Below are positions 1-64,000 of a stretch of 64,000 nt of DNA, piece after piece. Each line of letters starts with the position of its first letter. Within the stretch, counting starts at the first letter, position 1. The notes under the pieces are model-generated. The model had not been told where the DNA came from, did no database searches, and was given only the letters and a program-made list of their open reading frames with translations. Made by a program: the position numbers and the translations under genes. Origin of the DNA: Akkermansia massiliensis (GTDB lineage: Bacteria > Verrucomicrobiota > Verrucomicrobiia > Verrucomicrobiales > Akkermansiaceae); the NCBI RefSeq assembly GCF_023516715.1, contig NZ_JAMGSI010000002.1, forward strand, positions 992,001-1,056,000, written 5' to 3'.

Positions 1-889
1 CTCTATACAGAAACTCCGTTTCCTTGGCACGTCCCAAGGTCCGGTCCACCAGTCCGTTGATCTCCTTGTCTTCGTATCCCGCCATCCGGATGTACTGGCG
101 CGCTTCCGCCGCACGGCCGGGAAAGTATCCCACCAGGATGCGAATTAAATCTTCCTCCAGCCATTCTTCTATCTCATATTTCATATCATCATTTCTGCCC
201 TGGGCCACGATGAACTGGTCTTCCCAGCCAAAAACACGTCCCTCCCGGTGCACCTTCCACGTGTTCTTTTCCCCTTCCTTCCATCGCTTCCTCAGCTTTT
301 CTTCGGAAGTCGCCTGGTGCTCCTTCCGGAATCCTTTTAAAATTACCGCTGTATATAACGCGCTGAACTTTCCGATCTCCTTCTGGTTCACGTTCATGCG
401 TCCGGCAGATTCTTTTTTTATAATACGGCTTAGGCATGAAACGGCTACCCTCTTCGTATCCATATCTCCCGTCCTTCTTCCGTATTCCCACGGATGCTCT
501 CCGCTGAAGTCCACCTGGTAGAACGGCGCTGCCGTCACCAGACCGCACAAGTGGTACAGTTCTCGGCATTGTCTTCCCCTCAGGTCATCAATATGGATCA
601 CACAATAGATTTGGAACAGACGGGCTGTGCACAGGTAGAACAGTTCCAGCTCGTTCTTTTTGAGCATTTCCTGCAGGTGCCAGAGCGGAGGATACGGTTC
701 CTTCACCGGCAGGTACATCCATCCCATCTCCGCCAGCATGCGGTAGCCCGGATACGCGCGGGGCTGGGCCGTTTCCGGATAAGCCAGGGGAAGGCGAGAC
801 CCCGGGAGCGTGGCGGCTCCCTGCACCCGGGGCGTGATGCCGGAGCAAAGAAGGATGAGCGGGAGGACGAGGTGGAATGTTTTCATCAT
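1..889 (-). CDS. Exported protein of unknown function, cut by left window edge
   Basis: An open frame runs on the minus strand from ATG at 889 (or the adjacent ATG at 886) to the window edge without a stop, giving at least 296 residues. The N-terminus is Lys followed by a hydrophobic core (FHLVLPLILLCSG) and a likely cleavage site near VQG|AA, so it should be exported. The body is rich in Trp, Tyr and charged residues and I recognise no domain. It begins 14 bases after the stop of the exported protein at 904-1941, so the two are probably co-transcribed. The function is unknown and the C-terminus is missing. Confidence 0.7.
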   Translation of the reverse strand, partial: MMKTFHLVLPLILLCSGITPRVQGAATLPGSRLPLAYPETAQPRAYPGYRMLAEMGWMYLPVKEPYPPLWHLQEMLKKNELELFYLCTARLFQIYCVIHIDDLRGRQCRELYHLCGLVTAAPFYQVDFSGEHPWEYGRRTGDMDTKRVAVSCLSRIIKKESAGRMNVNQKEIGKFSALYTAVILKGFRKEHQATSEEKLRKRWKEGEKNTWKVHREGRVFGWEDQFIVAQGRNDDMKYEIEEWLEEDLIRILVGYFPGRAAEARQYIRMAGYEDKEINGLVDRTLGRAKETEFLYR

Positions 890-903
890 TATTGTGGGGA
901 TCA

Positions 904-1941
904 TTATTTGTTGTCTTGCGGGGAAAACGCATGGGTTCCCTGCTGGGAGTCGCGTTCCACCTGGCATTCAAATTTGGAAATCCATGCATGGACGGCTTTT
1001 CTGGTCCTGGGGTCCGTCCACCGGACCTTGAAGCTTTGCGTCACGGTATTGAGCATGTAAACATCCCGGTGCAGAATAGACTGCACGTAACGTTTACATG
1101 CCCAATCCCATTTCTGTTCCGGGGCATCCGGACTCAATCCGGCTTTCACCTCATTCATCGTCTTTTTCCATGCTATGGTGTCAATGACCCTGTTGCCGGG
1201 ATCAATCTGGGACCATGTTTCTCCGGGCCGGTGCCTGCCTCCCAGGGGAGGAAAAGTTTTGTCGCTGGCGTCCGCGTCTTTTTCAATCACATGGATATTC
1301 TGGAAATTGACTTTCGTGGGATGGATCGTCAATTCCAGCTGGGCGGAAGCTCCGGGTTTGCCCCGGTCCTGTGCCTCATCCGTGGGAAAACCGGGAAATT
1401 TTTCAGCGTCCGCAATCATTCCCCTGCCGCCTCCTTCCTTTTTCCTGTGCTTCCCGGTGATGTGGGTAGGGATGCACACTTCCAGTTTGAGCGGTTTATC
1501 GGGCATCTGCTGCGTTTTTGAACCATATGCCCAGACTTTGATCGTATGGTTGTTTCCGACGGTCTTCGGACCCAAATCCTCATTGATGGACAATGTTACT
1601 TTACGCTTTCCATCAGTTATTCCCTCAAAGCTGCCCAAATGCGCCCCGTCCGCCAGGCTCCACCTGATGTCCTCATCTTCTCCAATGAGCGCCTTCTTTC
1701 CCGTCAACGTCAAGGTAACCTTCTCGCCCATGCCCACGCAGGTCCTTTTTTTATCCTCGTCCTCGTCCGGATTCTGTCCTTCTTCCTTGGCGATGTGGTA
1801 ATCCGCGGAATACTTATGCGTTTTCGATTCAATCTTCAGACCTTGCATGGGTCCCTCCTCTTCCGCCGTCACACGGCAGGGGCATGCAAGAAGTGCGCCA
1901 AAGACGCAGATCTTCATAACAACCTTGTTTTTCAACAACAT
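904..1941 (-). CDS. Exported protein or lipoprotein of unknown function
   Basis: A 345-residue protein read from ATG at 1941; a second in-frame ATG at 1917 gives a more typical signal peptide (MKICVFGALLAC). LLAC could be a lipobox, and an alternative signal peptidase I site lies at VTA|EEEG. The middle third looks like an all-beta domain (MGEKVTLTLTGKKALIG, then ITDGKRKVTLSI), similar in style to bacterial Ig-like modules, but I cannot assign a family. The C-terminal part contains Trp-rich segments and ends polar. It sits directly upstream of the exported protein at 1-889 and probably shares its transcript. No function is inferred. Confidence 0.7.
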   Translation of the reverse strand: MLLKNKVVMKICVFGALLACPCRVTAEEEGPMQGLKIESKTHKYSADYHIAKEEGQNPDEDEDKKRTCVGMGEKVTLTLTGKKALIGEDEDIRWSLADGAHLGSFEGITDGKRKVTLSINEDLGPKTVGNNHTIKVWAYGSKTQQMPDKPLKLEVCIPTHITGKHRKKEGGGRGMIADAEKFPGFPTDEAQDRGKPGASAQLELTIHPTKVNFQNIHVIEKDADASDKTFPPLGGRHRPGETWSQIDPGNRVIDTIAWKKTMNEVKAGLSPDAPEQKWDWACKRYVQSILHRDVYMLNTVTQSFKVRWTDPRTRKAVHAWISKFECQVERDSQQGTHAFSPQDNK

Positions 1942-2256
1942 TCTTGAAAAAGTTTTCCAAAAATACGATTGAAGTCAAGGGAATTCCCATTTTATGCTGA
2001 TGCCTTGCAGATATGATCCCGTTCCGCCGGGGAAGAAATGATTAGGAAGAGTTAAATAATCGACTGCTTCTGTTCCGCCGGAAACGCCTGTGAGGCTTTT
2101 CCTGATGGTGCCGCTTGCGGAAGAAACAGGCGTTTAAGCCGATGTGCGGAAGCTGCCAAAAAGGACGGATGACATTGAAAACGGCTTGAATTTGATGAAA
2201 TTGAAAAAAAGCGCTTGATTTTTCATCCCCGGCCCTCTACTTATTCCGCCGAACTT
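1942..2256. other. Intergenic region with a long inverted repeat
   Basis: No gene is supported here. The stretch separates the divergent exported-protein pair from rpsN. Its main feature is a 10-base perfect inverted repeat, AAACGCCTGT at 2082-2091 and ACAGGCGTTT at 2126-2135, enclosing 34 bases, with a smaller palindrome TTCCGCCGGAA just before it. No T-run follows on either strand, so it is not a simple intrinsic terminator; it may be a structured leader of rpsN. Confidence 0.5.
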
Positions 2257-2526
2257 ATGGCTAAGAAGAGCTGGATCGCAAGAGACAAGAAAAAGGCTGA
2301 CACCGTCAAGCGCTACGCGGAACTGCGTACGCAATTGAAGGCTGAGAAGGATTATATCGGTTTAACCATGCTGCCCCGCAATGCAAGCCCGACCCGTACG
2401 GTCAACCGCTGCCTTGTTTCCGGCCGCCGCCGCGCATTTATCCGCCGTTTCAAGCTTTCCCGTATTTCCTTCCGCGAACTGGCCAACGCCGGCATGATCC
2501 CCGGTGTGACCAAGTCCAGCTGGTAA
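2257..2526 (+). CDS. rpsN: 30S ribosomal protein S14 (zinc-free type)
   Basis: An 89-residue basic protein beginning [14 protein letters not shown] and containing the S14 signature region ([20 protein letters not shown]). It binds 16S rRNA in the head of the small subunit. It lacks the paired CxxC zinc ligands, so it belongs to the zinc-independent class. The start is ATG 2257; an in-frame upstream extension to 2215 has no similarity to S14. It is a lone ribosomal gene rather than part of the spc operon and is followed by a strong intrinsic terminator at 2562-2596. Confidence 0.95.
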
Positions 2527-2561
2527 GGGCTGGGAAAGGTTGCAGCCTTATAAAGATTTTG

Positions 2562-2596
2562 ACGCTAGGCTGATTTTTATTTAGCCTAGCGTTTTA
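2562..2596 (+). terminator. Intrinsic terminator of rpsN, abutting the next start codon
   Basis: A perfect 10-base stem ACGCTAGGCT (2562-2571) and AGCCTAGCGT (2583-2592) with an 11-base AT-rich loop, followed by TTT. It ends two to three bases before the ATG of the FmdB-like gene, so the hairpin covers that gene's ribosome-binding region. Confidence 0.75.
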
Positions 2597-2598
2597 CT

Positions 2599-2859
2599 AT
2601 GCCCATATACGAGTATATTTCCGAAAACCCTGACGACCCCGGCCAGTCCTGCCCGGTGTGCCGCCGCGGTTTTGAATTGCGGCGGCCGGTGGACCGTGCG
2701 CCGCTTGAAAAGTGCCTGGTGTGCAAGCACCCGGTGCGCAAGGTCATCAGCCGGATCAATGTGCCGGAGGTGACCAAGCCCCTTTCCGTTTCCGACGCCA
2801 AGGCAGCCGGGTTCACCGTGCTGGAGCGCCGGGACAAGGGCGTTTATGAAAAACTGTAA
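2599..2859 (+). CDS. FmdB-family zinc-ribbon protein
   Basis: An 86-residue protein starting MPIYEYISENP, the typical opening of FmdB-family putative regulators. Two CxxC pairs are present (SCPVC near residue 20 and KCLVCKH near residue 43), forming a small zinc ribbon. The C-terminal third is a charged tail. The molecular function of this family is not established; some members are linked to formamidase/amidase expression. The start codon follows a strong hairpin by only a few bases, and no Shine-Dalgarno is evident, so translation may be leaderless or controlled by the hairpin. The next gene starts 54 bases downstream. Confidence 0.8.
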   Translation: MPIYEYISENPDDPGQSCPVCRRGFELRRPVDRAPLEKCLVCKHPVRKVISRINVPEVTKPLSVSDAKAAGFTVLERRDKGVYEKL

Positions 2860-2913
2860 CACAAAAGCCGGGAAATATTCCGGCCTCCTTTCCCGTATAC
2901 TACTTGAAACAGA

Positions 2914-4326
2914 ATGAATGATCCGGACCCTCTGAGTATTCTTGCGGCCTTCGGGGCCGCTGAAGCGCCCGGCGCTGTTCCGGCGCTGGGTGGAATGACG
3001 CTGGCGATTGCCGGCTTTATCCTTTTTTTACTGCTGAACGCGTTTTTTGTGGCGGCCGAGTTCGCCCTGATGAAGGTTCGCGAAAGCCAGCTGCACGCCG
3101 GGGATGGCGTTCCGGCGCGTACCCGTAGGAAGCTGGCCCGGGCACGGAAGGCGGTCAAGCACCTTGACCTGTATTTGGCCGCCTGCCAGGCGGGCATTAC
3201 CCTTTCTTCTCTGGCGCTGGGATTTTTGGGCACGTTTTTCGTGGCGGAGCTGACGGCTCCCTTCCTTGTTTCCCTGGGGCTGGGCGGTAAGGTTCCCGTT
3301 TACGGCATTGCCCTGGCCGTTACGTTTATTTTCTTTGCCTGCTGCCAGGTTATTTTTGGGGAGTTTATTCCCAAGGCCATGGCGGTGCGCCATCCGGACA
3401 GGGCCGCTCTGGCGACGGTCCCCCTGCTGCATTTCTTTTACACGGTGTTCAAATATACGGGCATTCTTGGCCTGACGGACGGAATTGCCCGGTTTGTGCT
3501 GAAGTACCTGCTGGGTATCGATCCCCGCTCCACGGCCTGCACGGTTCACAGCACGGATGAACTGATGTACCTGGTGGAGGAAAGCGAACGTTCCCGAGAG
3601 CTGACGAAGCAGGAGGCGGAGATCTCCAAGAATGCCCTTGAACTGAACGACATGTGCGTCAAGGACGTGATGACGCCGCGTTCCGAAGTGGACGTGATGG
3701 ATTTGACGGCTCCCTTTGAGGAGAACTGGGAACTTGCCCGGAAGTCCCGCCATACCCGTTTCCCCCTGGTGGAGGGCGACCATCTGGACGAGGTGAAGGG
3801 CTGGGTGCACGTCAAGGATCTGCTCAAGCTGGTAGGGCAGGAAAATCCGGACCTTAGAAGCGTGCGGCGTGAGTTGCGCGTGGTGCCGGATACGATGCCT
3901 CTGGACAGCCTTCTGACGTTCTTCCTGAAAGAGCATGCCCATTTTGCCCTGGTGGTGGATGAGTTTGGTGATTCCATCGGCCTGGTGTTCCTGGACGATG
4001 TGCTGGAACAGATCGTGGGGGACGACATTCAGGATGAGTTTGACCAGGAGGAAATGCGGGAATTCGTCAAGACCGGCAAGGATACGTATGCCGTGAACGG
4101 AGCCGTTACCCTGTTTGACTTGGCGGATTACCTGCCTGAAATGGACCTGGATTGCCCGGGCGTCACCACCCTGGGCGGTTACGTGATCAGCCGGCTGGGT
4201 TACATTCCGGAAGAAGGGGAGGAATTGAAGATTGGCCGCTACCGGGCCGTAGTGACGGGGTCGGACGGCAGAAGAATCACGCAGATTCTGCTGACCCGCC
4301 TTCCGGAAGAACAGGAGGAGGAATGA
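2914..4326 (+). CDS. CNNM/HlyC/CorC-type membrane protein with CBS pair
   Basis: A 470-residue protein with the family's standard order: an N-terminal CNNM (DUF21) membrane domain of about 200 residues with several hydrophobic helices and the signature [16 protein letters not shown]; a Bateman module of two CBS domains (about 215-345, with [15 protein letters not shown] and [14 protein letters not shown]); and a C-terminal CorC/HlyC transporter-associated domain (about 360-455). Family members handle Mg2+ or Co2+ efflux, and some are annotated as hemolysins. It ends four bases before rnhB, with an ATGAGG-type junction, so the two are likely translated from one message. Confidence 0.9.
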
Positions 4327-4330
4327 GGCC

Positions 4331-4969
4331 ATGACGGAAAAGTCACACCCGGATATGAGTTTTGAAAGGGAGGCCCGTTCCTCCGGTTTTCTTTATGTGG
4401 CCGGGGTGGATGAAGCCGGCCGCGGCCCTTTGGCCGGCCCCGTGGTGGCCGGGGCCGTCATTCTGCCTGAACTGCCGGAGGAACTGTCCGGGTTGAATGA
4501 TTCCAAGCAATTGACCGCGGCTAAGAGGGAACGCCTATTCCTGGCTCTGCTGGATTGCGAACAGGTGGCCTGCTCCGTGGGAATGGCTTCCGTGGAGGAA
4601 ATAGACCGTCTCAACATCCTGAGAGCCACTCATCTGGCCATGGCGCGCGCCGTGGAAGGACTGGCCCCGCATGCGGATTTCTGCCTGGTGGACGGCTTGC
4701 CCGTCAAGGGGCTTCCCGTTCCGCACCGCGCTATCGTGAAGGGAGACGGCAGGAGCCTTTCCATTGCCGCCGCCAGCGTGCTGGCCAAGGTGACGAGGGA
4801 CCGCATGATGACGGAGGCGGATGCCTCCTATCCGCAGTACGGTTTTGCAAAACACAAGGGATATGGCACGAAAGCCCACATGGAAGCCCTGCGGAGGCAT
4901 GGGCCCTGTCCGCTTCATCGCCGCTCGTTTGCGCCGGTTTCACAAATGGAACTGTCCATTCCTGAATAG
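4331..4969 (+). CDS. rnhB: Ribonuclease HII
   Basis: A 212-residue RNase HII, which cuts the RNA strand of RNA-DNA hybrids and removes misincorporated ribonucleotides. The first catalytic block is [19 protein letters not shown] (Asp27, Glu28); further acidic residues appear at CLVDGLPV and in the TRDRMM block. The GRG loop that senses ribonucleotides is intact. The start at 4331 lies four bases after the preceding stop. The 3' end overlaps the YraN-type gene, which is read in another frame on the same strand. Confidence 0.95.
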
Positions 4970-5354
4970 GAAGGAGCGGGATACGGCATGGCTGGGAATG
5001 TACGGGGAACTGGCAGCGGCCTCTTTCCTGCGTGGGGAAGGGTTTTCCGTTTTAAGGAGGAATTGGCGTCCCGTCAGGGGCGGGGAACTGGACCTCGTGT
5101 GCCGGGACGGGAACTGCCTGGTTTTTGTGGAAGTGAAAACCCGTACGGGAAACAGTTACGGGGGAGCCCGCCGCGCCGTGGACGCCCGCAAAAGGGCGCT
5201 GATACGGCGGGGAGCGGCGGAATGGCTCCGCCAGCTTCCGGAACCGGTTCCCTCCCGTTACGATATTGTGGAAGTCCTGTACCGGGAGGGGAAGCCCCCG
5301 GAATTCAGGCATATACGCGGAGCGTTCAGGGAGAAGGATTTGCCCGCTTCATGA
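4899..5354 (+). CDS. YraN/UPF0102-family nuclease-like protein
   Basis: This protein has the UPF0102 core: [17 protein letters not shown], then [18 protein letters not shown] and EVKTR, which together form the PD-(D/E)xK nuclease signature (Glu, Asp, Glu, Lys). Members are thought to act on branched or recombining DNA. The start is uncertain: ATG 4899 keeps an Arg-rich N-terminal segment that I believe relatives also have, while ATG 4998 would leave almost nothing before the core. With 4899 the gene overlaps rnhB by 71 bases. The stop overlaps the converging copper ATPase gene by six bases. Confidence 0.8.
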
Positions 5355-7736
5355 AAAGCGCCGCAGGCGCAGGGCGTTCAGAATGACGGATACGGAGCTC
5401 AGGCACATGGCCCCTGCCGCAATGACGGGAGAAAGCAGGATGCCCCAGAAGGGATAGAGGATGCCGGCGGCTATGGGGATTCCCAGAGCGTTGTACACGA
5501 AGGCGAAACCCAGGTTGGATTTCATGTTTTTCACGGTGGCGGTGGAAAGGGCGAAAGCCTTGGAAATCACCAGCAGGTTCCCCTTCACCAGCGTGACGCC
5601 GCAGCTCTGCATGGCTACGTCCGATCCCGTTCCCATGGCGATGCCCACATCCGCTTCCGCCAGTGCGGGAGCGTCGTTAACGCCGTCCCCCGCCATGGCG
5701 ACCACGGCGTTCCCGCTTTTCAGGGAGGCGATGAGCGCCTGCTTGTCCGCCGGTGTCATTCCTCCGTGGAATTCGGAAATGCCCAGCTCCCTCGCCACGG
5801 CTTCCACCGTCGCGGGCGCGTCCCCGGAGGCAATGATGATGCGGATGCCGCGCGCAGTAAGGTCCGCCAGGGCCTGGCGCGTGTTTTCCCGGATTTTATC
5901 CGCCAGGGAGAAGGCTCCCGCCGCCTGGCCGTCCACCGCGGCAAAGACAGTAACGCGGCCCTGTCTCCGCTGTTCTTCCACCCACGGAGCCAGGGAGGAG
6001 ATGTCTACGCCCCGCTTCTGCATCATGTCTGCGGTGCCTACGCAAACCTTGCTGCCCTGGAAAGTCCCGGCCACGCCGCCGCCCGGGAAGGACTGGAAAT
6101 CCTCAATGGGCGACAGGGTGAGCTTTTCCTCCGCCGCCTTCTGGAGGAAGGCGTGCGCGATGGGGTGTTCGCTGTTCTGCTCCAGAGAGGCGCACCGGGC
6201 GAGCAGCGCGTCCATATTCACGTTGTTCCCCGTGGTTACGTTGACCAGGGATGGCCTGCCTTCCGTGAGGGTGCCTGTCTTGTCCATCACCAGGATATTG
6301 ACCTTGTGCATGGTTTCCAGAGCGGCCGCGTCCCGGAAAAGGATGCCCAGGGAGGCCGCCTTTCCGGAAGCCACCATCATGGACATGGGAGTAGCTAGGC
6401 CAAGCGCGCAGGGGCAGGCTACGATCAGGACGGCGACGGCGTTCACCAGCCCGTGCGGCCAGGATGGCTGCGGCCCCCAGAATCCCCAGGCGAAAAACGT
6501 GAGAACGGCAATGAGCACCACCGCAAGCACAAAGTAGCGCGCCACCTTGTCCGCCAGCCTCTGCATGGGGGCCTTGGTCCGCTGGGCCTGGGCCACCAGG
6601 TTGACGATACGCGCCAGGACGGTGTCATTCCCCACGTTCTGCGCCGTCATGGTGAAGGTGCCTGTGGTGTTCAGCGTGGCGCCGATCAGCTTGTCGCCGG
6701 GAACGTGGGAGACGGGAATGGGTTCTCCGGTCAGCATGGACTCGTCTACATCGCTTCCCCCATCCTTCAGGACGCCGTCTACCGGAATCTTTTCTCCCGG
6801 TTTCACTCTCAGCACGTCGCCGGTCTGCACGTCCTTCAGGGGAATGTCGCTTTCCACCCCGTTGGGGAGTACCAGATGGGCGGTGGCGGGGGCCAGATTC
6901 ATCAGGGCCCTGATGGCTTCCGCCGTACGGGATCTGGCTTTCAGTTCCAGCACCTGGCCCAGAAGGCTGAGGGAAATGATGATGGCCGCCGCCTCATAAT
7001 AAACGGGAACATGCCCGTCATGGGTAAAAACGGGGGGAAACCAGCCGGGCACGATGGTAGCGGCCAGGCTGTACAGAAAGGCGATGGAGGTTCCGGCGCC
7101 GATCAGCGTCCACATGTTGGGATTGCGGGTCTTGATGGAATCCCATCCCCGGACCAGGAGCGGCTCTCCCGCCCACAGGACCACGGGGATGGCCAGGAAC
7201 AGTTCCACCCAGTTCTGGACTCCGGCGTTCATCCAGCGCGCAAGATGGCCGCCCATGGAAATAATGAAGATCAGGACGACGAAAGGCAGGGAAAAATAAA
7301 AACGCCTGCGGAAGTCATTCAGCTCCGTATCGTCCCGGGCGTTTGCGGAAGGGAGCAGTGGTTCAAGCGTCATGCCGCAGATGGGGCATGCTCCGGGATG
7401 ATCCTGCCGGATTTGAGGGTGCATGGGACAGGTGTACACCGTACCGGGAGCGGCGGCCGCAGACTCCATGGCAGAGGAATGGTCCATGTCTTCATGGTGG
7501 TGCATGGGCATGTCCATGCCCTTCATGTCCATGCCGTGTCCGGCGTCCGGAGGGTGGGCAAGAGCTTCTTCCGGCGCTGCCGTGAATTTATCCCGGCAGG
7601 AACGGCTGCAGAAAAAATAGGTTTTCCCCTGATAGCCGGCCTTCCAGGGAGTATCTTCCCCGACTTGCGCTCCGCAGACGGGGTCCGTGTGTCCGGAAGC
7701 TCCATGCCGGGCATGCGGGCTGTTGGTCATGTCCAT
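5349..7736 (-). CDS. Copper-transporting P1B-type ATPase with YHS and metal-binding domains
   Basis: A 795-residue heavy-metal ATPase, probably exporting Cu(I) or Ag(I) across the inner membrane. In order: a YHS-type metal domain ([16 protein letters not shown]); a His/Met-rich linker ([13 protein letters not shown]); a second metal domain ([16 protein letters not shown]); transmembrane helices; the actuator TGEPIPV; the CPC motif ([12 protein letters not shown]); the phosphorylation loop DKTGTLTEG; and the hinge [10 protein letters not shown]. No ferredoxin-like GMTC domain is present. An in-frame extension to 7829 would place its first codon inside the hairpin at 7814-7835, so I prefer ATG 7736 (7730 is also possible). 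Confidence 0.93.
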
Positions 7737-7813
7737 ACGGAAAGTGAGACAATTCCGGGACCCTTTCCGTTCCGGGACAGCCATGATTGGAAAAACCGCG
7801 GAAGCGGCTTCAA

Positions 7814-7835
7814 GCCCGCATTTCTCCATGCGGGC
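7814..7835. repeat. Perfect GC-rich hairpin downstream of the trpC-like gene
   Basis: GCCCGCAT (7814-7821) and ATGCGGGC (7828-7835) form an 8-base stem with a 6-base loop, 43 bases downstream of the trpC-like stop. No T-run follows on the minus strand. It may mark the 3' end of that transcript. Its stem is nearly the same as that of the hairpin at 9825-9846. Confidence 0.55.
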
Positions 7836-7877
7836 ACAGATTGCTCCTGTCTATTATATATAGTGCAGGAGGAAAAA

Positions 7878-8663
7878 TCATTCCGCCCTGAGCGCCAGAA
7901 TGGCTTCCATGAAATCTTGGGGAATATCCATGCGGGCCAGTTCGTCCTGAAGAATGACGCCGTTGGCTCCGGCGTCCAGCATGCGGCGCGCGTCTTCCAC
8001 GGTGCGGATGCCTCCTGCGGCCAGGACGGTGACGGAGGCGGGAATTTCTTCAATGAGTTTTTCCGTAACCGCCGGATTGGCCTGGAGGGTATGCGGATCC
8101 GCATTGTTGATGCAGACGAATTCCGCTTCCAGATCCATGGCGGTTTCAAGCTCATTCAGGGTATGGACTTCCATCATCACGTCCAGTCCCAGCCCGGAGG
8201 CCATGCGGTACAGGTCTTCCAGGTCCTTTTCCGGCAGGGCGGCCGCCACCAGGTTGACGGCGTCCGCTCCCGAGACGATGGCCTGGCAGATCATGGCGGG
8301 ATGGATGAAAACGTCGCGCGCCATGACGGGGACAGTGCTGATTCTGGAAATGGTGGAAACCATGTCCCAGGAACCGCCGTATACCTCCGGTTCCACGGCG
8401 ATGGAAATGCCCTGCGCGCCGCCCTGGATGAACATGCCGTACAGGTGGCGGAGGTCCTGGTTTGACTCCCGGAGGTTGAGGACGGGATGGACCCTGGACA
8501 TTTCCGGGACGACGGAAAGACGGTTTTCCCCAAGGTCCACCGCGGTGCGGAATCCCGCATAGTCATTCCTCTGGATGGCGGAGGCCCGCAATTTCCCTTC
8601 CAGGGGAAGGATTTTTTTCAAGTCGGCGCGTTTGCGCTCCAGAATGCTGTTTAAATAATCCAT
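7878..8663 (-). CDS. Indole-3-glycerol-phosphate synthase homologue with altered active site
   Basis: A 261-residue TIM-barrel protein that aligns along its whole length with TrpC (MDYLNSILERKRADL at the start; MMEVHTLNELETA, VCINNADPHTL and GGIRTVEDARRML later). TrpC closes the indole ring in tryptophan synthesis. Several catalytic positions differ. In the loop that normally reads E-x-K-x-x-S-P-S it has PEMSRVHP: Glu54 is kept but the catalytic Lys is Ser56. The second catalytic Lys (K-D-F) is Arg116. The Ser of the phosphate loop is Gly217. Glu165 and the Asn pair at 186-187 are kept. Activity as a synthase is therefore doubtful. It begins three bases after the UDG-like gene ends, so they form one operon; no other trp gene is nearby. 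Confidence 0.8.
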   Translation of the reverse strand: MDYLNSILERKRADLKKILPLEGKLRASAIQRNDYAGFRTAVDLGENRLSVVPEMSRVHPVLNLRESNQDLRHLYGMFIQGGAQGISIAVEPEVYGGSWDMVSTISRISTVPVMARDVFIHPAMICQAIVSGADAVNLVAAALPEKDLEDLYRMASGLGLDVMMEVHTLNELETAMDLEAEFVCINNADPHTLQANPAVTEKLIEEIPASVTVLAAGGIRTVEDARRMLDAGANGVILQDELARMDIPQDFMEAILALRAE

Positions 8664-8666
8664 ATG

Positions 8667-9638
8667 TTACTTTTTGGGCAGGAAATAGGAACGTTGCTTT
8701 TCGGAAATGGGAAGGCCGGCCTGTTCCATGACGCACAGCATGTCCTCCCAAACCTTTCGTTTTTCTGAAATATCCTCCGTGCGGAGGAGGTAGCTGGGAT
8801 TGTAAGTAACGCGCACAGGCGTGTCGAAAGCCGTGTGGAACGTCCCCCTCAGGGCGGAAAGCGGCGTCTCTCCGGATTGGAGGATGCCCCTGGCCGCGAT
8901 GGCGCCCAGGGCTACCACCACTTTCGGGCGCACCAGCATGATTTCCTCCCGGAGAATGGGGAGGGATACCTCTATCTCCCGGTCCGTGGGAGGCCGGTTG
9001 TTGGTAAGCTGGCGGGGGAGGGCGGGGCGGTACTTGACCAGATGGGTCAGGTAAATGTCCGTACGGGAAAGCCCCATGGCTTTCAGCATGGCGTCCAGCT
9101 TCTGTCCGGAGGGGCCGGCCAGGGGAACGCCCTGCTTTTCTTCATACAGGCCGGGGGCGTCCGTGACCATCATGATGTCCGCCCTGGGACTGCCGGAGGA
9201 AAAGACGGGCGTGTCCCGCAGGGACTCCATATTCCGAAGCGGCGGCCAGTTGACGACCAGTTCCCGGAGGGAGGACAGTTTCTCTTCCTCCGTTTCACCT
9301 TCCAGGGCAAAGGAAATATGGCGGGGCAGCGTGGCTTCCTCCTCCGTTCTGCCCGGCTGTACTCCGTTGAGGATGTCCCGGAGTTCGTTGCCGAAGGAAA
9401 CTTCATCCACGGAGTCCGGCGGCTGGCCTGGAATTTCCGGCGGCGGCTGCGTTTCTCCGGAAACAGAGGGGGCGGAAACGGAAGAGGGGATTTCCCCCCT
9501 GGCGATCCGCCGTGCGTCCATGACCCATTTCCTCAAGACCGTTCTGGCCTCCTCCGTGACGGCAGCCTTCTCCACGCCCCGGGATAACAGGGCGCGCAGG
9601 TAGTCCAGCGTGAGGTGTTGGGGCAGGCCGGCAGACAT
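8667..9638 (-). CDS. Uracil-DNA glycosylase superfamily protein lacking Fe-S cysteines
   Basis: The C-terminal 200 residues follow family 4/5 uracil-DNA glycosylase: ADIMMVTDAPGLYEEKQG, GPSGQKLDAMLKAMGL, DIYLTHLVKYRP, VVVALGAIAARGIL and VTYNPSYLLR. The usual GEAPG motif is TDAPG, and the usual H-P-A/S motif is N-P-S. The cysteines that bind a 4Fe-4S cluster in family 4 are missing (KYRP where CRP is usual, no N-terminal CxxC). The N-terminal 110 residues are unlike known UDGs. I chose ATG 9638, where a folded region begins; an in-frame ATG at 9728 would add a low-complexity 30 residues. The enzyme may act on uracil or may have another nucleic-acid role. It is translationally coupled to the TrpC-like gene. 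Confidence 0.75.
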   Translation of the reverse strand: MSAGLPQHLTLDYLRALLSRGVEKAAVTEEARTVLRKWVMDARRIARGEIPSSVSAPSVSGETQPPPEIPGQPPDSVDEVSFGNELRDILNGVQPGRTEEEATLPRHISFALEGETEEEKLSSLRELVVNWPPLRNMESLRDTPVFSSGSPRADIMMVTDAPGLYEEKQGVPLAGPSGQKLDAMLKAMGLSRTDIYLTHLVKYRPALPRQLTNNRPPTDREIEVSLPILREEIMLVRPKVVVALGAIAARGILQSGETPLSALRGTFHTAFDTPVRVTYNPSYLLRTEDISEKRKVWEDMLCVMEQAGLPISEKQRSYFLPKK

Positions 9639-9824
9639 GTTCGTTCCGGAGTGTAATCTATTTCCGGAGGGATGCAACTGCCCATTGGGTGTGCGCCCGG
9701 CCGCCGGGAGCAGGAGGCTTGGCGTCATCTGAAGAGCGTCGCAGGAAAGAGGGGAAAGAGAAAAAAGGAAGGGCGGCTATGAAATTTCCCCCCCTCTTGT
9801 CCATGAATGCCGTTCAACGGGGCA

Positions 9825-9846
9825 ATGCCCGCCTGCAAGCGGGCAT
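9825..9846. repeat. Perfect GC-rich hairpin
   Basis: ATGCCCGC (9825-9832) and GCGGGCAT (9839-9846) with a 6-base loop. The arms match those of the hairpin at 7814-7835 with only a shift of the AT pair, suggesting a small repeated element around this operon. No T-run follows. Confidence 0.5.
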
Positions 9847-10510
9847 GCTTGTTCCGGGACCGTTTTACAGGAGGCAGGGAATTGATTCGTTCGCCTTCCG
9901 GCTTTCCCTGCTCTTCAGGGTTGAAGCTTCGTTTTCCGTCCAACCGGGCTTTTCCGGTTCCCGCTCCGGAAAAATTACAGGAGAAAACGGAAGGATTCCT
10001 TTCCTGCGCAGAGCGGGCTGTTCCCCGCATCTTTCTTTTTCTTGGCATGGAAGTTTCTCCAGAATTTGAAAAACTGCTGCAAGACGGGTTACGGGATGTT
10101 TTTTCAATCAGGCCTGCATGCCTTTTTTTCTATAGCTTTCCCATGGCCGGAGCATGCCCCGGTAAAAATCCCGTGTCCCGAATCCTTATTGCCGGGAAAT
10201 GTTCTTCCCAACCTCTTCCCGAACCCTGCATTGCGGCATATTGGGAAGCAGGAAGGGCGCAGATAAGGAAACGGGAAAGGAAAAATTCACGTGGAAGCCT
10301 GAACAGCAAAGGGAAATTCGTTCAAGGGGAGACGCGATTTTTCCATCCATGACGGCCTTCCGGAATTTGGCCCATTGAACTTTTTTAGGGAATCTTTTGA
10401 AGGATTGAGGTCGATTTTCTCTTATATCATATTTATAGTAAGCAAGATGTATTAAAAATAAAAAAGTGTGTCGTGATGTGATAGAAAAAGATGTTTCGTG
10501 AAGTATATTA

Positions 10511-10529
10511 TTTGTCATGATATGACAAA
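10511..10529. promoter_or_regulatory. Palindromic site in AT-rich leader, possible operator
   Basis: TTTGTCAT-GAT-ATGACAAA is a perfect 8+3+8 inverted repeat about 210 bases upstream of the 3D lipoprotein gene, in the most AT-rich part of the window. The size and symmetry fit a dimeric regulator's operator. The regulator is unknown. Confidence 0.4.
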
Positions 10530-10740
10530 AATGCGGCATGTTTTATATATTGCTTATTTTTAGCGTTTTATATTAATAGGTTTTCCTTGTTTGGAAGGGG
10601 GTCGGTGAAAAAAAAGGATTGCCAAGGCAGAAATTATTTCGTACCCAAGAGCCGCCGTTGCCGATTTTTCGGCTTCCGCACATGGCCTGAAGGTTCTGCC
10701 GGAGTGACTGCCATGTGTATGGCGCCTAACCTCATACCGC

Positions 10741-11412
10741 ATGAATTTAAGAATAATTGCCACCCTGTCTTGTGCCGTCGCGGCCATGTTTGTCAGCAGT
10801 TGCTCGACAAACGGAGCTGTAACCGGCATGGGGAAATCCAGTAGTGACGCCCTTGTTTTGGCCCGTGTAGGTGAAAATGCCCAGGGATTTGTTCAGCCCC
10901 TGGCGCCGAGCCGTTCGGCAGTGCCTTCTTCCAAGCTCCCCAAACTGGGGCGCGACAAACACAAGATGCCGTTTTACCACCCCGCCCAGCGCACCCGTGT
11001 AGTACGCACCACGGCTTATACCCATTCCGAACGTGACCATCTGGCCTACGGACCCCGGAATGCCGTTGGCACGACGCTGAAATACACTTCTTCCGTGCGC
11101 AGCGCCGCTGCGGACTGGTCCGTTTACCCTCTGGGAACAACCTTCCGCATCAAGGGGCAGCCCTATCTCTACGTCGTTGACGATTACGGGAGCGCCCTGG
11201 TCGGCACCGGAACCATTGACATTTACCAGCCTAACAAGAAGCTGATGAAGGAATGGGGCCGCCGCTATGTGGAACTGACCATCGTCCGCTGGGGAGACCC
11301 CGCCAACAGTCTGGAAGTGCTCGGCAGCCGCCGCGGCTATAGGCACTGCCGCGCCATGTATGCGGCCCTGCAGCACCGCGTGTCCAAGGGGCTTTACGCC
11401 AAGGCTGACTGA
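10741..11412 (+). CDS. 3D-domain lipoprotein
   Basis: A 223-residue protein with a lipoprotein signal (MNLRIIATLSC then MFVSSCST, Cys about residue 21). Residues 90-180 match the 3D (three-aspartate) fold found in MltA, YuiC and Rpf-type proteins: TTAYTHSERD, AADWSVYPLGTTFRIKG and VVDDYGSALVGTGTIDIY, with the aspartates in place. Such domains usually act on, or bind, peptidoglycan, often as lytic transglycosylases. It should be anchored in a membrane facing the periplasm. It has a long AT-rich upstream region and its own terminator (11439-11471), so it is probably transcribed alone. Confidence 0.82.
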   Translation: MNLRIIATLSCAVAAMFVSSCSTNGAVTGMGKSSSDALVLARVGENAQGFVQPLAPSRSAVPSSKLPKLGRDKHKMPFYHPAQRTRVVRTTAYTHSERDHLAYGPRNAVGTTLKYTSSVRSAAADWSVYPLGTTFRIKGQPYLYVVDDYGSALVGTGTIDIYQPNKKLMKEWGRRYVELTIVRWGDPANSLEVLGSRRGYRHCRAMYAALQHRVSKGLYAKAD

Positions 11413-11438
11413 CCGGATTCCTGAACCCTTTAACCCGG

Positions 11439-11471
11439 GCGCCGCCATTCATCACATGGCGGCGCTTTTTT
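11439..11471 (+). terminator. Intrinsic terminator after the 3D lipoprotein gene
   Basis: GCGCCGCCAT (11439-11448) and ATGGCGGCGC (11456-11465) form a perfect 10-base stem with a 7-base loop, directly followed by six T residues. Confidence 0.9.
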
Positions 11472-11508
11472 ATTTTCCGGCGTGCGTGCAGGATGGTAAT
11501 CTGGCGGC

Positions 11509-12147
11509 ATGGATACGAAAAAACGGGCTTCCATTGTCCGGGAGGAACTCATGTCCCTGTATGGGAACCCTCCCATCCCCCTGGCGCACCGCGACGCCTA
11601 CACCCTGCTGGTGGCGGTTCTTCTGTCCGCCCAGTGCACGGACAAGCGCGTAAACCTGGTGACCCCGGCCCTGTTCGCCCTGGCTTCCACCCCGGAGGAA
11701 ATGGCCCGGCAGGATGTGGAAGCGGTCCGGGAAATCGTGCGGCCCTGCGGCCTCTCGGAAAGGAAGGCGTCCGCCATCGTGAACCTCAGCCGCATCCTGG
11801 TGGAAAAATACCAGGGGCAGGTTCCCTGCGACTTTGCGGCCCTGGAATCCCTTCCTGGGGTAGGGCATAAAACGGCCTCCGTCGTCATGACTCAGGCCTT
11901 CGGCGTTCCTGCCTTTCCGGTGGATACGCACATTTTCCGCCTTTCCCGGCTGTGGGGGCTGAGCAAGGGGAAAACGGTGGAAGCCGTGGAACGTGACTTG
12001 AAAAGCCTTTTCCCTGAAAATTCATGGGGAGATCTTCATTTGCGCATCGTCTTGTACGGGCGTGAATACTGCTCTGCGCGGGGTTGCGGAGGGCGCTGTC
12101 CGATCTGCAGCCGGCTGGCCCGGGAAGACGGTTCCGCGGGTGTCTGA
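11509..12147 (+). CDS. nth: Endonuclease III (DNA glycosylase/AP lyase)
   Basis: A 212-residue base-excision repair enzyme that removes oxidised pyrimidines. It has the helix-hairpin-helix (LPGVGHKTASVV, with the catalytic Lys) and the catalytic Asp (FPVDTHIFRLS). The C-terminal cluster region reads YCSARGCGGRCPICSR, giving cysteine spacing 4-3-2 between the four cysteines instead of the usual 6-2-5, so the cluster loop is compacted. The start is ATG 11509. There is about 90 bases before the exbB gene. Confidence 0.93.
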   Translation: MDTKKRASIVREELMSLYGNPPIPLAHRDAYTLLVAVLLSAQCTDKRVNLVTPALFALASTPEEMARQDVEAVREIVRPCGLSERKASAIVNLSRILVEKYQGQVPCDFAALESLPGVGHKTASVVMTQAFGVPAFPVDTHIFRLSRLWGLSKGKTVEAVERDLKSLFPENSWGDLHLRIVLYGREYCSARGCGGRCPICSRLAREDGSAGV

Positions 12148-12240
12148 ATTTTTGCCAGGGCCCGAAATGAATGCTTGCAAGTCTGAATTTGCATGCTTTA
12201 ATACACCAGTATCTTTTCGAACAACCATATAACTTAAATT

Positions 12241-13032
12241 ATGAAGAACCTTTTTAGACTGGGTTTCCGTTTCGCCGCATTTGCTTCCGTCCTGATGGCC
12301 GCGTTTTCTACATCCGCCTTTGCTCAGGAAGCTGCCGAAGCCGCTGTTCCGCAGGAACAGACCATGCTTGACAAATGGATCATCGCCGGTGGTTGGACCA
12401 TGATCCCGATTATGCTGGTGGAAGCCTTCATCGTTTTCCTGGTAATCTACAACATGGTGGCTCTGAAAAAGGAAAAATTCTGTCCGGAAGACCTCAAGGT
12501 CACCCTGCTGCAGCTGATGGCCGAATGCCGCATCCGCTCTGCCATTGAAGTGGCAGCCGGCAGCCCCACCTATCTGGGCCGCCTGGTTGCGTATGCCCTG
12601 CCGAATGTGGACGCCACCCGTCCGGAAGACCTTGGCAAGGACGCCATTGAAGACGCCGTAGCCGACTTTACGGCCAATGAAAGCCGTTCCGTATTCAAAT
12701 GGATTAACATGCTGGCCCTTTGCGCGCAGATTTCCCCCATGCTCGGCCTCTTCGGTACGGTGCAGGGGATGGTGGGCGCGTTCGGCACGCTGTCAAGCGC
12801 CGGACAGGCAGACCCCACCCAGCTTGCCGGTGACATCTCCGTGGCTCTTCTGACGACCTTCTGGGGCTTGATCAACGCCATTATCGCCACGCCGTTCTTC
12901 TTCTTCCAGAAGGGCATCGCCAACGCCCATATTGCCGAATGCGTAGGCACCGTGCAGGAAATGGTGAACACCTCCATCAACGTGGTGAACGCCGAAGCCC
13001 AGCTTGCCCGCATTCCCGAAGGCCTGGCCTGA
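12241..13032 (+). CDS. exbB: ExbB/TolQ/MotA-family proton channel subunit
   Basis: A 263-residue inner-membrane protein. A signal-like N-terminus (to about AFAQEA, residue 30) is followed by a first transmembrane helix (WTMIPIMLVEAFIVFLVI, about 51-68), a cytoplasmic loop, and two further helices: residues 160-185 with the family signature SPMLGLFGTVQGMVGAF, and about 205-230 (ALLTTFWGLINAIIATPFFF). With ExbD it forms the proton-driven stator that powers a periplasmic partner. It leads the operon exbB-exbD-exbD-fusion. The cleavable N-terminal segment before TM1 is seen in some ExbB proteins. Confidence 0.93.
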   Translation: MKNLFRLGFRFAAFASVLMAAFSTSAFAQEAAEAAVPQEQTMLDKWIIAGGWTMIPIMLVEAFIVFLVIYNMVALKKEKFCPEDLKVTLLQLMAECRIRSAIEVAAGSPTYLGRLVAYALPNVDATRPEDLGKDAIEDAVADFTANESRSVFKWINMLALCAQISPMLGLFGTVQGMVGAFGTLSSAGQADPTQLAGDISVALLTTFWGLINAIIATPFFFFQKGIANAHIAECVGTVQEMVNTSINVVNAEAQLARIPEGLA

Positions 13033-13110
13033 TCGCCGGGAAAGACGGTCCGGTCCGGAAGTTTCCGCCCAGGCGGAGCCGGGCCGGAGAATCTCAACCA
13101 AATGTAGCTT

Positions 13111-13617
13111 ATGGGTAAGAAAAAAGCCAATGTAGCGGCCGACGAAGAGAGCGGGGAAATGGATATGTCCCCCATGATCGACATGGTTTTCCTCCTGTTG
13201 ATCTTCTTCGTGGTGAACGCTACGGCCATTACCGTTAAAAAGGATAAGAACATTCAAATGCCCACGGCCAGCAGTTCCGGTGAAGTGAAATCCGCCAACG
13301 GCTGTATCGTGGTGAATGTGTACGGTGAAGGGGATGGAAAGCGTCCCGCCGGCATGGACCCCAACGTTCGCTGGGCTTCCGATGTCAGTGCGCCGCTCAA
13401 CTCTCCGGATGAACTGAAGGAATATATCAAAAACCTTGCGGAACGCTTCAAGGACAAGCAGGACTTTGAAACCCGCCTGTATCTGCGCGGCGACCAGAAG
13501 GCCCTGTTCAAGGGCTCCCGGGAAGTGATTCGCGTGGCTGCGGAATGTGGCGTGGTCAAGGTGATCTTTGCCGTATTGCCTGCTAAAAATTCCTCTGCTG
13601 CAAACAAGGCCGAATAA
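13111..13617 (+). CDS. exbD: ExbD/TolR-family motor subunit 1
   Basis: A 168-residue single-pass protein. A short cytoplasmic N-terminus leads into DMSPMIDMVFLLLIFFVV, where Asp24 is at the conserved proton-carrying position of the ExbD helix. The periplasmic domain follows (NGCIVVNVYGEG, RLYLRGDQKALFKGSREV). It contains an insertion (KRPAGMDPNVRWASDV) not usual in short ExbDs but shared with the fusion protein at 14167-14988. It lies 78 bases after exbB and 11 before the second exbD. Confidence 0.92.
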   Translation: MGKKKANVAADEESGEMDMSPMIDMVFLLLIFFVVNATAITVKKDKNIQMPTASSSGEVKSANGCIVVNVYGEGDGKRPAGMDPNVRWASDVSAPLNSPDELKEYIKNLAERFKDKQDFETRLYLRGDQKALFKGSREVIRVAAECGVVKVIFAVLPAKNSSAANKAE

Positions 13618-13628
13618 CATTACGCGCT

Positions 13629-14087
13629 ATGGCAAGACATAAAAAATTGGAGATGGTTGAGGATGAAGATCCCAAGCTGGATATTTCCTCCCTCATCGAC
13701 GTGTGCTTCCTTCTGTTGATTTACTTCATTGTGGCGACCTCCCTGATTCAGGAACGCAAGCTGGACATGTCCATGCCGGGGCAATCCGTGAGCGATACCG
13801 CCTCCCAGATTGAACCGGCGCTGATCCGCATCATCAAGGACGGCACCATTTACTGGGGCAAGGACAACAGCCTGATGATTGACAATGACATGAACAACCA
13901 TAACCTGGCGACCCTCGTGCAGCAGCTGGAAGCCAAGAAACAGGAAGCCAGCGCCGTAGGCACCAAGCCGGTAGTTCAGTTGTGGGTGGAGGGCGATGTT
14001 CCCCACCAGCGCGTCATTGACGTCATGAACGCTTTGACAGAAGCAGGAATTACCACGGTGGCCCTGACCGACCTCAAGGACGACTAA
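13629..14087 (+). CDS. ExbD/TolR-family motor subunit 2
   Basis: A 152-residue paralogue of the ExbD family. SSLIDVCFLLLIYFIV carries the conserved Asp24 in the membrane helix, and the periplasmic domain ends with PVVQLWVEGDVPHQRVIDVM. It is only distantly similar to the first ExbD, so the motor may use a heteromeric ExbD pair, as in several gliding or TonB-like systems. It begins 11 bases after the first exbD. Confidence 0.92.
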   Translation: MARHKKLEMVEDEDPKLDISSLIDVCFLLLIYFIVATSLIQERKLDMSMPGQSVSDTASQIEPALIRIIKDGTIYWGKDNSLMIDNDMNNHNLATLVQQLEAKKQEASAVGTKPVVQLWVEGDVPHQRVIDVMNALTEAGITTVALTDLKDD

Positions 14088-14166
14088 GCCATTCACGGAT
14101 GGACCGTGTTATTGATGTTCGGCTTCCCTGCAAGAGTGTGGAAGTGGCCCGCTGTCTTTTTTTCTT

Positions 14167-14988
14167 ATGGTCCGGTCAAATCATGTAGCCCGGTGGGGGG
14201 CAATCCTGATCGTCTTCTCGAACGCCGTTCAGGCATTACCGTTGAAGGCGTCTCAGGAATCGGGCGCCTGCCGCAGCATCCCGGTTTCCGAGACGGCAGG
14301 ATGTAGTGCGCGGCGGGGAGAGGAAGGCCTTCAGATGCAGGAAGATGAACATTCCGGAGAAATCAGGTCCTCCTTCGGCAACATCGTGATTAATGTGTAT
14401 GGCAAAAAGGAGGACAGGCGTCCGGAAGGTATTGATTCCAGTATCCGCTGGGGATCCGGCTCCCATGAGCCTCTCCATTCCCCGGAAGAACTAAAGAAAC
14501 ATATCAAGAAGCAGGCAGAACAGCTGAGGGCAAAGGGCTGTAAGGAGCCTTTCCTCTATCTGCGCGGTGACCGGAGGGCTCTCTTCACGGATTCCCGCGA
14601 AGTTATACAGGTTGCCGCAGAATGCAATGTGAAGAGGGTTCGTTTTTCCGGACCTCCTGTTGCAGCAGTTCCAGGCATTCCTGAAAGGCCGCAGAGCGGG
14701 ACGGTTTCATCAATGCCGTCCGCTTCCATTTTTCTTCTTCCGCATGCTCTCTTTTACGGTAACGGGAATGGCCTTTTTTATCCTCTGGTGGAGGAGAAAG
14801 GGAGCCTGGGGGTTATCGTCGAGTGGCTGAAAAACAAAAAGCGGAGCGCGGGGAGGGCGGGAGGCAGGGTAGTGGTTCAGTTAATGGTGGCTGGAGATGT
14901 TCCCAATCAGCGCGCCGCAGCTGTCATGGATGTTTTGATGAGAGCCGGGATGGACTCAGTGGTCCTGAAAACTTTCAAGGATAGTTGA
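14167..14988 (+). CDS. Periplasmic fusion of two ExbD periplasmic domains, no membrane helix
   Basis: A 273-residue protein with a signal-like N-terminus (about 1-25, WGAILIVFSNAVQALPL). Residues about 55-160 align with the periplasmic part of the first ExbD: SGEIRSSFGNIVINVYGKK against SGEVKSANGCIVVNVYGEG, and YLRGDRRALFTDSREVIQVA against YLRGDQKALFKGSREVIRVA. Residues about 190-273 align with the second ExbD: VVVQLMVAGDVPNQRAAAVM against PVVQLWVEGDVPHQRVIDVM. Both transmembrane segments and their proton-carrying Asp residues are absent. The order matches the gene order, so it probably arose by tandem duplication and fusion of the two neighbours. A role as a modulator, cap or scaffold of the motor is inference. 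A terminator follows at 15014-15053. Confidence 0.8.
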   Translation: MVRSNHVARWGAILIVFSNAVQALPLKASQESGACRSIPVSETAGCSARRGEEGLQMQEDEHSGEIRSSFGNIVINVYGKKEDRRPEGIDSSIRWGSGSHEPLHSPEELKKHIKKQAEQLRAKGCKEPFLYLRGDRRALFTDSREVIQVAAECNVKRVRFSGPPVAAVPGIPERPQSGTVSSMPSASIFLLPHALFYGNGNGLFYPLVEEKGSLGVIVEWLKNKKRSAGRAGGRVVVQLMVAGDVPNQRAAAVMDVLMRAGMDSVVLKTFKDS

Positions 14989-15013
14989 GAGAGGGGCGTT
15001 CATTTCGTTAATG

Positions 15014-15053
15014 GCCGGAATTTGCTCCGGCTCGGAATGCCGGATCTTTTTTT
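15014..15053 (+). terminator. Intrinsic terminator of the exb operon
   Basis: Two overlapping hairpins are possible: GCCGGA (15014-15019) with TCCGGC (15026-15031), or CCGGC (15027-15031) with GCCGG (15039-15043). The second is followed by ATC and seven T residues. The alternative pairing resembles a terminator/antiterminator pair. Confidence 0.65.
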
Positions 15054-15238
15054 GAAAGAGCAGGATTCTCAGAGATAAAAAGGCCTTTTTGGTTCCAAAC
15101 CCAATCCTCCCTTAAGGGAACGCGAGCAGGAAGAACTTTCTTGCAAGGATGACTAAAAATACAGAACTTTCTGCTTTAGAGTTTGCAGCATCCTGTTAGA
15201 ATGACGCAATCCATTACAGATAGGTGCATTCCGTGCAT

Positions 15239-15267
15239 TTGCACAGATATTGTACCTATTCTATTAT
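15239..15267 (+). promoter_or_regulatory. Candidate sigma-70 promoter of the TPR gene
   Basis: TTGCAC (15239-15244), 17 bases, then TATTAT (15262-15267), placing the start of transcription about 22 bases before the ATG at 15296. Together with the terminator at 15014-15053 it suggests that the TPR pair is a separate transcript from the exb genes. Confidence 0.4.
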
Positions 15268-15295
15268 CTCTTCTGTTTCAACGAATTTTAAACAC

Positions 15296-18200
15296 ATGAT
15301 CAAATCAAACTATACTACTGCACTGGCTGCAGGCCTGGTTTCCGTGGTGAGCATTGGGGCGGCGCTCCCGTCCAGTGCCCAGCATGGCCCGCGCGATTAC
15401 CAGCGCACGGCCCTGACCGCCATGAAGGAAGGCAAGTGGCAGGAAGCCCTGGATGCCGTGGACCGCTGCATCCGCGTTTATGAACCCCGTATCAAGACGC
15501 TGGGGCTGGATGACGGCTTCGGCTGGTTCTATTACCAGAAGGGCGTCTGCCTGGCCCAATTGAAGCAATACAAGGAAGCTGTGGAAGCGTTCAAGGCGTG
15601 TTACACCAAGTTCCCGAGCGCCAAGAACCAGCTCGTGAAAATGGCCCTGTTCCGCGAGGGGGAAAACTATTGCCGCCTTGGGGATTTTGCCAAGGGCGCG
15701 GAGCTGCTGGAGAAATTCCTGAAGGAATACCGCAGCGACCCTGTAGCCCGGAATGTTAATGCCGGTGAAGTGCAGGGACTGCTGGCCCAGTGTTATTTCA
15801 AGATGGATCCGCCCGCCTTTGAGAAAGGGCTGGAAAACCTTACCTCCTGCGTCACCTCCCGCTACAAGGGGCGCCGCATTACGGATGCCGTCATCACCAA
15901 CGGCTTCCTGGCGATGGTGGATGCCGCCATCAAGACCGGCAAATGCCAGGAAACGGTAAAATTTGTGGAAGCCCATCCTTCCGTGATGAACATCAGCCCC
16001 ACCCGCGTGGCGCTGTACGCTCCCCGGCTGGTGAGCTACATTGCGGAAGTGCTGGAAAAATCCCGCGCCCTTCTCCAGGAAGGAAAGCAGAAGGAGTCTG
16101 AAGACTACGCCTCCCTGGCAATGGTGCTGATGGGCCTCCTGCCCGACCAGGCCGGAGTGCTGGCGGACGCCAACCATTCCCTGGACCGCCTGGGACGCGC
16201 CAACGGCGCCGTGCCCGGCGTGACGGACCTCTCCCATACGCTGGACAGGACGAAGGTGACCGCCCTGATTGACCAGTTCAACAAGATGAAGGAGGAAGGG
16301 AAGGTCATGGACGCCTTCACGTTCAGTTTCATGGGCAACCAGGCCCTGGTGCATGGTTCCCAGCGGGTCGCCCGCGCCGCTTACCAGCTTATCAATGAAT
16401 CCTATCCGGACGCCCCGGGCAGGGAGGACAACCTCTATTACCTGGCCATGACTACCTGGCAGTTGGGAGAAGCGGACAAGGGCGGCGAGCTTGTGGCGCA
16501 GCACCTGAAGGAATTCCCGAATTCCAAGTATGCCCCCATGCTGAACACCCTGTCCCTGGAAGGACTGCTGAAGGACAAGAAATTCGATCTCTGCGTCCAG
16601 CAGGCGGACAAGGTCATGGAGCTGCACAAGGACGACCCCACCCACAAGTTCTATGAATTGGCCCTGTACTGCAAAGGCGCCTCCCTGTTCAACCTGGGGG
16701 CTGCGGACGCCGCCCGCTACAAGGAAGCGGTGCCGGTGCTGGAACGCTTCGTGAAGGAATACCGTGACAGCACCTACCTGAAAACGGCCATGTACCTGCT
16801 GGGTGAAACCTACACGAACCTGGGCAATACGGATGAAGCCATCCAGGCCTTCACCAATTACATTGCCCGTTTCCCGGACAAGAATGACGCCAATATGGCC
16901 GCCGTGCTTTATGACCGTGCCTTCAACTACCTGAACCGCAAGAACCCCGGAGACGAGGAGCTTGCCACGAAGGATGCGAAGGAAATCGTGGACAACTTCA
17001 AGGAGCACCGCCTGTTCCCGTATGCCAACAACCTGCTGGCGAACCTGTATGCCGGCAGCAAGGAGCATGAACAGGAAGCGGAAGGCTATTTCCTGGCCGC
17101 TCTGGAATCCGCCAAAAAGCTGGGCGACAAGCGCCCCGCCGCGGAAGCCGTGTACAACCTGCTCATCAATGCCACCAAGAAACCTCTCCCCGTAGAACCG
17201 AAGGAAGCCGTGGAAGCGGCCAGGACGGCGCGACGGGACGAAGTCAAGAAGTGGTATGACGAGTACTGGAAGAACAGCGACCAGCCCGGCAGCCGCTACA
17301 GCCTCCAGCTGGCTGCCGCAGCCATGGACTTCTTCAAGGACGACAAGGAGATGTTTGACCCCGCGTCCGTCAAGATGCAGGAAGTCATTGTGAGGGAAGG
17401 CAAGAAGGACGATCCCAAGATGACCGTTCTTCTGGAGGAAGCCGTCAACTCCTACACCAAGACGTACATGGCCGGCAATCAGGCGCTGGGCCGCAATCTG
17501 GACGCCAACGCCATGCGCAACCACTTCTACCGGTTCCCCGGCGTGGACAATGACAAGGACAAGACGCTGAGCGCCATGCTCCGCATGGCCGTCATTGCCC
17601 AGACGCAGGAACGGTATGAAAAGGCTCCCACGGAAACGGACGAACAGCGTGCCGAGAAGGCCGCTCTGGAAGGTCTGGTCAAGCAGCTCTTCGTGGAGCT
17701 GAAGCGGGACTTCAAACCTTCCGACCTGCCTCCGTACACGCTCGTGAAGCTGGGTGTCCACCTGGCCAATACGTCCCAGCCGGAAGAAAGCATCGCCTAC
17801 TTTGATGAAATCCTGGACCCGTCGGAACCTGATCCGGTGCGCAAGAAGGCCCGCATCAACGGCATGTCCAAGTACCGCAAGAATGCGGTCTTCGGGAAGG
17901 CCGTTGCTCTGGGCCGCAGCAAAGATAACGCCAAGGTGGAAACCGCCATCAAGATGATGAAGGATGAACTCAGCAAGGAGGAATCCAGCGCCAACCCGGA
18001 CCGCAAGGCCATGGAAGACGCCCAGTACAACCTGGTCAAGTTCACCTCCGCCCGCCAGGACTGGCCGTCCGTCATTGCCGCCGCCGACAAGTACCGCGAG
18101 AACAAGTCCTACAAGAAGAATCTGCCGGAAGTCCTCTACCTGCAAGGTGAAGCCTACCTGAAGCAGAACGAGCTGGACAAGGCCCTGATCAACTTCATGA

Positions 18201-18529
18201 ACATCACGGGCACGTACAAGGGCCTCGTGAAGTGGTCCGCTCCCGCCGTGCTTGCACAGATGGATACGCTGTGGAAGAGGAACACGATGTCCCAGGGGGC
18301 GGGCAAGCAGCCGTCCGACAGGTATATCGCCTGGAAGGCCGGCAGCCAGTATGTGCAACTGCTGGATACTCCCGCCAACCGCAAGAAGATGACGGCAGAA
18401 GACAGTGCCCTGGTCAACGAGGTGAAGGATAAGACGGCCAAGTTCGGCTCCGATCCCGCCGTCAGCCAGGAACGGGCGGACATCGCCGCCTATGAAGCCG
18501 CCATACGCGCCGCCAAGGGCCAGAAGTAA
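15296..18529 (+). CDS. Large exported TPR-repeat protein
   Basis: A 1077-residue protein with a signal peptide (MIKSNYTTALAAGLVSVVSI, cleavage near SSAQ). The mature part is helical throughout, with many tetratricopeptide-like units, for example WFYYQKGVCLAQLKQYKEAV, LYYLAMTTWQLGEADKGGEL and AMYLLGETYTNLGNTDEAIQ. The arrangement resembles the long periplasmic TPR proteins (YbgF/CpoB or gliding-associated type) found next to ExbB/ExbD motors. ATG 15296 is chosen because it starts the signal peptide; the frame is open to 15224 without similarity. It probably scaffolds or couples the motor to the outer envelope; its direct partner is unknown. Confidence 0.82.
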   Translation: MIKSNYTTALAAGLVSVVSIGAALPSSAQHGPRDYQRTALTAMKEGKWQEALDAVDRCIRVYEPRIKTLGLDDGFGWFYYQKGVCLAQLKQYKEAVEAFKACYTKFPSAKNQLVKMALFREGENYCRLGDFAKGAELLEKFLKEYRSDPVARNVNAGEVQGLLAQCYFKMDPPAFEKGLENLTSCVTSRYKGRRITDAVITNGFLAMVDAAIKTGKCQETVKFVEAHPSVMNISPTRVALYAPRLVSYIAEVLEKSRALLQEGKQKESEDYASLAMVLMGLLPDQAGVLADANHSLDRLGRANGAVPGVTDLSHTLDRTKVTALIDQFNKMKEEGKVMDAFTFSFMGNQALVHGSQRVARAAYQLINESYPDAPGREDNLYYLAMTTWQLGEADKGGELVAQHLKEFPNSKYAPMLNTLSLEGLLKDKKFDLCVQQADKVMELHKDDPTHKFYELALYCKGASLFNLGAADAARYKEAVPVLERFVKEYRDSTYLKTAMYLLGETYTNLGNTDEAIQAFTNYIARFPDKNDANMAAVLYDRAFNYLNRKNPGDEELATKDAKEIVDNFKEHRLFPYANNLLANLYAGSKEHEQEAEGYFLAALESAKKLGDKRPAAEAVYNLLINATKKPLPVEPKEAVEAARTARRDEVKKWYDEYWKNSDQPGSRYSLQLAAAAMDFFKDDKEMFDPASVKMQEVIVREGKKDDPKMTVLLEEAVNSYTKTYMAGNQALGRNLDANAMRNHFYRFPGVDNDKDKTLSAMLRMAVIAQTQERYEKAPTETDEQRAEKAALEGLVKQLFVELKRDFKPSDLPPYTLVKLGVHLANTSQPEESIAYFDEILDPSEPDPVRKKARINGMSKYRKNAVFGKAVALGRSKDNAKVETAIKMMKDELSKEESSANPDRKAMEDAQYNLVKFTSARQDWPSVIAAADKYRENKSYKKNLPEVLYLQGEAYLKQNELDKALINFMNITGTYKGLVKWSAPAVLAQMDTLWKRNTMSQGAGKQPSDRYIAWKAGSQYVQLLDTPANRKKMTAEDSALVNEVKDKTAKFGSDPAVSQERADIAAYEAAIRAAKGQK

Positions 18530-18555
18530 CAACAAAAGGTTTAGCAATCAACAAT

Positions 18556-19620
18556 ATGAAAGCACTTTCAGTAATAATGGTATTGGCCGGCTTGTCCACC
18601 CTGGTTCCGGCTATGGCTCAGAATGCCCAGAATCCCCAGCGCCTGCGCGCCAGGGCTGCCGCTCCGGCCATCAAGAATGGCCGCCCGACGGATATTTACA
18701 TTCTTTCCGCCAACGGCCCCATGGTCCAGTTCGTGGAAAGCCGGGAATCCCAGGAAGTCCTCCAGCAGATGGCCAGCGCCTTCAAAACGCTGTACATCTT
18801 TGAAACGGATGATTTCGTGGACGCCAAGGTGGCTATGGAAAACCGGAAATACCAGGACGCCCGCAACAAATTCCATGCCCTGGTGAACAAATATGCCTCC
18901 ACGCTTTCCATCAAGGACAGCCTGTCCGCCCGGGCGGCCGTTTATGAATTGGAGTGCGCCATGCGCATGATGGACTGGGCCGGGGTCAAAGGCCTGCTGG
19001 CCAAGTTCCCCGTAAGGGGTTCCAATCTGTCCCCCTCCGCCCAGGATGATCTGGAGGTTGCCAAAATCATGGCCCTGATTCCGGACAAGGACTGGAACGG
19101 CGTGAAAAGCCGTGCCGCCTCTTTCCTGGCCACCAAGAAAAATGCCACCCGCCTTCAGCAGGCGCGGATGAAGTATGCTCTTGGGGCCGCCGCCATGGTG
19201 GCCCAGGATTGGAACAAGGCTCTGGATTACTTTGCGGAAGCCCTGGTGCTGCTGCACGGTTCCGATGAAGAACTGGCCTCCGCCTGCGTGGTGCGTTCCC
19301 TAGACTCCTACCTGCACATGCCGGATGTGGCCAAGTTCCTGGAGGATTCCGCCGTGACGGCTGCCGTGGAAGCCAGAAAACACAATCCTGAAACCGTGAT
19401 TCCCGACTTGCAGATGAAGGCCCGTCCCGCGCACGTCAAGGAAGCGGCCGCGCTGTACCGCCTGCATGAACTGATGCTTCCGGACAGGAAGCTGCCGGCC
19501 AAGTACGATGGGTTTGCGGTTTCCTACAAGCATCCCGCTGCCGTTGCTCCGGCCCAGACTCCCGCTCAGGCGCCTGCCCAAGCCCCGGCACAGGCTCCCG
19601 CCCAGCCGGAGAAAAAGTAG
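18556..19620 (+). CDS. Exported helical protein with Ala-Pro-Gln tail
   Basis: A 354-residue protein with a signal peptide (MKALSVIMVLAGLSTLVPAM). The middle is helical and TPR-like (ARNKFHALVNKYASTLSI, MKYALGAAAMVAQDWNKALD). The last 30 residues are a repeated P-A-Q-A tail before EKK, which is typical of a flexible linker through peptidoglycan. It starts 26 bases after the large TPR gene and the pair share one terminator, so they probably work together in the periplasm. Confidence 0.75.
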   Translation: MKALSVIMVLAGLSTLVPAMAQNAQNPQRLRARAAAPAIKNGRPTDIYILSANGPMVQFVESRESQEVLQQMASAFKTLYIFETDDFVDAKVAMENRKYQDARNKFHALVNKYASTLSIKDSLSARAAVYELECAMRMMDWAGVKGLLAKFPVRGSNLSPSAQDDLEVAKIMALIPDKDWNGVKSRAASFLATKKNATRLQQARMKYALGAAAMVAQDWNKALDYFAEALVLLHGSDEELASACVVRSLDSYLHMPDVAKFLEDSAVTAAVEARKHNPETVIPDLQMKARPAHVKEAAALYRLHELMLPDRKLPAKYDGFAVSYKHPAAVAPAQTPAQAPAQAPAQAPAQPEKK

Positions 19621-19667
19621 TAACGAACTGACGCGGCGGGTTTTCTGCCAGCCGCCTTCCATTCAAC

Positions 19668-19706
19668 AAGGACTGTCTCCCCTTCACAGGGAGACAGTCC
19701 TTTTTT
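19668..19706 (+). terminator. Strong intrinsic terminator of the TPR operon
   Basis: GGACTGTCTCCC (19670-19681) and GGGAGACAGTCC (19689-19700) form a perfect 12-base stem, extended by two A-T pairs, with a 7-base loop and six T residues. Confidence 0.95.
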
Positions 19707-20386
19707 GTACTTCGTTCCCTCATGAGGGTACCGCATCCCTACTGTCCGGAATGGCTGCCGCGCCTTAGGGGACGCTGCACGTTTTCCGGAGACATTTTTT
19801 CATTGGGAAAATGCGGAAGAGCCGCTGGCAGGGAGAGAACAAGAGCGGTTAAAAAACGGTGCGTACCGTAGGGAGGGGCTCTCTTGAGCGCAGACTTGCG
19901 GAAAAATATGAGGTGGCGGCTGCGGGCGCGTGTTCCACAAGGAAGAAAAGACAGTTTTTTGCAGATGATGCAGTTTCCGGGACTTTGTGCGGAGATGCCT
20001 GGAAAGCCATATTCCGTATGTTTTGCCCTGGCGCGGGGAAGGAGAAACGGCGTTGTTGATGATAGGGGGCCGGAACAGGGAAACCGGTGCGGCTGTTGCG
20101 GCTTCCATGACTGTTTGGGGTTTGCCTCCCCCTCAAGCTGAAAGCCGGGAATGAAGAATTCCGCATGGACGGCCAGCCGGCCACTCAACGCCGGAGAGGG
20201 AACAGGGGGCAGGAAGGCCGTTGCGCGGCGCTGTCCTCCGTTAGAAGGTATCCTTTTGTTGGTTTTCTGCCCCCATGTACGGAACGCCCCTGCGTCCGGG
20301 AAAAAAGCTCGTCTTTTCAGAAGCTTTATTTTTCCCGTGCAGGGTCATTCCCTGTTGGAGGATTTGGGGGGTCCGGAAGAATGATG
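19707..20386. other. About 680 bases between convergent genes, no supported gene
   Basis: This stretch lies between the TPR operon terminator and the stop of the minus-strand PEP-CTERM gene. Open frames of 65-160 codons exist on both strands but none has a recognisable domain or start. No strong hairpin was found for the minus-strand gene. Confidence 0.5.
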
Positions 20387-22060
20387 TCAGGCCGCAGTGC
20401 GCCGGCGCCGCAGCATGGAGAGGGAAAAGCCGAACAGGCCCAGGGCAGCGGCAGCCGGTTCCGGCGTGTTGAAATTGACGCCTACGTAGCCATCCCGGCT
20501 CATATCCAGCTTATACCCTCCTTCCGTCCGTACTTCCAGCCCTTCCAGGCTGATGCCGTTCCCTGCCAGTTTGAAGTAAACCATGCCGGACCCATCCACC
20601 GGAAGAGCGTCCGGAGTTCCCATCAATTGAAGGATTACATTGTTGAATAAAAGAGAGCCGGAGGCTGTGGAATTCCCCTCCAGGCTGAACAGGGGCTTGT
20701 CCTGGCTCAGGGAGGCCATATCCAGGGTAATGGTCAGGTTTTCCAGGGTGACGGAAGCGCCCGGGGAAAGGGATGAGCCCTGGATGCTGATGGAATGGAA
20801 GTTTTTCAAATCGCTTGAAAACGTGAGGTCCGTCTCCGCCGGTTGGAAGACCATGGTGTTGAAGCCTGTTCCTCCGTCCACGCTGCCGTTCACTGTTCCG
20901 CCGGAATAGGAAAATACATCGTCGCCGGAACCCATGACCACCGCCTGGCCGCTGCCTCCTGTAATGGTTCCTCCTTCCATGAAGATGCAGTTCTCCCTGT
21001 CGCTGACAATCCTGATGCCCACGCCGTTGGCGCCTGTTCCCTCAATGGTGCCGCTGTTGGTGATCCGGATGGCTTCAAAGGCATTGCCGCCGTCGGAATC
21101 ATCCACCAGAATGCCGTAGGCCTGGCCGTTCGTGTTGGAATTGGAAGCCGTGATGGTCCCGGTATTGGTTACGACGCCCCCGCCGATGGCAAGGCCGTCC
21201 GCACTGCCGAAGGAGTCCTTGGCAATAATCGTGCCGGAATTGGTCAGGTTTACGATGTAATCCACGTCCACGCCGTCGCCGTCCAGGGTGGTTGCGTCTC
21301 CGGTGCCGCTGATGACGCCGTCTTTGCCGTTAACCACGGTGACCACGTACTTGTCGTCCTGCTGGAGGGCGGCGTTCCAGTCCCAGTTCAGGCCGGAACC
21401 TCCCCTGCCTTCAATCCTGCCGTTATTGCTGATGGCGGCTTTCCCTTCTCCGGTAACTCCGTGTTTCATGCCGGTGATTTTCCCTCCGCTGTTGTTGGCA
21501 AGATCCAGGCCATGGGCAAAGGTGTCAATGCCGTCGTCTTCCGGATCGTAATGCTTGGCCGTGATGCCGTTTTCCCCCGCAGCCGTGGTTTCAATCGTGC
21601 CATTGTTGGTCACAGTGGCGTTATTGCCCAGTTTGACGGCTCCTTTCTGACCGGCGGAAATGGTACCGTTGTTGGTGATGGTGGCGGACGTGTTGATCAT
21701 GTAGCGCAGGTCGATGGCCTGTTTTTCCGTTCCGGTCATCGTGCCGGAATTGGTCACGCTGATCAACTGTCCCGTTATTCCGTTTTCCATGCCCTGGTCC
21801 AGGACAAGGGCGCTTTTTCCGGAAATCCTGCCTCCTTCCATTACCGCGATCTCAAGGGCGGACTGGATGGGGTCTTTCAGGTTGACGGCATTTTTGGCGA
21901 CGTTCAGGAATCCGGTTCCCGTGACGGTCAGTTTGCCCTCCGTCATGTTGACGGCCTTGGTCTGGGTGTCGCTGATGGTCTGGTCCGCAAGGGAGGGCGC
22001 GGCAAGCAGAACCGCCGTGGCCAGGGTCGTGGCTGTGGAATAAAGATGGTGTGCCTTCAT
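20387..22060 (-). CDS. PEP-CTERM surface protein with repetitive beta-helix
   Basis: A 557-residue exported protein. The signal peptide (LATAVLLAAPSLAD) is followed by repeated parallel-beta-helix-like units containing NSGTM, NNGTI and NSGTI (for example TITNNGTISAGQKGAVKLGN). Residues about 530-557 form the PEP-CTERM sorting signal: NTPEPAAAALGLFGFSLSM then RRRR. This tail is processed by an exosortase in species that have one, leaving the protein anchored at the cell surface or in the exopolysaccharide. The NNGT repeat style also occurs in autotransporter passengers, but there is no beta-barrel here. No exosortase gene is in the window. Confidence 0.88.
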   Translation of the reverse strand: MKAHHLYSTATTLATAVLLAAPSLADQTISDTQTKAVNMTEGKLTVTGTGFLNVAKNAVNLKDPIQSALEIAVMEGGRISGKSALVLDQGMENGITGQLISVTNSGTMTGTEKQAIDLRYMINTSATITNNGTISAGQKGAVKLGNNATVTNNGTIETTAAGENGITAKHYDPEDDGIDTFAHGLDLANNSGGKITGMKHGVTGEGKAAISNNGRIEGRGGSGLNWDWNAALQQDDKYVVTVVNGKDGVISGTGDATTLDGDGVDVDYIVNLTNSGTIIAKDSFGSADGLAIGGGVVTNTGTITASNSNTNGQAYGILVDDSDGGNAFEAIRITNSGTIEGTGANGVGIRIVSDRENCIFMEGGTITGGSGQAVVMGSGDDVFSYSGGTVNGSVDGGTGFNTMVFQPAETDLTFSSDLKNFHSISIQGSSLSPGASVTLENLTITLDMASLSQDKPLFSLEGNSTASGSLLFNNVILQLMGTPDALPVDGSGMVYFKLAGNGISLEGLEVRTEGGYKLDMSRDGYVGVNFNTPEPAAAALGLFGFSLSMLRRRRTAA

Positions 22061-22191
22061 GGTGACAAGCTCCGCAGGTTAACGGGAGCGACGCCACCAT
22101 GCCAGAACGGACGCGCGGGAGGGAAACCTGTTCGTGCAACAAGTTTGCCACGGGGAATGGCGCGAAGCAGGGAGGAAAGGAAGAAGGACGC

Positions 22192-23313
22192 CTACCGCAG
22201 GACGGGGGCGCTTTTCACTTCCTCCGTCCATTTCCTGTACAGGTCCGGGGAAATTTCGGAGGGCTTGATTTCCGAGCGTTCGCCCCAGAAGACGGCCGTA
22301 TGCAGGACGGGAATGCCTGAGGCGTCCAGATGGCGGTCAATCGCCGCCTTGTGTTCCAGCACGGCGTTTTTTTCCAGGCCGTGCACCACGCCCATGATCT
22401 GCGCCCCGCCGAAGATGTCCCCTCCGGTTCTCCAATAGCAGTGGGTCATGCAGATGTGGCGTCCGCATTCCGCTCCCGCCCGGATTTCCATGCCGGCGGG
22501 AACCGTCCAGTGGAACAGTCCGTTGTATTTGGTGACGGGGCCGTCGTTCGTTCTGGTCCGTACATGTTCCAAAAAGGTGGCGAAGCGGCCGATGACCTGC
22601 TTCCGGTCCAGCTCTTCCGCCGTGCGGCAGTATTCCTCCGGTTCCAGGCCAGCCTGGGCGGCGCGGAGGGCCCAGGGGTCTTCCACCATTTCCTCCGGCC
22701 TGAGCTGTTCCTTGACGGAGAGGAGCACCTTCCATTCCAGCCCGGAGAGGGAGACGGTTTTCGTTTCCTGCATGGGGGCCGGTTCCGGAGTCTTGTCCCC
22801 GGGCCGGAGGCCCCTGCGGCGCATGTGCCCCACGCCCAGCGCAAAAACGCCGCGGGCGGGCAGCAGGACATAGTCGTCCGCGCCGATGTGGCGTTTCAGT
22901 ATCTCGCAGTGTTCCTCCAGCGTGCCGCAGCCCACGGGCACCTTGACCGTGGTCCAGAGCCTGTATTGGGCGCCGGGATTGGCCGCATCCGTGTTGCGGA
23001 GCACCACGTGGCCCGTGAAGGGGTCGTGCTCCTTCATCCAGTCAAAGGCCGCATCCAGGTTCTTCTCCGGCAGGGACCATGCCACCAGGGCCCCCTGGGC
23101 GAGCTTGGTAGCCAGCAGCGTCTGGCGCACGCGGCGCACCACTCCGGCTTCCATCATGGCTTTCAGGCGCTGGATGACTACCGGGACCGGGTGGCCGCAT
23201 TGCTCGGAAATGGCATGGAAGGGGAAGCGCCGGAAGCCCTTGACGCGGTCTTCCGCCACCATCAGGATGTCCGTGTTGACGGGATCGTTCGGAGAGGAGG
23301 GAATGCTGTTCAT
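22192..23313 (-). CDS. Fused siroheme-decarboxylase-like (AhbA-AhbB/NirDL) protein
   Basis: A 373-residue protein with two Lrp/AsnC-like halves. The first (about 15-155) has a winged helix (FPFHAISEQCGHPVPVVIQR, RLKAMMEAGVVRRVRQ) and the ligand domain (GALVAWSLPEKNLDAAFDWM). The second (about 185-365) repeats the plan, ending YNGLFHWTVPAG, THCYWR and GAQIMGVVHG. This is the arrangement of siroheme decarboxylase (AhbAB) or NirDL, which remove acetate side chains from siroheme in the alternative haem or haem d1 route. The DNA-binding helix is degenerate in both halves. It lies alone between a PEP-CTERM gene and rng. I am fairly sure of the family but not of the substrate. Confidence 0.75.
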   Translation of the reverse strand: MNSIPSSPNDPVNTDILMVAEDRVKGFRRFPFHAISEQCGHPVPVVIQRLKAMMEAGVVRRVRQTLLATKLAQGALVAWSLPEKNLDAAFDWMKEHDPFTGHVVLRNTDAANPGAQYRLWTTVKVPVGCGTLEEHCEILKRHIGADDYVLLPARGVFALGVGHMRRRGLRPGDKTPEPAPMQETKTVSLSGLEWKVLLSVKEQLRPEEMVEDPWALRAAQAGLEPEEYCRTAEELDRKQVIGRFATFLEHVRTRTNDGPVTKYNGLFHWTVPAGMEIRAGAECGRHICMTHCYWRTGGDIFGGAQIMGVVHGLEKNAVLEHKAAIDRHLDASGIPVLHTAVFWGERSEIKPSEISPDLYRKWTEEVKSAPVLR

Positions 23314-23321
23314 GACGGGTC

Positions 23322-23353
23322 AAAAAAAGGCCGGGCGATGGTGTCGCCCGGCC
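23322..23353 (-). terminator. Intrinsic terminator of rng
   Basis: On the minus strand GGCCGGGCGA and TCGCCCGGCC (positions 23353-23344 and 23338-23329) form a perfect 10-base stem with a 5-base loop, followed by seven T residues. Confidence 0.95.
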
Positions 23354-23375
23354 CGGAAAGCCGGAGTTGGTTTAG

Positions 23376-24971
23376 CTACTGCCCGGATTGGTACAGCGGC
23401 TTGTTGTCGTACCGGGCGTCGTAAATGGCGAAGGATTCGCGGTGCTGGTTGTGGTCGCCGCGGAAGATCAACCTTCCGCTGTGCTGGCGTTCCAGTTCCA
23501 TGAGCAGGCTGGCGTCTTCATTCTTGAAGCGGGAGAGCACCTCCGAGTTTACGACGATGACCATGTCCCCGATGGTTTCCCTGTATTTCTGGATGCAGGC
23601 GTAGATCTGCCGCTGAATTTCCACGCTCATGGTCATCACGGATTTGACGCGGCCCCGGCCTCCGCAGTACGGGCACGGGTCATGAACGGATTCCCGGAGG
23701 CTTTCATTGAGCCGCTGGCGGGTCATTTCCATCAGGCCGATGGGGGTGATCTGCAGTACCTGGGTCTTGGCCTTGTCGCGCTTCAGGCGGTCCTTCATGG
23801 CTTTGTACACGGCCTGCTGGTCCTTCCTATGGCGCATGTCGATGAAGTCCACCACCACCAGGCCGCCGATGTTGCGCAGGCGGAGCTGTCTGGCGATTTC
23901 ATAGGCGGCTTCCAGGTTGGTGTCCAGAATGGTCTTGTCCAGGTCCTTGGTGCCCTTGTTGCGCCCGGTGTTCACGTCAATGGCGATCAGGGCTTCCGTC
24001 TCGTCAATCACCAGGTAGCCGCCGCAGGGCAGGAGCACCTGGCGCTGGAAGGCTTCGTTGATTTGTTTTTCAATCCCCAGTTCTTCAAAGATGGGCGTGC
24101 GCACGGGGAAGTGCTGGATGTGGCGCTTGGCGCGACGGGAGATTTTTCCCGCAATGGAGCGCATGTGCTCCGTAGTTTCCGCGTCGTCGCAGATGATGTT
24201 GTCCACGGTGTCCGTCAGGAAGTCCCGTGCCGTGCGTTCGATCAGGTCGGGTTCCCGGTACACGCAGACGGGGGCGGGGTTGGCCTCCTTTTTTTCCTCC
24301 ACGCCGTACCATTGCTCCAGCAGCATGGCGAGGTCGCGGACAAAGTGGCGGTAGCGCTGTCCCTGGGCCACCGTGCGCATGATGATGCCCATGCCGTCCG
24401 GCACGTTCAGCTTCTGCATGATCTGGCGCAGGCGCAGGCGTTCCTTGGGGTCTTCAATCTTGCGGGAGATGCCGAACTGGTCCGTGAAGGGCATCAGGAC
24501 CAGGTAGCGTCCCGCCAGGGAGACGTTTGTGGTGACGCGGGGGCCCTTGGTGCCGATCGGGCCCTTGGTGACCTGCACCATGATTTCGGAGCCGATGGGG
24601 TAGATGTCCGGAATGTCCTTGGACGTGATTTTGCGCTGCTGCTTCTTTGGCCGTCCTTCGCGTTCGATTTCTTCCAGGCTGGAGTCCAGCGCGGCGGGCA
24701 GAGCGTCCCAGAAGTGGAGGAAGGCGTTCTTTTCCTGGCCGATGTCCACGAACATGGCCTTGAGGCCCGGTTCGATGTTTTTGACGCGGCCCTTGAAGAT
24801 GCCGCCTACGATGTTGTCTTCGCCTTCGCGCTCGATGGTGTATTCTTCCAGTACGCCGTTTTCCAGAAGGGCTACGCGGCGTTCGAGTTTCTCGGCATTG
24901 ATGATGATGGTGGAGCCTTCCATGGGATCACAGGATCCGAAGCCGAAGGCTCGTTTAATTTTTTTAAGCAT
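23376..24971 (-). CDS. rng: Ribonuclease E/G
   Basis: A 531-residue endoribonuclease of the RNase E/G family, acting in rRNA maturation and mRNA decay. It has an S1 RNA-binding domain (about 40-120, GGIFKGRVKNIEPGLKAMFV), the catalytic core with metal-binding aspartates (ALIAIDVNTGRNKG and LVVVDFIDM), and the zinc-link motif DPCPYCGGRG. There is no long C-terminal degradosome scaffold, so it is RNase G-like. The S1 domain has an insertion (LEEIEREGRPKKQQRKITSK). The ATG at 24971 is preferred; a GTG at 24983 is also in frame. Confidence 0.93.
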   Translation of the reverse strand: MLKKIKRAFGFGSCDPMEGSTIIINAEKLERRVALLENGVLEEYTIEREGEDNIVGGIFKGRVKNIEPGLKAMFVDIGQEKNAFLHFWDALPAALDSSLEEIEREGRPKKQQRKITSKDIPDIYPIGSEIMVQVTKGPIGTKGPRVTTNVSLAGRYLVLMPFTDQFGISRKIEDPKERLRLRQIMQKLNVPDGMGIIMRTVAQGQRYRHFVRDLAMLLEQWYGVEEKKEANPAPVCVYREPDLIERTARDFLTDTVDNIICDDAETTEHMRSIAGKISRRAKRHIQHFPVRTPIFEELGIEKQINEAFQRQVLLPCGGYLVIDETEALIAIDVNTGRNKGTKDLDKTILDTNLEAAYEIARQLRLRNIGGLVVVDFIDMRHRKDQQAVYKAMKDRLKRDKAKTQVLQITPIGLMEMTRQRLNESLRESVHDPCPYCGGRGRVKSVMTMSVEIQRQIYACIQKYRETIGDMVIVVNSEVLSRFKNEDASLLMELERQHSGRLIFRGDHNQHRESFAIYDARYDNKPLYQSGQ

Positions 24972-25167
24972 TTTTGTAAACACGGGGTGTGAATAAGCTA
25001 GGGTGTGCTATTGCCCGCAATGTTCCCGGAGGGCCGCCTCCCGGCAGGAGCGGCTGGATTTCAAGCTGTGGAGATGGCCGGAGAGGAATCATGCAGGCAG
25101 ATGCGTTGATGTGATGCGGCAGTACGGCAGGCGCAAGGCCGGAGCGCTGGCTCCGGAGGTTCCGTCT

Positions 25168-26199
25168 TCAGTCTTCCGCGTCAGTAACATTAGTGAAGAA
25201 GTCCAGTTCCTGAAGGGCTTTTCCGGTACCTTCCGCAACGGCGCTGAGCGGGTCTTCCGCAATGTGGATGGGCAGGCCGGTCTGCTCATGAAGGAGCTGG
25301 TCCAGTCCGCGCAGCAGGGCGCCTCCGCCGGCTAGAACGATCCCCCGGTCCACGAGGTCGGCGGCCAGTTCGGGGGGGCAGCGTTCCAAAGTCGTCCGCA
25401 CGGCGTCAACAATTGTGTTGAGTTGTTCCGTGAGCGCTTCGCGCACTTCTTCTGATCGGATTGTCACTGTCTTGGGCAGGCCCGCGACCAGGTCGCGGCC
25501 CTTGACCTCGATAGAGAGTTCCTGGGGCAGGGGATAGGCGGAGCCGATGCGGATTTTAATGTCCTCGGCGGTGCGTTCCCCGACCATAAGATTGTAGGTT
25601 CTCCTCATGTAGGAGATAATGGCGTCGTCCAGCTCGTCCCCGGCGCAGCGGACGGAACGGCTGTAAACGATGCCGGAGAGGGAAATAAGTGCCACTTCCG
25701 TAGTGCCCCCGCCGATGTCCACGATCATGTTGCCGGCGGCTTCCTGGACTGGAAGGCCCACGCCGATGGCGGCGGCCATCGGCTCCTCAATCAGGTGCAC
25801 GCGGCGAGCTCCCGCCGCTTCCGCGGATTCCTTGACGGCCCTGCGTTCCACTTCCGTAATGCCGGAGGGAATGGCGATGAGCACGCGCGGCTTGATCAGG
25901 TAATACCTGGCCGTGGCTTTTTTAATGAAGTAACGGAGCATTTCCTCCGTGATGTAGAAGTCGGCGATGACGCCGTCCTTCAGCGGCCGGATGGCCGTGA
26001 CGGAGCCGGGGGTGCGGCCCAGCATTCGCTTGGCTTCGTCCCCCACGGCCAGAACCTTGTCTCCCTTGACGGCGACAACCGAGGGCTCTCGCAGAACGAT
26101 GCCCTGGTCCTTGACGTTGACCAGCGTGTTGGCGGTGCCCAGGTCAATGCCAATGTCATAGGAGAAAAGTTTGACAATTTTCTGAAAGAAAGATGACAT
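25168..26199 (-). CDS. mreB: Rod-shape-determining protein MreB
   Basis: A 343-residue actin-like protein that forms membrane-bound filaments directing lateral peptidoglycan synthesis. It has the actin nucleotide motifs: [19 protein letters not shown] (phosphate 1), [20 protein letters not shown] (phosphate 2) and [18 protein letters not shown] (adenosine). The N-terminal amphipathic stretch ([13 protein letters not shown]) fits a membrane anchor. mreC and mreD do not follow it here; rng lies 196 bases downstream on the same strand. Confidence 0.95.
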
Positions 26200-26385
26200 A
26201 AAAAACTAGTGGATAAAGGCGTAGCCCTGAAACAGCCGGGGGAGGAACGCCACACTTTTTCCTTTTCACGGGACTGAAAGCCTGGCACCCGGACCGGGGC
26301 TGCGGGATAATCCCGTACAGGACGAATCGACTATGAAAAAACATGCCTTCCAGGTCAAGCGGAAGATGCGGGATGACATATGTAT

Positions 26386-26414
26386 TTGCATTATCAGCAA
26401 GGATGTACTATATG
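26386..26414 (+). promoter_or_regulatory. Candidate promoter of the GH2 gene
   Basis: TTGCAT (26386-26391), 17 bases, TATATG (26409-26414), about 60 bases before the ATG at 26474. It resembles the candidate promoter at 15239 (TTGCA at -35). A short palindrome, CGGGAT-A-ATCCCG, lies upstream at 26303-26315. Confidence 0.35.
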
Positions 26415-26473
26415 AATGAAAGATGGCGGCAGTGTTTCCCCGTATATCCAAATTACATTCACCTATTCCATTT

Positions 26474-29212
26474 ATGAAAGTCACTACTATCCTGACGGCG
26501 GCGGCATGCCTGGCTGGTTCTTTCTCTCTTTATGCGGACCCGGCTGCGGACAGGGAAGAAGCTGCGTCATCCACGGGAGCCTATTCCGTAGCGGGAGCCC
26601 TCCGCCTGCCTGAAAATACGACCAAGAGGGATGTCTACGGCATGAACGTGGGCTGGAAGCTGTTCAAGGGCAAAAATGCCCCGGAAGGAGTGAACAGTCC
26701 GGACTTTAATGATTCTTCCTGGGAATCCGTGAATCTTCCCAACGGCATTGAGCTTCTTCCGGAGGAGGCCAGCGGCTGCTCCAATTACCAGGGGCCGGTG
26801 TGGTACCGGAAGACGTTCACGGCCCCGGAGAAGCTGAAAGGCAGGAGGAACACCCTGTATTTTGAAGGCATCATGGGGAAGAGCGAGGTTTGGGTGAACG
26901 GGGAGAAGGCCGCGGAGCATTTCGGGGGTTATCTTCCCGTCATCGTGAATCTGGACAAGTGGCTGAAGCCGGGCCAGAAGAACGTGATCGTCGTGAAGGC
27001 GGACAATTCCAACGATGGGTCCTATCCTCCCGGCAAGCCCCAGGAAAGCCTGGATTTCGCCTACTTCGGAGGCATTTACCGTGACGTTTACCTGATTTCC
27101 ACCGGTCCCGTCTATATCACGGACCCGAACGAGGCCGGAACCGTTGCCGGCGGCGGAGTTTTCTTCCGGACGGAATCCCTTGACCCCCGTACCCGCAAAG
27201 GCAGGGTGGGAGTGAAGGTGCAGGTGGCCAACGATACGGACAAGGAACAGAAGGTGCGCGTGCAGGCGCTGATGACGGACCCCAAGGGCGTGGACCCCGT
27301 CGGAGAGACCGCCCCGCTGGTCATTCCGCCCCATTCCACGGGTGAAGTGGATATTCCCCTGGTGATCTCCAATGTAAAGCCGTGGTCGCCGGATGATCCC
27401 AACCTGTACACCCTGAGCGTGGAGGTATGGAACGCCGCCGGAGGGAACAATGCCAAGAATCCGGCCCATCTGCTGGACAACCGCTCCATGAGGGTGGGCG
27501 TCCGGACCGTGGAGATTACGGAAAAGGGGCTGGTGCTGAATGGCTCCCTGTTCCCTGAAAAGCTGATTGGCGGCAACAGGCACCAGGATTTCGCCCGGCT
27601 GGGGAATGCAGTTCCCAACAACTTGCAATGGCAGGACGCCGTGAAGCTGAGGAAGGCCGGCATGCGTGTAATCCGGAGCGCCCATTATCCGCAGGATCCG
27701 GCCTTCATGGACGCCTGCGACCGCCTGGGCCTTTTCGTCATCGTCGCTACGCCGGGCTGGCAGTTCTGGGGCAAGGGGCCTTTTGCGGACCGGGTTTATG
27801 ACGACATCCGCCAGATGGTGCGCCGGGACAGGAACCATCCCTCCGTGATGATGTGGGAGCCCATTTTGAACGAGACCCATTACCCGGCGGATTTCGCCAA
27901 GAAGGCCCGCGACCTGGTGCATGAGGAATACCCGTATAAGGGCTGTTACACCGCTTGCGACGCGGTGGCCCAGGGCAATCAGCATTATGAGGTGCTGTAC
28001 GCCCACCCGGCCACGGGGGACAAGCACTGGTCCATCAAGGAACGGAAGGACAACAAGCCGTATTTTACCCGTGAATTCGGGGATAACGTGGATACCTGGT
28101 CCGCCCATAACTCCACCTCCCGCGCGGCGCGCCACTGGGGTGAAGTCCCCATGATGGTGCAGGCCCTCCATTACCTCAAGACCTCGTTCCCGTACACTAC
28201 GTATGATACCCTGAACGCCGCTTCGGCCTACCACTTCGGCGGTTGCCTGTGGCACCCCTTCGACCACCAGCGCGGCTATCATCCGGACCCTTTCTACGGC
28301 GGCATTCTGGATGCCTTCCGCCAGCCCAAGACCTCCTATTACGCCTTCATGTCCCAGCGGCCCCAGAAGACGCGCAATGAGCTCGGCTCCGGTCCCGTGG
28401 TGTACATAGCCAACGAATGCACGCCTTTTTCTCCGGAAGACGTGACGGTGTTTTCCAACTGTGATTCCGTTCGCCTGAGCGTCAACGGAGGCGTGCCGGT
28501 GGAAAAGAAGGTGGCTTCCTACCCCAACGGCCTCAAGCGCGTTCCCGTCGTGTTCCCGAAGGCCTGGGATTTCATGGAAAACAAGAAGCTCGCCCGCGCC
28601 GGCAAGGAAGGGGCGGTGAAGCTGGTGGCGGAAGGCCTGATTGGCGGCAAGGTGGTGACCAGGCATGAAGTGCGGCCCTCCCGGAGGGCGGAAAAAATCC
28701 GCCTGAGCCTGGACCGTGAGGAAGGCGTGGAGCTGTGCGCCAACGGTTCCGACGTGTTTGCGGTGGTGGCGGAAGTCACGGACAGCCGTGGAACGGTGAA
28801 GCGCCTGAATGATGAAGAGCTTGTCTTTTCTGTGGAAGGTCCTGCCGAATTGCTGACGGATTCACCGGACGGCACCCTGACCCAGCCCGTCAAGTGGGGC
28901 TCCGCTCCGGCGCTGGTGCGCCTGGGCGCCAAGCCCGGAACAGTGACGGTGAGGGCCTCCGTGAAGCATCCCGGCTCTCAGAAACCCGTTTCCGGCGTCT
29001 TGAAGTTTGACACGAAGGCTCCCGGGCTGAACATGCTCTTCACGGAAGATGCCGTAGGCAAGGCGAAGAAGGGGGCGGCTGCGCCGTCTTCCGCAGAGGC
29101 GCCTGCTTCCGAACGGGAAAAATCCCTCCAGACGGAGCTGGAAAAGGTGCGCCATGAGCTTAACAAGCTGCGCAACGACAAGGTGAGCGCCCAGCAAACC
29201 CACTTTGAATAA
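26474..29212 (+). CDS. Secreted glycoside hydrolase family 2 enzyme (beta-galactosidase-like)
   Basis: A 912-residue enzyme with a signal peptide (MKVTTILTAAACLAGSFSLYA). Domain order follows GH2: a sugar-binding jelly roll (about 45-220, GPVWYRKTFTAPEKLKG), an Ig-like sandwich, a TIM barrel with the acid/base region VMMWEPILNETHYP and the likely nucleophile in YFTREFGDNVDTW, then further Ig-like domains. The last 45 residues form a charged coiled coil (SEREKSLQTELEKVRHELNK) after an Ala-Pro-rich linker, an unusual end for GH2 that may allow oligomerisation or anchoring. The enzyme probably removes beta-linked sugars from host or dietary glycans; substrate is inferred only from family. ATG 26474 starts the signal peptide. 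Confidence 0.88.
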   Translation: MKVTTILTAAACLAGSFSLYADPAADREEAASSTGAYSVAGALRLPENTTKRDVYGMNVGWKLFKGKNAPEGVNSPDFNDSSWESVNLPNGIELLPEEASGCSNYQGPVWYRKTFTAPEKLKGRRNTLYFEGIMGKSEVWVNGEKAAEHFGGYLPVIVNLDKWLKPGQKNVIVVKADNSNDGSYPPGKPQESLDFAYFGGIYRDVYLISTGPVYITDPNEAGTVAGGGVFFRTESLDPRTRKGRVGVKVQVANDTDKEQKVRVQALMTDPKGVDPVGETAPLVIPPHSTGEVDIPLVISNVKPWSPDDPNLYTLSVEVWNAAGGNNAKNPAHLLDNRSMRVGVRTVEITEKGLVLNGSLFPEKLIGGNRHQDFARLGNAVPNNLQWQDAVKLRKAGMRVIRSAHYPQDPAFMDACDRLGLFVIVATPGWQFWGKGPFADRVYDDIRQMVRRDRNHPSVMMWEPILNETHYPADFAKKARDLVHEEYPYKGCYTACDAVAQGNQHYEVLYAHPATGDKHWSIKERKDNKPYFTREFGDNVDTWSAHNSTSRAARHWGEVPMMVQALHYLKTSFPYTTYDTLNAASAYHFGGCLWHPFDHQRGYHPDPFYGGILDAFRQPKTSYYAFMSQRPQKTRNELGSGPVVYIANECTPFSPEDVTVFSNCDSVRLSVNGGVPVEKKVASYPNGLKRVPVVFPKAWDFMENKKLARAGKEGAVKLVAEGLIGGKVVTRHEVRPSRRAEKIRLSLDREEGVELCANGSDVFAVVAEVTDSRGTVKRLNDEELVFSVEGPAELLTDSPDGTLTQPVKWGSAPALVRLGAKPGTVTVRASVKHPGSQKPVSGVLKFDTKAPGLNMLFTEDAVGKAKKGAAAPSSAEAPASEREKSLQTELEKVRHELNKLRNDKVSAQQTHFE

Positions 29213-29226
29213 CCGGACTCCCCGCC

Positions 29227-29697
29227 ATGCTGAGAGAAAAGATCATCCGTTTCTGCCTGCTCCTGCTCCGGCTGGGGATGGGGGGCTTTTTTCTCTTTGT
29301 GGCGGGGCGCAAGCTGTTCCACCTGGACCAGCTCCAGGCGACTATTGACCGGTTCGCCATTTTCCCGGAGGCCTGGGGACATCCCCTGGCCTGCCTGGGC
29401 GTGGCGTGCGAGATCGTGGTGGGTCTGGGACTCCTCTTCCGCCGGACCTGCGCCGGCGCCGCGCTGCTGGGCAGTGCGCTGACGTTCACGTTTGTGGCTC
29501 TGTTCGTCCAGGGATGGGTCAGGGGGCTTTCCCTTTCCTGCAATTGCATCGGCGTGGAAAGGGAAGTGACCAGCTATCCCTTTGAAGTGGCGTGGAGGCT
29601 GGGCCTGTTCCTGCTGATGCTGGTCATCCTGTGGAATTCCTGCCGGAAGGGGAAGACGTATTTCAATGTGACCCGGCTGGATTTCAGCGAAATGTGA
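29227..29697 (+). CDS. MauE/DoxX-family membrane protein
   Basis: A 156-residue protein with four hydrophobic helices (IIRFCLLLLRLGMGGFFLFV, LACLGVACEIVVGLGLLF, ALLGSALTFTFVALFVQ, LGLFLLMLVILW). The loop LSCNCIGVE has the closely spaced cysteines typical of the MauE branch of DoxX proteins, which are linked to quinone or thiol redox chemistry. It begins 14 bases after the GH2 stop, so it is likely co-transcribed; the functional link is unclear. Confidence 0.75.
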   Translation: MLREKIIRFCLLLLRLGMGGFFLFVAGRKLFHLDQLQATIDRFAIFPEAWGHPLACLGVACEIVVGLGLLFRRTCAGAALLGSALTFTFVALFVQGWVRGLSLSCNCIGVEREVTSYPFEVAWRLGLFLLMLVILWNSCRKGKTYFNVTRLDFSEM

Positions 29698-30234
29698 CCG
29701 ATGGGAAAGGGCGTGCGGCCGTTTTCAGGCCTGGAACGTTTCTCTGGGAATACATTCCGGGGAGAAGGATTTCCAGGGACCGGAAGACCCTTGCTCCCTG
29801 GAGGCAGTTTCGCGTGCACGCCGCCGCATTCATATATGCTTGGAGAACAGGCTCCCTTTCCCGGAATGAAGGTTTGATCCGTTCATTTTTCAGATTTACT
29901 CACCCTGCGGGCTTCAAGCTGCGCTTTCCGACCTGCCGGTTTGTCCGGTTTCCCGGCCTTCATAGCCTCATTTTACCAATGAACGCCGCCTTCCGTCCAA
30001 TCGGGTTTTCACCGTTTCTTGAGACCGGTGTTCGTCGTGGAAAATTTCCTTGCAGGGGCAGGGAGGCAGGGTATCGTCCGGAGGGATGGAGAAGCCTGAA
30101 GCCCGCAGGAAGGAGGAACCCGCAGGCCGGCGCATCACCCTCCGCTTGTTCTCCGGCGCGAACCCTGTGCACATGCCCTGGCTGCCGCCAAAAGAAGGCG
30201 CACCTTTCCCGGGCGCCTTTGCCGCCGTACTGTC
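29698..30234. other. About 540 bases between convergent genes
   Basis: No gene is supported. The stretch includes the terminator of the M42 peptidase gene (30187-30220). Positions 29835-29960 resemble 9845-9970 in order and spacing of several short blocks (ATGCTTG, TTGAT-CGTTC, AAGCT-CG-TTTCCG, TCCGGTT), and CCGTCCAA-CGGG near 29995 matches 9937. This may be a degenerate dispersed element. Confidence 0.4.
30187..30220 (-). terminator. Intrinsic terminator of the M42 peptidase gene
   Basis: On the minus strand AAAGGCGC (from 30220) pairs with GCGCCTT, followed by CTTTT. The loop is 11 bases. Confidence 0.65.
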
Positions 30235-31314
30235 TTACAGCTTGTGGCCGAAGGTATCTTCCGGCTTCAGGGATTTGATCAGTTCCAGCAGGAGCTTGAT
30301 CGTGTTTTCCACGTCCGTAAGGGCGGCCGTTTCCACCGGGGAATGCATGTAGCGCAGGGGCAGGGATACCAGAGCGGAGGCCACGCCGTTGCGGGAAACG
30401 TAAATGCTGTCCGTGTCCGTTCCGGTGCGGCGTCCGGCGGCTTCGTGCTGGAGCGGGATTTTGTTCTTGTCAGCCACGATTTCCAGGCGCGCCACCAGGT
30501 TGGGGTGGTTGGCCGTGCCGTGGATGACCGCGGGACCGCCGCCCAGCTTGATGTCTCCGAATTTGCCCTTGTCCAGTCCGGGGGAGTCCGTGGCATGCGT
30601 CACGTCAATGCAGATGGCCGCGTCCGGACGCAGGCGGTGGGTGATCATTCCCGCGCCGATGCAGCCCACTTCCTCCTGGACGGCGTTGACGAGCATCACG
30701 TTCCAGGCGAGGGGCTTTTTCAGCTTGCACAGTTTCCTTGCTATTTCCGACAAGACGAAACCGCTCAGGCGGTTGTCCAGGGCGCGGCATACCAGCTTGC
30801 TTTCATTCATCAGCATGGGGCCGTCGCAATAGACGCCCACATGGCCCACGCGCAACCCGAGTTCCGCCACCTCCTTGTCGGAGGATGCACCTACGTCAAC
30901 GTAGATTTCCCAGATTTTAGGTTCCTTTTCCCCGGGTTCCCGCAGGTGGATGGCCGTGTTTCCGGTTACGCCCGTCACTTCCCCCTGGGAGCCCAGGAAG
31001 CGCACGCGGCGTCCGCGGGCGATGGCCGTATCCGTGCCGCCCACGCGCTCCACGTAAAGGAAGCCGTCCTTGGTGATATGGCGGATCATGAAGCCGATTT
31101 CATCCGCATGGGCTTCAATCATGAGCGTGGGAGCGTTTTCCGCTTCCGCGTGGAAGGTGGCCCAGGTGTTGCCGTAGGTGTCGCACTGGACGTCTTCCGT
31201 GTACTTGCGCAGCTCGTCCGCCCAGATTCGCTGGGCGTCTATTTCAAAGCCGGAGGGGCTGGGAGTTTCCAGAAGTTCCGTTAAAAATTCAAGACTGTCG
31301 TCGCTGATCTTCAT
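30235..31314 (-). CDS. M42-family metallo-aminopeptidase
   Basis: A 359-residue cytoplasmic enzyme of the M42 (glutamyl aminopeptidase/tetrahedral aminopeptidase) family, often annotated as FrvX or endoglucanase. Metal ligands are visible: EAHADEIGF (His, Asp), VCRALDNRLSG (Asp), NAVQEEVGCIG (catalytic Glu pair), CIDVTHATD (Asp) and RYMHSPVE (His). Family members form hollow tetrahedral dodecamers that trim short peptides. ATG 31314 starts the folded domain; the upstream in-frame stretch to 31413 is not conserved-looking. A strong hairpin follows the stop. Confidence 0.9.
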   Translation of the reverse strand: MKISDDSLEFLTELLETPSPSGFEIDAQRIWADELRKYTEDVQCDTYGNTWATFHAEAENAPTLMIEAHADEIGFMIRHITKDGFLYVERVGGTDTAIARGRRVRFLGSQGEVTGVTGNTAIHLREPGEKEPKIWEIYVDVGASSDKEVAELGLRVGHVGVYCDGPMLMNESKLVCRALDNRLSGFVLSEIARKLCKLKKPLAWNVMLVNAVQEEVGCIGAGMITHRLRPDAAICIDVTHATDSPGLDKGKFGDIKLGGGPAVIHGTANHPNLVARLEIVADKNKIPLQHEAAGRRTGTDTDSIYVSRNGVASALVSLPLRYMHSPVETAALTDVENTIKLLLELIKSLKPEDTFGHKL

Positions 31315-31452
31315 GGCTTTTGTATAGCACCGTTCCCGTATCCGCTCAACAGGAAAGCATGGCTGCTGGCGGGGAGACGTTCCGGGAGGGGGATGAAAAA
31401 GCCCCGCCTGCACGGGATGCGGGCGGAGCCGGGAAATGGTTTTCAGCGGGGG

Positions 31453-32232
31453 CTAGGCCTGCCTGACCGGAGAAAGCCCTTCCAGGACGTCCTGCTTGTC
31501 CATGATATAGCCGGTGTCCGGATCATGGTACTGCGTGGAGTAAACGGATGTTCTGGCGCTCCCGTACGGGTCCGTTTCCTTCGCGACGGGAAGACGGTTG
31601 CTCAGGGAGGGGAAGCACTGCTCCACCAGTTCAAAGGTGGTGACGGGCTCCGGCACCAGGTTGACGGAGAAGATTCCGCATTCCCATGCCTTTTCCACAT
31701 CCCTGACCAGGCGGTTCATGGGATAGAGCTGGTGGCGTTCCAGCAGGGCCGCTTCCAGTTCTTCCGTTCCTTCCGGGGCGGCGGCCAGCAGATCCGCCAC
31801 GCTCATGTCCGCTCCCGTTCCGGTGACTTCCGGAAGGTAGACGTTCAGCACGCGTCCGAACCGGAGGTTGATGAAGGCTTTCATTTCCACCAGCGCGGCA
31901 AGCCATTCATCTTCCGGTTCGCGGAGCAGGGGGGAATGTTCATTGCCCGTTTCCGGCTGGGTGTCAATGCAGGTAACGTAGGTTACCCGTTCCGCCTTCA
32001 CCTCATGCAGGAGGTCGATCAGGGTTTTAACCTGCGCCAGAAAAGGGGCCATGTTCTGCCGGATGGCCCTGCGCCCTTCCCGGAGGGAGGGGCAGATGAT
32101 CACGGCCTGCCCGAATTCCTTGCCGCGCAGCAGGGACAGATTGGTTTCATCAATCAGGTAGTCGAAGTACCGTTTTGAGGACCAGAAGGCGCCGAGGGCG
32201 CAGGAGGAACCGATGAGTGCCGTGTCTGTCAT
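31453..32232 (-). CDS. Rossmann-like protein of unknown function next to the purine genes
   Basis: A 259-residue protein. The N-terminus ALIGSSCALGAFWSSKRYFD has the place and shape of an atypical dinucleotide-binding loop of extended SDR or sugar-nucleotide proteins. Later blocks are AERVTYVTCIDTQPETG, FINLRFGRVLNVYLPEVTG and VNLVPEPVTTFELVEQ, which resemble the C-terminal part of NAD-dependent epimerases. The catalytic Y-x3-K is not evident. It begins 41 bases after purQ on the same strand and may be the last gene of the purine operon, but nothing in it suggests a purine step. Confidence 0.55.
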   Translation of the reverse strand: MTDTALIGSSCALGAFWSSKRYFDYLIDETNLSLLRGKEFGQAVIICPSLREGRRAIRQNMAPFLAQVKTLIDLLHEVKAERVTYVTCIDTQPETGNEHSPLLREPEDEWLAALVEMKAFINLRFGRVLNVYLPEVTGTGADMSVADLLAAAPEGTEELEAALLERHQLYPMNRLVRDVEKAWECGIFSVNLVPEPVTTFELVEQCFPSLSNRLPVAKETDPYGSARTSVYSTQYHDPDTGYIMDKQDVLEGLSPVRQA

Positions 32233-32273
32233 GGGGAGGTGCGGAGGTTGGGCGGTTGAGTGGGATGGTGCCG

Positions 32274-32981
32274 TTATTTCAGGGCGTCAAAGGCGGATTT
32301 GAAGAGGAAGTATCCCCAGCCCCAGTCTTCATTGCCGGCCCAGTCCTTGTCATAGTGGTGGCGGGGCAGCAGGAAGCGTTCCGGGTGGGGCATCAGGCCC
32401 ATGGCGCGGCCGGTGGAATCCTGGAGGCCCGCGATGCTGCATTCACAGCCGTCGCGGTTGTCCACGTACTGGAGAGCCACATTTCCGGCAGCCAGGTATT
32501 TTTCCGCGTCTCCGGGGCGGGTGACCAGGCGGCCTTCCGCGTGGGCGGAGGGCAGCTCGAATTCATCCGGAAGGCCCTGGAGGAAGGGTGAGTTTTTAGC
32601 TACCTTCACCAGCTTGGCCCAGACGCATTCAAAACGTTCCTTCTTGTTGTCAATCAGGCTGGAATCCGGCAGAATCCCCAGCTTGGTGAGTATCTGGAAG
32701 CCGTTGCAGATGCCCAGGAGCAGGCCGCCTCCGGCATGGTGCCGGTGCAGGGCGTCTCCCAGGAAGCGTTCCGTTTCCAGCTGGGCCAGGCGGCCGCTGG
32801 TGACGTAGTCCCCGTAGCTGAAGCCGCCGCCGAGGACGACGAGCTGGGATTTGGCGACGTGTTCCGGCGTGGCCGTGGCGATGGGCTGGATCTGGGTGGA
32901 GAAGCCGGCCGCGCGCAGGGCGCGTTCCGTTTCCGCGTCACAGTTGGTGCCGGGGTATTTCAGTAAAAGTGCGTGAGGCAT
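32274..32981 (-). CDS. purQ: FGAM synthase glutaminase subunit PurQ
   Basis: A 235-residue class I glutamine amidotransferase that provides ammonia to PurL in the fourth step of purine synthesis. The nucleophile elbow is LLLGICNGFQIL (Cys) and the His-Glu of the triad is in GLMPHPERF. VVLGGGFSYGDYVTSGRL is the PurQ-type loop. It follows purL by 48 bases. Confidence 0.95.
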   Translation of the reverse strand: MPHALLLKYPGTNCDAETERALRAAGFSTQIQPIATATPEHVAKSQLVVLGGGFSYGDYVTSGRLAQLETERFLGDALHRHHAGGGLLLGICNGFQILTKLGILPDSSLIDNKKERFECVWAKLVKVAKNSPFLQGLPDEFELPSAHAEGRLVTRPGDAEKYLAAGNVALQYVDNRDGCECSIAGLQDSTGRAMGLMPHPERFLLPRHHYDKDWAGNEDWGWGYFLFKSAFDALK

Positions 32982-33029
32982 ATTGGTAGAAATGAATCGT
33001 TGGTATGGTTAGGTCCCGGTTTTTGGAAA

Positions 33030-35432
33030 TCAATAATAGGGGGTGAGCCCGTCTTTCCAGAGCTTCTTGAGTTTGGCTACGTCGCAGTCCAGCACCTTTT
33101 CCCCGCCGCAGCAGGTGGCGGTGAGGCTCTTTTCCTTCGTGACGCTACCGATGCAGGCGCAGGGGAAGCCGGCCATGGCCGCTTCAAAGTCCGCGGCGAA
33201 TTCCGGGTCCACTTCCACCAGGATGCGGCCCGTGCTTTCACTGAACAGGGGGACTGCCGGGGATTTCCATCCGTTGACGGTCGGCGCCTTCGTGAGGTCC
33301 AGCCGTACGCCGCCCTTGCCGGAGAAGGCCATTTCCGCCGCCGTGACGGCCAGGCCGCCTTCGGAGACGTCGTGGGCGGAGAGCACCAGGCCGGAAGTCA
33401 GGGCGTTGTAATAGGCCTTGTACAGCTCCATGTTTGCCGCACAGTCCGTTTGGGGGACCTTGCCGTCTTCCACGCCGTGGGTGCGGGCGAAAACGGAGCC
33501 TCCCATCTCGTCTTCCGTGTGGCCGATGAGGTACAGCAGGCTGTCGTTCCGCCGCAGGGAGGAGCCGATAACATGGTCCGGACTTTCCACCACGCCGAAG
33601 CCGGAGCAGAGGAAGGTGACGGGCACGTTGATGGGGCCGTCTTCCGTTTCAAAGTAGTTGTAGAAGGAGTCCTTGCCGGAGATGAAGGGGGCGTTGTACG
33701 CGTCCGCCGCTCTGGCGATGGCCTTCACGCATTCCACCAGGCGGCCGAGTTCCGCCGGGTCTTCCGGGTTGCCCATGCAGAAGTTGTCCAGCAGGCCGAT
33801 CTTGTCCGGGTTGGAGCCTACCAGGATGAGCTGGCGCACGCATTCGTCCACGGTGCCGGTGCCCATGGCGTAGGGGTCCGTCTTGCCCCATTCCGGAAGA
33901 ATGGCGCAGGCCATGGCCATGCACTTGTCCGAGCCGTCGATGTCCACCACGGAGCCGTCCTGCGGGGCGTCCGCCTGTGCGCCCGCCAGGGGCTTCAGGA
34001 TGGTGTTGCCCTGCACTTCATGGTCGTATTCCCGGATGATGGGTTCGCGGGAGACGATGGCGAAGTCTCCCATGACGGTTTCCAGGGATTTGTTCAGGTC
34101 CTTGTCCGGGAGGGGCAGGCCCGTGAGGCCCTTGCCGGGGGTGAAGACGGATTCCAGCTTCTTGATGGGGGCGTCATGCAGCTTGGAGTTGTCCAGGCAG
34201 CAGACGAGTTCCCCCTTGTGCCAGACTTTCAGGATGCCCGTATCGTCGGAATGGCCCAGGACGGTCAGCTCCGTCTGGAAGGTGTCCGCCAGCTTCTGGA
34301 GCTCCGGCAGGTCTTTTTCCTCCACGGCCAGGACCATGCGTTCCTGGGATTCCGACAGGAAGATTTCCCAGGAGATGAGGCCCGGTTCCTTAAGGGGTGC
34401 GTTGTCCAGGAAGATTTCCCCGCCCGTGACGGAGAGCATTTCCCCGGCGGCGGAAGAGAAGCCGCCCGCGCCGCAGTCCGTGATGAAGACGATGAGGCCG
34501 CGTTCGCGCGCTTCCAGAATGAAGTCCAGCGTTTTCTTTTCCTCAATCGGGTTGCCGATCTGCACGGCGGTGAAGTCCTCTTCGTGGGAGGCTTCGTCCA
34601 GCGCGGCGGAGGAGAAAGTGGCCCCCTTGAGGCCGTCGCGTCCCGTGCGTCCGCCGATGACGATCACCTTGAGGCCGGGGCGCATTTCCTTCAGGATGTC
34701 CCCGCGGGGAATCACGCCGGCGGTTCCGCAGAAGACGAGGGGGTTGTAAATGTACGTGGGGTCAAACTGGATGGCGCCGTTCACGGTGGGAATGCCCATG
34801 CGGTTGCCGTAGTCGCGCACGCCGCGCACCACGCCGCGCATGATGCCCAGGGGGTGGATGACGTCCGGAGCGGTGATGTCCGCCGGATTCGTGTCCGGAG
34901 CGCCGAAGCAGAAGACGTCCAGGGAGGCGATGGGCTTGGCGCCCTTGCCTGCGCCCAGAATGTCGCGGATGACGCCGCCCAGCCCGGTGTTGGCCCCGGC
35001 ATAGGGTTCAATGGCGGAGGGGTGGTTGTGCGTTTCCGCCTTCAGGCAGACGGCCAGCTTGTCGTCCAGGGCGATGAAGCCGGCGTTGTCGTCAAACGCG
35101 CTGAGCACGAAGCCCGGCTTGCGTTCCATGATCTTTTCGGAAGGCTTCTTGATGTAGGTCTTGAAGAGGCTGTCCACGGTTTCCGGCGCGCCTCCGTTGA
35201 CGCTGTGGCTGATGGAGGCGGAGAAGATGCGGTGCTTGCAGTGTTCCGACCAGGTCTGGGCGATCACTTCCAGCTCCACGTCAGTGGGGTCGCGGTCGAT
35301 TTCGCGGAAAATCTGCTGGACGACTTCCATGTCCTCGCGGGACAGGGAAAGCTTCTGCTTTTTGCTGAGTTCAAGCAGTTCGTCGCTGCTCAGGTCCCTC
35401 ACGGGAACGGTGCGGTAGGTTTTGGCGGACAT
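33030..35432 (-). CDS. purL: FGAM synthase catalytic subunit PurL
   Basis: An 800-residue ATP-dependent subunit of phosphoribosylformylglycinamidine synthase, small-PurL type, which requires PurQ and PurS. Recognisable blocks: AQTWSEHCKHRIFSASI near the start, KAETHNHPSAIEPYAGANTG (phosphate/metal region), GGRTGRDGLKGATFSS, ITDCGAGGFSSAAGEM and SAHDVSEGGLAVTAAEM. It starts 21 bases after the double-PurS gene and precedes purQ, completing the three-part enzyme. Confidence 0.95.
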   Translation of the reverse strand: MSAKTYRTVPVRDLSSDELLELSKKQKLSLSREDMEVVQQIFREIDRDPTDVELEVIAQTWSEHCKHRIFSASISHSVNGGAPETVDSLFKTYIKKPSEKIMERKPGFVLSAFDDNAGFIALDDKLAVCLKAETHNHPSAIEPYAGANTGLGGVIRDILGAGKGAKPIASLDVFCFGAPDTNPADITAPDVIHPLGIMRGVVRGVRDYGNRMGIPTVNGAIQFDPTYIYNPLVFCGTAGVIPRGDILKEMRPGLKVIVIGGRTGRDGLKGATFSSAALDEASHEEDFTAVQIGNPIEEKKTLDFILEARERGLIVFITDCGAGGFSSAAGEMLSVTGGEIFLDNAPLKEPGLISWEIFLSESQERMVLAVEEKDLPELQKLADTFQTELTVLGHSDDTGILKVWHKGELVCCLDNSKLHDAPIKKLESVFTPGKGLTGLPLPDKDLNKSLETVMGDFAIVSREPIIREYDHEVQGNTILKPLAGAQADAPQDGSVVDIDGSDKCMAMACAILPEWGKTDPYAMGTGTVDECVRQLILVGSNPDKIGLLDNFCMGNPEDPAELGRLVECVKAIARAADAYNAPFISGKDSFYNYFETEDGPINVPVTFLCSGFGVVESPDHVIGSSLRRNDSLLYLIGHTEDEMGGSVFARTHGVEDGKVPQTDCAANMELYKAYYNALTSGLVLSAHDVSEGGLAVTAAEMAFSGKGGVRLDLTKAPTVNGWKSPAVPLFSESTGRILVEVDPEFAADFEAAMAGFPCACIGSVTKEKSLTATCCGGEKVLDCDVAKLKKLWKDGLTPYY

Positions 35433-35453
35433 GTGGATGGGGAAGGAGAGGGG

Positions 35454-35900
35454 TTAGGCGATGGTCCAGTTGTGAATGGCGGGGTTGCAGACGTCCTTGG
35501 CAAAGCGCGCCGCCAGGGCTTCCTTGTCCCCCTGGCCGAAGACGTACACGCGCTGGGTGATTTTCAGGCCGTCCAGGGTAAAGCCCATGTTCTGGCGGCC
35601 GCGGTAGTTTTGCAGGATGGCTTCCTTTTCCAGGTCCAGGGCGCCGGCCTTCATGCCGTAGTCAATCGTGAACAGGGAGTCTTTCAGGATGGGGGCGGCC
35701 TGTTCCGTGCATTCCTGGGAGATGGGGTCCACCAGTACACTCAGGAGATATTCGCGGGCTTTTTGTTCGTCCCCGCTGATTTCTACGGTGTAAACGCGGC
35801 TGCGGCGGAAGGTGAGGCCGGCATTCAGGGGAGTGTAGAGCAGGGCGTCCGCGTTGGCGGCGGCCTGGAACCGGCTGATAACTTCAAAGTGGAGGGTCAT
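35454..35900 (-). CDS. purS: PurS-like subunit with two PurS domains in tandem
   Basis: A 148-residue protein, about twice the usual PurS (near 80). Residues 75-148 follow PurS well: IDYGMKAGALDLEKEAILQN, then FTLDGLKITQRVYVFG and FAKDVCNPAIHNWTI. Residues 1-70 look like a second, more divergent copy (SRFQAAANADALLYTPL, FRRSRVYTVEISG, EYLLSVLVDPISQE). PurS bridges PurL and PurQ. The double form resembles the duplicated N-terminal domain of large fused PurL. ATG 35900 begins the first domain. It lies between purC (74 bases upstream) and purL (21 downstream). Confidence 0.75.
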   Translation of the reverse strand: MTLHFEVISRFQAAANADALLYTPLNAGLTFRRSRVYTVEISGDEQKAREYLLSVLVDPISQECTEQAAPILKDSLFTIDYGMKAGALDLEKEAILQNYRGRQNMGFTLDGLKITQRVYVFGQGDKEALAARFAKDVCNPAIHNWTIA

Positions 35901-35974
35901 ATCGCTCAAGAATGTTGGTAAAATGAAAAATGGGGGCCGGTCGGACAACCGGCTCCCATGAAAGGGGAAAGGGC

Positions 35975-36685
35975 TCAGGCCTTGTTCTGGAGCCGGGAGA
36001 GGACTTCCTCGTAGGCTTCCATCACGTTGCCCAGGTCCTGGCGGAAGCGGTCCTTGTCCATCTTCTCGCCGGTCTTGATGTCCCACAGGCGGCAGGTGTC
36101 CGGGGAAATCTCGTCAGCCAGCACGATCTGGGAGGGATCTTCCGCCAGACGGCCGAATTCAATCTTGAAGTCCACCAGCGTCAGGCCCACCTGCTTGAAG
36201 AAATCAATCAGCACGTCGTTCACGATGCGGGCCTGGTCCTTCAGGAAGGCGCATTCCTCTTCCGTGGCGGCATTCAGTTCACGGGCGTAATCATCATTGA
36301 TGAAGGGATCGCCCAAGTCGTCGTCCTTGTAGGAAAACTCCACGATCGGCTTCTTGAAGGGGGTGCCTTCCTTGACGCCCATGCGGCGGCTGAAGGAGCC
36401 GGCGGCGATGTTGCGCACGATCACTTCCAGGGGAAGGATGGAAACCTTTTTCACGTCGATGTTGATGTCGTCCACGTCCGCGACCAGGTGGGTCTTCACA
36501 CCCTTGCTTTCCAGCATGCGGTAAATGACCAGGGTGATGGCCTTGTTCATCCTGCCCTTGTTTTCAAACTGGGCCTTCTTGGCTCCGTTTCCGGCGGTGG
36601 CGTCGTCCTTGTATTCCATGCGGAGGACGTTGGGATTGTCAGTCGTATAAAGGCGTTTGGCCTTCCCTTCGTAAATAGGTTCCAT
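35975..36685 (-). CDS. purC: SAICAR synthase PurC
   Basis: A 236-residue phosphoribosylaminoimidazole-succinocarboxamide synthase, adding aspartate in purine synthesis. MEPIYEGKAKRLYTTDNPN is the ATP-binding start; LEVIVRNIAAGSFSRRMGV and VDFKIEFGRLAEDPSQIVL are conserved blocks, followed by ADEISPDTCRLWD. It is the first gene of the purine block on this strand. ATG 36685 is chosen because all similarity starts there. Confidence 0.95.
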   Translation of the reverse strand: MEPIYEGKAKRLYTTDNPNVLRMEYKDDATAGNGAKKAQFENKGRMNKAITLVIYRMLESKGVKTHLVADVDDINIDVKKVSILPLEVIVRNIAAGSFSRRMGVKEGTPFKKPIVEFSYKDDDLGDPFINDDYARELNAATEEECAFLKDQARIVNDVLIDFFKQVGLTLVDFKIEFGRLAEDPSQIVLADEISPDTCRLWDIKTGEKMDKDRFRQDLGNVMEAYEEVLSRLQNKA

Positions 36686-36993
36686 GATACGTGTTGCGCA
36701 GGGTTGAATGCGTGCGGGGATGTTACGCCAGACGTTCCGCACGGTCAAGCCGCAACTGGACGAAGGAAGGGGGCGCCTCCGCACGCCCTTGCGGCTATCC
36801 CATGGGGAAGGAATTGACAAGGGCCATCCAACCGGGCAAACCCGGTTTTCCGGTCTCTGGACTCGGGTCTTTTCCGGAGAGCCACGGAGGTGAATGTCTG
36901 AAATCCGGCACAAACCGGCGGCCATTATTCTTCTGAATGAAAAAAGCATAATCAACTTGCCACCTGTTTCCGCGGATGTTAGGAAGATGATTG
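36686..36993. other. Divergent promoter region between purC and an exported protein
   Basis: No gene. A hairpin AACCGGG-CAAA-CCCGGTT (36830-36847) with TT after it lies midway. I see no riboswitch that I can recognise upstream of purC. Confidence 0.45.
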
Positions 36994-38718
36994 ATGTTCA
37001 AACTGGCTGCATGTTTCTGGACGGCTCTCGCTCTCACACTTCCGTCCCGGGCGGAGGACACCTGCCATTCCGATGTTGAAAGTTGGAGTACTCTAAGATG
37101 CCCGGTTCAGTATTTTGCCGTGGAATCCCAGAACAGCCGCTATTGGACGACCCTTTTTCCGGACAATCCGCCCTTTGCCTATGCGTGCCTGTACCTTCCT
37201 TCGTTTGACCGTGAATTCGGCTTTTATCTGGACGGGAACGAACTGTGCTGGGCCAGAGCCATCGGGCCATGCAGCATGCAGATGCTATCCCAGTTTCCGG
37301 TGGCGGATTTCCGGAGTCCCGGGATGAAACAGGCTGCCGTGCTGCTGACCTGCTTGCACTTTCCCGTTTTAGGGAATCTTTTGGAGGGATGGGACTGTGT
37401 TGCCGATACCGTAACGGAAGAAGACCCTTTTGCCGGGCGTAAAAGAAATATGGTTCTGAATTTCCTCCAATTCCGGGAATATCGTGAGCTCTCTGCCGCC
37501 TGGGTGGAGGCCGTGGTCAATCCTGTTCTTTACAGTCGCTTATTTGTTAAAAGAGGCCGGACGGCATTAAACCCTGCCGTAGCGGCTGAACTTCGCAAAA
37601 CGTGGGATGAAGCGGTCACTCGCAGAACTTTCCCCATGGACCTGTACCGCCAGTACGTGACCGGGTGCGACGGGAATTACTGCTACTTCCGCGGGGAGTC
37701 CGGCGCTATGGCGGAAGACCTGTGCCGGGGAGAAGGCAGGATGAGGCCGGCCATGAGGTTTCTGGCCTGGGGATTGGCAGACATGGCCATGATGGATGAT
37801 TTGACCCCGGCAGGGGAGCAATGGGTGATGAAGCAGTGCGCCGCCGTCCGGAAGTATGCCGCAGAAGCGGGTGACGAGCCGCCTCCCATGGTGTCCAGTG
37901 AATGGGTGGAGGGATTCAGTAAACGGGTTTGGAAACGAATGGAGCAGGATGAGGCCGCCCGGGAACGGGAAAAAAGCATGCGCGGGGAGTTTGCAGCTGC
38001 GGAAGAGGAGCCGGAAGAAAAAGCGCCCTCCCCGTATTCGGGAGAAAAATATGTCCGTGGGTTCCGGGAGCGTTTTCTGAAGCCTTTGGGAACAAATCCC
38101 CTTTGGAAGGATTTGTTCCCGGCGGGGACGGAGGGGAAGCCCGCCGTGTGCTGTTTGCTTCCCGGGCGCGGCATCTGCGGTTTTTATCTGGATGGCCCCC
38201 TCATGGGGCGTGCGGAATCCCAGTCACATCATCCCTGGGAGGTTTATGACAGCTGGTTTTTTCACCGGGTACCGGAAAGGGAGTTATTCCCTTATGAGGG
38301 CATTCCGGATGCGGAGGGGGATTGTGAAGCCAGGGTGAAGAGGGAGTGGCTCATCGTCGGGAGGGAGATAGGCGGCATGATGGAAGGGTTGCTCACCGGG
38401 ATTGCCAGGGGAGAGCTGGTGTCCGGAAAAGGGAGAACGGCTCATCACGTGGACGATACCGGCTTTTGCATCGTGCGCGGGGCTGACGGAACGGAGAGGA
38501 TCATGTCTGCCGCTGATGCTGATTTGGGAACCGTGGTGGAGCTGATGGATTTATTGTATACCATGGACCTGCTGTTCACTTGCGATGAGGATTATTTGAA
38601 GGGAATTATTGAGAAGCGTGCCGTGCTGCAGGGAAGAACGCCGGAGGAAGGGGCGCGGGAATATCGCCGTGAAAGCGGCCTGTGGAGCAGCAGGGGTGGC
38701 CGGGCCTGGTGGTTTTAA
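36994..38718 (+). CDS. Exported protein of unknown function with internal duplication
   Basis: A 574-residue protein with a signal peptide (MFKLAACFWTALALTLPSRA). It has two related modules. The first, about 30-80, contains RYWTTLFPDNPPFAYACLYL then REFGFYLDGNELCWAR; the second, about 355-410, contains NPLWKDLFPAGTEGKPAVCC then GICGFYLDGPLMGRAES. An acidic linker (AAAEEEPEEKAPS) precedes the second module. The C-terminal 200 residues include SWFFHRVPERELFPYEG. No known domain was recognised. The neighbour at 38850-39626 corresponds to the start of the first module joined to the end of the second. ATG 36994 matches that neighbour's start (MFKL). Confidence 0.7.
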   Translation: MFKLAACFWTALALTLPSRAEDTCHSDVESWSTLRCPVQYFAVESQNSRYWTTLFPDNPPFAYACLYLPSFDREFGFYLDGNELCWARAIGPCSMQMLSQFPVADFRSPGMKQAAVLLTCLHFPVLGNLLEGWDCVADTVTEEDPFAGRKRNMVLNFLQFREYRELSAAWVEAVVNPVLYSRLFVKRGRTALNPAVAAELRKTWDEAVTRRTFPMDLYRQYVTGCDGNYCYFRGESGAMAEDLCRGEGRMRPAMRFLAWGLADMAMMDDLTPAGEQWVMKQCAAVRKYAAEAGDEPPPMVSSEWVEGFSKRVWKRMEQDEAAREREKSMRGEFAAAEEEPEEKAPSPYSGEKYVRGFRERFLKPLGTNPLWKDLFPAGTEGKPAVCCLLPGRGICGFYLDGPLMGRAESQSHHPWEVYDSWFFHRVPERELFPYEGIPDAEGDCEARVKREWLIVGREIGGMMEGLLTGIARGELVSGKGRTAHHVDDTGFCIVRGADGTERIMSAADADLGTVVELMDLLYTMDLLFTCDEDYLKGIIEKRAVLQGRTPEEGAREYRRESGLWSSRGGRAWWF

Positions 38719-38849
38719 TCCGGGGCCGGGGGGATTTTCCCTGTGTCTTTTCCGGAAACGTCCGGGCTAGGGCTCCGCAGCGGAAGGGCCGGAGATGAAT
38801 TGCCTTTATTAACTTGCCCATGGTATTCTACTGGTTTAAAAAAATACTG

Positions 38850-39626
38850 ATGTTCAAACTGCTGCTCTGCTTCTGGATGACTTTTTCGCTGGTTCCTTTT
38901 CCATCGGCGGCAGATGAGGAGGTAGAAGAAGGAATGACTCTCATTTACCCGGCCCAATATTTCGCATGCGCTTGGGAAGAGGCCTATTGGGGTGACGCCG
39001 GCGTTTATTGGGAAATGCTTTTCCCGGAAAATCCCCCCTTTACGTATGCCTGCATTTACCTGGGGTCCTTTGACTAGGAGTTCGGTTTTTATCTGGACGG
39101 AACGCTGATAGTCCGGGCTTCTTCCCTGAATTTGAATCCTGCCCAGATGTATTGCAATTGGTTTTTTGAAGGAACTCCTGAAAGGCGCCTTATTCCTTAT
39201 GAAGGCGAACCATTCTGGATGGATGCCGGGGGCGTGGGCCGGGATTATTCACCCAGGGTGAAACGGGGGTGGATGGATATGGGGAAGGGTTTGTCCCGGC
39301 TGATCATCCGGGTCCTGGACCATGCCGCTTCCGGGGAGATTGCCGCCGGGAAGGCGGCGGGGGATTCAGACCCGGATTCCCTGGACATGGTGATCATCCG
39401 CGGGATGGACGGAAAAACCAGGATACTGATGCCGCAGGACGAGGGGTTTGAAACCGTGGAGAAGCTGCTGGAGTGTGCGTACAGCGCATACCAGGACGAA
39501 AGCGTGAAGGACAGTGCGGGGTATATCATGAAGCATTACGATGTGTTGCGGGGGAAGACTCCGCCGGCGGGAGGGTACCCCCGCAAAGAGTGCTTTGGAA
39601 TCAATGGGAGCCGTTTTGACTGGTAG
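38850..39626 (+). pseudogene. Paralogue of the preceding exported protein, interrupted by in-frame TAG
   Basis: One reading frame from ATG 38850 to the stop at 39626 is broken only by TAG at 39075-39077 (codon 76). Before it: signal peptide MFKLLLCFWMTFSLVPFPSA and MLFPENPPFTYACIYLGSFD. After it: EFGFYLDGTLIVRASS, NWFFEGTPERRLIPYEGEP and RIIRVLDH-type C-terminal sequence, all matching the 36994-38718 protein. In that paralogue the TAG position is Arg in SFDREFGFYLDG. The remainder shows no frameshift, so the stop is either recent, read through, or a sequencing error. The gene has a single module instead of two. Confidence 0.75.
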
Positions 39627-39712
39627 GCGGAAGGGGTTCAGGCAGCCCTTGATGCACTGGCCGTGTGCCTCTACGGGAATTTAGTCTTGATACCGGTAGG
39701 GGTGCGCGTATC

Positions 39713-41572
39713 ATGCACTTTAGTATGCACGCCGACTTGGAGAAATTATTGTCTCTGGGGAAAATCACCCCCTCTCTCGCTGAAAAACTTGATCGCATCG
39801 CACCTGGCCGTTACTGCTTCCATACCACCTGGGGCGCCGGCAAAGTCATTTCCTGGAACCTGGCCGCCAAAAAGCTGGTTATTGATTTTGAGGAAAATCC
39901 GGAACACGAAGTTGCCTTGGAATTTGCTCCAAAAATTTTGGAGTTCCTCCATGATGACCATTTCCTGGCCAGGCGTTATGAAGATACCGAATCCCTGATC
40001 AACCTGTCCGTGGACGATCCGGTGGAACTGGTGCGCGTCACCTTGCAGGGCTACGGCAATTCCCTTACCCCGGAAAAGCTGGAAGCTGCGCTGAAAGGCA
40101 CCGTGATTGCCGCGGACAAATGGAAGAACTGGTGGGACAAGGTGCGCGCCATGCTCCGTTCCAACGTCCAGTTCATGATGCCTACCCGCAAGGGAGAGCG
40201 CATCACGCTCCGCACGAATATTCTTTCCCGCGCCCAGGCCGCCCTGGAGGATTACAACAAGGCCGCGGACCTGAAAGCCAAGGTGCGCGTGCTGGACGGC
40301 ATCAAGATGGAAACGGTCATGACGGAGCCGGACGCCGTCAACGCCCTGGTTCAGGCGGTGGACGCCGACGTGCGCAACGGCGGAAGCCTGGCTCTTCAGC
40401 AGGTGCTGGAGCTGGCCGTGCTCCGGGACGACCTGATCGCCGCCGTGAAGAACACGGAAGCGGCCCAGGCCGTCTACCCCCTCCGCTCCATCGTAGAAGC
40501 CAATATCGGCGATGTGGAACGCTTCGCGGAAGTGCTCAATTCCATGCCCGCCGTGCGCCAGAAGCGCGTGTACGTTACGCTGCCCGCCGTCTTTGGAGAA
40601 GAGTGGACGCAGAAGGCGCTGGAGCTGTTTGACGCGAGCGGCGCCCGCGCCGTGGGAGAGATTGCCAAGTTCCTGATAGAGGAAGGGCATGACAAGGCCC
40701 TGGTCAAGCATTTGAAGCATGAACTGCTGCGCCAGACTCTTCCGGCTGAATCCCTCATCTGGATATGCCGCCAGCGGCATGACGCCTCCAAGCCCCTCTT
40801 CGGCCTTCCCGTCGGCATTGCGATGCTTTCCCTGATTGAACAGGACCACATGGACGGCGGCCCCAACCGCATGCTGCGCTTGAAAAACCTGTTCATGGAG
40901 GACAAGAACATCATCCAGGAAATGATCAAGGGGCAGGACGTGGCGGAAGTGCGCCAGTTCGCCAAGATGCTGTACAATACCTCCGCCTTCTCCGAACAGG
41001 ACCGCGGTGCGCTGATGGCCCGCGTGATCAGCGTGTTCCCTGACCTGCACGCCATCGTGCTGGACGCCCTGGTGGATACCTCCGACAAGCCGGAACCGAT
41101 TTTCGTTTCCTGGGACAGCCTGGAAGCCCGCAAGAAGGAGCTGGAAGAGCTGGTGAATGTGAAGATTCCGGAAAACCTGCACAACAAGAAGATTTCCCGT
41201 GCGGAGGGAGACCTCCGTGAAAACGGCGGCTACCAGGATGCCAAGGAAGTGGAAAAGGTGCTCAACCGCCGCCGTTCCGAACTGGAGCAGGCGCTGGCCC
41301 TGGCCCGCGGCACGGACTTTGCCGTGACGGATACCTCCAAGGCCGCCATGGGGATGAAGGTGACCCTCCAGCCCCTGGCCGGAGGGGATGCCGTGGTGTA
41401 CACCATTCTGGGCGCGTGGGATACGAATCCGGAAAAGCACATTGTCTCCTATCTTTCCCAGGTTGGCAAGGAGCTGACGGGCAGGAGCGTGGGAGACCAG
41501 GTGAAGATCGTGCCGATGGACGGCGACAAGAAGAAAGTGTTCACCATTACGAAGATTGAAGCCGCTTTTTAA
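39713..41572 (+). CDS. GreA-type transcript cleavage factor with large N-terminal extension
   Basis: A 619-residue protein. The last 160 residues are a complete GreA: a coiled coil with the acidic tip (LEELVNVKIP, then GDLRENGGYQDAKEVEKV, with the Asp and Glu that reach the polymerase centre) and the FKBP-like domain (VVYTILGAWDTNPEKHIVSY, LTGRSVGDQVKIV). The first 450 residues start with a small beta domain (CFHTTWGAGKVISWNLAAKK, IDFEENPEHEV) and continue as helical repeats. Long GreA proteins of this kind are known in Chlamydiae. It rescues backtracked RNA polymerase; the extension's role is unknown. An ATG at 39725 is also possible. Confidence 0.85.
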   Translation: MHFSMHADLEKLLSLGKITPSLAEKLDRIAPGRYCFHTTWGAGKVISWNLAAKKLVIDFEENPEHEVALEFAPKILEFLHDDHFLARRYEDTESLINLSVDDPVELVRVTLQGYGNSLTPEKLEAALKGTVIAADKWKNWWDKVRAMLRSNVQFMMPTRKGERITLRTNILSRAQAALEDYNKAADLKAKVRVLDGIKMETVMTEPDAVNALVQAVDADVRNGGSLALQQVLELAVLRDDLIAAVKNTEAAQAVYPLRSIVEANIGDVERFAEVLNSMPAVRQKRVYVTLPAVFGEEWTQKALELFDASGARAVGEIAKFLIEEGHDKALVKHLKHELLRQTLPAESLIWICRQRHDASKPLFGLPVGIAMLSLIEQDHMDGGPNRMLRLKNLFMEDKNIIQEMIKGQDVAEVRQFAKMLYNTSAFSEQDRGALMARVISVFPDLHAIVLDALVDTSDKPEPIFVSWDSLEARKKELEELVNVKIPENLHNKKISRAEGDLRENGGYQDAKEVEKVLNRRRSELEQALALARGTDFAVTDTSKAAMGMKVTLQPLAGGDAVVYTILGAWDTNPEKHIVSYLSQVGKELTGRSVGDQVKIVPMDGDKKKVFTITKIEAAF

Positions 41573-41642
41573 TTTTTAAGAGAGTTGCTTTCCCTTTTGA
41601 CTAAGGCCTTTTTGTTGTTCATGGAAAAACTTTCCATTGTTT

Positions 41643-41661
41643 CACGGATTTAGAATCCGTG
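41643..41661. promoter_or_regulatory. ACGGATT palindrome, copy A
   Basis: CACGGATT-TAG-AATCCGTG, perfect 8+3+8 inverted repeat, about 70 bases after the GreA-fusion stop and 270 before the PEP-CTERM start. Confidence 0.5.
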
Positions 41662-41848
41662 GTCAACAAAAAAGACCAGAGTTCGGATTATTATTTCATT
41701 AGTATGAATACCTTAATCAAACAGACTATTGTTTGAATGGGCTGGACAATCTCTCCGGCAAAGATTCATTTTTCAAGGCACAAAAAATAAAACGGCTTAT
41801 TTTCAATGAGATGCGCAGTATATTTTTTCAGATTTTCTTCTAACATTC

Positions 41849-41871
41849 ATAACGGATTCTAAATTCGTTAT
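41849..41871. promoter_or_regulatory. ACGGATT palindrome, copy B
   Basis: ATAACGGATT-CTA-AATTCGTTAT, 10-base arms with one G/T mismatch, ending 57 bases before the ATG at 41929. Confidence 0.5.
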
Positions 41872-41928
41872 TTGTCAAGAAATGGAAGCGGTGTTTCATC
41901 ATTTCCAATCACATATCCCATTGACACC

Positions 41929-42723
41929 ATGAAGAAAACATTATTCATTCTGGCAACTATGGTTGCGGCGGCGGTGGCGGCCGAAGCCTCCACCGTTCTG
42001 ATCTCGTTCGGGATCAATTCAGGCAATGGCACCGCCGTTGTGGACGGCACGTATCTGGGAGAACCCGGACAGAAAGTGAACAAGATTTCCACGGGACAGA
42101 GTAATTCCTATACTTCCGGAACCTTGGTCACTACGGGGGGAGGAAGCACCGGAATCACCCTGACGACGGGAGGACTCTGCTGCGGAGGTCCCGGCGCCAT
42201 GACCGATGCCGCTGCCAAAGGGTCCGCCCTGGGCCAGGGCAACAAGTTTTACGATGTTTTCGGCCAGGATATGACTACCGGCAATCCGATGGGGGGCGCG
42301 ATCAATCCGATAGGCTCCGCGAACGGCAATTTCACGATGTCCCTGAACAACCTGTCCGCCGGCACCTACACGCTGACCATGCTGGTGGGACGCGGAAACA
42401 ATTACGGTGCGGGCAACACTTCTTCCTTCAGCCTTGACGGCACCGGAATCTCCAACATTTCCGCCAGCCTGGACGACTACTCCACCGGGTCCGGCGCTAC
42501 GCTGAACGGCGCCACCGTCACGGGCAACACGCATACCGGGGACTGGATGCTGATTACTTACACGTTTGACGTGGCGGCGGATGGCACCCGGCTTGATATC
42601 CAGTCCCAGGGAGGTACCGGCAACATCAATGCCCTGGCGCTGACCTCCGTTCCGGAACCGGCCACGGCCAGCCTCGGCCTGCTGGGCCTGGGCGCTCTGC
42701 TGATGCGCCGCAGGCGCGCGTAA
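41929..42723 (+). CDS. Small PEP-CTERM surface protein
   Basis: A 264-residue exported protein: signal peptide MKKTLFILATMVAAAVAAEA, a beta-rich Gly/Thr/Asn body with LSAGTYTLTMLVGRGNNYG and LITYTFDVAADGTRLDIQS (jelly-roll style), and a C-terminal PEP-CTERM signal SVPEPATASLGLLGLGALLM followed by RRRR. It should be sorted to the cell surface. The cysteine pair in TGGLCCGGPGA is unusual for this class. The sulfatase gene follows after 79 bases and its N-terminal domain has the same layout, so both may bind the same glycan. Confidence 0.88.
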   Translation: MKKTLFILATMVAAAVAAEASTVLISFGINSGNGTAVVDGTYLGEPGQKVNKISTGQSNSYTSGTLVTTGGGSTGITLTTGGLCCGGPGAMTDAAAKGSALGQGNKFYDVFGQDMTTGNPMGGAINPIGSANGNFTMSLNNLSAGTYTLTMLVGRGNNYGAGNTSSFSLDGTGISNISASLDDYSTGSGATLNGATVTGNTHTGDWMLITYTFDVAADGTRLDIQSQGGTGNINALALTSVPEPATASLGLLGLGALLMRRRRA

Positions 42724-42802
42724 CGTTTGTTCTTCATGCAGGCGCCGGCCGTTCGCGAAAGGAACAGTCGGCGCCTTCCTGTTTACGGAAGAGGAAATCA
42801 CC

Positions 42803-45670
42803 ATGAGAAAGCTGAATTGGTGCGGATGGGTTCCGGCTGTGCTGGCCGCCTGCTCCCTGGCGCATGCGGAAGAAATAGGGATAGGAGTGCTGAACGGAAC
42901 TGCGGCCACGGAGGCGGCGTTCCGGCAGGCGGAGCCCGGAACCCTGGCGGAGGAAGGAAAAACATGGAATTTCATCAAGCCTGCGGCGAATGCCGCTACG
43001 ACCGTTTCCTCCTTGAAAACTGCGGCGGGAGTGTCCACGGAAGCCTCCTGCGCCATCAATCCGGGTTATTGCGCCAGTAACGGCATTTTTGCGTCGGGCA
43101 GGAACCGTGATTATTTGCTCATGGATTCCTGGGCCGGTATCCGGGGAACGGAAAACGTCGTGATTTCCCGGCTTCCCGATTCCATGGCGGAATACTGCCA
43201 TGTGGAAATTTACGGGGATTGCAATGACTCGGACCGGGACATGCTTTATACGGTTAACGGCCTCACCGGCACCATCCAGGACCGCGGCACGTTTTCCGGC
43301 GCGTTTCAGGAAGGAGGCAACAAGCTGACGCTGAAGTATGTGCCGGTCACCGGAGGAACGATTACCATTACGGGCAACGGGGCCTCCCAAACGCGTTCCG
43401 CCATCAATGCGGTCCGCCTGACGGCTCCTTCTCCCGGCATCGTGACTTTTACGGCGACTCCTTCAGAGGTCATGGAAGATTCAACCTCCGGAGCCGTCCT
43501 GAGCTGGAAAACCTGGAAGTGCGGAGCGGTCACGCTGAGCACCAGGGACGGCCGGGATATTCCGGCCACTACGGAAGACGGCACGGGTTCCGTCACGGTA
43601 AAGCCTGATGCCACCACGACCTACATTCTCAGCGCCGCCTGTGAGGACGGAACCGTTTCCAAGGAAGAAGTGACGGTGACCGTCAGGAAGCAGGAACCGG
43701 AAATCCTTCTCTTTGAATCCGACAAAAAGAGGGTTGCTCCCGGCAGTGATGAGAAAGCCACTCTGACATGGAGCACGGTGAAAGCGGAAAGCCTCGCCCT
43801 GACCGCCAATGGCGCGGAGATTCCCATCACCAGCACGGCGGGAGCCGGCAGTGTTCAGGTGTCTCCCGCGGAGACGACGCAGTACACGCTGACGCTGACC
43901 GCGGCGGACGGCACGGAGAAGAGCAAGTCCCTGATTATTTCCGTGCTGGCGGAGAACACGCCCAACGTCCTGGTGTTCCTGGTGGACGACATGGGCTGGC
44001 AGGATACGTCCGTGCCATTTTATTACAAGGACGGCCAGCCCGTCGTTACGGAGCTGAACGCCTTTTATAAAACGCCCTCCATGGAAAGGCTGGCGGCGCA
44101 GGGGATGAAGTTCACGAATGCCTATTCGTGCCCTTTGTGTTCTCCGGGCCGCACGTCCCTGATGACGGGCAAGACCTCCGCCCGTCACCGGGTCACCAAC
44201 TGGACGGCCGTGAATGCCCCCACGCTGAATGAATACAGCGGCGGTCTTCCCCACATCCGTGCTCCCCAGTGGAACATGGCAGGGATGAGCCAGCAGGAAA
44301 TTCCTCTCCCCCGCGTGCTGAAGGATGCCGGCTACCGGACCATCACGGTGGGAAAGGCCCACTTCGCCCCGTCCAACCAGCTTTATTCCAATCCAGCCAA
44401 CCTGGGATTTGACGTCAACATAGCCGGCTGCTCCGCCGGACAGCCCGCCTCCTACCGGGGAGAGGATCAGTTCGGCTCCGGGAACACCCATGTTCCTGAC
44501 CTGGAGGAATATTACGGAACCACTGCGACGGAAGACAGGAAGAGGAATTTCCTGACAAATGCCCTGACGCTGGAGATGAAGAAGCAGATCAAGGCCGCCG
44601 TGGATGAGAATGCGCCTTTCTTCGCGTACATGACCCATTACGCCGTCCACCAGCGGCACGACCAGCCGGACCCCAACGGGGACTACGATACTTATCCCTC
44701 GGGCACGTCCTTTGAACCGGGAGTTTCCATTGGCGGCAATCTCCGCAATTTCGGCACCCTGATCGGCGGCATGGACAAATCCCTGGGGGATCTGATGGAT
44801 TACCTCAAGGAACTGGGCGTGGCCAACAGGACGCTGGTCATTTTCATGTCCGACAACGGCGGAGACGCTCCCATCCAGCAGAGCTATAGCGGAGATATTC
44901 CATGGCTTGAGAAAATCAGCGCCGTAGCTCCTCTGAGAGGGCGCAAAGGCAGCCGTTACGAAGGGGGAACGCGCATCCCGATGATCGTGGGCTGGGCGGA
45001 GGTCGATTCCTCCAGCCCCATCCAGCAGGAATATCCCATTCCGCAGAATTCCGTGAACCATGACATCGTGGCGATTTGGGACATTTATCCCACCATTCTG
45101 AATATGCTGAAGCTGAAGGTTCCGGTGGGCCATCAGGTGGACGGGGAGGACATCAGTCCCTATTTCCGGGGGGATTCTTCCTTCCACCGCACCCAGAAGA
45201 TATTCCAGCATTTCCCGCACCACCATTCCTACGCCAATTTCTATTCCACCTACCGGAAAGGAGACTGGAAGGTCATTTACAATTACATGGACCAGTACGC
45301 CCATACGGATTTGTATTCCGGCAACGGCTACAGGACCGCGGGCCGCTTCCCGTGGCAGCTTTTCAATCTGAAAGACGACATCGGAGAGAGCAATGACCTG
45401 GCCCAGGACCCGGCGCAGCAGGAACGCCTGATGCGCATGGCGCGCTCCCTGATCCGGGAACTCCGTCAGGCGGATGCGCAATATCCCGTCCTCACCAGGA
45501 ACGGCCAGGCGGTGGGGACGGCCTACATCCGCATGCCTGATTTCCCGGACGTGGATTCCGACGGCGACGGCGTTCCCGACCTTGTGGAGGACGCCAACGG
45601 CAACGGCGTCATCGATCCCGGTGAAACGGACCCGGATGATGCTTCCTCCTTCGTTCCCATCCGGCAATAA
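42803..45670 (+). CDS. Secreted multidomain sulfatase
   Basis: A 955-residue exported enzyme (signal peptide to about residue 22, ending LAHA). Residues about 22-215 are a beta-sandwich that may bind carbohydrate; about 215-390 are two Ig-like units (FTATPSEVMEDSTSGAVLSW and FESDKKRVAPGSDEKATLTW). The sulfatase domain begins NVLVFLVDDMGWQDTS. The formylglycine motif is CSPGRTSLMTG, with Cys446 as the residue to be oxidised; metal ligands follow in FMSDNGGDAP. The C-terminus (about 920-945) has a calcium-binding DSDGDGVPDLVEDANGNG repeat. Such enzymes remove sulfate from mucin or glycosaminoglycan sugars; the exact substrate is not visible. The Pmp-like gene follows 25 bases later. Confidence 0.9.
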   Translation: MRKLNWCGWVPAVLAACSLAHAEEIGIGVLNGTAATEAAFRQAEPGTLAEEGKTWNFIKPAANAATTVSSLKTAAGVSTEASCAINPGYCASNGIFASGRNRDYLLMDSWAGIRGTENVVISRLPDSMAEYCHVEIYGDCNDSDRDMLYTVNGLTGTIQDRGTFSGAFQEGGNKLTLKYVPVTGGTITITGNGASQTRSAINAVRLTAPSPGIVTFTATPSEVMEDSTSGAVLSWKTWKCGAVTLSTRDGRDIPATTEDGTGSVTVKPDATTTYILSAACEDGTVSKEEVTVTVRKQEPEILLFESDKKRVAPGSDEKATLTWSTVKAESLALTANGAEIPITSTAGAGSVQVSPAETTQYTLTLTAADGTEKSKSLIISVLAENTPNVLVFLVDDMGWQDTSVPFYYKDGQPVVTELNAFYKTPSMERLAAQGMKFTNAYSCPLCSPGRTSLMTGKTSARHRVTNWTAVNAPTLNEYSGGLPHIRAPQWNMAGMSQQEIPLPRVLKDAGYRTITVGKAHFAPSNQLYSNPANLGFDVNIAGCSAGQPASYRGEDQFGSGNTHVPDLEEYYGTTATEDRKRNFLTNALTLEMKKQIKAAVDENAPFFAYMTHYAVHQRHDQPDPNGDYDTYPSGTSFEPGVSIGGNLRNFGTLIGGMDKSLGDLMDYLKELGVANRTLVIFMSDNGGDAPIQQSYSGDIPWLEKISAVAPLRGRKGSRYEGGTRIPMIVGWAEVDSSSPIQQEYPIPQNSVNHDIVAIWDIYPTILNMLKLKVPVGHQVDGEDISPYFRGDSSFHRTQKIFQHFPHHHSYANFYSTYRKGDWKVIYNYMDQYAHTDLYSGNGYRTAGRFPWQLFNLKDDIGESNDLAQDPAQQERLMRMARSLIRELRQADAQYPVLTRNGQAVGTAYIRMPDFPDVDSDGDGVPDLVEDANGNGVIDPGETDPDDASSFVPIRQ

Positions 45671-45695
45671 ACTTTTCACCAACTGGACAAGACTC

Positions 45696-47273
45696 ATGAA
45701 GAAAACACGTTGTTTTTCCGTTCTTCCCGGTCGTCTGCGTCTTCTCAGGATTGGCCTTGGGTCCGCCGCCTTCCTCTCCGGGGCCCTTCTGCTGGCGGAT
45801 GTGCTGGTCAATGCCGGCGGCGGCTCCAGCAATGCGGACAAGACGGGCAACGGCGGCGGCATATTGGATTACGGGCAGGTCACTTTTTCCGGCTCCGCCT
45901 CCTATGAAAATAACACGGTGCGCGGCTTCTCCCAGGGCGGAGCGGTTTACGCAGGTTCCGTAGTCCAGCAGGCCGCCGTTTCCTTTACCGGCAACAGGGC
46001 GGAGGGTGGCAGCGGCGGCGCGCTCTACAGCCGCGGGAACGTGCAGGTAGCGGCGGGTTCCTCCTTTTCCGGCAACGCGGCGGCCCACAACGGGGGCGCC
46101 CTGTGCCTGGATGCCAATGACGGGGAGGAGGAGCGCACCGTGAACGTGGAAGGCGGCTGTTCCTTTACCGGAAACAGCGCCGGAAACCTGGGGGGCGCCG
46201 TTTACGTTTCCGGCGGCAGCGCGGAGGCTCCCACCGTGCTCAACCTCCGGTCCACGGATTCCTCCCGCCCCGTTTCCTTCAGCGGCAATTTCCGGGGGCG
46301 TTCCGCGGGAGCCTCCACGGGCGGCGTGCCCAATTCCATCACGGTCATGGGCCATGTGCGCCTGGTGATGCATGCGGACCCGGATTGCCTGGTCAGCATG
46401 GAAGACCCTCTTTATTCCTTCGCCGGGTATTCCTCCACCTCCAGCCTGAGAAAGACGGGGGGAGGAACGCTGGGCTTAGGCGGCATTTCCTTGTGCCATT
46501 TTCCGGTGAGCGTGGAAGGCGGAACGGTGCGGCTCGGCACGAACGCCGGCGTGCGCGGAATGACGCGGCTGGACGTGGCCGCAGGGGCATGCCTGTCCTT
46601 CTCTCTCCCCCGGAACCCTAGCCAGGAGGCCAAGTGGAGCGCGGAGGGGCCAGTGTCTCTGGATAGCACGGCGGAAATCCGCGTGGCTCTCCCTGCCATG
46701 GCCGGGAAGGAACAGGAACAGAGCTGGAAGCTGGTGGAAGGGACCACTCTTTCCATGGCGGCTCTTCCCTCCGTTTCCTATGACGCCGCCAGTGCGGAAG
46801 CCTGGAAGAGTGAGGGTTCTTTTTCCCTGAAACAGGAGAATACGGCGGGAAAAAGCGCCCTGGTGCTAGCCTGGACGCGTACGCCTTCCCCGTATGACCA
46901 ATGGAAGAAGGACCATTTTGCCGACGGAACGCCGGAGGACCAGACTGTCCCGGACGCCTGTCCCGCGGGCGACGGCATCACCAACCTGATGAAGTATGCC
47001 GCGGGGCTGGACCCGAACAAGCCCTGCGGAAGCGTCACGAGGCTGGCGGTCAGGGAGGAAAACGGGGAATGCCGCCTGGTGCTGGAATGGCCGGTGAATA
47101 CGGCGGCCACGGACGTGACGTTCAGCGTGGAAAGCACGGAAGACCTGGTTACCTGGAGGGAGGAAGCGACGGTCGAGCCATCCGGAGACCGTGCCGAATA
47201 CCTTGATCCCATAGTGATTGACGGCAACGCGCCGACGCGGCGGTTCCTGAGGCTGAAGGTGTCGCGGGAATAA
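45696..47273 (+). CDS. Exported Pmp-like repeat protein
   Basis: A 525-residue protein with a hydrophobic N-terminal signal (LLRIGLGSAAFLSGALLLAD). Residues about 45-190 contain repeated F-x-G-N and G-G-A-[VL] motifs (SFTGNRAEGGSGGALYSR, FSGNAAAHNGGALCLD, SFTGNSAGNLGGAVYVSG), the hallmark of chlamydial polymorphic membrane proteins, which fold as a beta-helix. There is no C-terminal beta-barrel; the end is a short module DGITNLMKYAAGLDPNKP common in verrucomicrobial secreted proteins. It lies 25 bases after the sulfatase and likely shares its message. ATG 45696 starts the signal. Confidence 0.78.
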   Translation: MKKTRCFSVLPGRLRLLRIGLGSAAFLSGALLLADVLVNAGGGSSNADKTGNGGGILDYGQVTFSGSASYENNTVRGFSQGGAVYAGSVVQQAAVSFTGNRAEGGSGGALYSRGNVQVAAGSSFSGNAAAHNGGALCLDANDGEEERTVNVEGGCSFTGNSAGNLGGAVYVSGGSAEAPTVLNLRSTDSSRPVSFSGNFRGRSAGASTGGVPNSITVMGHVRLVMHADPDCLVSMEDPLYSFAGYSSTSSLRKTGGGTLGLGGISLCHFPVSVEGGTVRLGTNAGVRGMTRLDVAAGACLSFSLPRNPSQEAKWSAEGPVSLDSTAEIRVALPAMAGKEQEQSWKLVEGTTLSMAALPSVSYDAASAEAWKSEGSFSLKQENTAGKSALVLAWTRTPSPYDQWKKDHFADGTPEDQTVPDACPAGDGITNLMKYAAGLDPNKPCGSVTRLAVREENGECRLVLEWPVNTAATDVTFSVESTEDLVTWREEATVEPSGDRAEYLDPIVIDGNAPTRRFLRLKVSRE

Positions 47274-47575
47274 GGTGAAGGCTGTCCATTTTTTATCCTG
47301 AACCGCCTGGTGAGTGGATCCAGAGGATGAATGATGCAGGCCTTCCTTTCCGGGATGCCGGAGGCACAATCCCCGCGGCATGTGGAAATAGCCGGGTTTA
47401 ATGGGTTGGCCAGTTCATATTCATACGGAGAAAGACGGAGCTTGCGGGCAGAGGGGGTGTTGGGTGGGGTTTCATCAACCCTTTTCCGGGGGATGTTCTG
47501 GCGGGTCATGAAAAAGGGCTGTTCCGCCGGATGCGGGACAGCCCCTGAAAAGGAATGGCGGTTAAACGCCGCAGA
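47274..47575. other. Short gene-free stretch between convergent genes
   Basis: No gene is supported; it contains the transketolase terminator at its right end (47511-47544). No plus-strand terminator for the Pmp-like gene was seen. Confidence 0.5.
47511..47544 (-). terminator. Intrinsic terminator of the transketolase gene
   Basis: On the minus strand GGGCTGTCCCGC and GCGGAACAGCCC form a 12-base stem with one mismatch and a 5-base loop, followed by five T residues. Confidence 0.85.
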
Positions 47576-49579
47576 TTATTTGGAGAGCACCTTTTGGACG
47601 GCGGCAACGACGTTGTCCACGTTCATGCCGAGCTCGTCCAGAACTTGCGCTCCGGGTGCGGAGAAGCCGAAGCGGTTGATGCCCACGGCTTCGCCCTGGC
47701 AGCCCAGGTATTTCCACCAGAGGTCCGTGACGCCGGCTTCCACGGAAACCCTCTTCGCGCAGGAGGAGGGAAGCACGCTTTCCCGGTATTCGGCAGACTG
47801 CTTGTCAAAGCGGAAGAAGCTGGGCATGGAAACCACGCGGATTCCTTCTCCGGTTTTTTCCGCCGCCTTCAGGGCCAGTTCCAGTTCGGAACCGCTGGCA
47901 AGGATAATGGCCTTCAAGGTTCCCTTTTCCTTCCGGGCTACGTAGCCGCCTTTCAGCACGCCTTCCCGGCGCGTTTCCACGGGAATATTGTTCAGGGTCG
48001 CTACCTTCTGGCGGGTCAGGATGAGGGCGGTGGGGCCGTCGGCGCGCTGCATGGCGGCCATCCAGGCTCCTGCGGTTTCTTCCGGGTCCGCCGGGCGGAT
48101 GACGTCCAGGTTCGGGATGACGCGGAGGCCGGAGACGGTTTCCACCGGCTGGTGGGTGGGGCCGTCTTCGCCCACGGCCACGGAATCGTGCGTCAGGATG
48201 TAGGTGACGGGCAGGCCGCTGAGGGCGGCCACGCGGATGGCGGCGCGCATGTAGTCCACAAAGACGCAGAACGTGGCGGCGCTCACGCGGAACAGGCCGT
48301 CATAGGCGATGCCGTTGCAGATGGCGGCCATGGCATGTTCACGGATGCCGAACCAGAAATTGCGCCCTTCCGGGGTTTCCGCGGAGAAGTCCCCCGCGCC
48401 GGAAAGGTAGTTTTTATTGGAGCTGTACAGGTCCGCGCTGGTGGTCAGGAACCAGGGGTCCGCCTTGGCGATGGCGTTGATGGCGACGGCTCCGGCGGAA
48501 CGCGTGGCGTCGCTGTAGTCCTGCGGGAAGGCGGGGATGGCCTTGTCCGAGTCCGCGGGATTGACGCCCCTGGCGCAGGCGCAGATGCCGGAGTCCAGTT
48601 CCGCGGCCAGTTCCGGATAAGCCCGGCGCCATTGTTCGTAGGTGGCGTTCCAGGCGTTGAAAGCTTCTTCCCGTCTGGCCTTGAGGTCCGTGAAGGCGCT
48701 GCGGACGTCTTCGGAGACGTAATAGCGTTCCCCGGCAGGAATGCTCCAGTTGGCGTGGGCTTCTTCCTGGAGCTTGGCTCCGCCTTCCCCGTGGCCCTTC
48801 GTGGTGCCTTCAATGCCGGGGATGCCTTTGCCGATCACCGTTTTGGCGATGATGAGCTGGGGCTTGCCGTTCCTGGCGTTTTTGGCGGCTTCCACCGCTT
48901 CCGCGATGGCCTTGAGGTCGTGCCCGTCGATCTGGCGCACGTCCCAGCCCAGGGCTTCATACACGGCGCGCGGGTCGGCAAGCTGGGTGCGTTCCGCAGG
49001 GGCGTCCAGCGTGATGTCGTTGGAATCGTAAATGAGAATGAGGTTGTCCAGCTTCAGGACGGCGGCCAGGGCGAGGGATTCGCGGGCCACGCCTTCCTGG
49101 AGGCAGCCGTCCCCCGTGAGGCAGAAGATGTGCTGGGTGAAGATGTCCATGCCGGGCTTGTTGAACCGAGCGGCGGCGCGCCTGGCGGAGAGAGCGAAGC
49201 CTACGGCGTTCGCAATGCCCTGGCCCAGCGGCCCCGTGGTGCATTCCACGCCTTCCGTATCCCGGAATTCCGGGTGGCCGGGCGTGATGGAGCCCTTGTG
49301 GCGGAAGCCCTTGAGGTCTTCAATGCCGATGTTGAATCCCGACAGGTGCAGCCAGCCGTAAAGGAACATGGAGCCGTGGCCGGCGGAGAGAATGAAGCGG
49401 TCACGGTTGAGCCAGCGGGGCTGCGCGGGGCAGATGTTGAGCAGATCGCCGAACAGGACGGCCCCGATTTCGGCGCACCCCAGCGGCAGGCCCAAGTGGC
49501 CGGATGCGCAGTCGTGAACGGCATCCATGGCAAGTCCCCGCGCCTGGTTGGCGGCTTTTTGGAGAAGGTCAAGATTCAT
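47576..49579 (-). CDS. tkt: Transketolase
   Basis: A 667-residue thiamine-diphosphate enzyme that moves two-carbon units in the pentose phosphate pathway. The N-terminal PP domain has [20 protein letters not shown] and the ThDP/metal motif [19 protein letters not shown]; the Pyr domain has [20 protein letters not shown]; the C-terminal domain ends the protein. An ATG at 49609 is in frame, but ATG 49579 ([18 protein letters not shown]) fits the family's start. The gene stands alone with its own terminator. Confidence 0.93.
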
Positions 49580-49780
49580 GCCCGGGCAATATGAGCAGAT
49601 CAGCCCCATATTGGAAGCCTAAAATGCGTCTCCGGCAACAGGGCGGAGCGGGGGAAAAGCATTGAAGATGGAAGCGCCGGGCATCTCCGGTCCGCATGCC
49701 GCGGCGCCCCCTGCGGCACATGGCCCGGCATGCGCAGGCGGTTCAGGCCATGAAGCTGCGGAGGAACGTGTTGGGCGTCC

Positions 49781-50524
49781 TTAGCCCATTTCTCTTTCAC
49801 GGCTCCATTTGACCCCGTTTTTGATGACCTTGGTCGGGTTTCCCGCCAGAGCGGTGAATTCCTCCCGGAAGGATTTGGTGACGACCGATTGCAGGCCGAC
49901 AACCGTATTTGCCGGGATGATGGCATTTTTGGTGAAGGTTGCCCCCTGCCCGATCCAGCAGTGGTCGCCGATGAGGACGCCCTGCGGCTGGTCGTTGAGC
50001 AGTTCCCCCGTGTCGGCGTCCATCAGGCGATGGGAGTCGTTTGCCCAGATGGTGATTCCGGAGGACAGCATGCAATCGTTGCCAATGTGGCATTTGCCGC
50101 CCACAAGCATGACCGCTAATCCTTCGATGCTCGTCGAATGGCCGATGGACAGGGCGCTTCCGGATGCAGCTGCCAGAATGCTGACATTGTTCCAGTGGCT
50201 GTGCCCGGACGACGAGGAGCCGAATTCGATTTTCGCGCCGCGGACATGTTTCCAGATGTGGATGGAGATATTGTTTAAGGAGAGCGGAGCATGGAAGATG
50301 AGCGTGTTGTGCTCTCCCTCAATGTTCAGCCGGACGGACCCCGGTATCTGGTACGGCTCGACAAGCTGTTTTTCGCCGGAAGGAAGAATGAGAAAAATGC
50401 GGTTTCCTACCGGGTTTACATAACCTTCCCCTCCCGTCTTCAAACCCAGGCGGACGCGGCGCTTCTTTCTCGTTTGCGGAGAAAGAGATAGGTTGCAATA
50501 GATTGTTGCAAGAAAACGGTTCAT
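49781..50524 (-). CDS. Hexapeptide-repeat acyltransferase
   Basis: A 247-residue left-handed beta-helix protein of the maltose/galactoside O-acetyltransferase type. Residues about 115-220 carry imperfect hexapeptide repeats (ALSIGHSTSIEGLAVMLVGG, CHIGNDCMLSSGITIWANDS, GVLIGDHCWIGQGATFTKNA) with the likely catalytic His in ANDSHRL. The N-terminus is basic and lacks a signal peptide. These enzymes usually acetylate cell-surface polysaccharide or lipopolysaccharide precursors. It has no obvious partner gene. Confidence 0.78.
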   Translation of the reverse strand: MNRFLATIYCNLSLSPQTRKKRRVRLGLKTGGEGYVNPVGNRIFLILPSGEKQLVEPYQIPGSVRLNIEGEHNTLIFHAPLSLNNISIHIWKHVRGAKIEFGSSSSGHSHWNNVSILAAASGSALSIGHSTSIEGLAVMLVGGKCHIGNDCMLSSGITIWANDSHRLMDADTGELLNDQPQGVLIGDHCWIGQGATFTKNAIIPANTVVGLQSVVTKSFREEFTALAGNPTKVIKNGVKWSREREMG

Positions 50525-50738
50525 GAGGAAAGCCCCGATTCTTCATCGAGAAAGGCACTCTCCCGGATTCTCCATTCAGGGTCAAGCGGAAAATGGCGCA
50601 ATGGCCTTGGCCCCGTTGCCTGGAGGCAGCCGCCGGGAGGGCTTGGCTTCATGGGGTACGCCATGCGCCGTTTTCCCGTCCCGCGGAGGAAGGCCGCAAG
50701 CAAGTTGTTTGCCTTTCCGGGATTTGAAAGAAACTTTG

Positions 50739-50776
50739 TTGACACCCTTGAAAAAATTAGTTTATAATAATTCTAA
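50739..50776 (+). promoter_or_regulatory. Catalase promoter with overlapping PerR/Fur-like box
   Basis: Consensus TTGACA (50739-50744), 18-base spacer, consensus TATAAT (50763-50768). Overlapping the -10 element is TTATAATAATTCTAA (50762-50776), one base from the PerR box TTATAATnATTATAA. The placement would block RNA polymerase, as in peroxide-controlled catalase genes elsewhere. Outer arms TTAGTT/AACTAA (50757-50780) add symmetry. Confidence 0.7.
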
Positions 50777-50788
50777 CTAAAAGACACC

Positions 50789-52237
50789 ATGAGTGACCAA
50801 AAGAATTTAACGACCTCCGTCGGAGCGCCCGTTCCGGATAACGAAAACGTGCTCACGGCCGGCCCCCGCGGCCCCATGCTGCTCCAGGACGTCTGGTTCC
50901 TGGAAAAGCTGGCCCATTTCGACCGGGAAGTGATCCCGGAACGGCGCATGCATGCCAAGGGCTCCGGCGCCTTCGGCACGTTTACCGTGACGGGGGACAT
51001 CACCCGTTACACGAAGGCTGCCATGTTTTCCGGAATTGGCAAGAAGACCGACCTGCTGGTGCGGTTTTCCACCGTGGCCGGGGAACGGGGAGCGGCGGAC
51101 GCGGAGCGCGACATCCGCGGCTTTGCCATCAAGTTTTACACGGAGGAGGGAAACTGGGACCTAGTGGGCAATAATACCCCGGTTTTCTTCCTGAGGGATC
51201 CGCTCAAGTTCCCGGACCTGAACCACGCCATCAAGCGCGACCCGCGCACCAACATGAGAAGCGCGCGGAACAACTGGGATTTCTGGACTTCCCTGCCGGA
51301 GGCTTTCCACCAGGTCACCGTCGTGATGAGCGACCGCGGCATTCCTTCCTCCTACCGCCACATGCACGGGTTCGGCAGCCATGCGTTCAGCATGCTGAAC
51401 GCGGACAATGAGCGGGTATGGGTGAAGTTCCACCTGAAAACCCAGCAGGGCATCAAGAACCTGACGGACGCGGAGGCGGAAGCGATTATCGCGAAGGACC
51501 GGGAGAGCCACCAGCGGGATTTGTATGAGAGCATTGAGCGGAAGGATTTCCCGCGCTGGACGATGTACATCCAGGTGATGACCCAGGAGCAGGCCAAGGC
51601 ATGCCCCTTCAATCCGTTTGACCTGACCAAGGTATGGCCGCACGGGGATTACCCCCTCATGGAGGTGGGCGTGCTGGAACTCAACCGGAACCCGGACAAC
51701 TATTTCGCCCAGATTGAGCAGGCGGCGTTCAACCCGGCCAACGTCGTTCCCGGCATCGGCTTTTCCCCGGACAAGATGCTCCAGGGGCGCCTGTTCTCCT
51801 ACGGGGACGCCCAGCGGTACAGGCTGGGGGTGAACCATAACCAGATTCCGGTGAACGCCCCCCGCTGCCCGTTCCACAGTTACCACCGGGACGGCATGAT
51901 GCGTGTGGACGACAATGCGGGAAGCACGCTGGGCTATGAGCCGAACAGTTACGGGGAGTGGCAGGAACAGCCGGAGTTCCGGGAACCGCCGCTGGAGCTG
52001 GACGGCGCGGCCTGGCACTGGGATTTCCGCGAGGATGACGACGATTATTATTCCCAGCCCCGCGCCCTGTTCCGGCTGATGAATCCGGAGCAGAGGGAGG
52101 CCCTGTACGGCAATACCGCCCGCGCCATGGGCGACGCGCCGGACTTTATCAAGCAGCGTCACATCGACCACTGCATGCAGTGCGACCCCGAATACGGGGA
52201 AGGAGTGGCCAAGGCCCTCGGCATGTTCAAGGGATAA
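50789..52237 (+). CDS. katA: Haem catalase
   Basis: A 482-residue monofunctional small-subunit (clade 3) catalase that breaks down hydrogen peroxide. The active-site His is His55 in [29 protein letters not shown] carries the distal Asn; [15 protein letters not shown] holds the haem-ligating Tyr. FERVPERR-type starts are replaced by [10 protein letters not shown], still normal for the family. No signal peptide. It has its own promoter with a PerR-like box and a strong terminator, so it is a single-gene peroxide-response unit. Confidence 0.96.
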
Positions 52238-52254
52238 TCAAATTTGGGTGTTCC

Positions 52255-52297
52255 GGGCGGAAGTTTCTCCGGAAGGGGAGGCTTCCGCCCGTTTTTT
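52255..52297 (+). terminator. Intrinsic terminator of katA
   Basis: GGGCGGAAG (52255-52263) and CTTCCGCCC (52282-52290) form a 9-base stem, followed by GTTTTTT. Confidence 0.88.
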
Positions 52298-52405
52298 ACC
52301 CGTTTGACGCAGCCAGGGGATTGATGGCCGTGAATTCCGGCAGGCAGCACACGGAATCGTGAAATATCAGGTGCGGAGGGAGGACGGATGGGGTAATGTG
52401 GCCTG

Positions 52406-52993
52406 GTGGATGTGAATGTGTTGCTTTTTGATGATTTTGAGACGCTGGATGCATTCGGCCCGGTGGAAGTGCTGGGCAAAGTAGAGGAATACCGGCTGCG
52501 TTATTTTTCCGAACATGGCGGAACCGTCGCAAGTGCTCAAAAGACGGTAATTGTCACTGAACCAGCCACGGAGGCGGACGGCTGCGGAATTTTAGTGGTT
52601 CCGGGAGGAAGGGGGACCCGCCGCCTGGCGGTTTTTCCGCCTTTCCTGCATTTTCTCCGGGGCATGGCGGACGATGCGGAGTATTGCCTGTCCGTCTGCA
52701 CGGGGGCCGCGCTGCTGGCCGCCTGCGGCGCGCTGGACGGCAGAAGGGCAACTTCCAACAAGAAGTCTTTTGCATGGGTGAAGTCCGTCCGCGGCGCAGT
52801 CGGCTGGGAGGAACGTGCCCGGTGGGTGGCGGACGGGAAGTTTTATACTTCCTCCGGCGTTTCCGCCGGAATGGACATGGCCCTCGGGTTTGTGAGCGAC
52901 CGGTTTGGCAGGTCACGGGCGGAGGGAATAGCGGAGCAGCTCGAATACGTGTGGAATGATGACTGCACCAGGGACGTGTTCGCGCGGAAATGA
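52406..52993 (+). CDS. DJ-1/PfpI-family protein
   Basis: A 195-residue protein with the DJ-1/PfpI fold. The reactive cysteine is in CLSVCTGAALLAACG (nucleophile elbow) and the partner acid is near the start (DDFETLDAFGPVEVLG). FYTSSGVSAGMDMALGFV is typical of the isonitrile-hydratase/AraC-N-terminal branch. GTG 52406 is the likely start, because an in-frame TAA lies only 12 bases upstream. The substrate is unknown. It follows katA but the katA terminator separates them. Confidence 0.82.
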   Translation: MDVNVLLFDDFETLDAFGPVEVLGKVEEYRLRYFSEHGGTVASAQKTVIVTEPATEADGCGILVVPGGRGTRRLAVFPPFLHFLRGMADDAEYCLSVCTGAALLAACGALDGRRATSNKKSFAWVKSVRGAVGWEERARWVADGKFYTSSGVSAGMDMALGFVSDRFGRSRAEGIAEQLEYVWNDDCTRDVFARK

Positions 52994-53109
52994 GGTTTTT
53001 TCATGGCTGGAATCCCTGCGCGGCCAGCGGAACCGCGGCATTGCGGGAAGAACGCGTTTTCTGCTTTCTGTGAGGAAAGAGCCTGTTATATCATAGAGGG
53101 CAGAAGTAC

Positions 53110-53868
53110 ATGAAAATCGTAGTTAAAGTAGGAACGGGCGTTCTGACCCGTGAGAACGGGAAGCTGGATGGTTCTTCCATCGTGCATCTGGTCAGCGCGC
53201 TGGCGGATCTGATGCAGCAGGGCCACCAGGTGGTGCTGGTGAGCTCCGGGGCTGTGGGGTCCGGCGTGTCCGTCCTGGGGCTGCCGTCCTATCCGCAGGA
53301 GTTGTCCCTGAAGCAGGCCTGCGCGGCCGTGGGGCAGACGCGGCTGATGCAGACGTATGAGAATCTTTTCAACCATTTTGACGTGGATGTGGCCCAGCTC
53401 CTGCTGACGGCAGAGGATTTGAAGCGCCGCCGCCACAACGTGCAGGCTACGGTGCTGCGCCTGTTTGAGTACGGAGGCATCATCCCGATCGTGAATGAGA
53501 ACGACACCGTATCCGTGGAAGAGCTGAAGTTCGGGGATAACGACATTCTTTCCGTGCACATGGCGCGCCTGGTGGAGGCTGACGCGCTGTTCATCCTGAC
53601 GAGCGTGGACGGCCTGTATCCCCCCGGAGGCAGCCGGGAAGCCATCATTCCCCGGGTGGAGGACGTGGATGCCGTGCTGGCGTTCGCGGAGGAGGACCGG
53701 GGCCGCTTTTCCATGGGCGGCATGAGCGCCAAGCTCCAGGCCATCCGGGAGGCCGTGAATGCGGGGACGGGCGTTTACATGCTGCACGGCCGCCATCCGG
53801 AACGCATCGCGCTGCTGCTGGAGGGGAAGGCGGAAGGAGCCGGAACGTATTTTGTACCGAAGGGATGA
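53110..53868 (+). CDS. proB: Glutamate 5-kinase
   Basis: A 252-residue amino-acid kinase domain that phosphorylates glutamate in the first step of proline synthesis. Blocks: MKIVVKVGTGVLTRENGKL, VVLVSSGAVGSGVSVLG, IPIVNENDTVSVEELKFGDN and RFSMGGMSAKLQAIREA. The C-terminal PUA domain of E. coli ProB is absent, which is known in shorter ProB forms. proA follows four bases after the stop, so the two are translationally coupled. Confidence 0.94.
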   Translation: MKIVVKVGTGVLTRENGKLDGSSIVHLVSALADLMQQGHQVVLVSSGAVGSGVSVLGLPSYPQELSLKQACAAVGQTRLMQTYENLFNHFDVDVAQLLLTAEDLKRRRHNVQATVLRLFEYGGIIPIVNENDTVSVEELKFGDNDILSVHMARLVEADALFILTSVDGLYPPGGSREAIIPRVEDVDAVLAFAEEDRGRFSMGGMSAKLQAIREAVNAGTGVYMLHGRHPERIALLLEGKAEGAGTYFVPKG

Positions 53869-53872
53869 AGTT

Positions 53873-55162
53873 ATGAAGATGGAGAATCCTCTTGAACCGG
53901 TGGGACGGGCCGCGCTGGCGGCTTCACGGGAGATGCTTGCCCTGGAGCCGCAAGAGAAGGCGCAGGCCCTGCGCCTGATGGCCGCAGGCGTTCGGAGCGC
54001 CGCGGAAAAGATTGTCCGGGAGAACGGCCTTGATATGGAAGAGGCCCGGAAGGGCAGCCGCAATGCCGCGTTTCTGGACAGGCTTCTCCTGACGCCGGAG
54101 CGCGTGGAGCACATGGCCCGCGGCATGGAGCAGGTGGCGGCCCTCCCTGATCCCGTGGGCGAATGCATCCGGGAGTGGACGCGCCCCAATGGCCTGCATA
54201 TCCGCCAGGTGCGCGTTCCCCTGGGGGTCATCGGTTTTATTTACGAGAGCCGCGGCACCGTTACCTGCGATGCCGCCGCCCTGTGCCTGAAGTCCGGGAA
54301 TGCCGTCATTCTGCGCGGCGGGAGCGAGTCCCTGCGGACCAACCGGGTTCTGGCGGAGGTTCTGCGCGCCGCGCTGAAGGAGTCCGCCGTCCCCGCGGAC
54401 GCCGTGCAGCTTCTTGATTCCGGCAGCCGGGATGAGGTGCGGCAGTTGTGCGAGCTGGATTCTTTCCTGAACGTGGTCATTCCCAGGGGTGGAAAGGGGC
54501 TGATCCGCGCCGTGACGGAGTACGCCAGGGTTCCCGTGCTGAAGCATCTGGACGGCGTTTGCCACGTGTATGTGGACGCCGCAGCGGATTTGAAGATGGC
54601 CGTGAACGTGCTGGACGACGCCAAGACACAGCGCCCGGGCGTTTGCAATGCGGCGGAAACCCTGCTGGTGGACGCCGCCGCGGCGGAACGGTTCCTGCCG
54701 ATGGCGGCGGAGCGCATGCGCCGGCGTGCCGTGGAATGCCGCGTGTGTGAGCGGAGCAGGCCGTTTTTCGGTCCGGAGGCCGTTCCTGCGGAGGAAAGGG
54801 ATTGGTCTACGGAGTATGAAGACCTGATTCTCTCCGTGAAGGTGGTGGACGGCGTCCGGGATGCCGTGGAGCATATCAACCGCTACGGTTCCCATCACAG
54901 TGATTCCATCATCACGGAGGATGGAAAGGCCCGCGATTATTTCATGAGCCGGGTGGACAGCGCGTGCGTCTACCATAATTGCTCCACGCGGTTCAGCGAC
55001 GGGGAGGAATTCGGCTTCGGCGCGGAGATAGGCATCGGGACGGACAAGTTTCATGCCCGCGGGCCAATGGCTCTGCGCGAGCTGACCTCCTACAAGTACG
55101 TCATTGAAGGCAGCGGGCAGATGAAGGACCCTTCCCGGATTCCGGGGGAAGACCGCGCCTGA
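53873..55162 (+). CDS. proA: Gamma-glutamyl phosphate reductase
   Basis: A 429-residue NADPH-dependent aldehyde-dehydrogenase-like enzyme that reduces glutamyl phosphate in proline synthesis. Visible blocks: GVIGFIYESRGTVTCDAAAL, AVILRGGSESLRTNR, KHLDGVCHVYVD and the catalytic Cys in AKTQRPGVCNAAETLL; the C-terminal FGAEIGIGTDKFHARGPM is the ProA signature. ATG 53873 follows the proB stop by four bases. A C-terminal Asp-Pro-rich tail is short. Confidence 0.95.
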   Translation: MKMENPLEPVGRAALAASREMLALEPQEKAQALRLMAAGVRSAAEKIVRENGLDMEEARKGSRNAAFLDRLLLTPERVEHMARGMEQVAALPDPVGECIREWTRPNGLHIRQVRVPLGVIGFIYESRGTVTCDAAALCLKSGNAVILRGGSESLRTNRVLAEVLRAALKESAVPADAVQLLDSGSRDEVRQLCELDSFLNVVIPRGGKGLIRAVTEYARVPVLKHLDGVCHVYVDAAADLKMAVNVLDDAKTQRPGVCNAAETLLVDAAAAERFLPMAAERMRRRAVECRVCERSRPFFGPEAVPAEERDWSTEYEDLILSVKVVDGVRDAVEHINRYGSHHSDSIITEDGKARDYFMSRVDSACVYHNCSTRFSDGEEFGFGAEIGIGTDKFHARGPMALRELTSYKYVIEGSGQMKDPSRIPGEDRA

Positions 55163-55181
55163 ACAGGCACGTCCGCAATCA

Positions 55182-55216
55182 GAAAGGGAGCACCGCAGCA
55201 TGGCCGCGATGCTCCC
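55182..55216 (-). terminator. Probable terminator of the autotransporter gene
   Basis: GGGAGCA (55186-55192) and TGCTCCC (55210-55216) enclose a GC-rich 17-base loop that can fold further. On the minus strand CTTTCT follows. The stem could also act for proA, but there is no T-run on the plus strand. Confidence 0.5.
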
Positions 55217-55245
55217 CGCTTGTACACACCCCTGAAGAAGTCCCG

Positions 55246-58200
55246 TTAGAAAGTCAGCCTGTAGCCGATGCTTCCGTTGAAACTGGTGGCGCGGCTGCGG
55301 AAGTCCGCATTGACATCCGCAAAAATGGAGCTGGTGTAACCCACCGGAATGGTGATGCCCGCGCCTGCCTGCACGCCGGTGGCTCCTTCCCTGGCTCCGT
55401 TCACGCGGAATCCTGCGCCGGGCACGCCGGCGGGCGACAGCGCTGCCGTGGTTTTCCGGTCGCCCAGGAGCTGGACAACCTGCACCCGCAGTTCACCCAT
55501 GGACGCGCGGCCCGTCAGGTTGCTGGAGAGCTCTCCGCGGAGCCTCGCCCCCAGTCCCACGGTGCCGTAGGTGGAATCCATGTCGTCCACGCTCATGCCC
55601 AGGCCCCCTGATTCCGTGAAGCCGTCCATCCGGCTCTTGTACACGGAGGCGTTCACCAGGGGCTGGAACGCGGAGGTTTTATTTTCATCCAGGTACAGGT
55701 CATACGTGCCTTCATAAAAGGCGCCATAGCTGCTGCCGCTGGTGCTGCCGTGCATGGCGTACATGCCGGCTCCGGGGATGCCTGCGGTGCGGTCCAGGGA
55801 AGCGTCGTTCCATCCGTAGGTGAGGATGACGTTGTGCGCCCAGCGGCCCGACTGGATGCGGAAGAACAGATTGCCGTAGTAGGAGTCCAGGTCTCCGTTC
55901 GCCATGTAGGCGTCCAGGTCGCCATAGCTGGCGGAGAAGGCCGCTCCCCATACGAAGCTGTCGCTGCACGTTACGTCAAATCCGAAGGTGCCGCCCCAGG
56001 TGTTGAGCTTGTAGCCTGATTCGTCCATCCGGTCATCCAGTTTGCGGTAGCCGCCTTCCCCTTCAATCCAGGCGTTGAAGCAGGGCAGGTCATCGTTGAT
56101 GTACTGCGGGGAGGCTCCCATCTGGGAGAGGCGGTTGCGCAGGTGGAGCACCTGGTCCCGGAGGGCTCCCTTCTGGGCGGAGTGCAGGGCGGTGACGCCG
56201 CTGCCCGCATAGGAGGAGAGGGCGGATTGAAGGGCGCCCGTGTCCCCCATGGCCTGGGCGGTGCCCACGGCATTGAGGAATTCCATCATGGCCGGGGTGA
56301 TGCTTCCGGGGGAGGAGGTGACGGCCCACAGGCTGTCCACCGCGGCTCTCTGGTTTTCCGTGGAGGCGAAGTCCTTCAGCGGGCTGTCTCCCAGTTTGGT
56401 GAAGTGGACCTGGAACAGCTTGCCGTCGTCGGAGAGTATCTTGCTGATGTCATAGACGAGGTTGGCGAAGCCGGCATAAGTCAGGTTCACCATGTCCGCC
56501 GTCCAGGTTTCCCCGTTTGCCGTGGCCAGGCCGTTTTCCGCATAGAAGGCGTTGATGGTGAATTCCGGCAGGATGGCCCAGTCTCCCGCGGTACCCAGGC
56601 CGTAAATGTTGACGTTGATGGATGGGTCCGCCCCGTTGATGCGGATGGAGCCGTTTTCCGCCTTCACGGCGGCCCAGGCGTTGTCCGCGCTGCGGGCCAG
56701 CGTTTCCGTATTGACGGTGAGGTCCAGGGAAGCGCCGGAGTCCAGATCGGCCGCCACTCCGCCGTTGCTGCCGGTCAGCACGAGCTGGACCGCCCGCTGG
56801 TTGGGATTGCCGCCCAGGTATAGTTTGCCGTTGGAGGCGATGGAGAGCGTGTTGGCCGTGGTATTGTTCATCAGGGAGAGGTCCGCCGTGGCGTCCAGGC
56901 CGGAGGCGTCCCGGGTGTTGCTGCCGATGGAAATGTCCCTGTAGGTCATGGAGCCGTCCGCGGCCAGGTCCTTGTCTCCCAGGACGAGGTGGCCACCCGC
57001 CCGGGTATGGCTGACGTCCACGCCGCCATTCCCGGAGGAAAGGATGATCTGCGTGCCTTCGCCCCGGTGGGTGATGGCTCCCGTGCCGGTGATATCCCCC
57101 TTGAAGGAGTAGGTTTTCCCGTCGTTGGAGGCCAGTTCCAGACGTCCGTTTGCCCCCAGGTGGAGCGCGCCGTTTTCCTGCTCCTGGTGGAGCCCTTCCA
57201 GCGCGATCGTGGAGCCGTCCTGCAGGCGCAGGCTGCCGCCCCCCAGATGGAGCAGCACGTCTTCGCCCAGATTGCTGTCCGTGCCCAGAATCAGGTTGCA
57301 ATTGTCCAGTTTCATGGTGCCGGAGCCGGTGACGCTTGCGTGGAGCGTCAGGTCTGAAAGCGTGTCTCTGGCGATGGTGAGCAGGGCGCCCCCGTTCAGG
57401 GTGATGGAGCCGGAGCCCGCCAGATCCCCGGCGGCCAGGGAGGCGGAGTTCAGCGTCAGCGCGGCATCCTGTTCCACGTTCAGGGCGCCGGAGATGATGG
57501 AACTTTCCTTCGTGTTCTGGAGCACGAGCTCTCCCTGCTGCACGTCCAGAGCGGAGGCGGTCACGCTGCCGTCAATGGTCAGCCTCTGTTCACCGTCCTT
57601 GACGAGCTGCGCCGCTCCTTCAATGGAGCCCGCATAAGCGGTGTTGCCTGGTTTGTCCGGATCTGCGGAGGTTTCATTCAGCAGCGTGATGATCACGTCG
57701 CTGTCCGTTCCCGTGTTCACGACGGCACCGGCTTCCGTGCCGGCCAGATAGCGGATGGTGGTTGTTTTGTCTTCCGGCGCAGTGGCCGCGGACAGGTCGA
57801 TGTTCAGCGTTCCGTTGTTGGTGACGCTGGGGGTTGCCCCCAGGGTGCTGGCGGAGGTGACGTTTTTGGAAGCTCCCTTGTCAATGACCATGGCGTCCAG
57901 CTGGCCGAAGGAGATGATTACCTGGCCGCCTTCCGTCCGGGTAATGTCCCACGCCATGCCGTTGTATTCGCTCAGCGTGATGTGGTTGGTATCCGCGTGC
58001 AGGGCGGCGTTGGTGACGTGGAAGGCGTAGTCCCCCGGAGCGGCGAGCAGCGCCACGGCATCCGCCGTCAGCGTCAGGGTCAGGTTCCCCAGGGTCAGAG
58101 TGGAATTAGCCGCGTCATTGAACTGGATGATTCCCGTGCCGTCCGCGCCCATGTTGGCGGCGGAAAGCCTCAATTGCGTGTCGGAGCCGGACAGGTCCGC

Positions 58201-61071
58201 ATGGCCCGTCAGGCCGGAAATGGTTCCTGTGCCGCTGCCCATGTTGATGGAGTTCAGCTTGCTTCCGTCCAGTCCGCCCAGGTTGACGTTCCCGGTGATG
58301 CCGGAGACGGAGACACTCCCGGCTCCCAGTCCCGCCGTATTGGCGAGTGCCCCCGCAGAGATGGATATTTTTCCGGAGACGGCCTGCCCGGCCAGGTCCA
58401 GCGTTCCTCCTTCCACCCAATAGGTTCCGGTTCCGGTGTCTGCGGATTTGAGGGTCAGGTTGTGCGAGGTGCGAATCGTGCCGTTGTTGGTGATGTCCAG
58501 CGTGGCTCCCTGGTCCTGGTTGAACCGGAGGGCGGAGCCTGCATCCACGGTCAGGGAGGCGACCGTATTGCCCAGGGCCTTGTCCAGCGCAAGGTCCGAA
58601 TTTCCGGTGACCTGCACCTTGTCAAAGTTCTGGAGCGTTCCGAGGAAGCTGGTAGTGTAGTGGTCGAAGACGAGCTTCTTCTCCCCGTTCACTGTTCCTC
58701 CCCCCTTGCCGTCGATGGTGCCGGCGTATTTGTCAAATTTGTGTTCGGAACCGTCTCCGGTGGTGGCGGCAATGTCCTTCAGGGTGATGGCGGTGCCTCC
58801 GTTGATGGTGCCGCTGGCCTTGTTGCCGCCGCACAGGAGCGTCCATGTCCAGTTGTCCCCGTCAGCCTTGCCCAGAATGGCGTCCGTGCCCGTGACGGTC
58901 AGGCTGGTTCCCTGGGAGATGGTGCCGTCCGTTTTGTTCCCGGCGTAGATTTCGTTCATGAACGTTCCGCCGTTGATGTAAAGGGAGGTGGAGCCGGAGA
59001 TGGTTTTGTTTCCCGTGTAAAGGCCGCCGAAAATGCGGTGGGAGAACACGCCGTCATTGAACACCATGGTGATGTCCCCGTTCACGGCGGTGGCATAGGC
59101 TCCCGCCACGGAGGTGCGGTCCGCCTCCCCGTTGGTGAAGGAGGTGTCATAGGTCCCGGTGGAGGAGGAGAATTCCAGGTAAATATCCCCGTGGACGGTG
59201 CCCCCGTTAACAGTGCCGAATACCGTGGATTTGCCAATGGCCCCTTCCGCCAGGCGCAGGTGGATGTCCCCGTACAGGTCGCCCGACGTGTGGCCTCCTA
59301 TCCAGCCGTTATCGCTGCTGACGCCTTCCCCCAGCGTCACCCACAGGTCCTGGCGGCTGTCCGCGCTGCCATAGGCCCCGTTGTTGGCGTAAATGAATTT
59401 GGTGCTTCCCGTTCCCGTGATGCTGGCAATGTTGGAGTTGGTGCCGTTGCGGGCATTATACGTGGCATTGGCCCCGGCCGTAGCCACGGCGGTGGCGGCG
59501 GCGCCCGTTGTCCATTCGATCATGCCCGGCTTGAGGGCGGAGGAAGCTCCGCCGTTTGCCAGATAAAGGGCTTCCGGTCCGGTGATGCCGCTGGTGGAGG
59601 GCGCGTAGGAGAGGGAGCCGTCCAGCGCCAGATTGGACAGGATGGCGTCCAGCGTGCCGGAATAGCTGAAGGTGAGGCCGGAGGAGCTGCCCCCCGCCGC
59701 CGTCTGCGCCTCCCCGATGAGGACGTCCCCCAGCCAGATATAGTAGCCCGCGTTCAGGCCGTGGGCGTTGTCCCCCGCCACGTAGGCCACGCGGATGGAA
59801 TCCGCATTGGCGGACATGTCTTTGGAGTACAGGATGGTGCTTCCCCACTGGATGTACGCTTCATTGATGTTCAGCGTTCCGTTGCCCAGATTCAGGGAGA
59901 AGTTGTTCGTGGTGTCCCAGCCGCCCGTGGCGCCGTTGCCCAGGCGCAGGGTGAAATCCACCGTGTAGCCCTTGTCCTGCCCCTGGGAGGCTCCCCAGTT
60001 GTAAGTGAGGGTGCTGCTGCCGGATTTGTTGAAGTTGATCGTGTTGTTGGAGATGGTGACGTTATTGGCGGTAAAGCCCTTGGCCGTCAGCGTCTGCTGG
60101 GTGATGGAGGGCGTCTGGCCGAAGTTGACGCCCAGTTCGTGGGCGGCTTTCCTTTCCTGCCCGGCGGACCGCCCCGCGTACCCCATGCCCTTGGCCAGGT
60201 TGCCCGCCATCAGCAGGTCCCCCTGGGCGTTCGGGTGCAGCCCGTCCGCCGTGGGATTGTGGAACATGGAGCGCACCCCGTAGAAAGGGGTGGAGGAGGC
60301 CACGTCAATGATGCCCGCATTGATGTCAATGACTTTGACGCCGTTGGCGGCGTTTTCTGCGCCCCATTCTTTCAGGGATTCGTTGTAGGTGGCTACGGCC
60401 TGGTGCGTTTCAGCCAGGTTCCCGTTGGAATGCTGCGTCCAGCAGGGGATGGTCATCACCAGAATGCTTGCGTGGCTGTTGGCGGTGCGGATGGAGGAGA
60501 CGATGGAATCCATGTCGCTCAGCAGAAGGTAGGTGACCCCGTCCAGCCGCAGGTGCAGCGTACTGTTGTTGTTGTCGGAAAGGAGGTCGTTGGTGCCGGC
60601 GAGCAGGAAAAACGTGTCCGGCGTGTCGGCCCCGGTAAAGGTCTGGCCCGTGTAGGTTCCCCCCTGGGTTTTTTCCGTGCTCAGGCCCAGCCAGTTCTTG
60701 ATGTTGGAGCCGTCAAACCGTCCGTAGCTGCTGCTGTTCGCCCTGCCGGCGATTTCATAGGCCCGCGCGCTGGCCGCGGAGGAATGGAGATTCTGGAAAA
60801 TCCTGCCGCCGTAGGAGGTTCCCGCGGCCACTCCGCCGCTGTAGTTGCCGGTCATGATACCTTTTTCGGTATAGCTGATGCCGTTGTCTGCAAAAATTTT
60901 GTGCATGGCCCAGCGCCAGGAGCCGCTGTTGACGCCATGGGTGATGGAGTCCCCTACGTACATGACGTTGCCAAGGTTTCCGTCTGAAACAGAGGCGGAG
61001 GCCACGGTAGAGAACAGGGCGCTGCACGCAAGCAGGACGGACCTTAGAGAGAAGGGTAATCTTAAACGCAT
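55246..61071 (-). CDS. Giant autotransporter with N-terminal SGNH/GDSL esterase
   Basis: A 1941-residue protein. Signal peptide (LPFSLRSVLLACSALFSTVA); an SGNH hydrolase domain, about 30-300, with block I YVGDSITHG (Ser42), block III LLAGTNDLL (159-162) and block V DGLHPN (Asp276, His279); a lectin-like sandwich, about 310-500; a long beta-helix passenger with repeated G-T-V/N-G-G-T and NNGT elements, about 520-1640; and a C-terminal beta-barrel, about 1660-1941 (FNAWIEGEGGYRKLDD, ending RSRATSFNGSIGYRLTF with a terminal Phe). EstA-type lipases share the esterase-plus-barrel plan but lack the huge middle. The esterase may deacetylate mucin or host glycans; this is inference. Confidence 0.9.
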   Translation of the reverse strand: MRLRLPFSLRSVLLACSALFSTVASASVSDGNLGNVMYVGDSITHGVNSGSWRWAMHKIFADNGISYTEKGIMTGNYSGGVAAGTSYGGRIFQNLHSSAASARAYEIAGRANSSSYGRFDGSNIKNWLGLSTEKTQGGTYTGQTFTGADTPDTFFLLAGTNDLLSDNNNSTLHLRLDGVTYLLLSDMDSIVSSIRTANSHASILVMTIPCWTQHSNGNLAETHQAVATYNESLKEWGAENAANGVKVIDINAGIIDVASSTPFYGVRSMFHNPTADGLHPNAQGDLLMAGNLAKGMGYAGRSAGQERKAAHELGVNFGQTPSITQQTLTAKGFTANNVTISNNTINFNKSGSSTLTYNWGASQGQDKGYTVDFTLRLGNGATGGWDTTNNFSLNLGNGTLNINEAYIQWGSTILYSKDMSANADSIRVAYVAGDNAHGLNAGYYIWLGDVLIGEAQTAAGGSSSGLTFSYSGTLDAILSNLALDGSLSYAPSTSGITGPEALYLANGGASSALKPGMIEWTTGAAATAVATAGANATYNARNGTNSNIASITGTGSTKFIYANNGAYGSADSRQDLWVTLGEGVSSDNGWIGGHTSGDLYGDIHLRLAEGAIGKSTVFGTVNGGTVHGDIYLEFSSSTGTYDTSFTNGEADRTSVAGAYATAVNGDITMVFNDGVFSHRIFGGLYTGNKTISGSTSLYINGGTFMNEIYAGNKTDGTISQGTSLTVTGTDAILGKADGDNWTWTLLCGGNKASGTINGGTAITLKDIAATTGDGSEHKFDKYAGTIDGKGGGTVNGEKKLVFDHYTTSFLGTLQNFDKVQVTGNSDLALDKALGNTVASLTVDAGSALRFNQDQGATLDITNNGTIRTSHNLTLKSADTGTGTYWVEGGTLDLAGQAVSGKISISAGALANTAGLGAGSVSVSGITGNVNLGGLDGSKLNSINMGSGTGTISGLTGHADLSGSDTQLRLSAANMGADGTGIIQFNDAANSTLTLGNLTLTLTADAVALLAAPGDYAFHVTNAALHADTNHITLSEYNGMAWDITRTEGGQVIISFGQLDAMVIDKGASKNVTSASTLGATPSVTNNGTLNIDLSAATAPEDKTTTIRYLAGTEAGAVVNTGTDSDVIITLLNETSADPDKPGNTAYAGSIEGAAQLVKDGEQRLTIDGSVTASALDVQQGELVLQNTKESSIISGALNVEQDAALTLNSASLAAGDLAGSGSITLNGGALLTIARDTLSDLTLHASVTGSGTMKLDNCNLILGTDSNLGEDVLLHLGGGSLRLQDGSTIALEGLHQEQENGALHLGANGRLELASNDGKTYSFKGDITGTGAITHRGEGTQIILSSGNGGVDVSHTRAGGHLVLGDKDLAADGSMTYRDISIGSNTRDASGLDATADLSLMNNTTANTLSIASNGKLYLGGNPNQRAVQLVLTGSNGGVAADLDSGASLDLTVNTETLARSADNAWAAVKAENGSIRINGADPSINVNIYGLGTAGDWAILPEFTINAFYAENGLATANGETWTADMVNLTYAGFANLVYDISKILSDDGKLFQVHFTKLGDSPLKDFASTENQRAAVDSLWAVTSSPGSITPAMMEFLNAVGTAQAMGDTGALQSALSSYAGSGVTALHSAQKGALRDQVLHLRNRLSQMGASPQYINDDLPCFNAWIEGEGGYRKLDDRMDESGYKLNTWGGTFGFDVTCSDSFVWGAAFSASYGDLDAYMANGDLDSYYGNLFFRIQSGRWAHNVILTYGWNDASLDRTAGIPGAGMYAMHGSTSGSSYGAFYEGTYDLYLDENKTSAFQPLVNASVYKSRMDGFTESGGLGMSVDDMDSTYGTVGLGARLRGELSSNLTGRASMGELRVQVVQLLGDRKTTAALSPAGVPGAGFRVNGAREGATGVQAGAGITIPVGYTSSIFADVNADFRSRATSFNGSIGYRLTF

Positions 61072-61085
61072 ATCCTAGCAGTATG

Positions 61086-61161
61086 CGAATTAGGAATCCG
61101 GCCTCAACTCAAAATGTTGAAGTTTAGTGTATTATAAATTTCAATACATTGAGATTGAAAT
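61086..61161 (-). promoter_or_regulatory. Autotransporter promoter region with two palindromes
   Basis: On the minus strand a consensus -10 TATAAT lies at 61136-61131, about 60 bases before the ATG. A perfect palindrome ATTTCAAT-N8-ATTGAAAT (61138-61161) covers the -35/spacer. In the leader, CGGATT-CCT-AATTCG (61100-61086, copy D) is a degenerate form of the palindrome also found at 41643, 41849 and 61250. Confidence 0.45.
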
Positions 61162-61249
61162 CATTGTGACACGTCTGGTCTTTTTGGAGCTTGCTTTTTC
61201 CCCTGATTTTTGCAGGGCTTGGGATTTGCCGTGTTTTTAGCAGTAACTG

Positions 61250-61266
61250 ACGGATTCCTAATCCGT
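61250..61266. promoter_or_regulatory. ACGGATT palindrome, copy C
   Basis: ACGGATT-CCT-AATCCGT, a perfect 7+3+7 inverted repeat, eight bases after the cysE stop and about 180 upstream of the autotransporter start. Confidence 0.5.
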
Positions 61267-61273
61267 TGCAGGA

Positions 61274-62101
61274 TTAGTCACAAAGGCACTGGTTCATGTC
61301 CAGCGCAGGGTTGTCCGGAATGGAGTCATTGACGATGACGGCGGGAACGCCCGCCACCGTGGTATGGGGAGGGACGTTTTCCAGGACGACGGAGCAGGCG
61401 GCGATTTTGGCGCAGGCGCCGATGGTGACCCTGCCCAGGATTTTGGCCCCCGCGCCGATCAGGACGCCGGATTCCACAATGGGGTGCCGGTCTCCTTCCT
61501 CCTTGCCCGTGCCGCCCAGCGTTACTTCATGCAGGATGGAGACGTTGTCGCGGATGATGGCGGTTTCCCCCACTACAAAGCTGGTGGCGTGGTCCAGCAG
61601 GATGCCGCAGCCGATGGTGGCCGCCGGGTGGATGTCCACCGCAAAGACTTCGCTGGCCAGGCTCTGGAACTGAAGGGCCATGATGGTGCGGCCGTGCTGC
61701 CACAGCCAGTGGGAGATGCGGTACGTGGTGATGGCGTGGAACCCCTTGTAGAAGAGCAGGGGTTCCAGCGGCGTGCGGCAGGCGGGGTCCCGGTCCACGA
61801 TGGCGATCAGGTCGTTGGCGATCTGGCTGAGGATGTTCTGGTTTTCCGCCAGCGCCTCCCGGATGAGGGGTTCGATCAGTTCCCGCGGCATGTCCCGGCG
61901 GGAGAGCTTGCGTGCCAGCCGGGCAGAGATGGAGGTGGCCAGGGAATTGCGGGACAGGCAGACGTCGTCCAGAATGCCGCGCATGGCGGGTTCTTCCTCA
62001 GCCGCCTCGCGGGCGCATTCCACCACCCAGTCCCATACTCCGTTGATGATGCATTCGCAGTTGGTGCACTGCCGGAGTTTTGAGCGTTTCAGGCTGGTCA
62101 T
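61274..62101 (-). CDS. cysE: Serine O-acetyltransferase
   Basis: A 275-residue enzyme that acetylates serine for cysteine synthesis. The N-terminal helical domain (about 1-140) is followed by a left-handed beta-helix: AVDIHPAATIGCGILLDHAT, VVGETAIIRDNVSILHEVTL with the catalytic His, and VESGVLIGAGAKILGRVTIG. It ends ALDMNQCLCD, where E. coli CysE ends in an Ile tail that docks with CysK; the Cys-rich end here is unusual. ATG 62101 gives the family's length; an ATG at 62164 adds 21 residues of low similarity. Confidence 0.92.
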   Translation of the reverse strand: MTSLKRSKLRQCTNCECIINGVWDWVVECAREAAEEEPAMRGILDDVCLSRNSLATSISARLARKLSRRDMPRELIEPLIREALAENQNILSQIANDLIAIVDRDPACRTPLEPLLFYKGFHAITTYRISHWLWQHGRTIMALQFQSLASEVFAVDIHPAATIGCGILLDHATSFVVGETAIIRDNVSILHEVTLGGTGKEEGDRHPIVESGVLIGAGAKILGRVTIGACAKIAACSVVLENVPPHTTVAGVPAVIVNDSIPDNPALDMNQCLCD

Positions 62102-62208
62102 GGCGGAAGAAGGTGGAAAGGCAAAAGGAGCCGCCTTTCCCGAAGGGGAAGGCTGCACCCCCACAAGTACCAGAGTACGGCGGATTTGAGAACCGGAAAG
62201 TACGTCCT

Positions 62209-62224
62209 ATGCCCAGCCGGGCAT
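62209..62224. repeat. Short hairpin between doxX and cysE
   Basis: ATGCCC-AGCC-GGGCAT. No T-run follows on the minus strand. Possibly a weak transcript end for the doxX-like gene. Confidence 0.35.
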
Positions 62225-62236
62225 GACCTGCCTCCG

Positions 62237-62701
62237 TCAGCCGAAGATGACGTGCACGATGTCCATGCACCAGGCGTCCACGGACCACGGGCCGGGACCG
62301 GTCAGCAGCAGCGCCAGGGCGGAGCCGGCATAGAGCAGGTGGAATTCCACGCCTTCCCCGGCTTTTTTCCCGGACCAGTTGGCAAAGTAGCCGTTTTTAA
62401 CGTGCTTGGTCATGGCGACGGCCATCATGATGATGACCGCGAGCGCAGCTATCCTGGTGAAGACGCCCAGCACCAGGCAGATGGGGGCGAAGAATTCCGT
62501 CAGCATAGCCACCTTGGCCAGGAAGGGGGGAATGCCCATTTTTTCCGTGAAGGCCTGGTACGTGCCGTCCCAGCCCGCTCCCCCGAACCAGCCCAGCACT
62601 TTCTGGGCTCCGTGCGGCCACAGGATCAGGGCCAGCGTCAGCCGAAGGACCAGCAACCCCCACGCCGCCGCAATAATGGTAATGGAATCAATGGTGTCCA
62701 T
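62237..62701 (-). CDS. DoxX-family membrane protein
   Basis: A 154-residue protein with four transmembrane helices (WGLLVLRLTLALILWPHGAQ, AKVAMLTEFFAPICLVLGVF, RIAALAVIIMMAVAM, LLYAGSALALLLTG). WPHGAQKVLGWFGG is the classic DoxX opening. Family members are linked to thiosulfate:quinone oxidoreductase and to redox homeostasis, without a single established role. The gene precedes cysE by 135 bases on the same strand, so a link to sulfur metabolism is possible but unproven. Confidence 0.82.
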   Translation of the reverse strand: MDTIDSITIIAAAWGLLVLRLTLALILWPHGAQKVLGWFGGAGWDGTYQAFTEKMGIPPFLAKVAMLTEFFAPICLVLGVFTRIAALAVIIMMAVAMTKHVKNGYFANWSGKKAGEGVEFHLLYAGSALALLLTGPGPWSVDAWCMDIVHVIFG

Positions 62702-62827
62702 GAATTTGAAATGGTTGAAGAAAAGACCCTTTTATTCCATGGGACGTTCATTTCCGGGCATGGAAAAGGCCGGAGAAGGAGGTCATTTCCTCCCTCTCCG
62801 GCCCTTGAAGTCAGGATGGCGCGTCCG

Positions 62828-64000
62828 TTACCGGGGAATGGAATGGTAAAGCTGTTCCAGCGCCAGCACGCAGTAGGAGGTCACCAGGACGGGGTCCGCC
62901 TCCCACCAGCGGTTGTTGGTGTTTACCCAGGAGCCGTCGCTCTTCTGGATGGAGATGAGCTTGTTGGCCAGTTCGTCACGCCAGTCCACCTTGCGGCCGT
63001 CTTCCAGCGTCAGGGTGTCTATTCCCATGGCGCTGAGAGCCTTGGACATGGCCTGGTAGTAGTAGTACAGGCCCTGGACGCCCATGCCGGGGTTTTCATC
63101 CAGGTTGTAGCTGTTTTCCAGCCATTTGAGGGCCAGCTTGACGCGGGGGTCGTTCTTGTCCACATTGGCGTAAATGAGGGATTGCATGCCCGCGTACGTC
63201 ATGCTGCCGTAGGCCCTGGGCGGTTCCGCCTTGTCAAACGCGGCGCTTTTGCTGTCCCTGGCGCTGGCGACGCCCGGGCGGTACACGAAGCCGCCGAGCT
63301 GGGATTTGTCACTGGAGACCCAGGGTTCCTTGTTGACGGCTGGGTTCTGCTGGCAGCGGTTGATGAATTCCGTGGCGGCGTTCCAGTCCAGGTCCGGCTG
63401 TTCCCCGTATTTGCCGTCCTTGGCGAGCTTCTGGGAGTAGTAAATGGCTTCCAGGGCCAGGGAGGTGTTGGAAAGGTCTGCAATGGGAGGGGCCTTTTTA
63501 TCCCCGTAGCCGATGCCGCCGTTGTAGGGGTTGTCCGGAGCGAAGTGGTTCTGCTGCTTGATGAGGTAGGCGCGGCCCTTGAGGATGGCGGGGGCGTATT
63601 CCTCCTTGTTGGCGGCCAGCAGGGCCATCATGCACACCGCGGTGTTGTAGGAGGACATGCCGCGGTTGAAGATGGAGCCGTCCTCCTTCTGGGATTTCAG
63701 GACGAAGTCATACCCCTTCCGGATGTATTCCGGGATGGGCTTGCCCTGGTTGGCGGGGTCGCGCATGTAGGCGGTGACCGCCAGGGCCGTCAGGGCCGGA
63801 TAGGACGGCTGCGCCCAGTAGCCTTCCGGGTTCTGCTTGCTTTTCAGGTATTCGTTCCCTTTTTCAATGGCGCGCAGGATTTCCTGGCTGATGGAGGCGT
63901 ATTTGGAGGCGGCCGCTTCTCCGGGAACGGCCGTCACGGTGGTCTGGCCGAAGGCGGCTGTGCCCAGCGCGGCGGCCAGCGTTAATGAAAGTGCGGATTT
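62828..64000 (-). CDS. Exported alpha-toroid protein of the terpene-cyclase/prenyltransferase fold, 5' end cut
   Basis: At least 390 residues in one frame that is open to the right edge. The first visible residues, KSALSLTLAAALGTAAFGQ, are a signal peptide, so only a few N-terminal residues are missing. The body has prenyltransferase/squalene-cyclase repeats: KSKQNPEGYWAQPSYPALTA, KSQKEDGSIFNRGMSSYNTA and ISIQKSDGSWVNTNNRWWEA (Q-x-x-G-x-W pattern). The acidic DxDD motif of hopene cyclases is not seen. An exported toroid without it is more likely a binding or unknown-function protein than a triterpene cyclase. It is transcribed toward the DoxX gene, 126 bases apart. Confidence 0.72.
   Translation of the reverse strand, partial: KSALSLTLAAALGTAAFGQTTVTAVPGEAAASKYASISQEILRAIEKGNEYLKSKQNPEGYWAQPSYPALTALAVTAYMRDPANQGKPIPEYIRKGYDFVLKSQKEDGSIFNRGMSSYNTAVCMMALLAANKEEYAPAILKGRAYLIKQQNHFAPDNPYNGGIGYGDKKAPPIADLSNTSLALEAIYYSQKLAKDGKYGEQPDLDWNAATEFINRCQQNPAVNKEPWVSSDKSQLGGFVYRPGVASARDSKSAAFDKAEPPRAYGSMTYAGMQSLIYANVDKNDPRVKLALKWLENSYNLDENPGMGVQGLYYYYQAMSKALSAMGIDTLTLEDGRKVDWRDELANKLISIQKSDGSWVNTNNRWWEADPVLVTSYCVLALEQLYHSIPR

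Follow-up and report, generated by a model that had tools for sequence, protein, structure and literature searches.

The closest described relatives of the locus considered here are the mucin utilisation loci of Akkermansia and the ExbD/TolR family of motor proteins (PF02472). MUL1 is described as one of two loci for mucin transport and processing in A. muciniphila, and has been likened to the Sus system (PMC13174399), while a second account presents the MUL genes as required for internal accumulation of mucin products (PMC12418764). The MUL1 motor genes are thought to serve mucus-sugar import in Akkermansia. According to two structural accounts, isolated ExbD periplasmic domains dimerise, with the open form binding the TonB D-box between two protomers, and also contact peptidoglycan; the ExbD/TolR periplasmic domains used in such work are recombinant, soluble, single-domain constructs without the membrane helix (PMC10771500, PMC12905483).

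The window, meaning the whole stretch of 64,000 nucleotides that was analysed, carries a MUL1-like cluster in which an additional gene, encoding a natural tandem of two such domains, lies between exbD2 and a large TPR gene. The features that matter here are as follows.

12241-13032, + strand: exbB (MotA/TolQ/ExbB family, PF01618; 1e-22, 80.7 bits)
13111-13617, + strand: exbD1, parent of half 1 of the fusion; most hydrophobic stretch at residues 22-40
13629-14087, + strand: exbD2, parent of half 2; most hydrophobic stretch at residues 22-40
14114-14163, + strand: degraded terminator in the gap between exbD2 and the fusion gene (hairpin of -10.4 kcal/mol and T-run)
14167-14988, + strand: fusion gene; its product looks secreted, carries two periplasmic domains of ExbD type and lacks a transmembrane helix (parent matches and fold models)
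14167-14235, + strand: signal-peptide-like segment, residues 1-23, read by eye; possible cut after VQA
14314-14658, + strand: half 1, residues 50-164, derived from the ExbD1 periplasmic domain (direct match and model)
14674-14985, + strand: half 2, residues 170-273, derived from the ExbD2 periplasmic domain (direct match and model)
15026-15054, + strand: terminator-like hairpin and T-run 3' of the fusion gene (six sites of this kind in the region, against 4.5 expected from shuffling)
15296-18529, + strand: large TPR protein of 1077 aa (profile searches)
18556-19620, + strand: Mul1B family protein (NF052542; 279.9 bits, cut-off 75)

Because the last of these genes matches the Mul1B family, the cluster is identified as MUL1, which was reportedly defined by Davey et al. 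in 2023, and the TPR protein, the large neighbour named in the original prediction, is presumably Mul1A. The order exbB-exbD-exbD, then the TPR protein and the Mul1B-family protein, is that of MUL1 of Akkermansia; the locus differs from MUL1 of ten close relatives in the extra gene, which is whole only here, the relatives having a spacer of 359-1419 bases at this point. The genome holds four ExbD-family places above cut-off, two of them inside MUL1 and the others at C2:62875-63237 and C1:1152524-1152880; these four were found at E ≤ 0.001 in a six-frame search with PF02472, and the fusion was not among them. The single TonB C-terminal domain of the genome (C2:78594-78782) lies on the same contig as MUL1, more than 900 kb away. 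Elsewhere in the window, 20387-22060 on the minus strand encodes a 557-residue repetitive surface-type protein with a PEP-CTERM-like tail, as judged by eye. Adjacent pairs of ExbD-type reading frames, as in MUL1, were seen at 23 of 26 verrucomicrobial and other loci (L087-L111, L142).

The fusion gene begins with ATG and encodes 273 residues in an open frame, the remaining five frames across the same interval containing 7-13 stops apiece. Residues 50-164 match ExbD1 without gaps (49% identity over 115 residues, E 3e-37), and ExbD2 is matched by residues 170-273 (34% over 105 residues, E 3e-16), so that the halves stand in the order of the two genes upstream. This bears out the proposals that the protein consists of the periplasmic part of the first ExbD followed by that of the second, and that it arose from the adjoining gene pair. 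The loss of both helices is likewise borne out: each match begins directly past the parental transmembrane helix, the helix with its conserved Asp is absent for both parents, and the maximum 19-residue hydropathy falls from 2.40 and 2.58 in the parents to 1.28 in the fusion, leaving no transmembrane-like stretch. The signal-like segment was also recognised, by eye, as a hydrophobic GAILIVFSNAV followed by VQA ahead of half 1, and this signal-peptide-like start gives the protein a secreted look.

Profile searches gave little. PF02472 aligned to residues 223-270 only, at 23.4 bits, which is below the gathering score of 25.4, and half 1 had no Pfam match up to E 1, so that Pfam recognises part of half 2 at most. 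Searches with the fusion protein yielded nothing in NCBIfam up to E 0.1 and nothing relevant among PDB sequences. With profile evidence this weak, the assignment of half 1 to ExbD rests on its direct match to ExbD1 and on the predicted fold. The model of the whole protein, built with 23 alignment rows, contains two alpha/beta domains (mean pLDDT 69, pTM 0.67), with pLDDT below 50 at residues 1-11, 18-65 and 163-182. The five best structural matches to it were TolR 5by4 (Z 12.5, rmsd 3.6, 94 residues aligned) and four ExbD entries, 8p9r, 8vgc, 8vgd and 8pek (Z 9.6-8.4), with the next, unrelated row at 7.4, a ranking that mainly probes half 2. Half 1 modelled alone (pLDDT 73) placed the same five entries first at Z 8.6-7.2, four of the five being under 8 and middling by the scale of the tool, with the next row at 5.2. 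A Foldseek comparison on its own placed TolR fourth, among unrelated folds, and a match of model residues 8-17 to the N-terminal strand of TolR was set aside, as this is a low-confidence stretch. An ExbD/TolR-type periplasmic fold is predicted for both halves from models whose alignments consisted of the parents and their relatives and are thereby biased towards the parental fold. The alignment rows came from 69 loci found in a contig scan with ExbD2 and were in-frame read-through rows, separate parent fragments having both aligned onto half 1.

The protein thus resembles the ExbD/TolR family, and the MUL1 ExbD1 and ExbD2 in particular, in its two periplasmic alpha/beta domains and their order, but it departs from that family in lacking the helix and the proton-carrying Asp, in its secretion-type start, in carrying two domains per chain, and in its sub-cut-off Pfam score. 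With the recombinant ExbD and TolR heads it shares solubility and the absence of a helix, whereas it joins two different heads in a natural tandem. Among the literature matches listed, at the level of titles and abstract openings and with most subscription papers outside the coverage, no description of a secreted double-ExbD protein was found.

The idea that such a protein is a general component of ExbB/ExbD systems found no support. The fusion is whole in one of 76 genus genomes, its own, and in one of 239 genomes of the order, which were a sample of a larger group, with some match in 28 and 39 of them, respectively; among the matches listed in both searches, none apart from its own copy covered more than 144 of the 273 residues. 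A conserved exbB-exbD-exbD-fusion order in Verrucomicrobiota was sought among the 239 order genomes and none was found, and the contig scan with the fusion protein as query found no relative. One genus genome of about 99% completeness (G044) had no fusion match and a best E of 8.7e-4 for the MUL1 ExbD2; it may be without MUL1 or incomplete there.

Ten genomes with an ExbD2 at least 95% identical to that of the window were taken as close relatives, and the fusion gene is frameshifted in four of them, reduced to a fragment in one, and without detectable trace in five. In the window 1208 bases separate exbD2 from the TPR gene; this spacer is 1419 in G046, 1148 in G040, 1178 in G041 and 1183 in G042, the four frameshifted copies, and 558 in G045, where a fragment is left after large deletions. 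The window copy has no frameshifting indel, and relative to it 9 events were counted in G046, 16 in G040, and 23 each in G041 and G042, the last three counts being rough, as these copies are only about 47% identical to that of the window. In G043, G067, G069, G048 and G004 the spacer is 359-419 bases and held no fusion match beyond the parents; in the more distant G047, G015 and G089, about 230-280 bases separate exbD2 from the TPR gene by tblastn coordinates. The reading frame is disabled in all five relatives that retain any of it. Absence with signs of decay, which the original prediction named as a refutation, extends to every close relative and stops short of the window copy, whose frame is open with a point estimate of weak coding constraint. 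Because it is broken or untraced in all ten, the gene is dispensable. The fusion is a rare, disappearing accessory: the object is real and was correctly described, but it is not a conserved new component.

The remnants also speak to the origin of the gene. In G046 the halves meet at a fused junction of nearly equal length, uninterrupted by a transmembrane segment, and the translation from a TTG opens, as judged by eye, with a hydrophobic stretch, MRLSNSVLLGVLLVSW; the broken copies in G040 and G042 have hydrophobic starts similar to that of the fusion. Because of this junction and these starts, the common ancestor probably already had a fused, secreted-looking protein. The synonymous distance of half 1 to the parents within the group is 1.0-1.5, against 0.5 between the ExbD1 of the window genome and that of G040 or G004, and since the former exceeds the latter the duplication is old by the standard of the group. 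These sequences are explained best by a single duplication and fusion in the ancestor and repeated loss thereafter, with the fusion either lost from, or never present in, the branch of G004, G048 and G069. Separate duplications in each species are less likely, as the remnants share the start region and junction (best seen in G046) and a common stem in the codon tree, the topology of which was preset by the analyst.

The reading that we prefer, at a probability of roughly 0.45, is that the protein imitates the ExbD1:ExbD2 head in soluble form and is dispensable, a lineage-restricted accessory of MUL1 that would tune the motor by binding its partners. Almost as likely is that the gene is a relic, functional in the ancestor and until recently here, now idle and due to decay as it did in the relatives, all ten of which either have it disrupted by frameshifts or deletions or are without trace of it. 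As to coding constraint in the window copy, a branch codon model gave an omega of 0.40 for the fusion branch and 0.07 for the parents (2dL against 1 = 4.64), and when the broken copies were added the window branch stood at 0.41 (2dL 5.86), the broken branches at 0.98 (2dL 0.0) and the stem at 0.53 (2dL 5.0). On a smaller tree the window omega was 0.46 with a likelihood-ratio statistic of 4.42; none of 140 neutral simulations on that tree reached so low an omega, and 3 of 140 reached that statistic, all with omega above 1. These values below 1 on the larger trees speak against an idle gene. With G046 as the sole broken copy, however, the window omega of 0.48 was indistinguishable from 1 (2dL 1.14, p 0.29; broken branch 0.79), so the support depends on which broken copies are included, and the non-significant test against this single relative favours a relic.

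Site counts were similarly divided. Substitutions found in the window copy alone are weighted towards the third codon position (26/94, 31/103 and 42/100 at the first, second and third positions), and those private to G046 do not (17/85, 20/92, 19/77). Differences from the short G045 fragment, in an alignment that is partly doubtful, numbered 14, 18 and 13 of 58 sites each, and this lack of a third-position excess again fits a relic, as do the weakness of the constraint and a third-position GC of 0.586, against 0.66-0.80 in five other measured genes of the locus. On the other side, the window copy is free of stops and frameshifts where its nearest relative gathered nine frameshifting indels, and in neutral simulation stop-free runs made up 0.7% at the fitted 0.78 changes per codon, 5.6% at 0.4 and 22% at 0.2. 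These comparisons are moderate evidence that the window copy remained a coding gene through most of its history; present function is not proven.

Transcription signals would favour expression, and in this respect also tell against an idle gene. The hairpin with T-run that follows exbD2 is strong in all ten relatives (-19.9 to -24.3 kcal/mol) and degraded only in the window, and this, together with the terminator-like site at 15026, suggests that exbB, exbD1, exbD2 and the fusion gene may be transcribed together in the window genome. A promoter scan listed no sigma-70-like site in the gap behind exbD2, which is little informative, as none was listed before exbB either. With an open frame, omega estimates of 0.41-0.48, where broken copies have about 0.8-1, and a degraded exbD2 terminator, the window copy is not plain junk.

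The block that carries the gene has a different affinity from its surroundings. The non-coding edges of 14085-15125 are 83-93% identical to G043 and G045 and 58-66% identical to G046, whereas for exbB, exbD1, exbD2 and the TPR gene the identity is higher to G046 (96.5-98.7%) than to G043 and G045 (91.6-95.1%). The gene at 23376-24983, elsewhere in the window, is also nearest to G046 (99%). Recombination between species, in one direction or the other, probably transferred the fusion block, and a copy that arrived in this way, as a G043/G045-like block within a G046-like neighbourhood, would be compatible with a relic.

The preferred reading, a head mimic that tunes the motor, may be set out as a sequence of events. 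Comparison with the relatives supports the first steps: the exbD1-exbD2 pair was duplicated in the ancestor from which the A. muciniphila group descends, on the simplest account a single time; the two copies fused, both transmembrane helices disappeared, a hydrophobic secretion-type start stood in front, and the gene was later disabled or deleted in most descendants. Where it persists, the protein would presumably be exported to the periplasm and there mimic the paired ExbD1:ExbD2 head. It would be unable to drive the motor, because it has neither the channel helix nor the proton-carrying Asp, and although its gene adjoins exbB, a protein without the helix presumably cannot enter the ExbB pore. 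By analogy with the binding behaviour of ExbD heads, a helix-free chain with both heads could occupy their partners without driving the motor; it may damp or tune the motor, whether it binds the TPR protein, for example, or peptidoglycan, or pairs with free heads. A bolder form of this idea is that the protein serves as a naturally occurring, soluble decoy of a proton-driven 5:2 motor, a secreted double-head chain that competes for the partner and throttles mucin import, and that its gain, loss and exchange by recombination between Akkermansia species make it a strain-level switch of mucin use; as it stands we regard this as unlikely.

Less likely still is that the ExbD fold has merely been borrowed for a new and unrelated secreted function, such as that of an envelope or surface-binding protein. 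Very long branches would suit such a change of role: in trees of the separate halves, half 1 grouped with the A. muciniphila-type ExbD1 proteins, G047, G015 and G089 on a branch of 1.36 changes per column, too long for finer placing, and half 2, at 6.5 changes per column, was unplaced. The residue make-up of the fusion differs from that of the alignments, and family-invariant residues were not significantly preferred over variable ones in half 1 (24/39 kept against 32/72, p 0.11) or in half 2 (18/43 against 18/59, p 0.30), which also tells against constraint in the window copy. Nevertheless, the gene still lies within the motor locus, and the match of half 1 to ExbD1 runs ungapped over its full 115 residues. 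A chance reading frame or an assembly artefact, which occurrence in one of 76 genus genomes might otherwise bring to mind, is highly improbable given the homologous remnants or fragment in five of the ten relatives and the strength of the matches to both parents.

What the finding means depends on which of the leading readings applies, and for either of them the series of remnants in five relatives is a warning against inferring a conserved new component from one genome. If the window copy is a relic, the locus preserves the record of an ancestral duplication and fusion inside MUL1, of repeated loss, and of a spacer exchanged between species. If it is functional, the protein would be a natural inhibitor or tuner of the ExbB/ExbD motor that acts by binding only, would make it easy to test whether the motor can be blocked by free ExbD heads, and would point to mucin import that differs between strains of Akkermansia.
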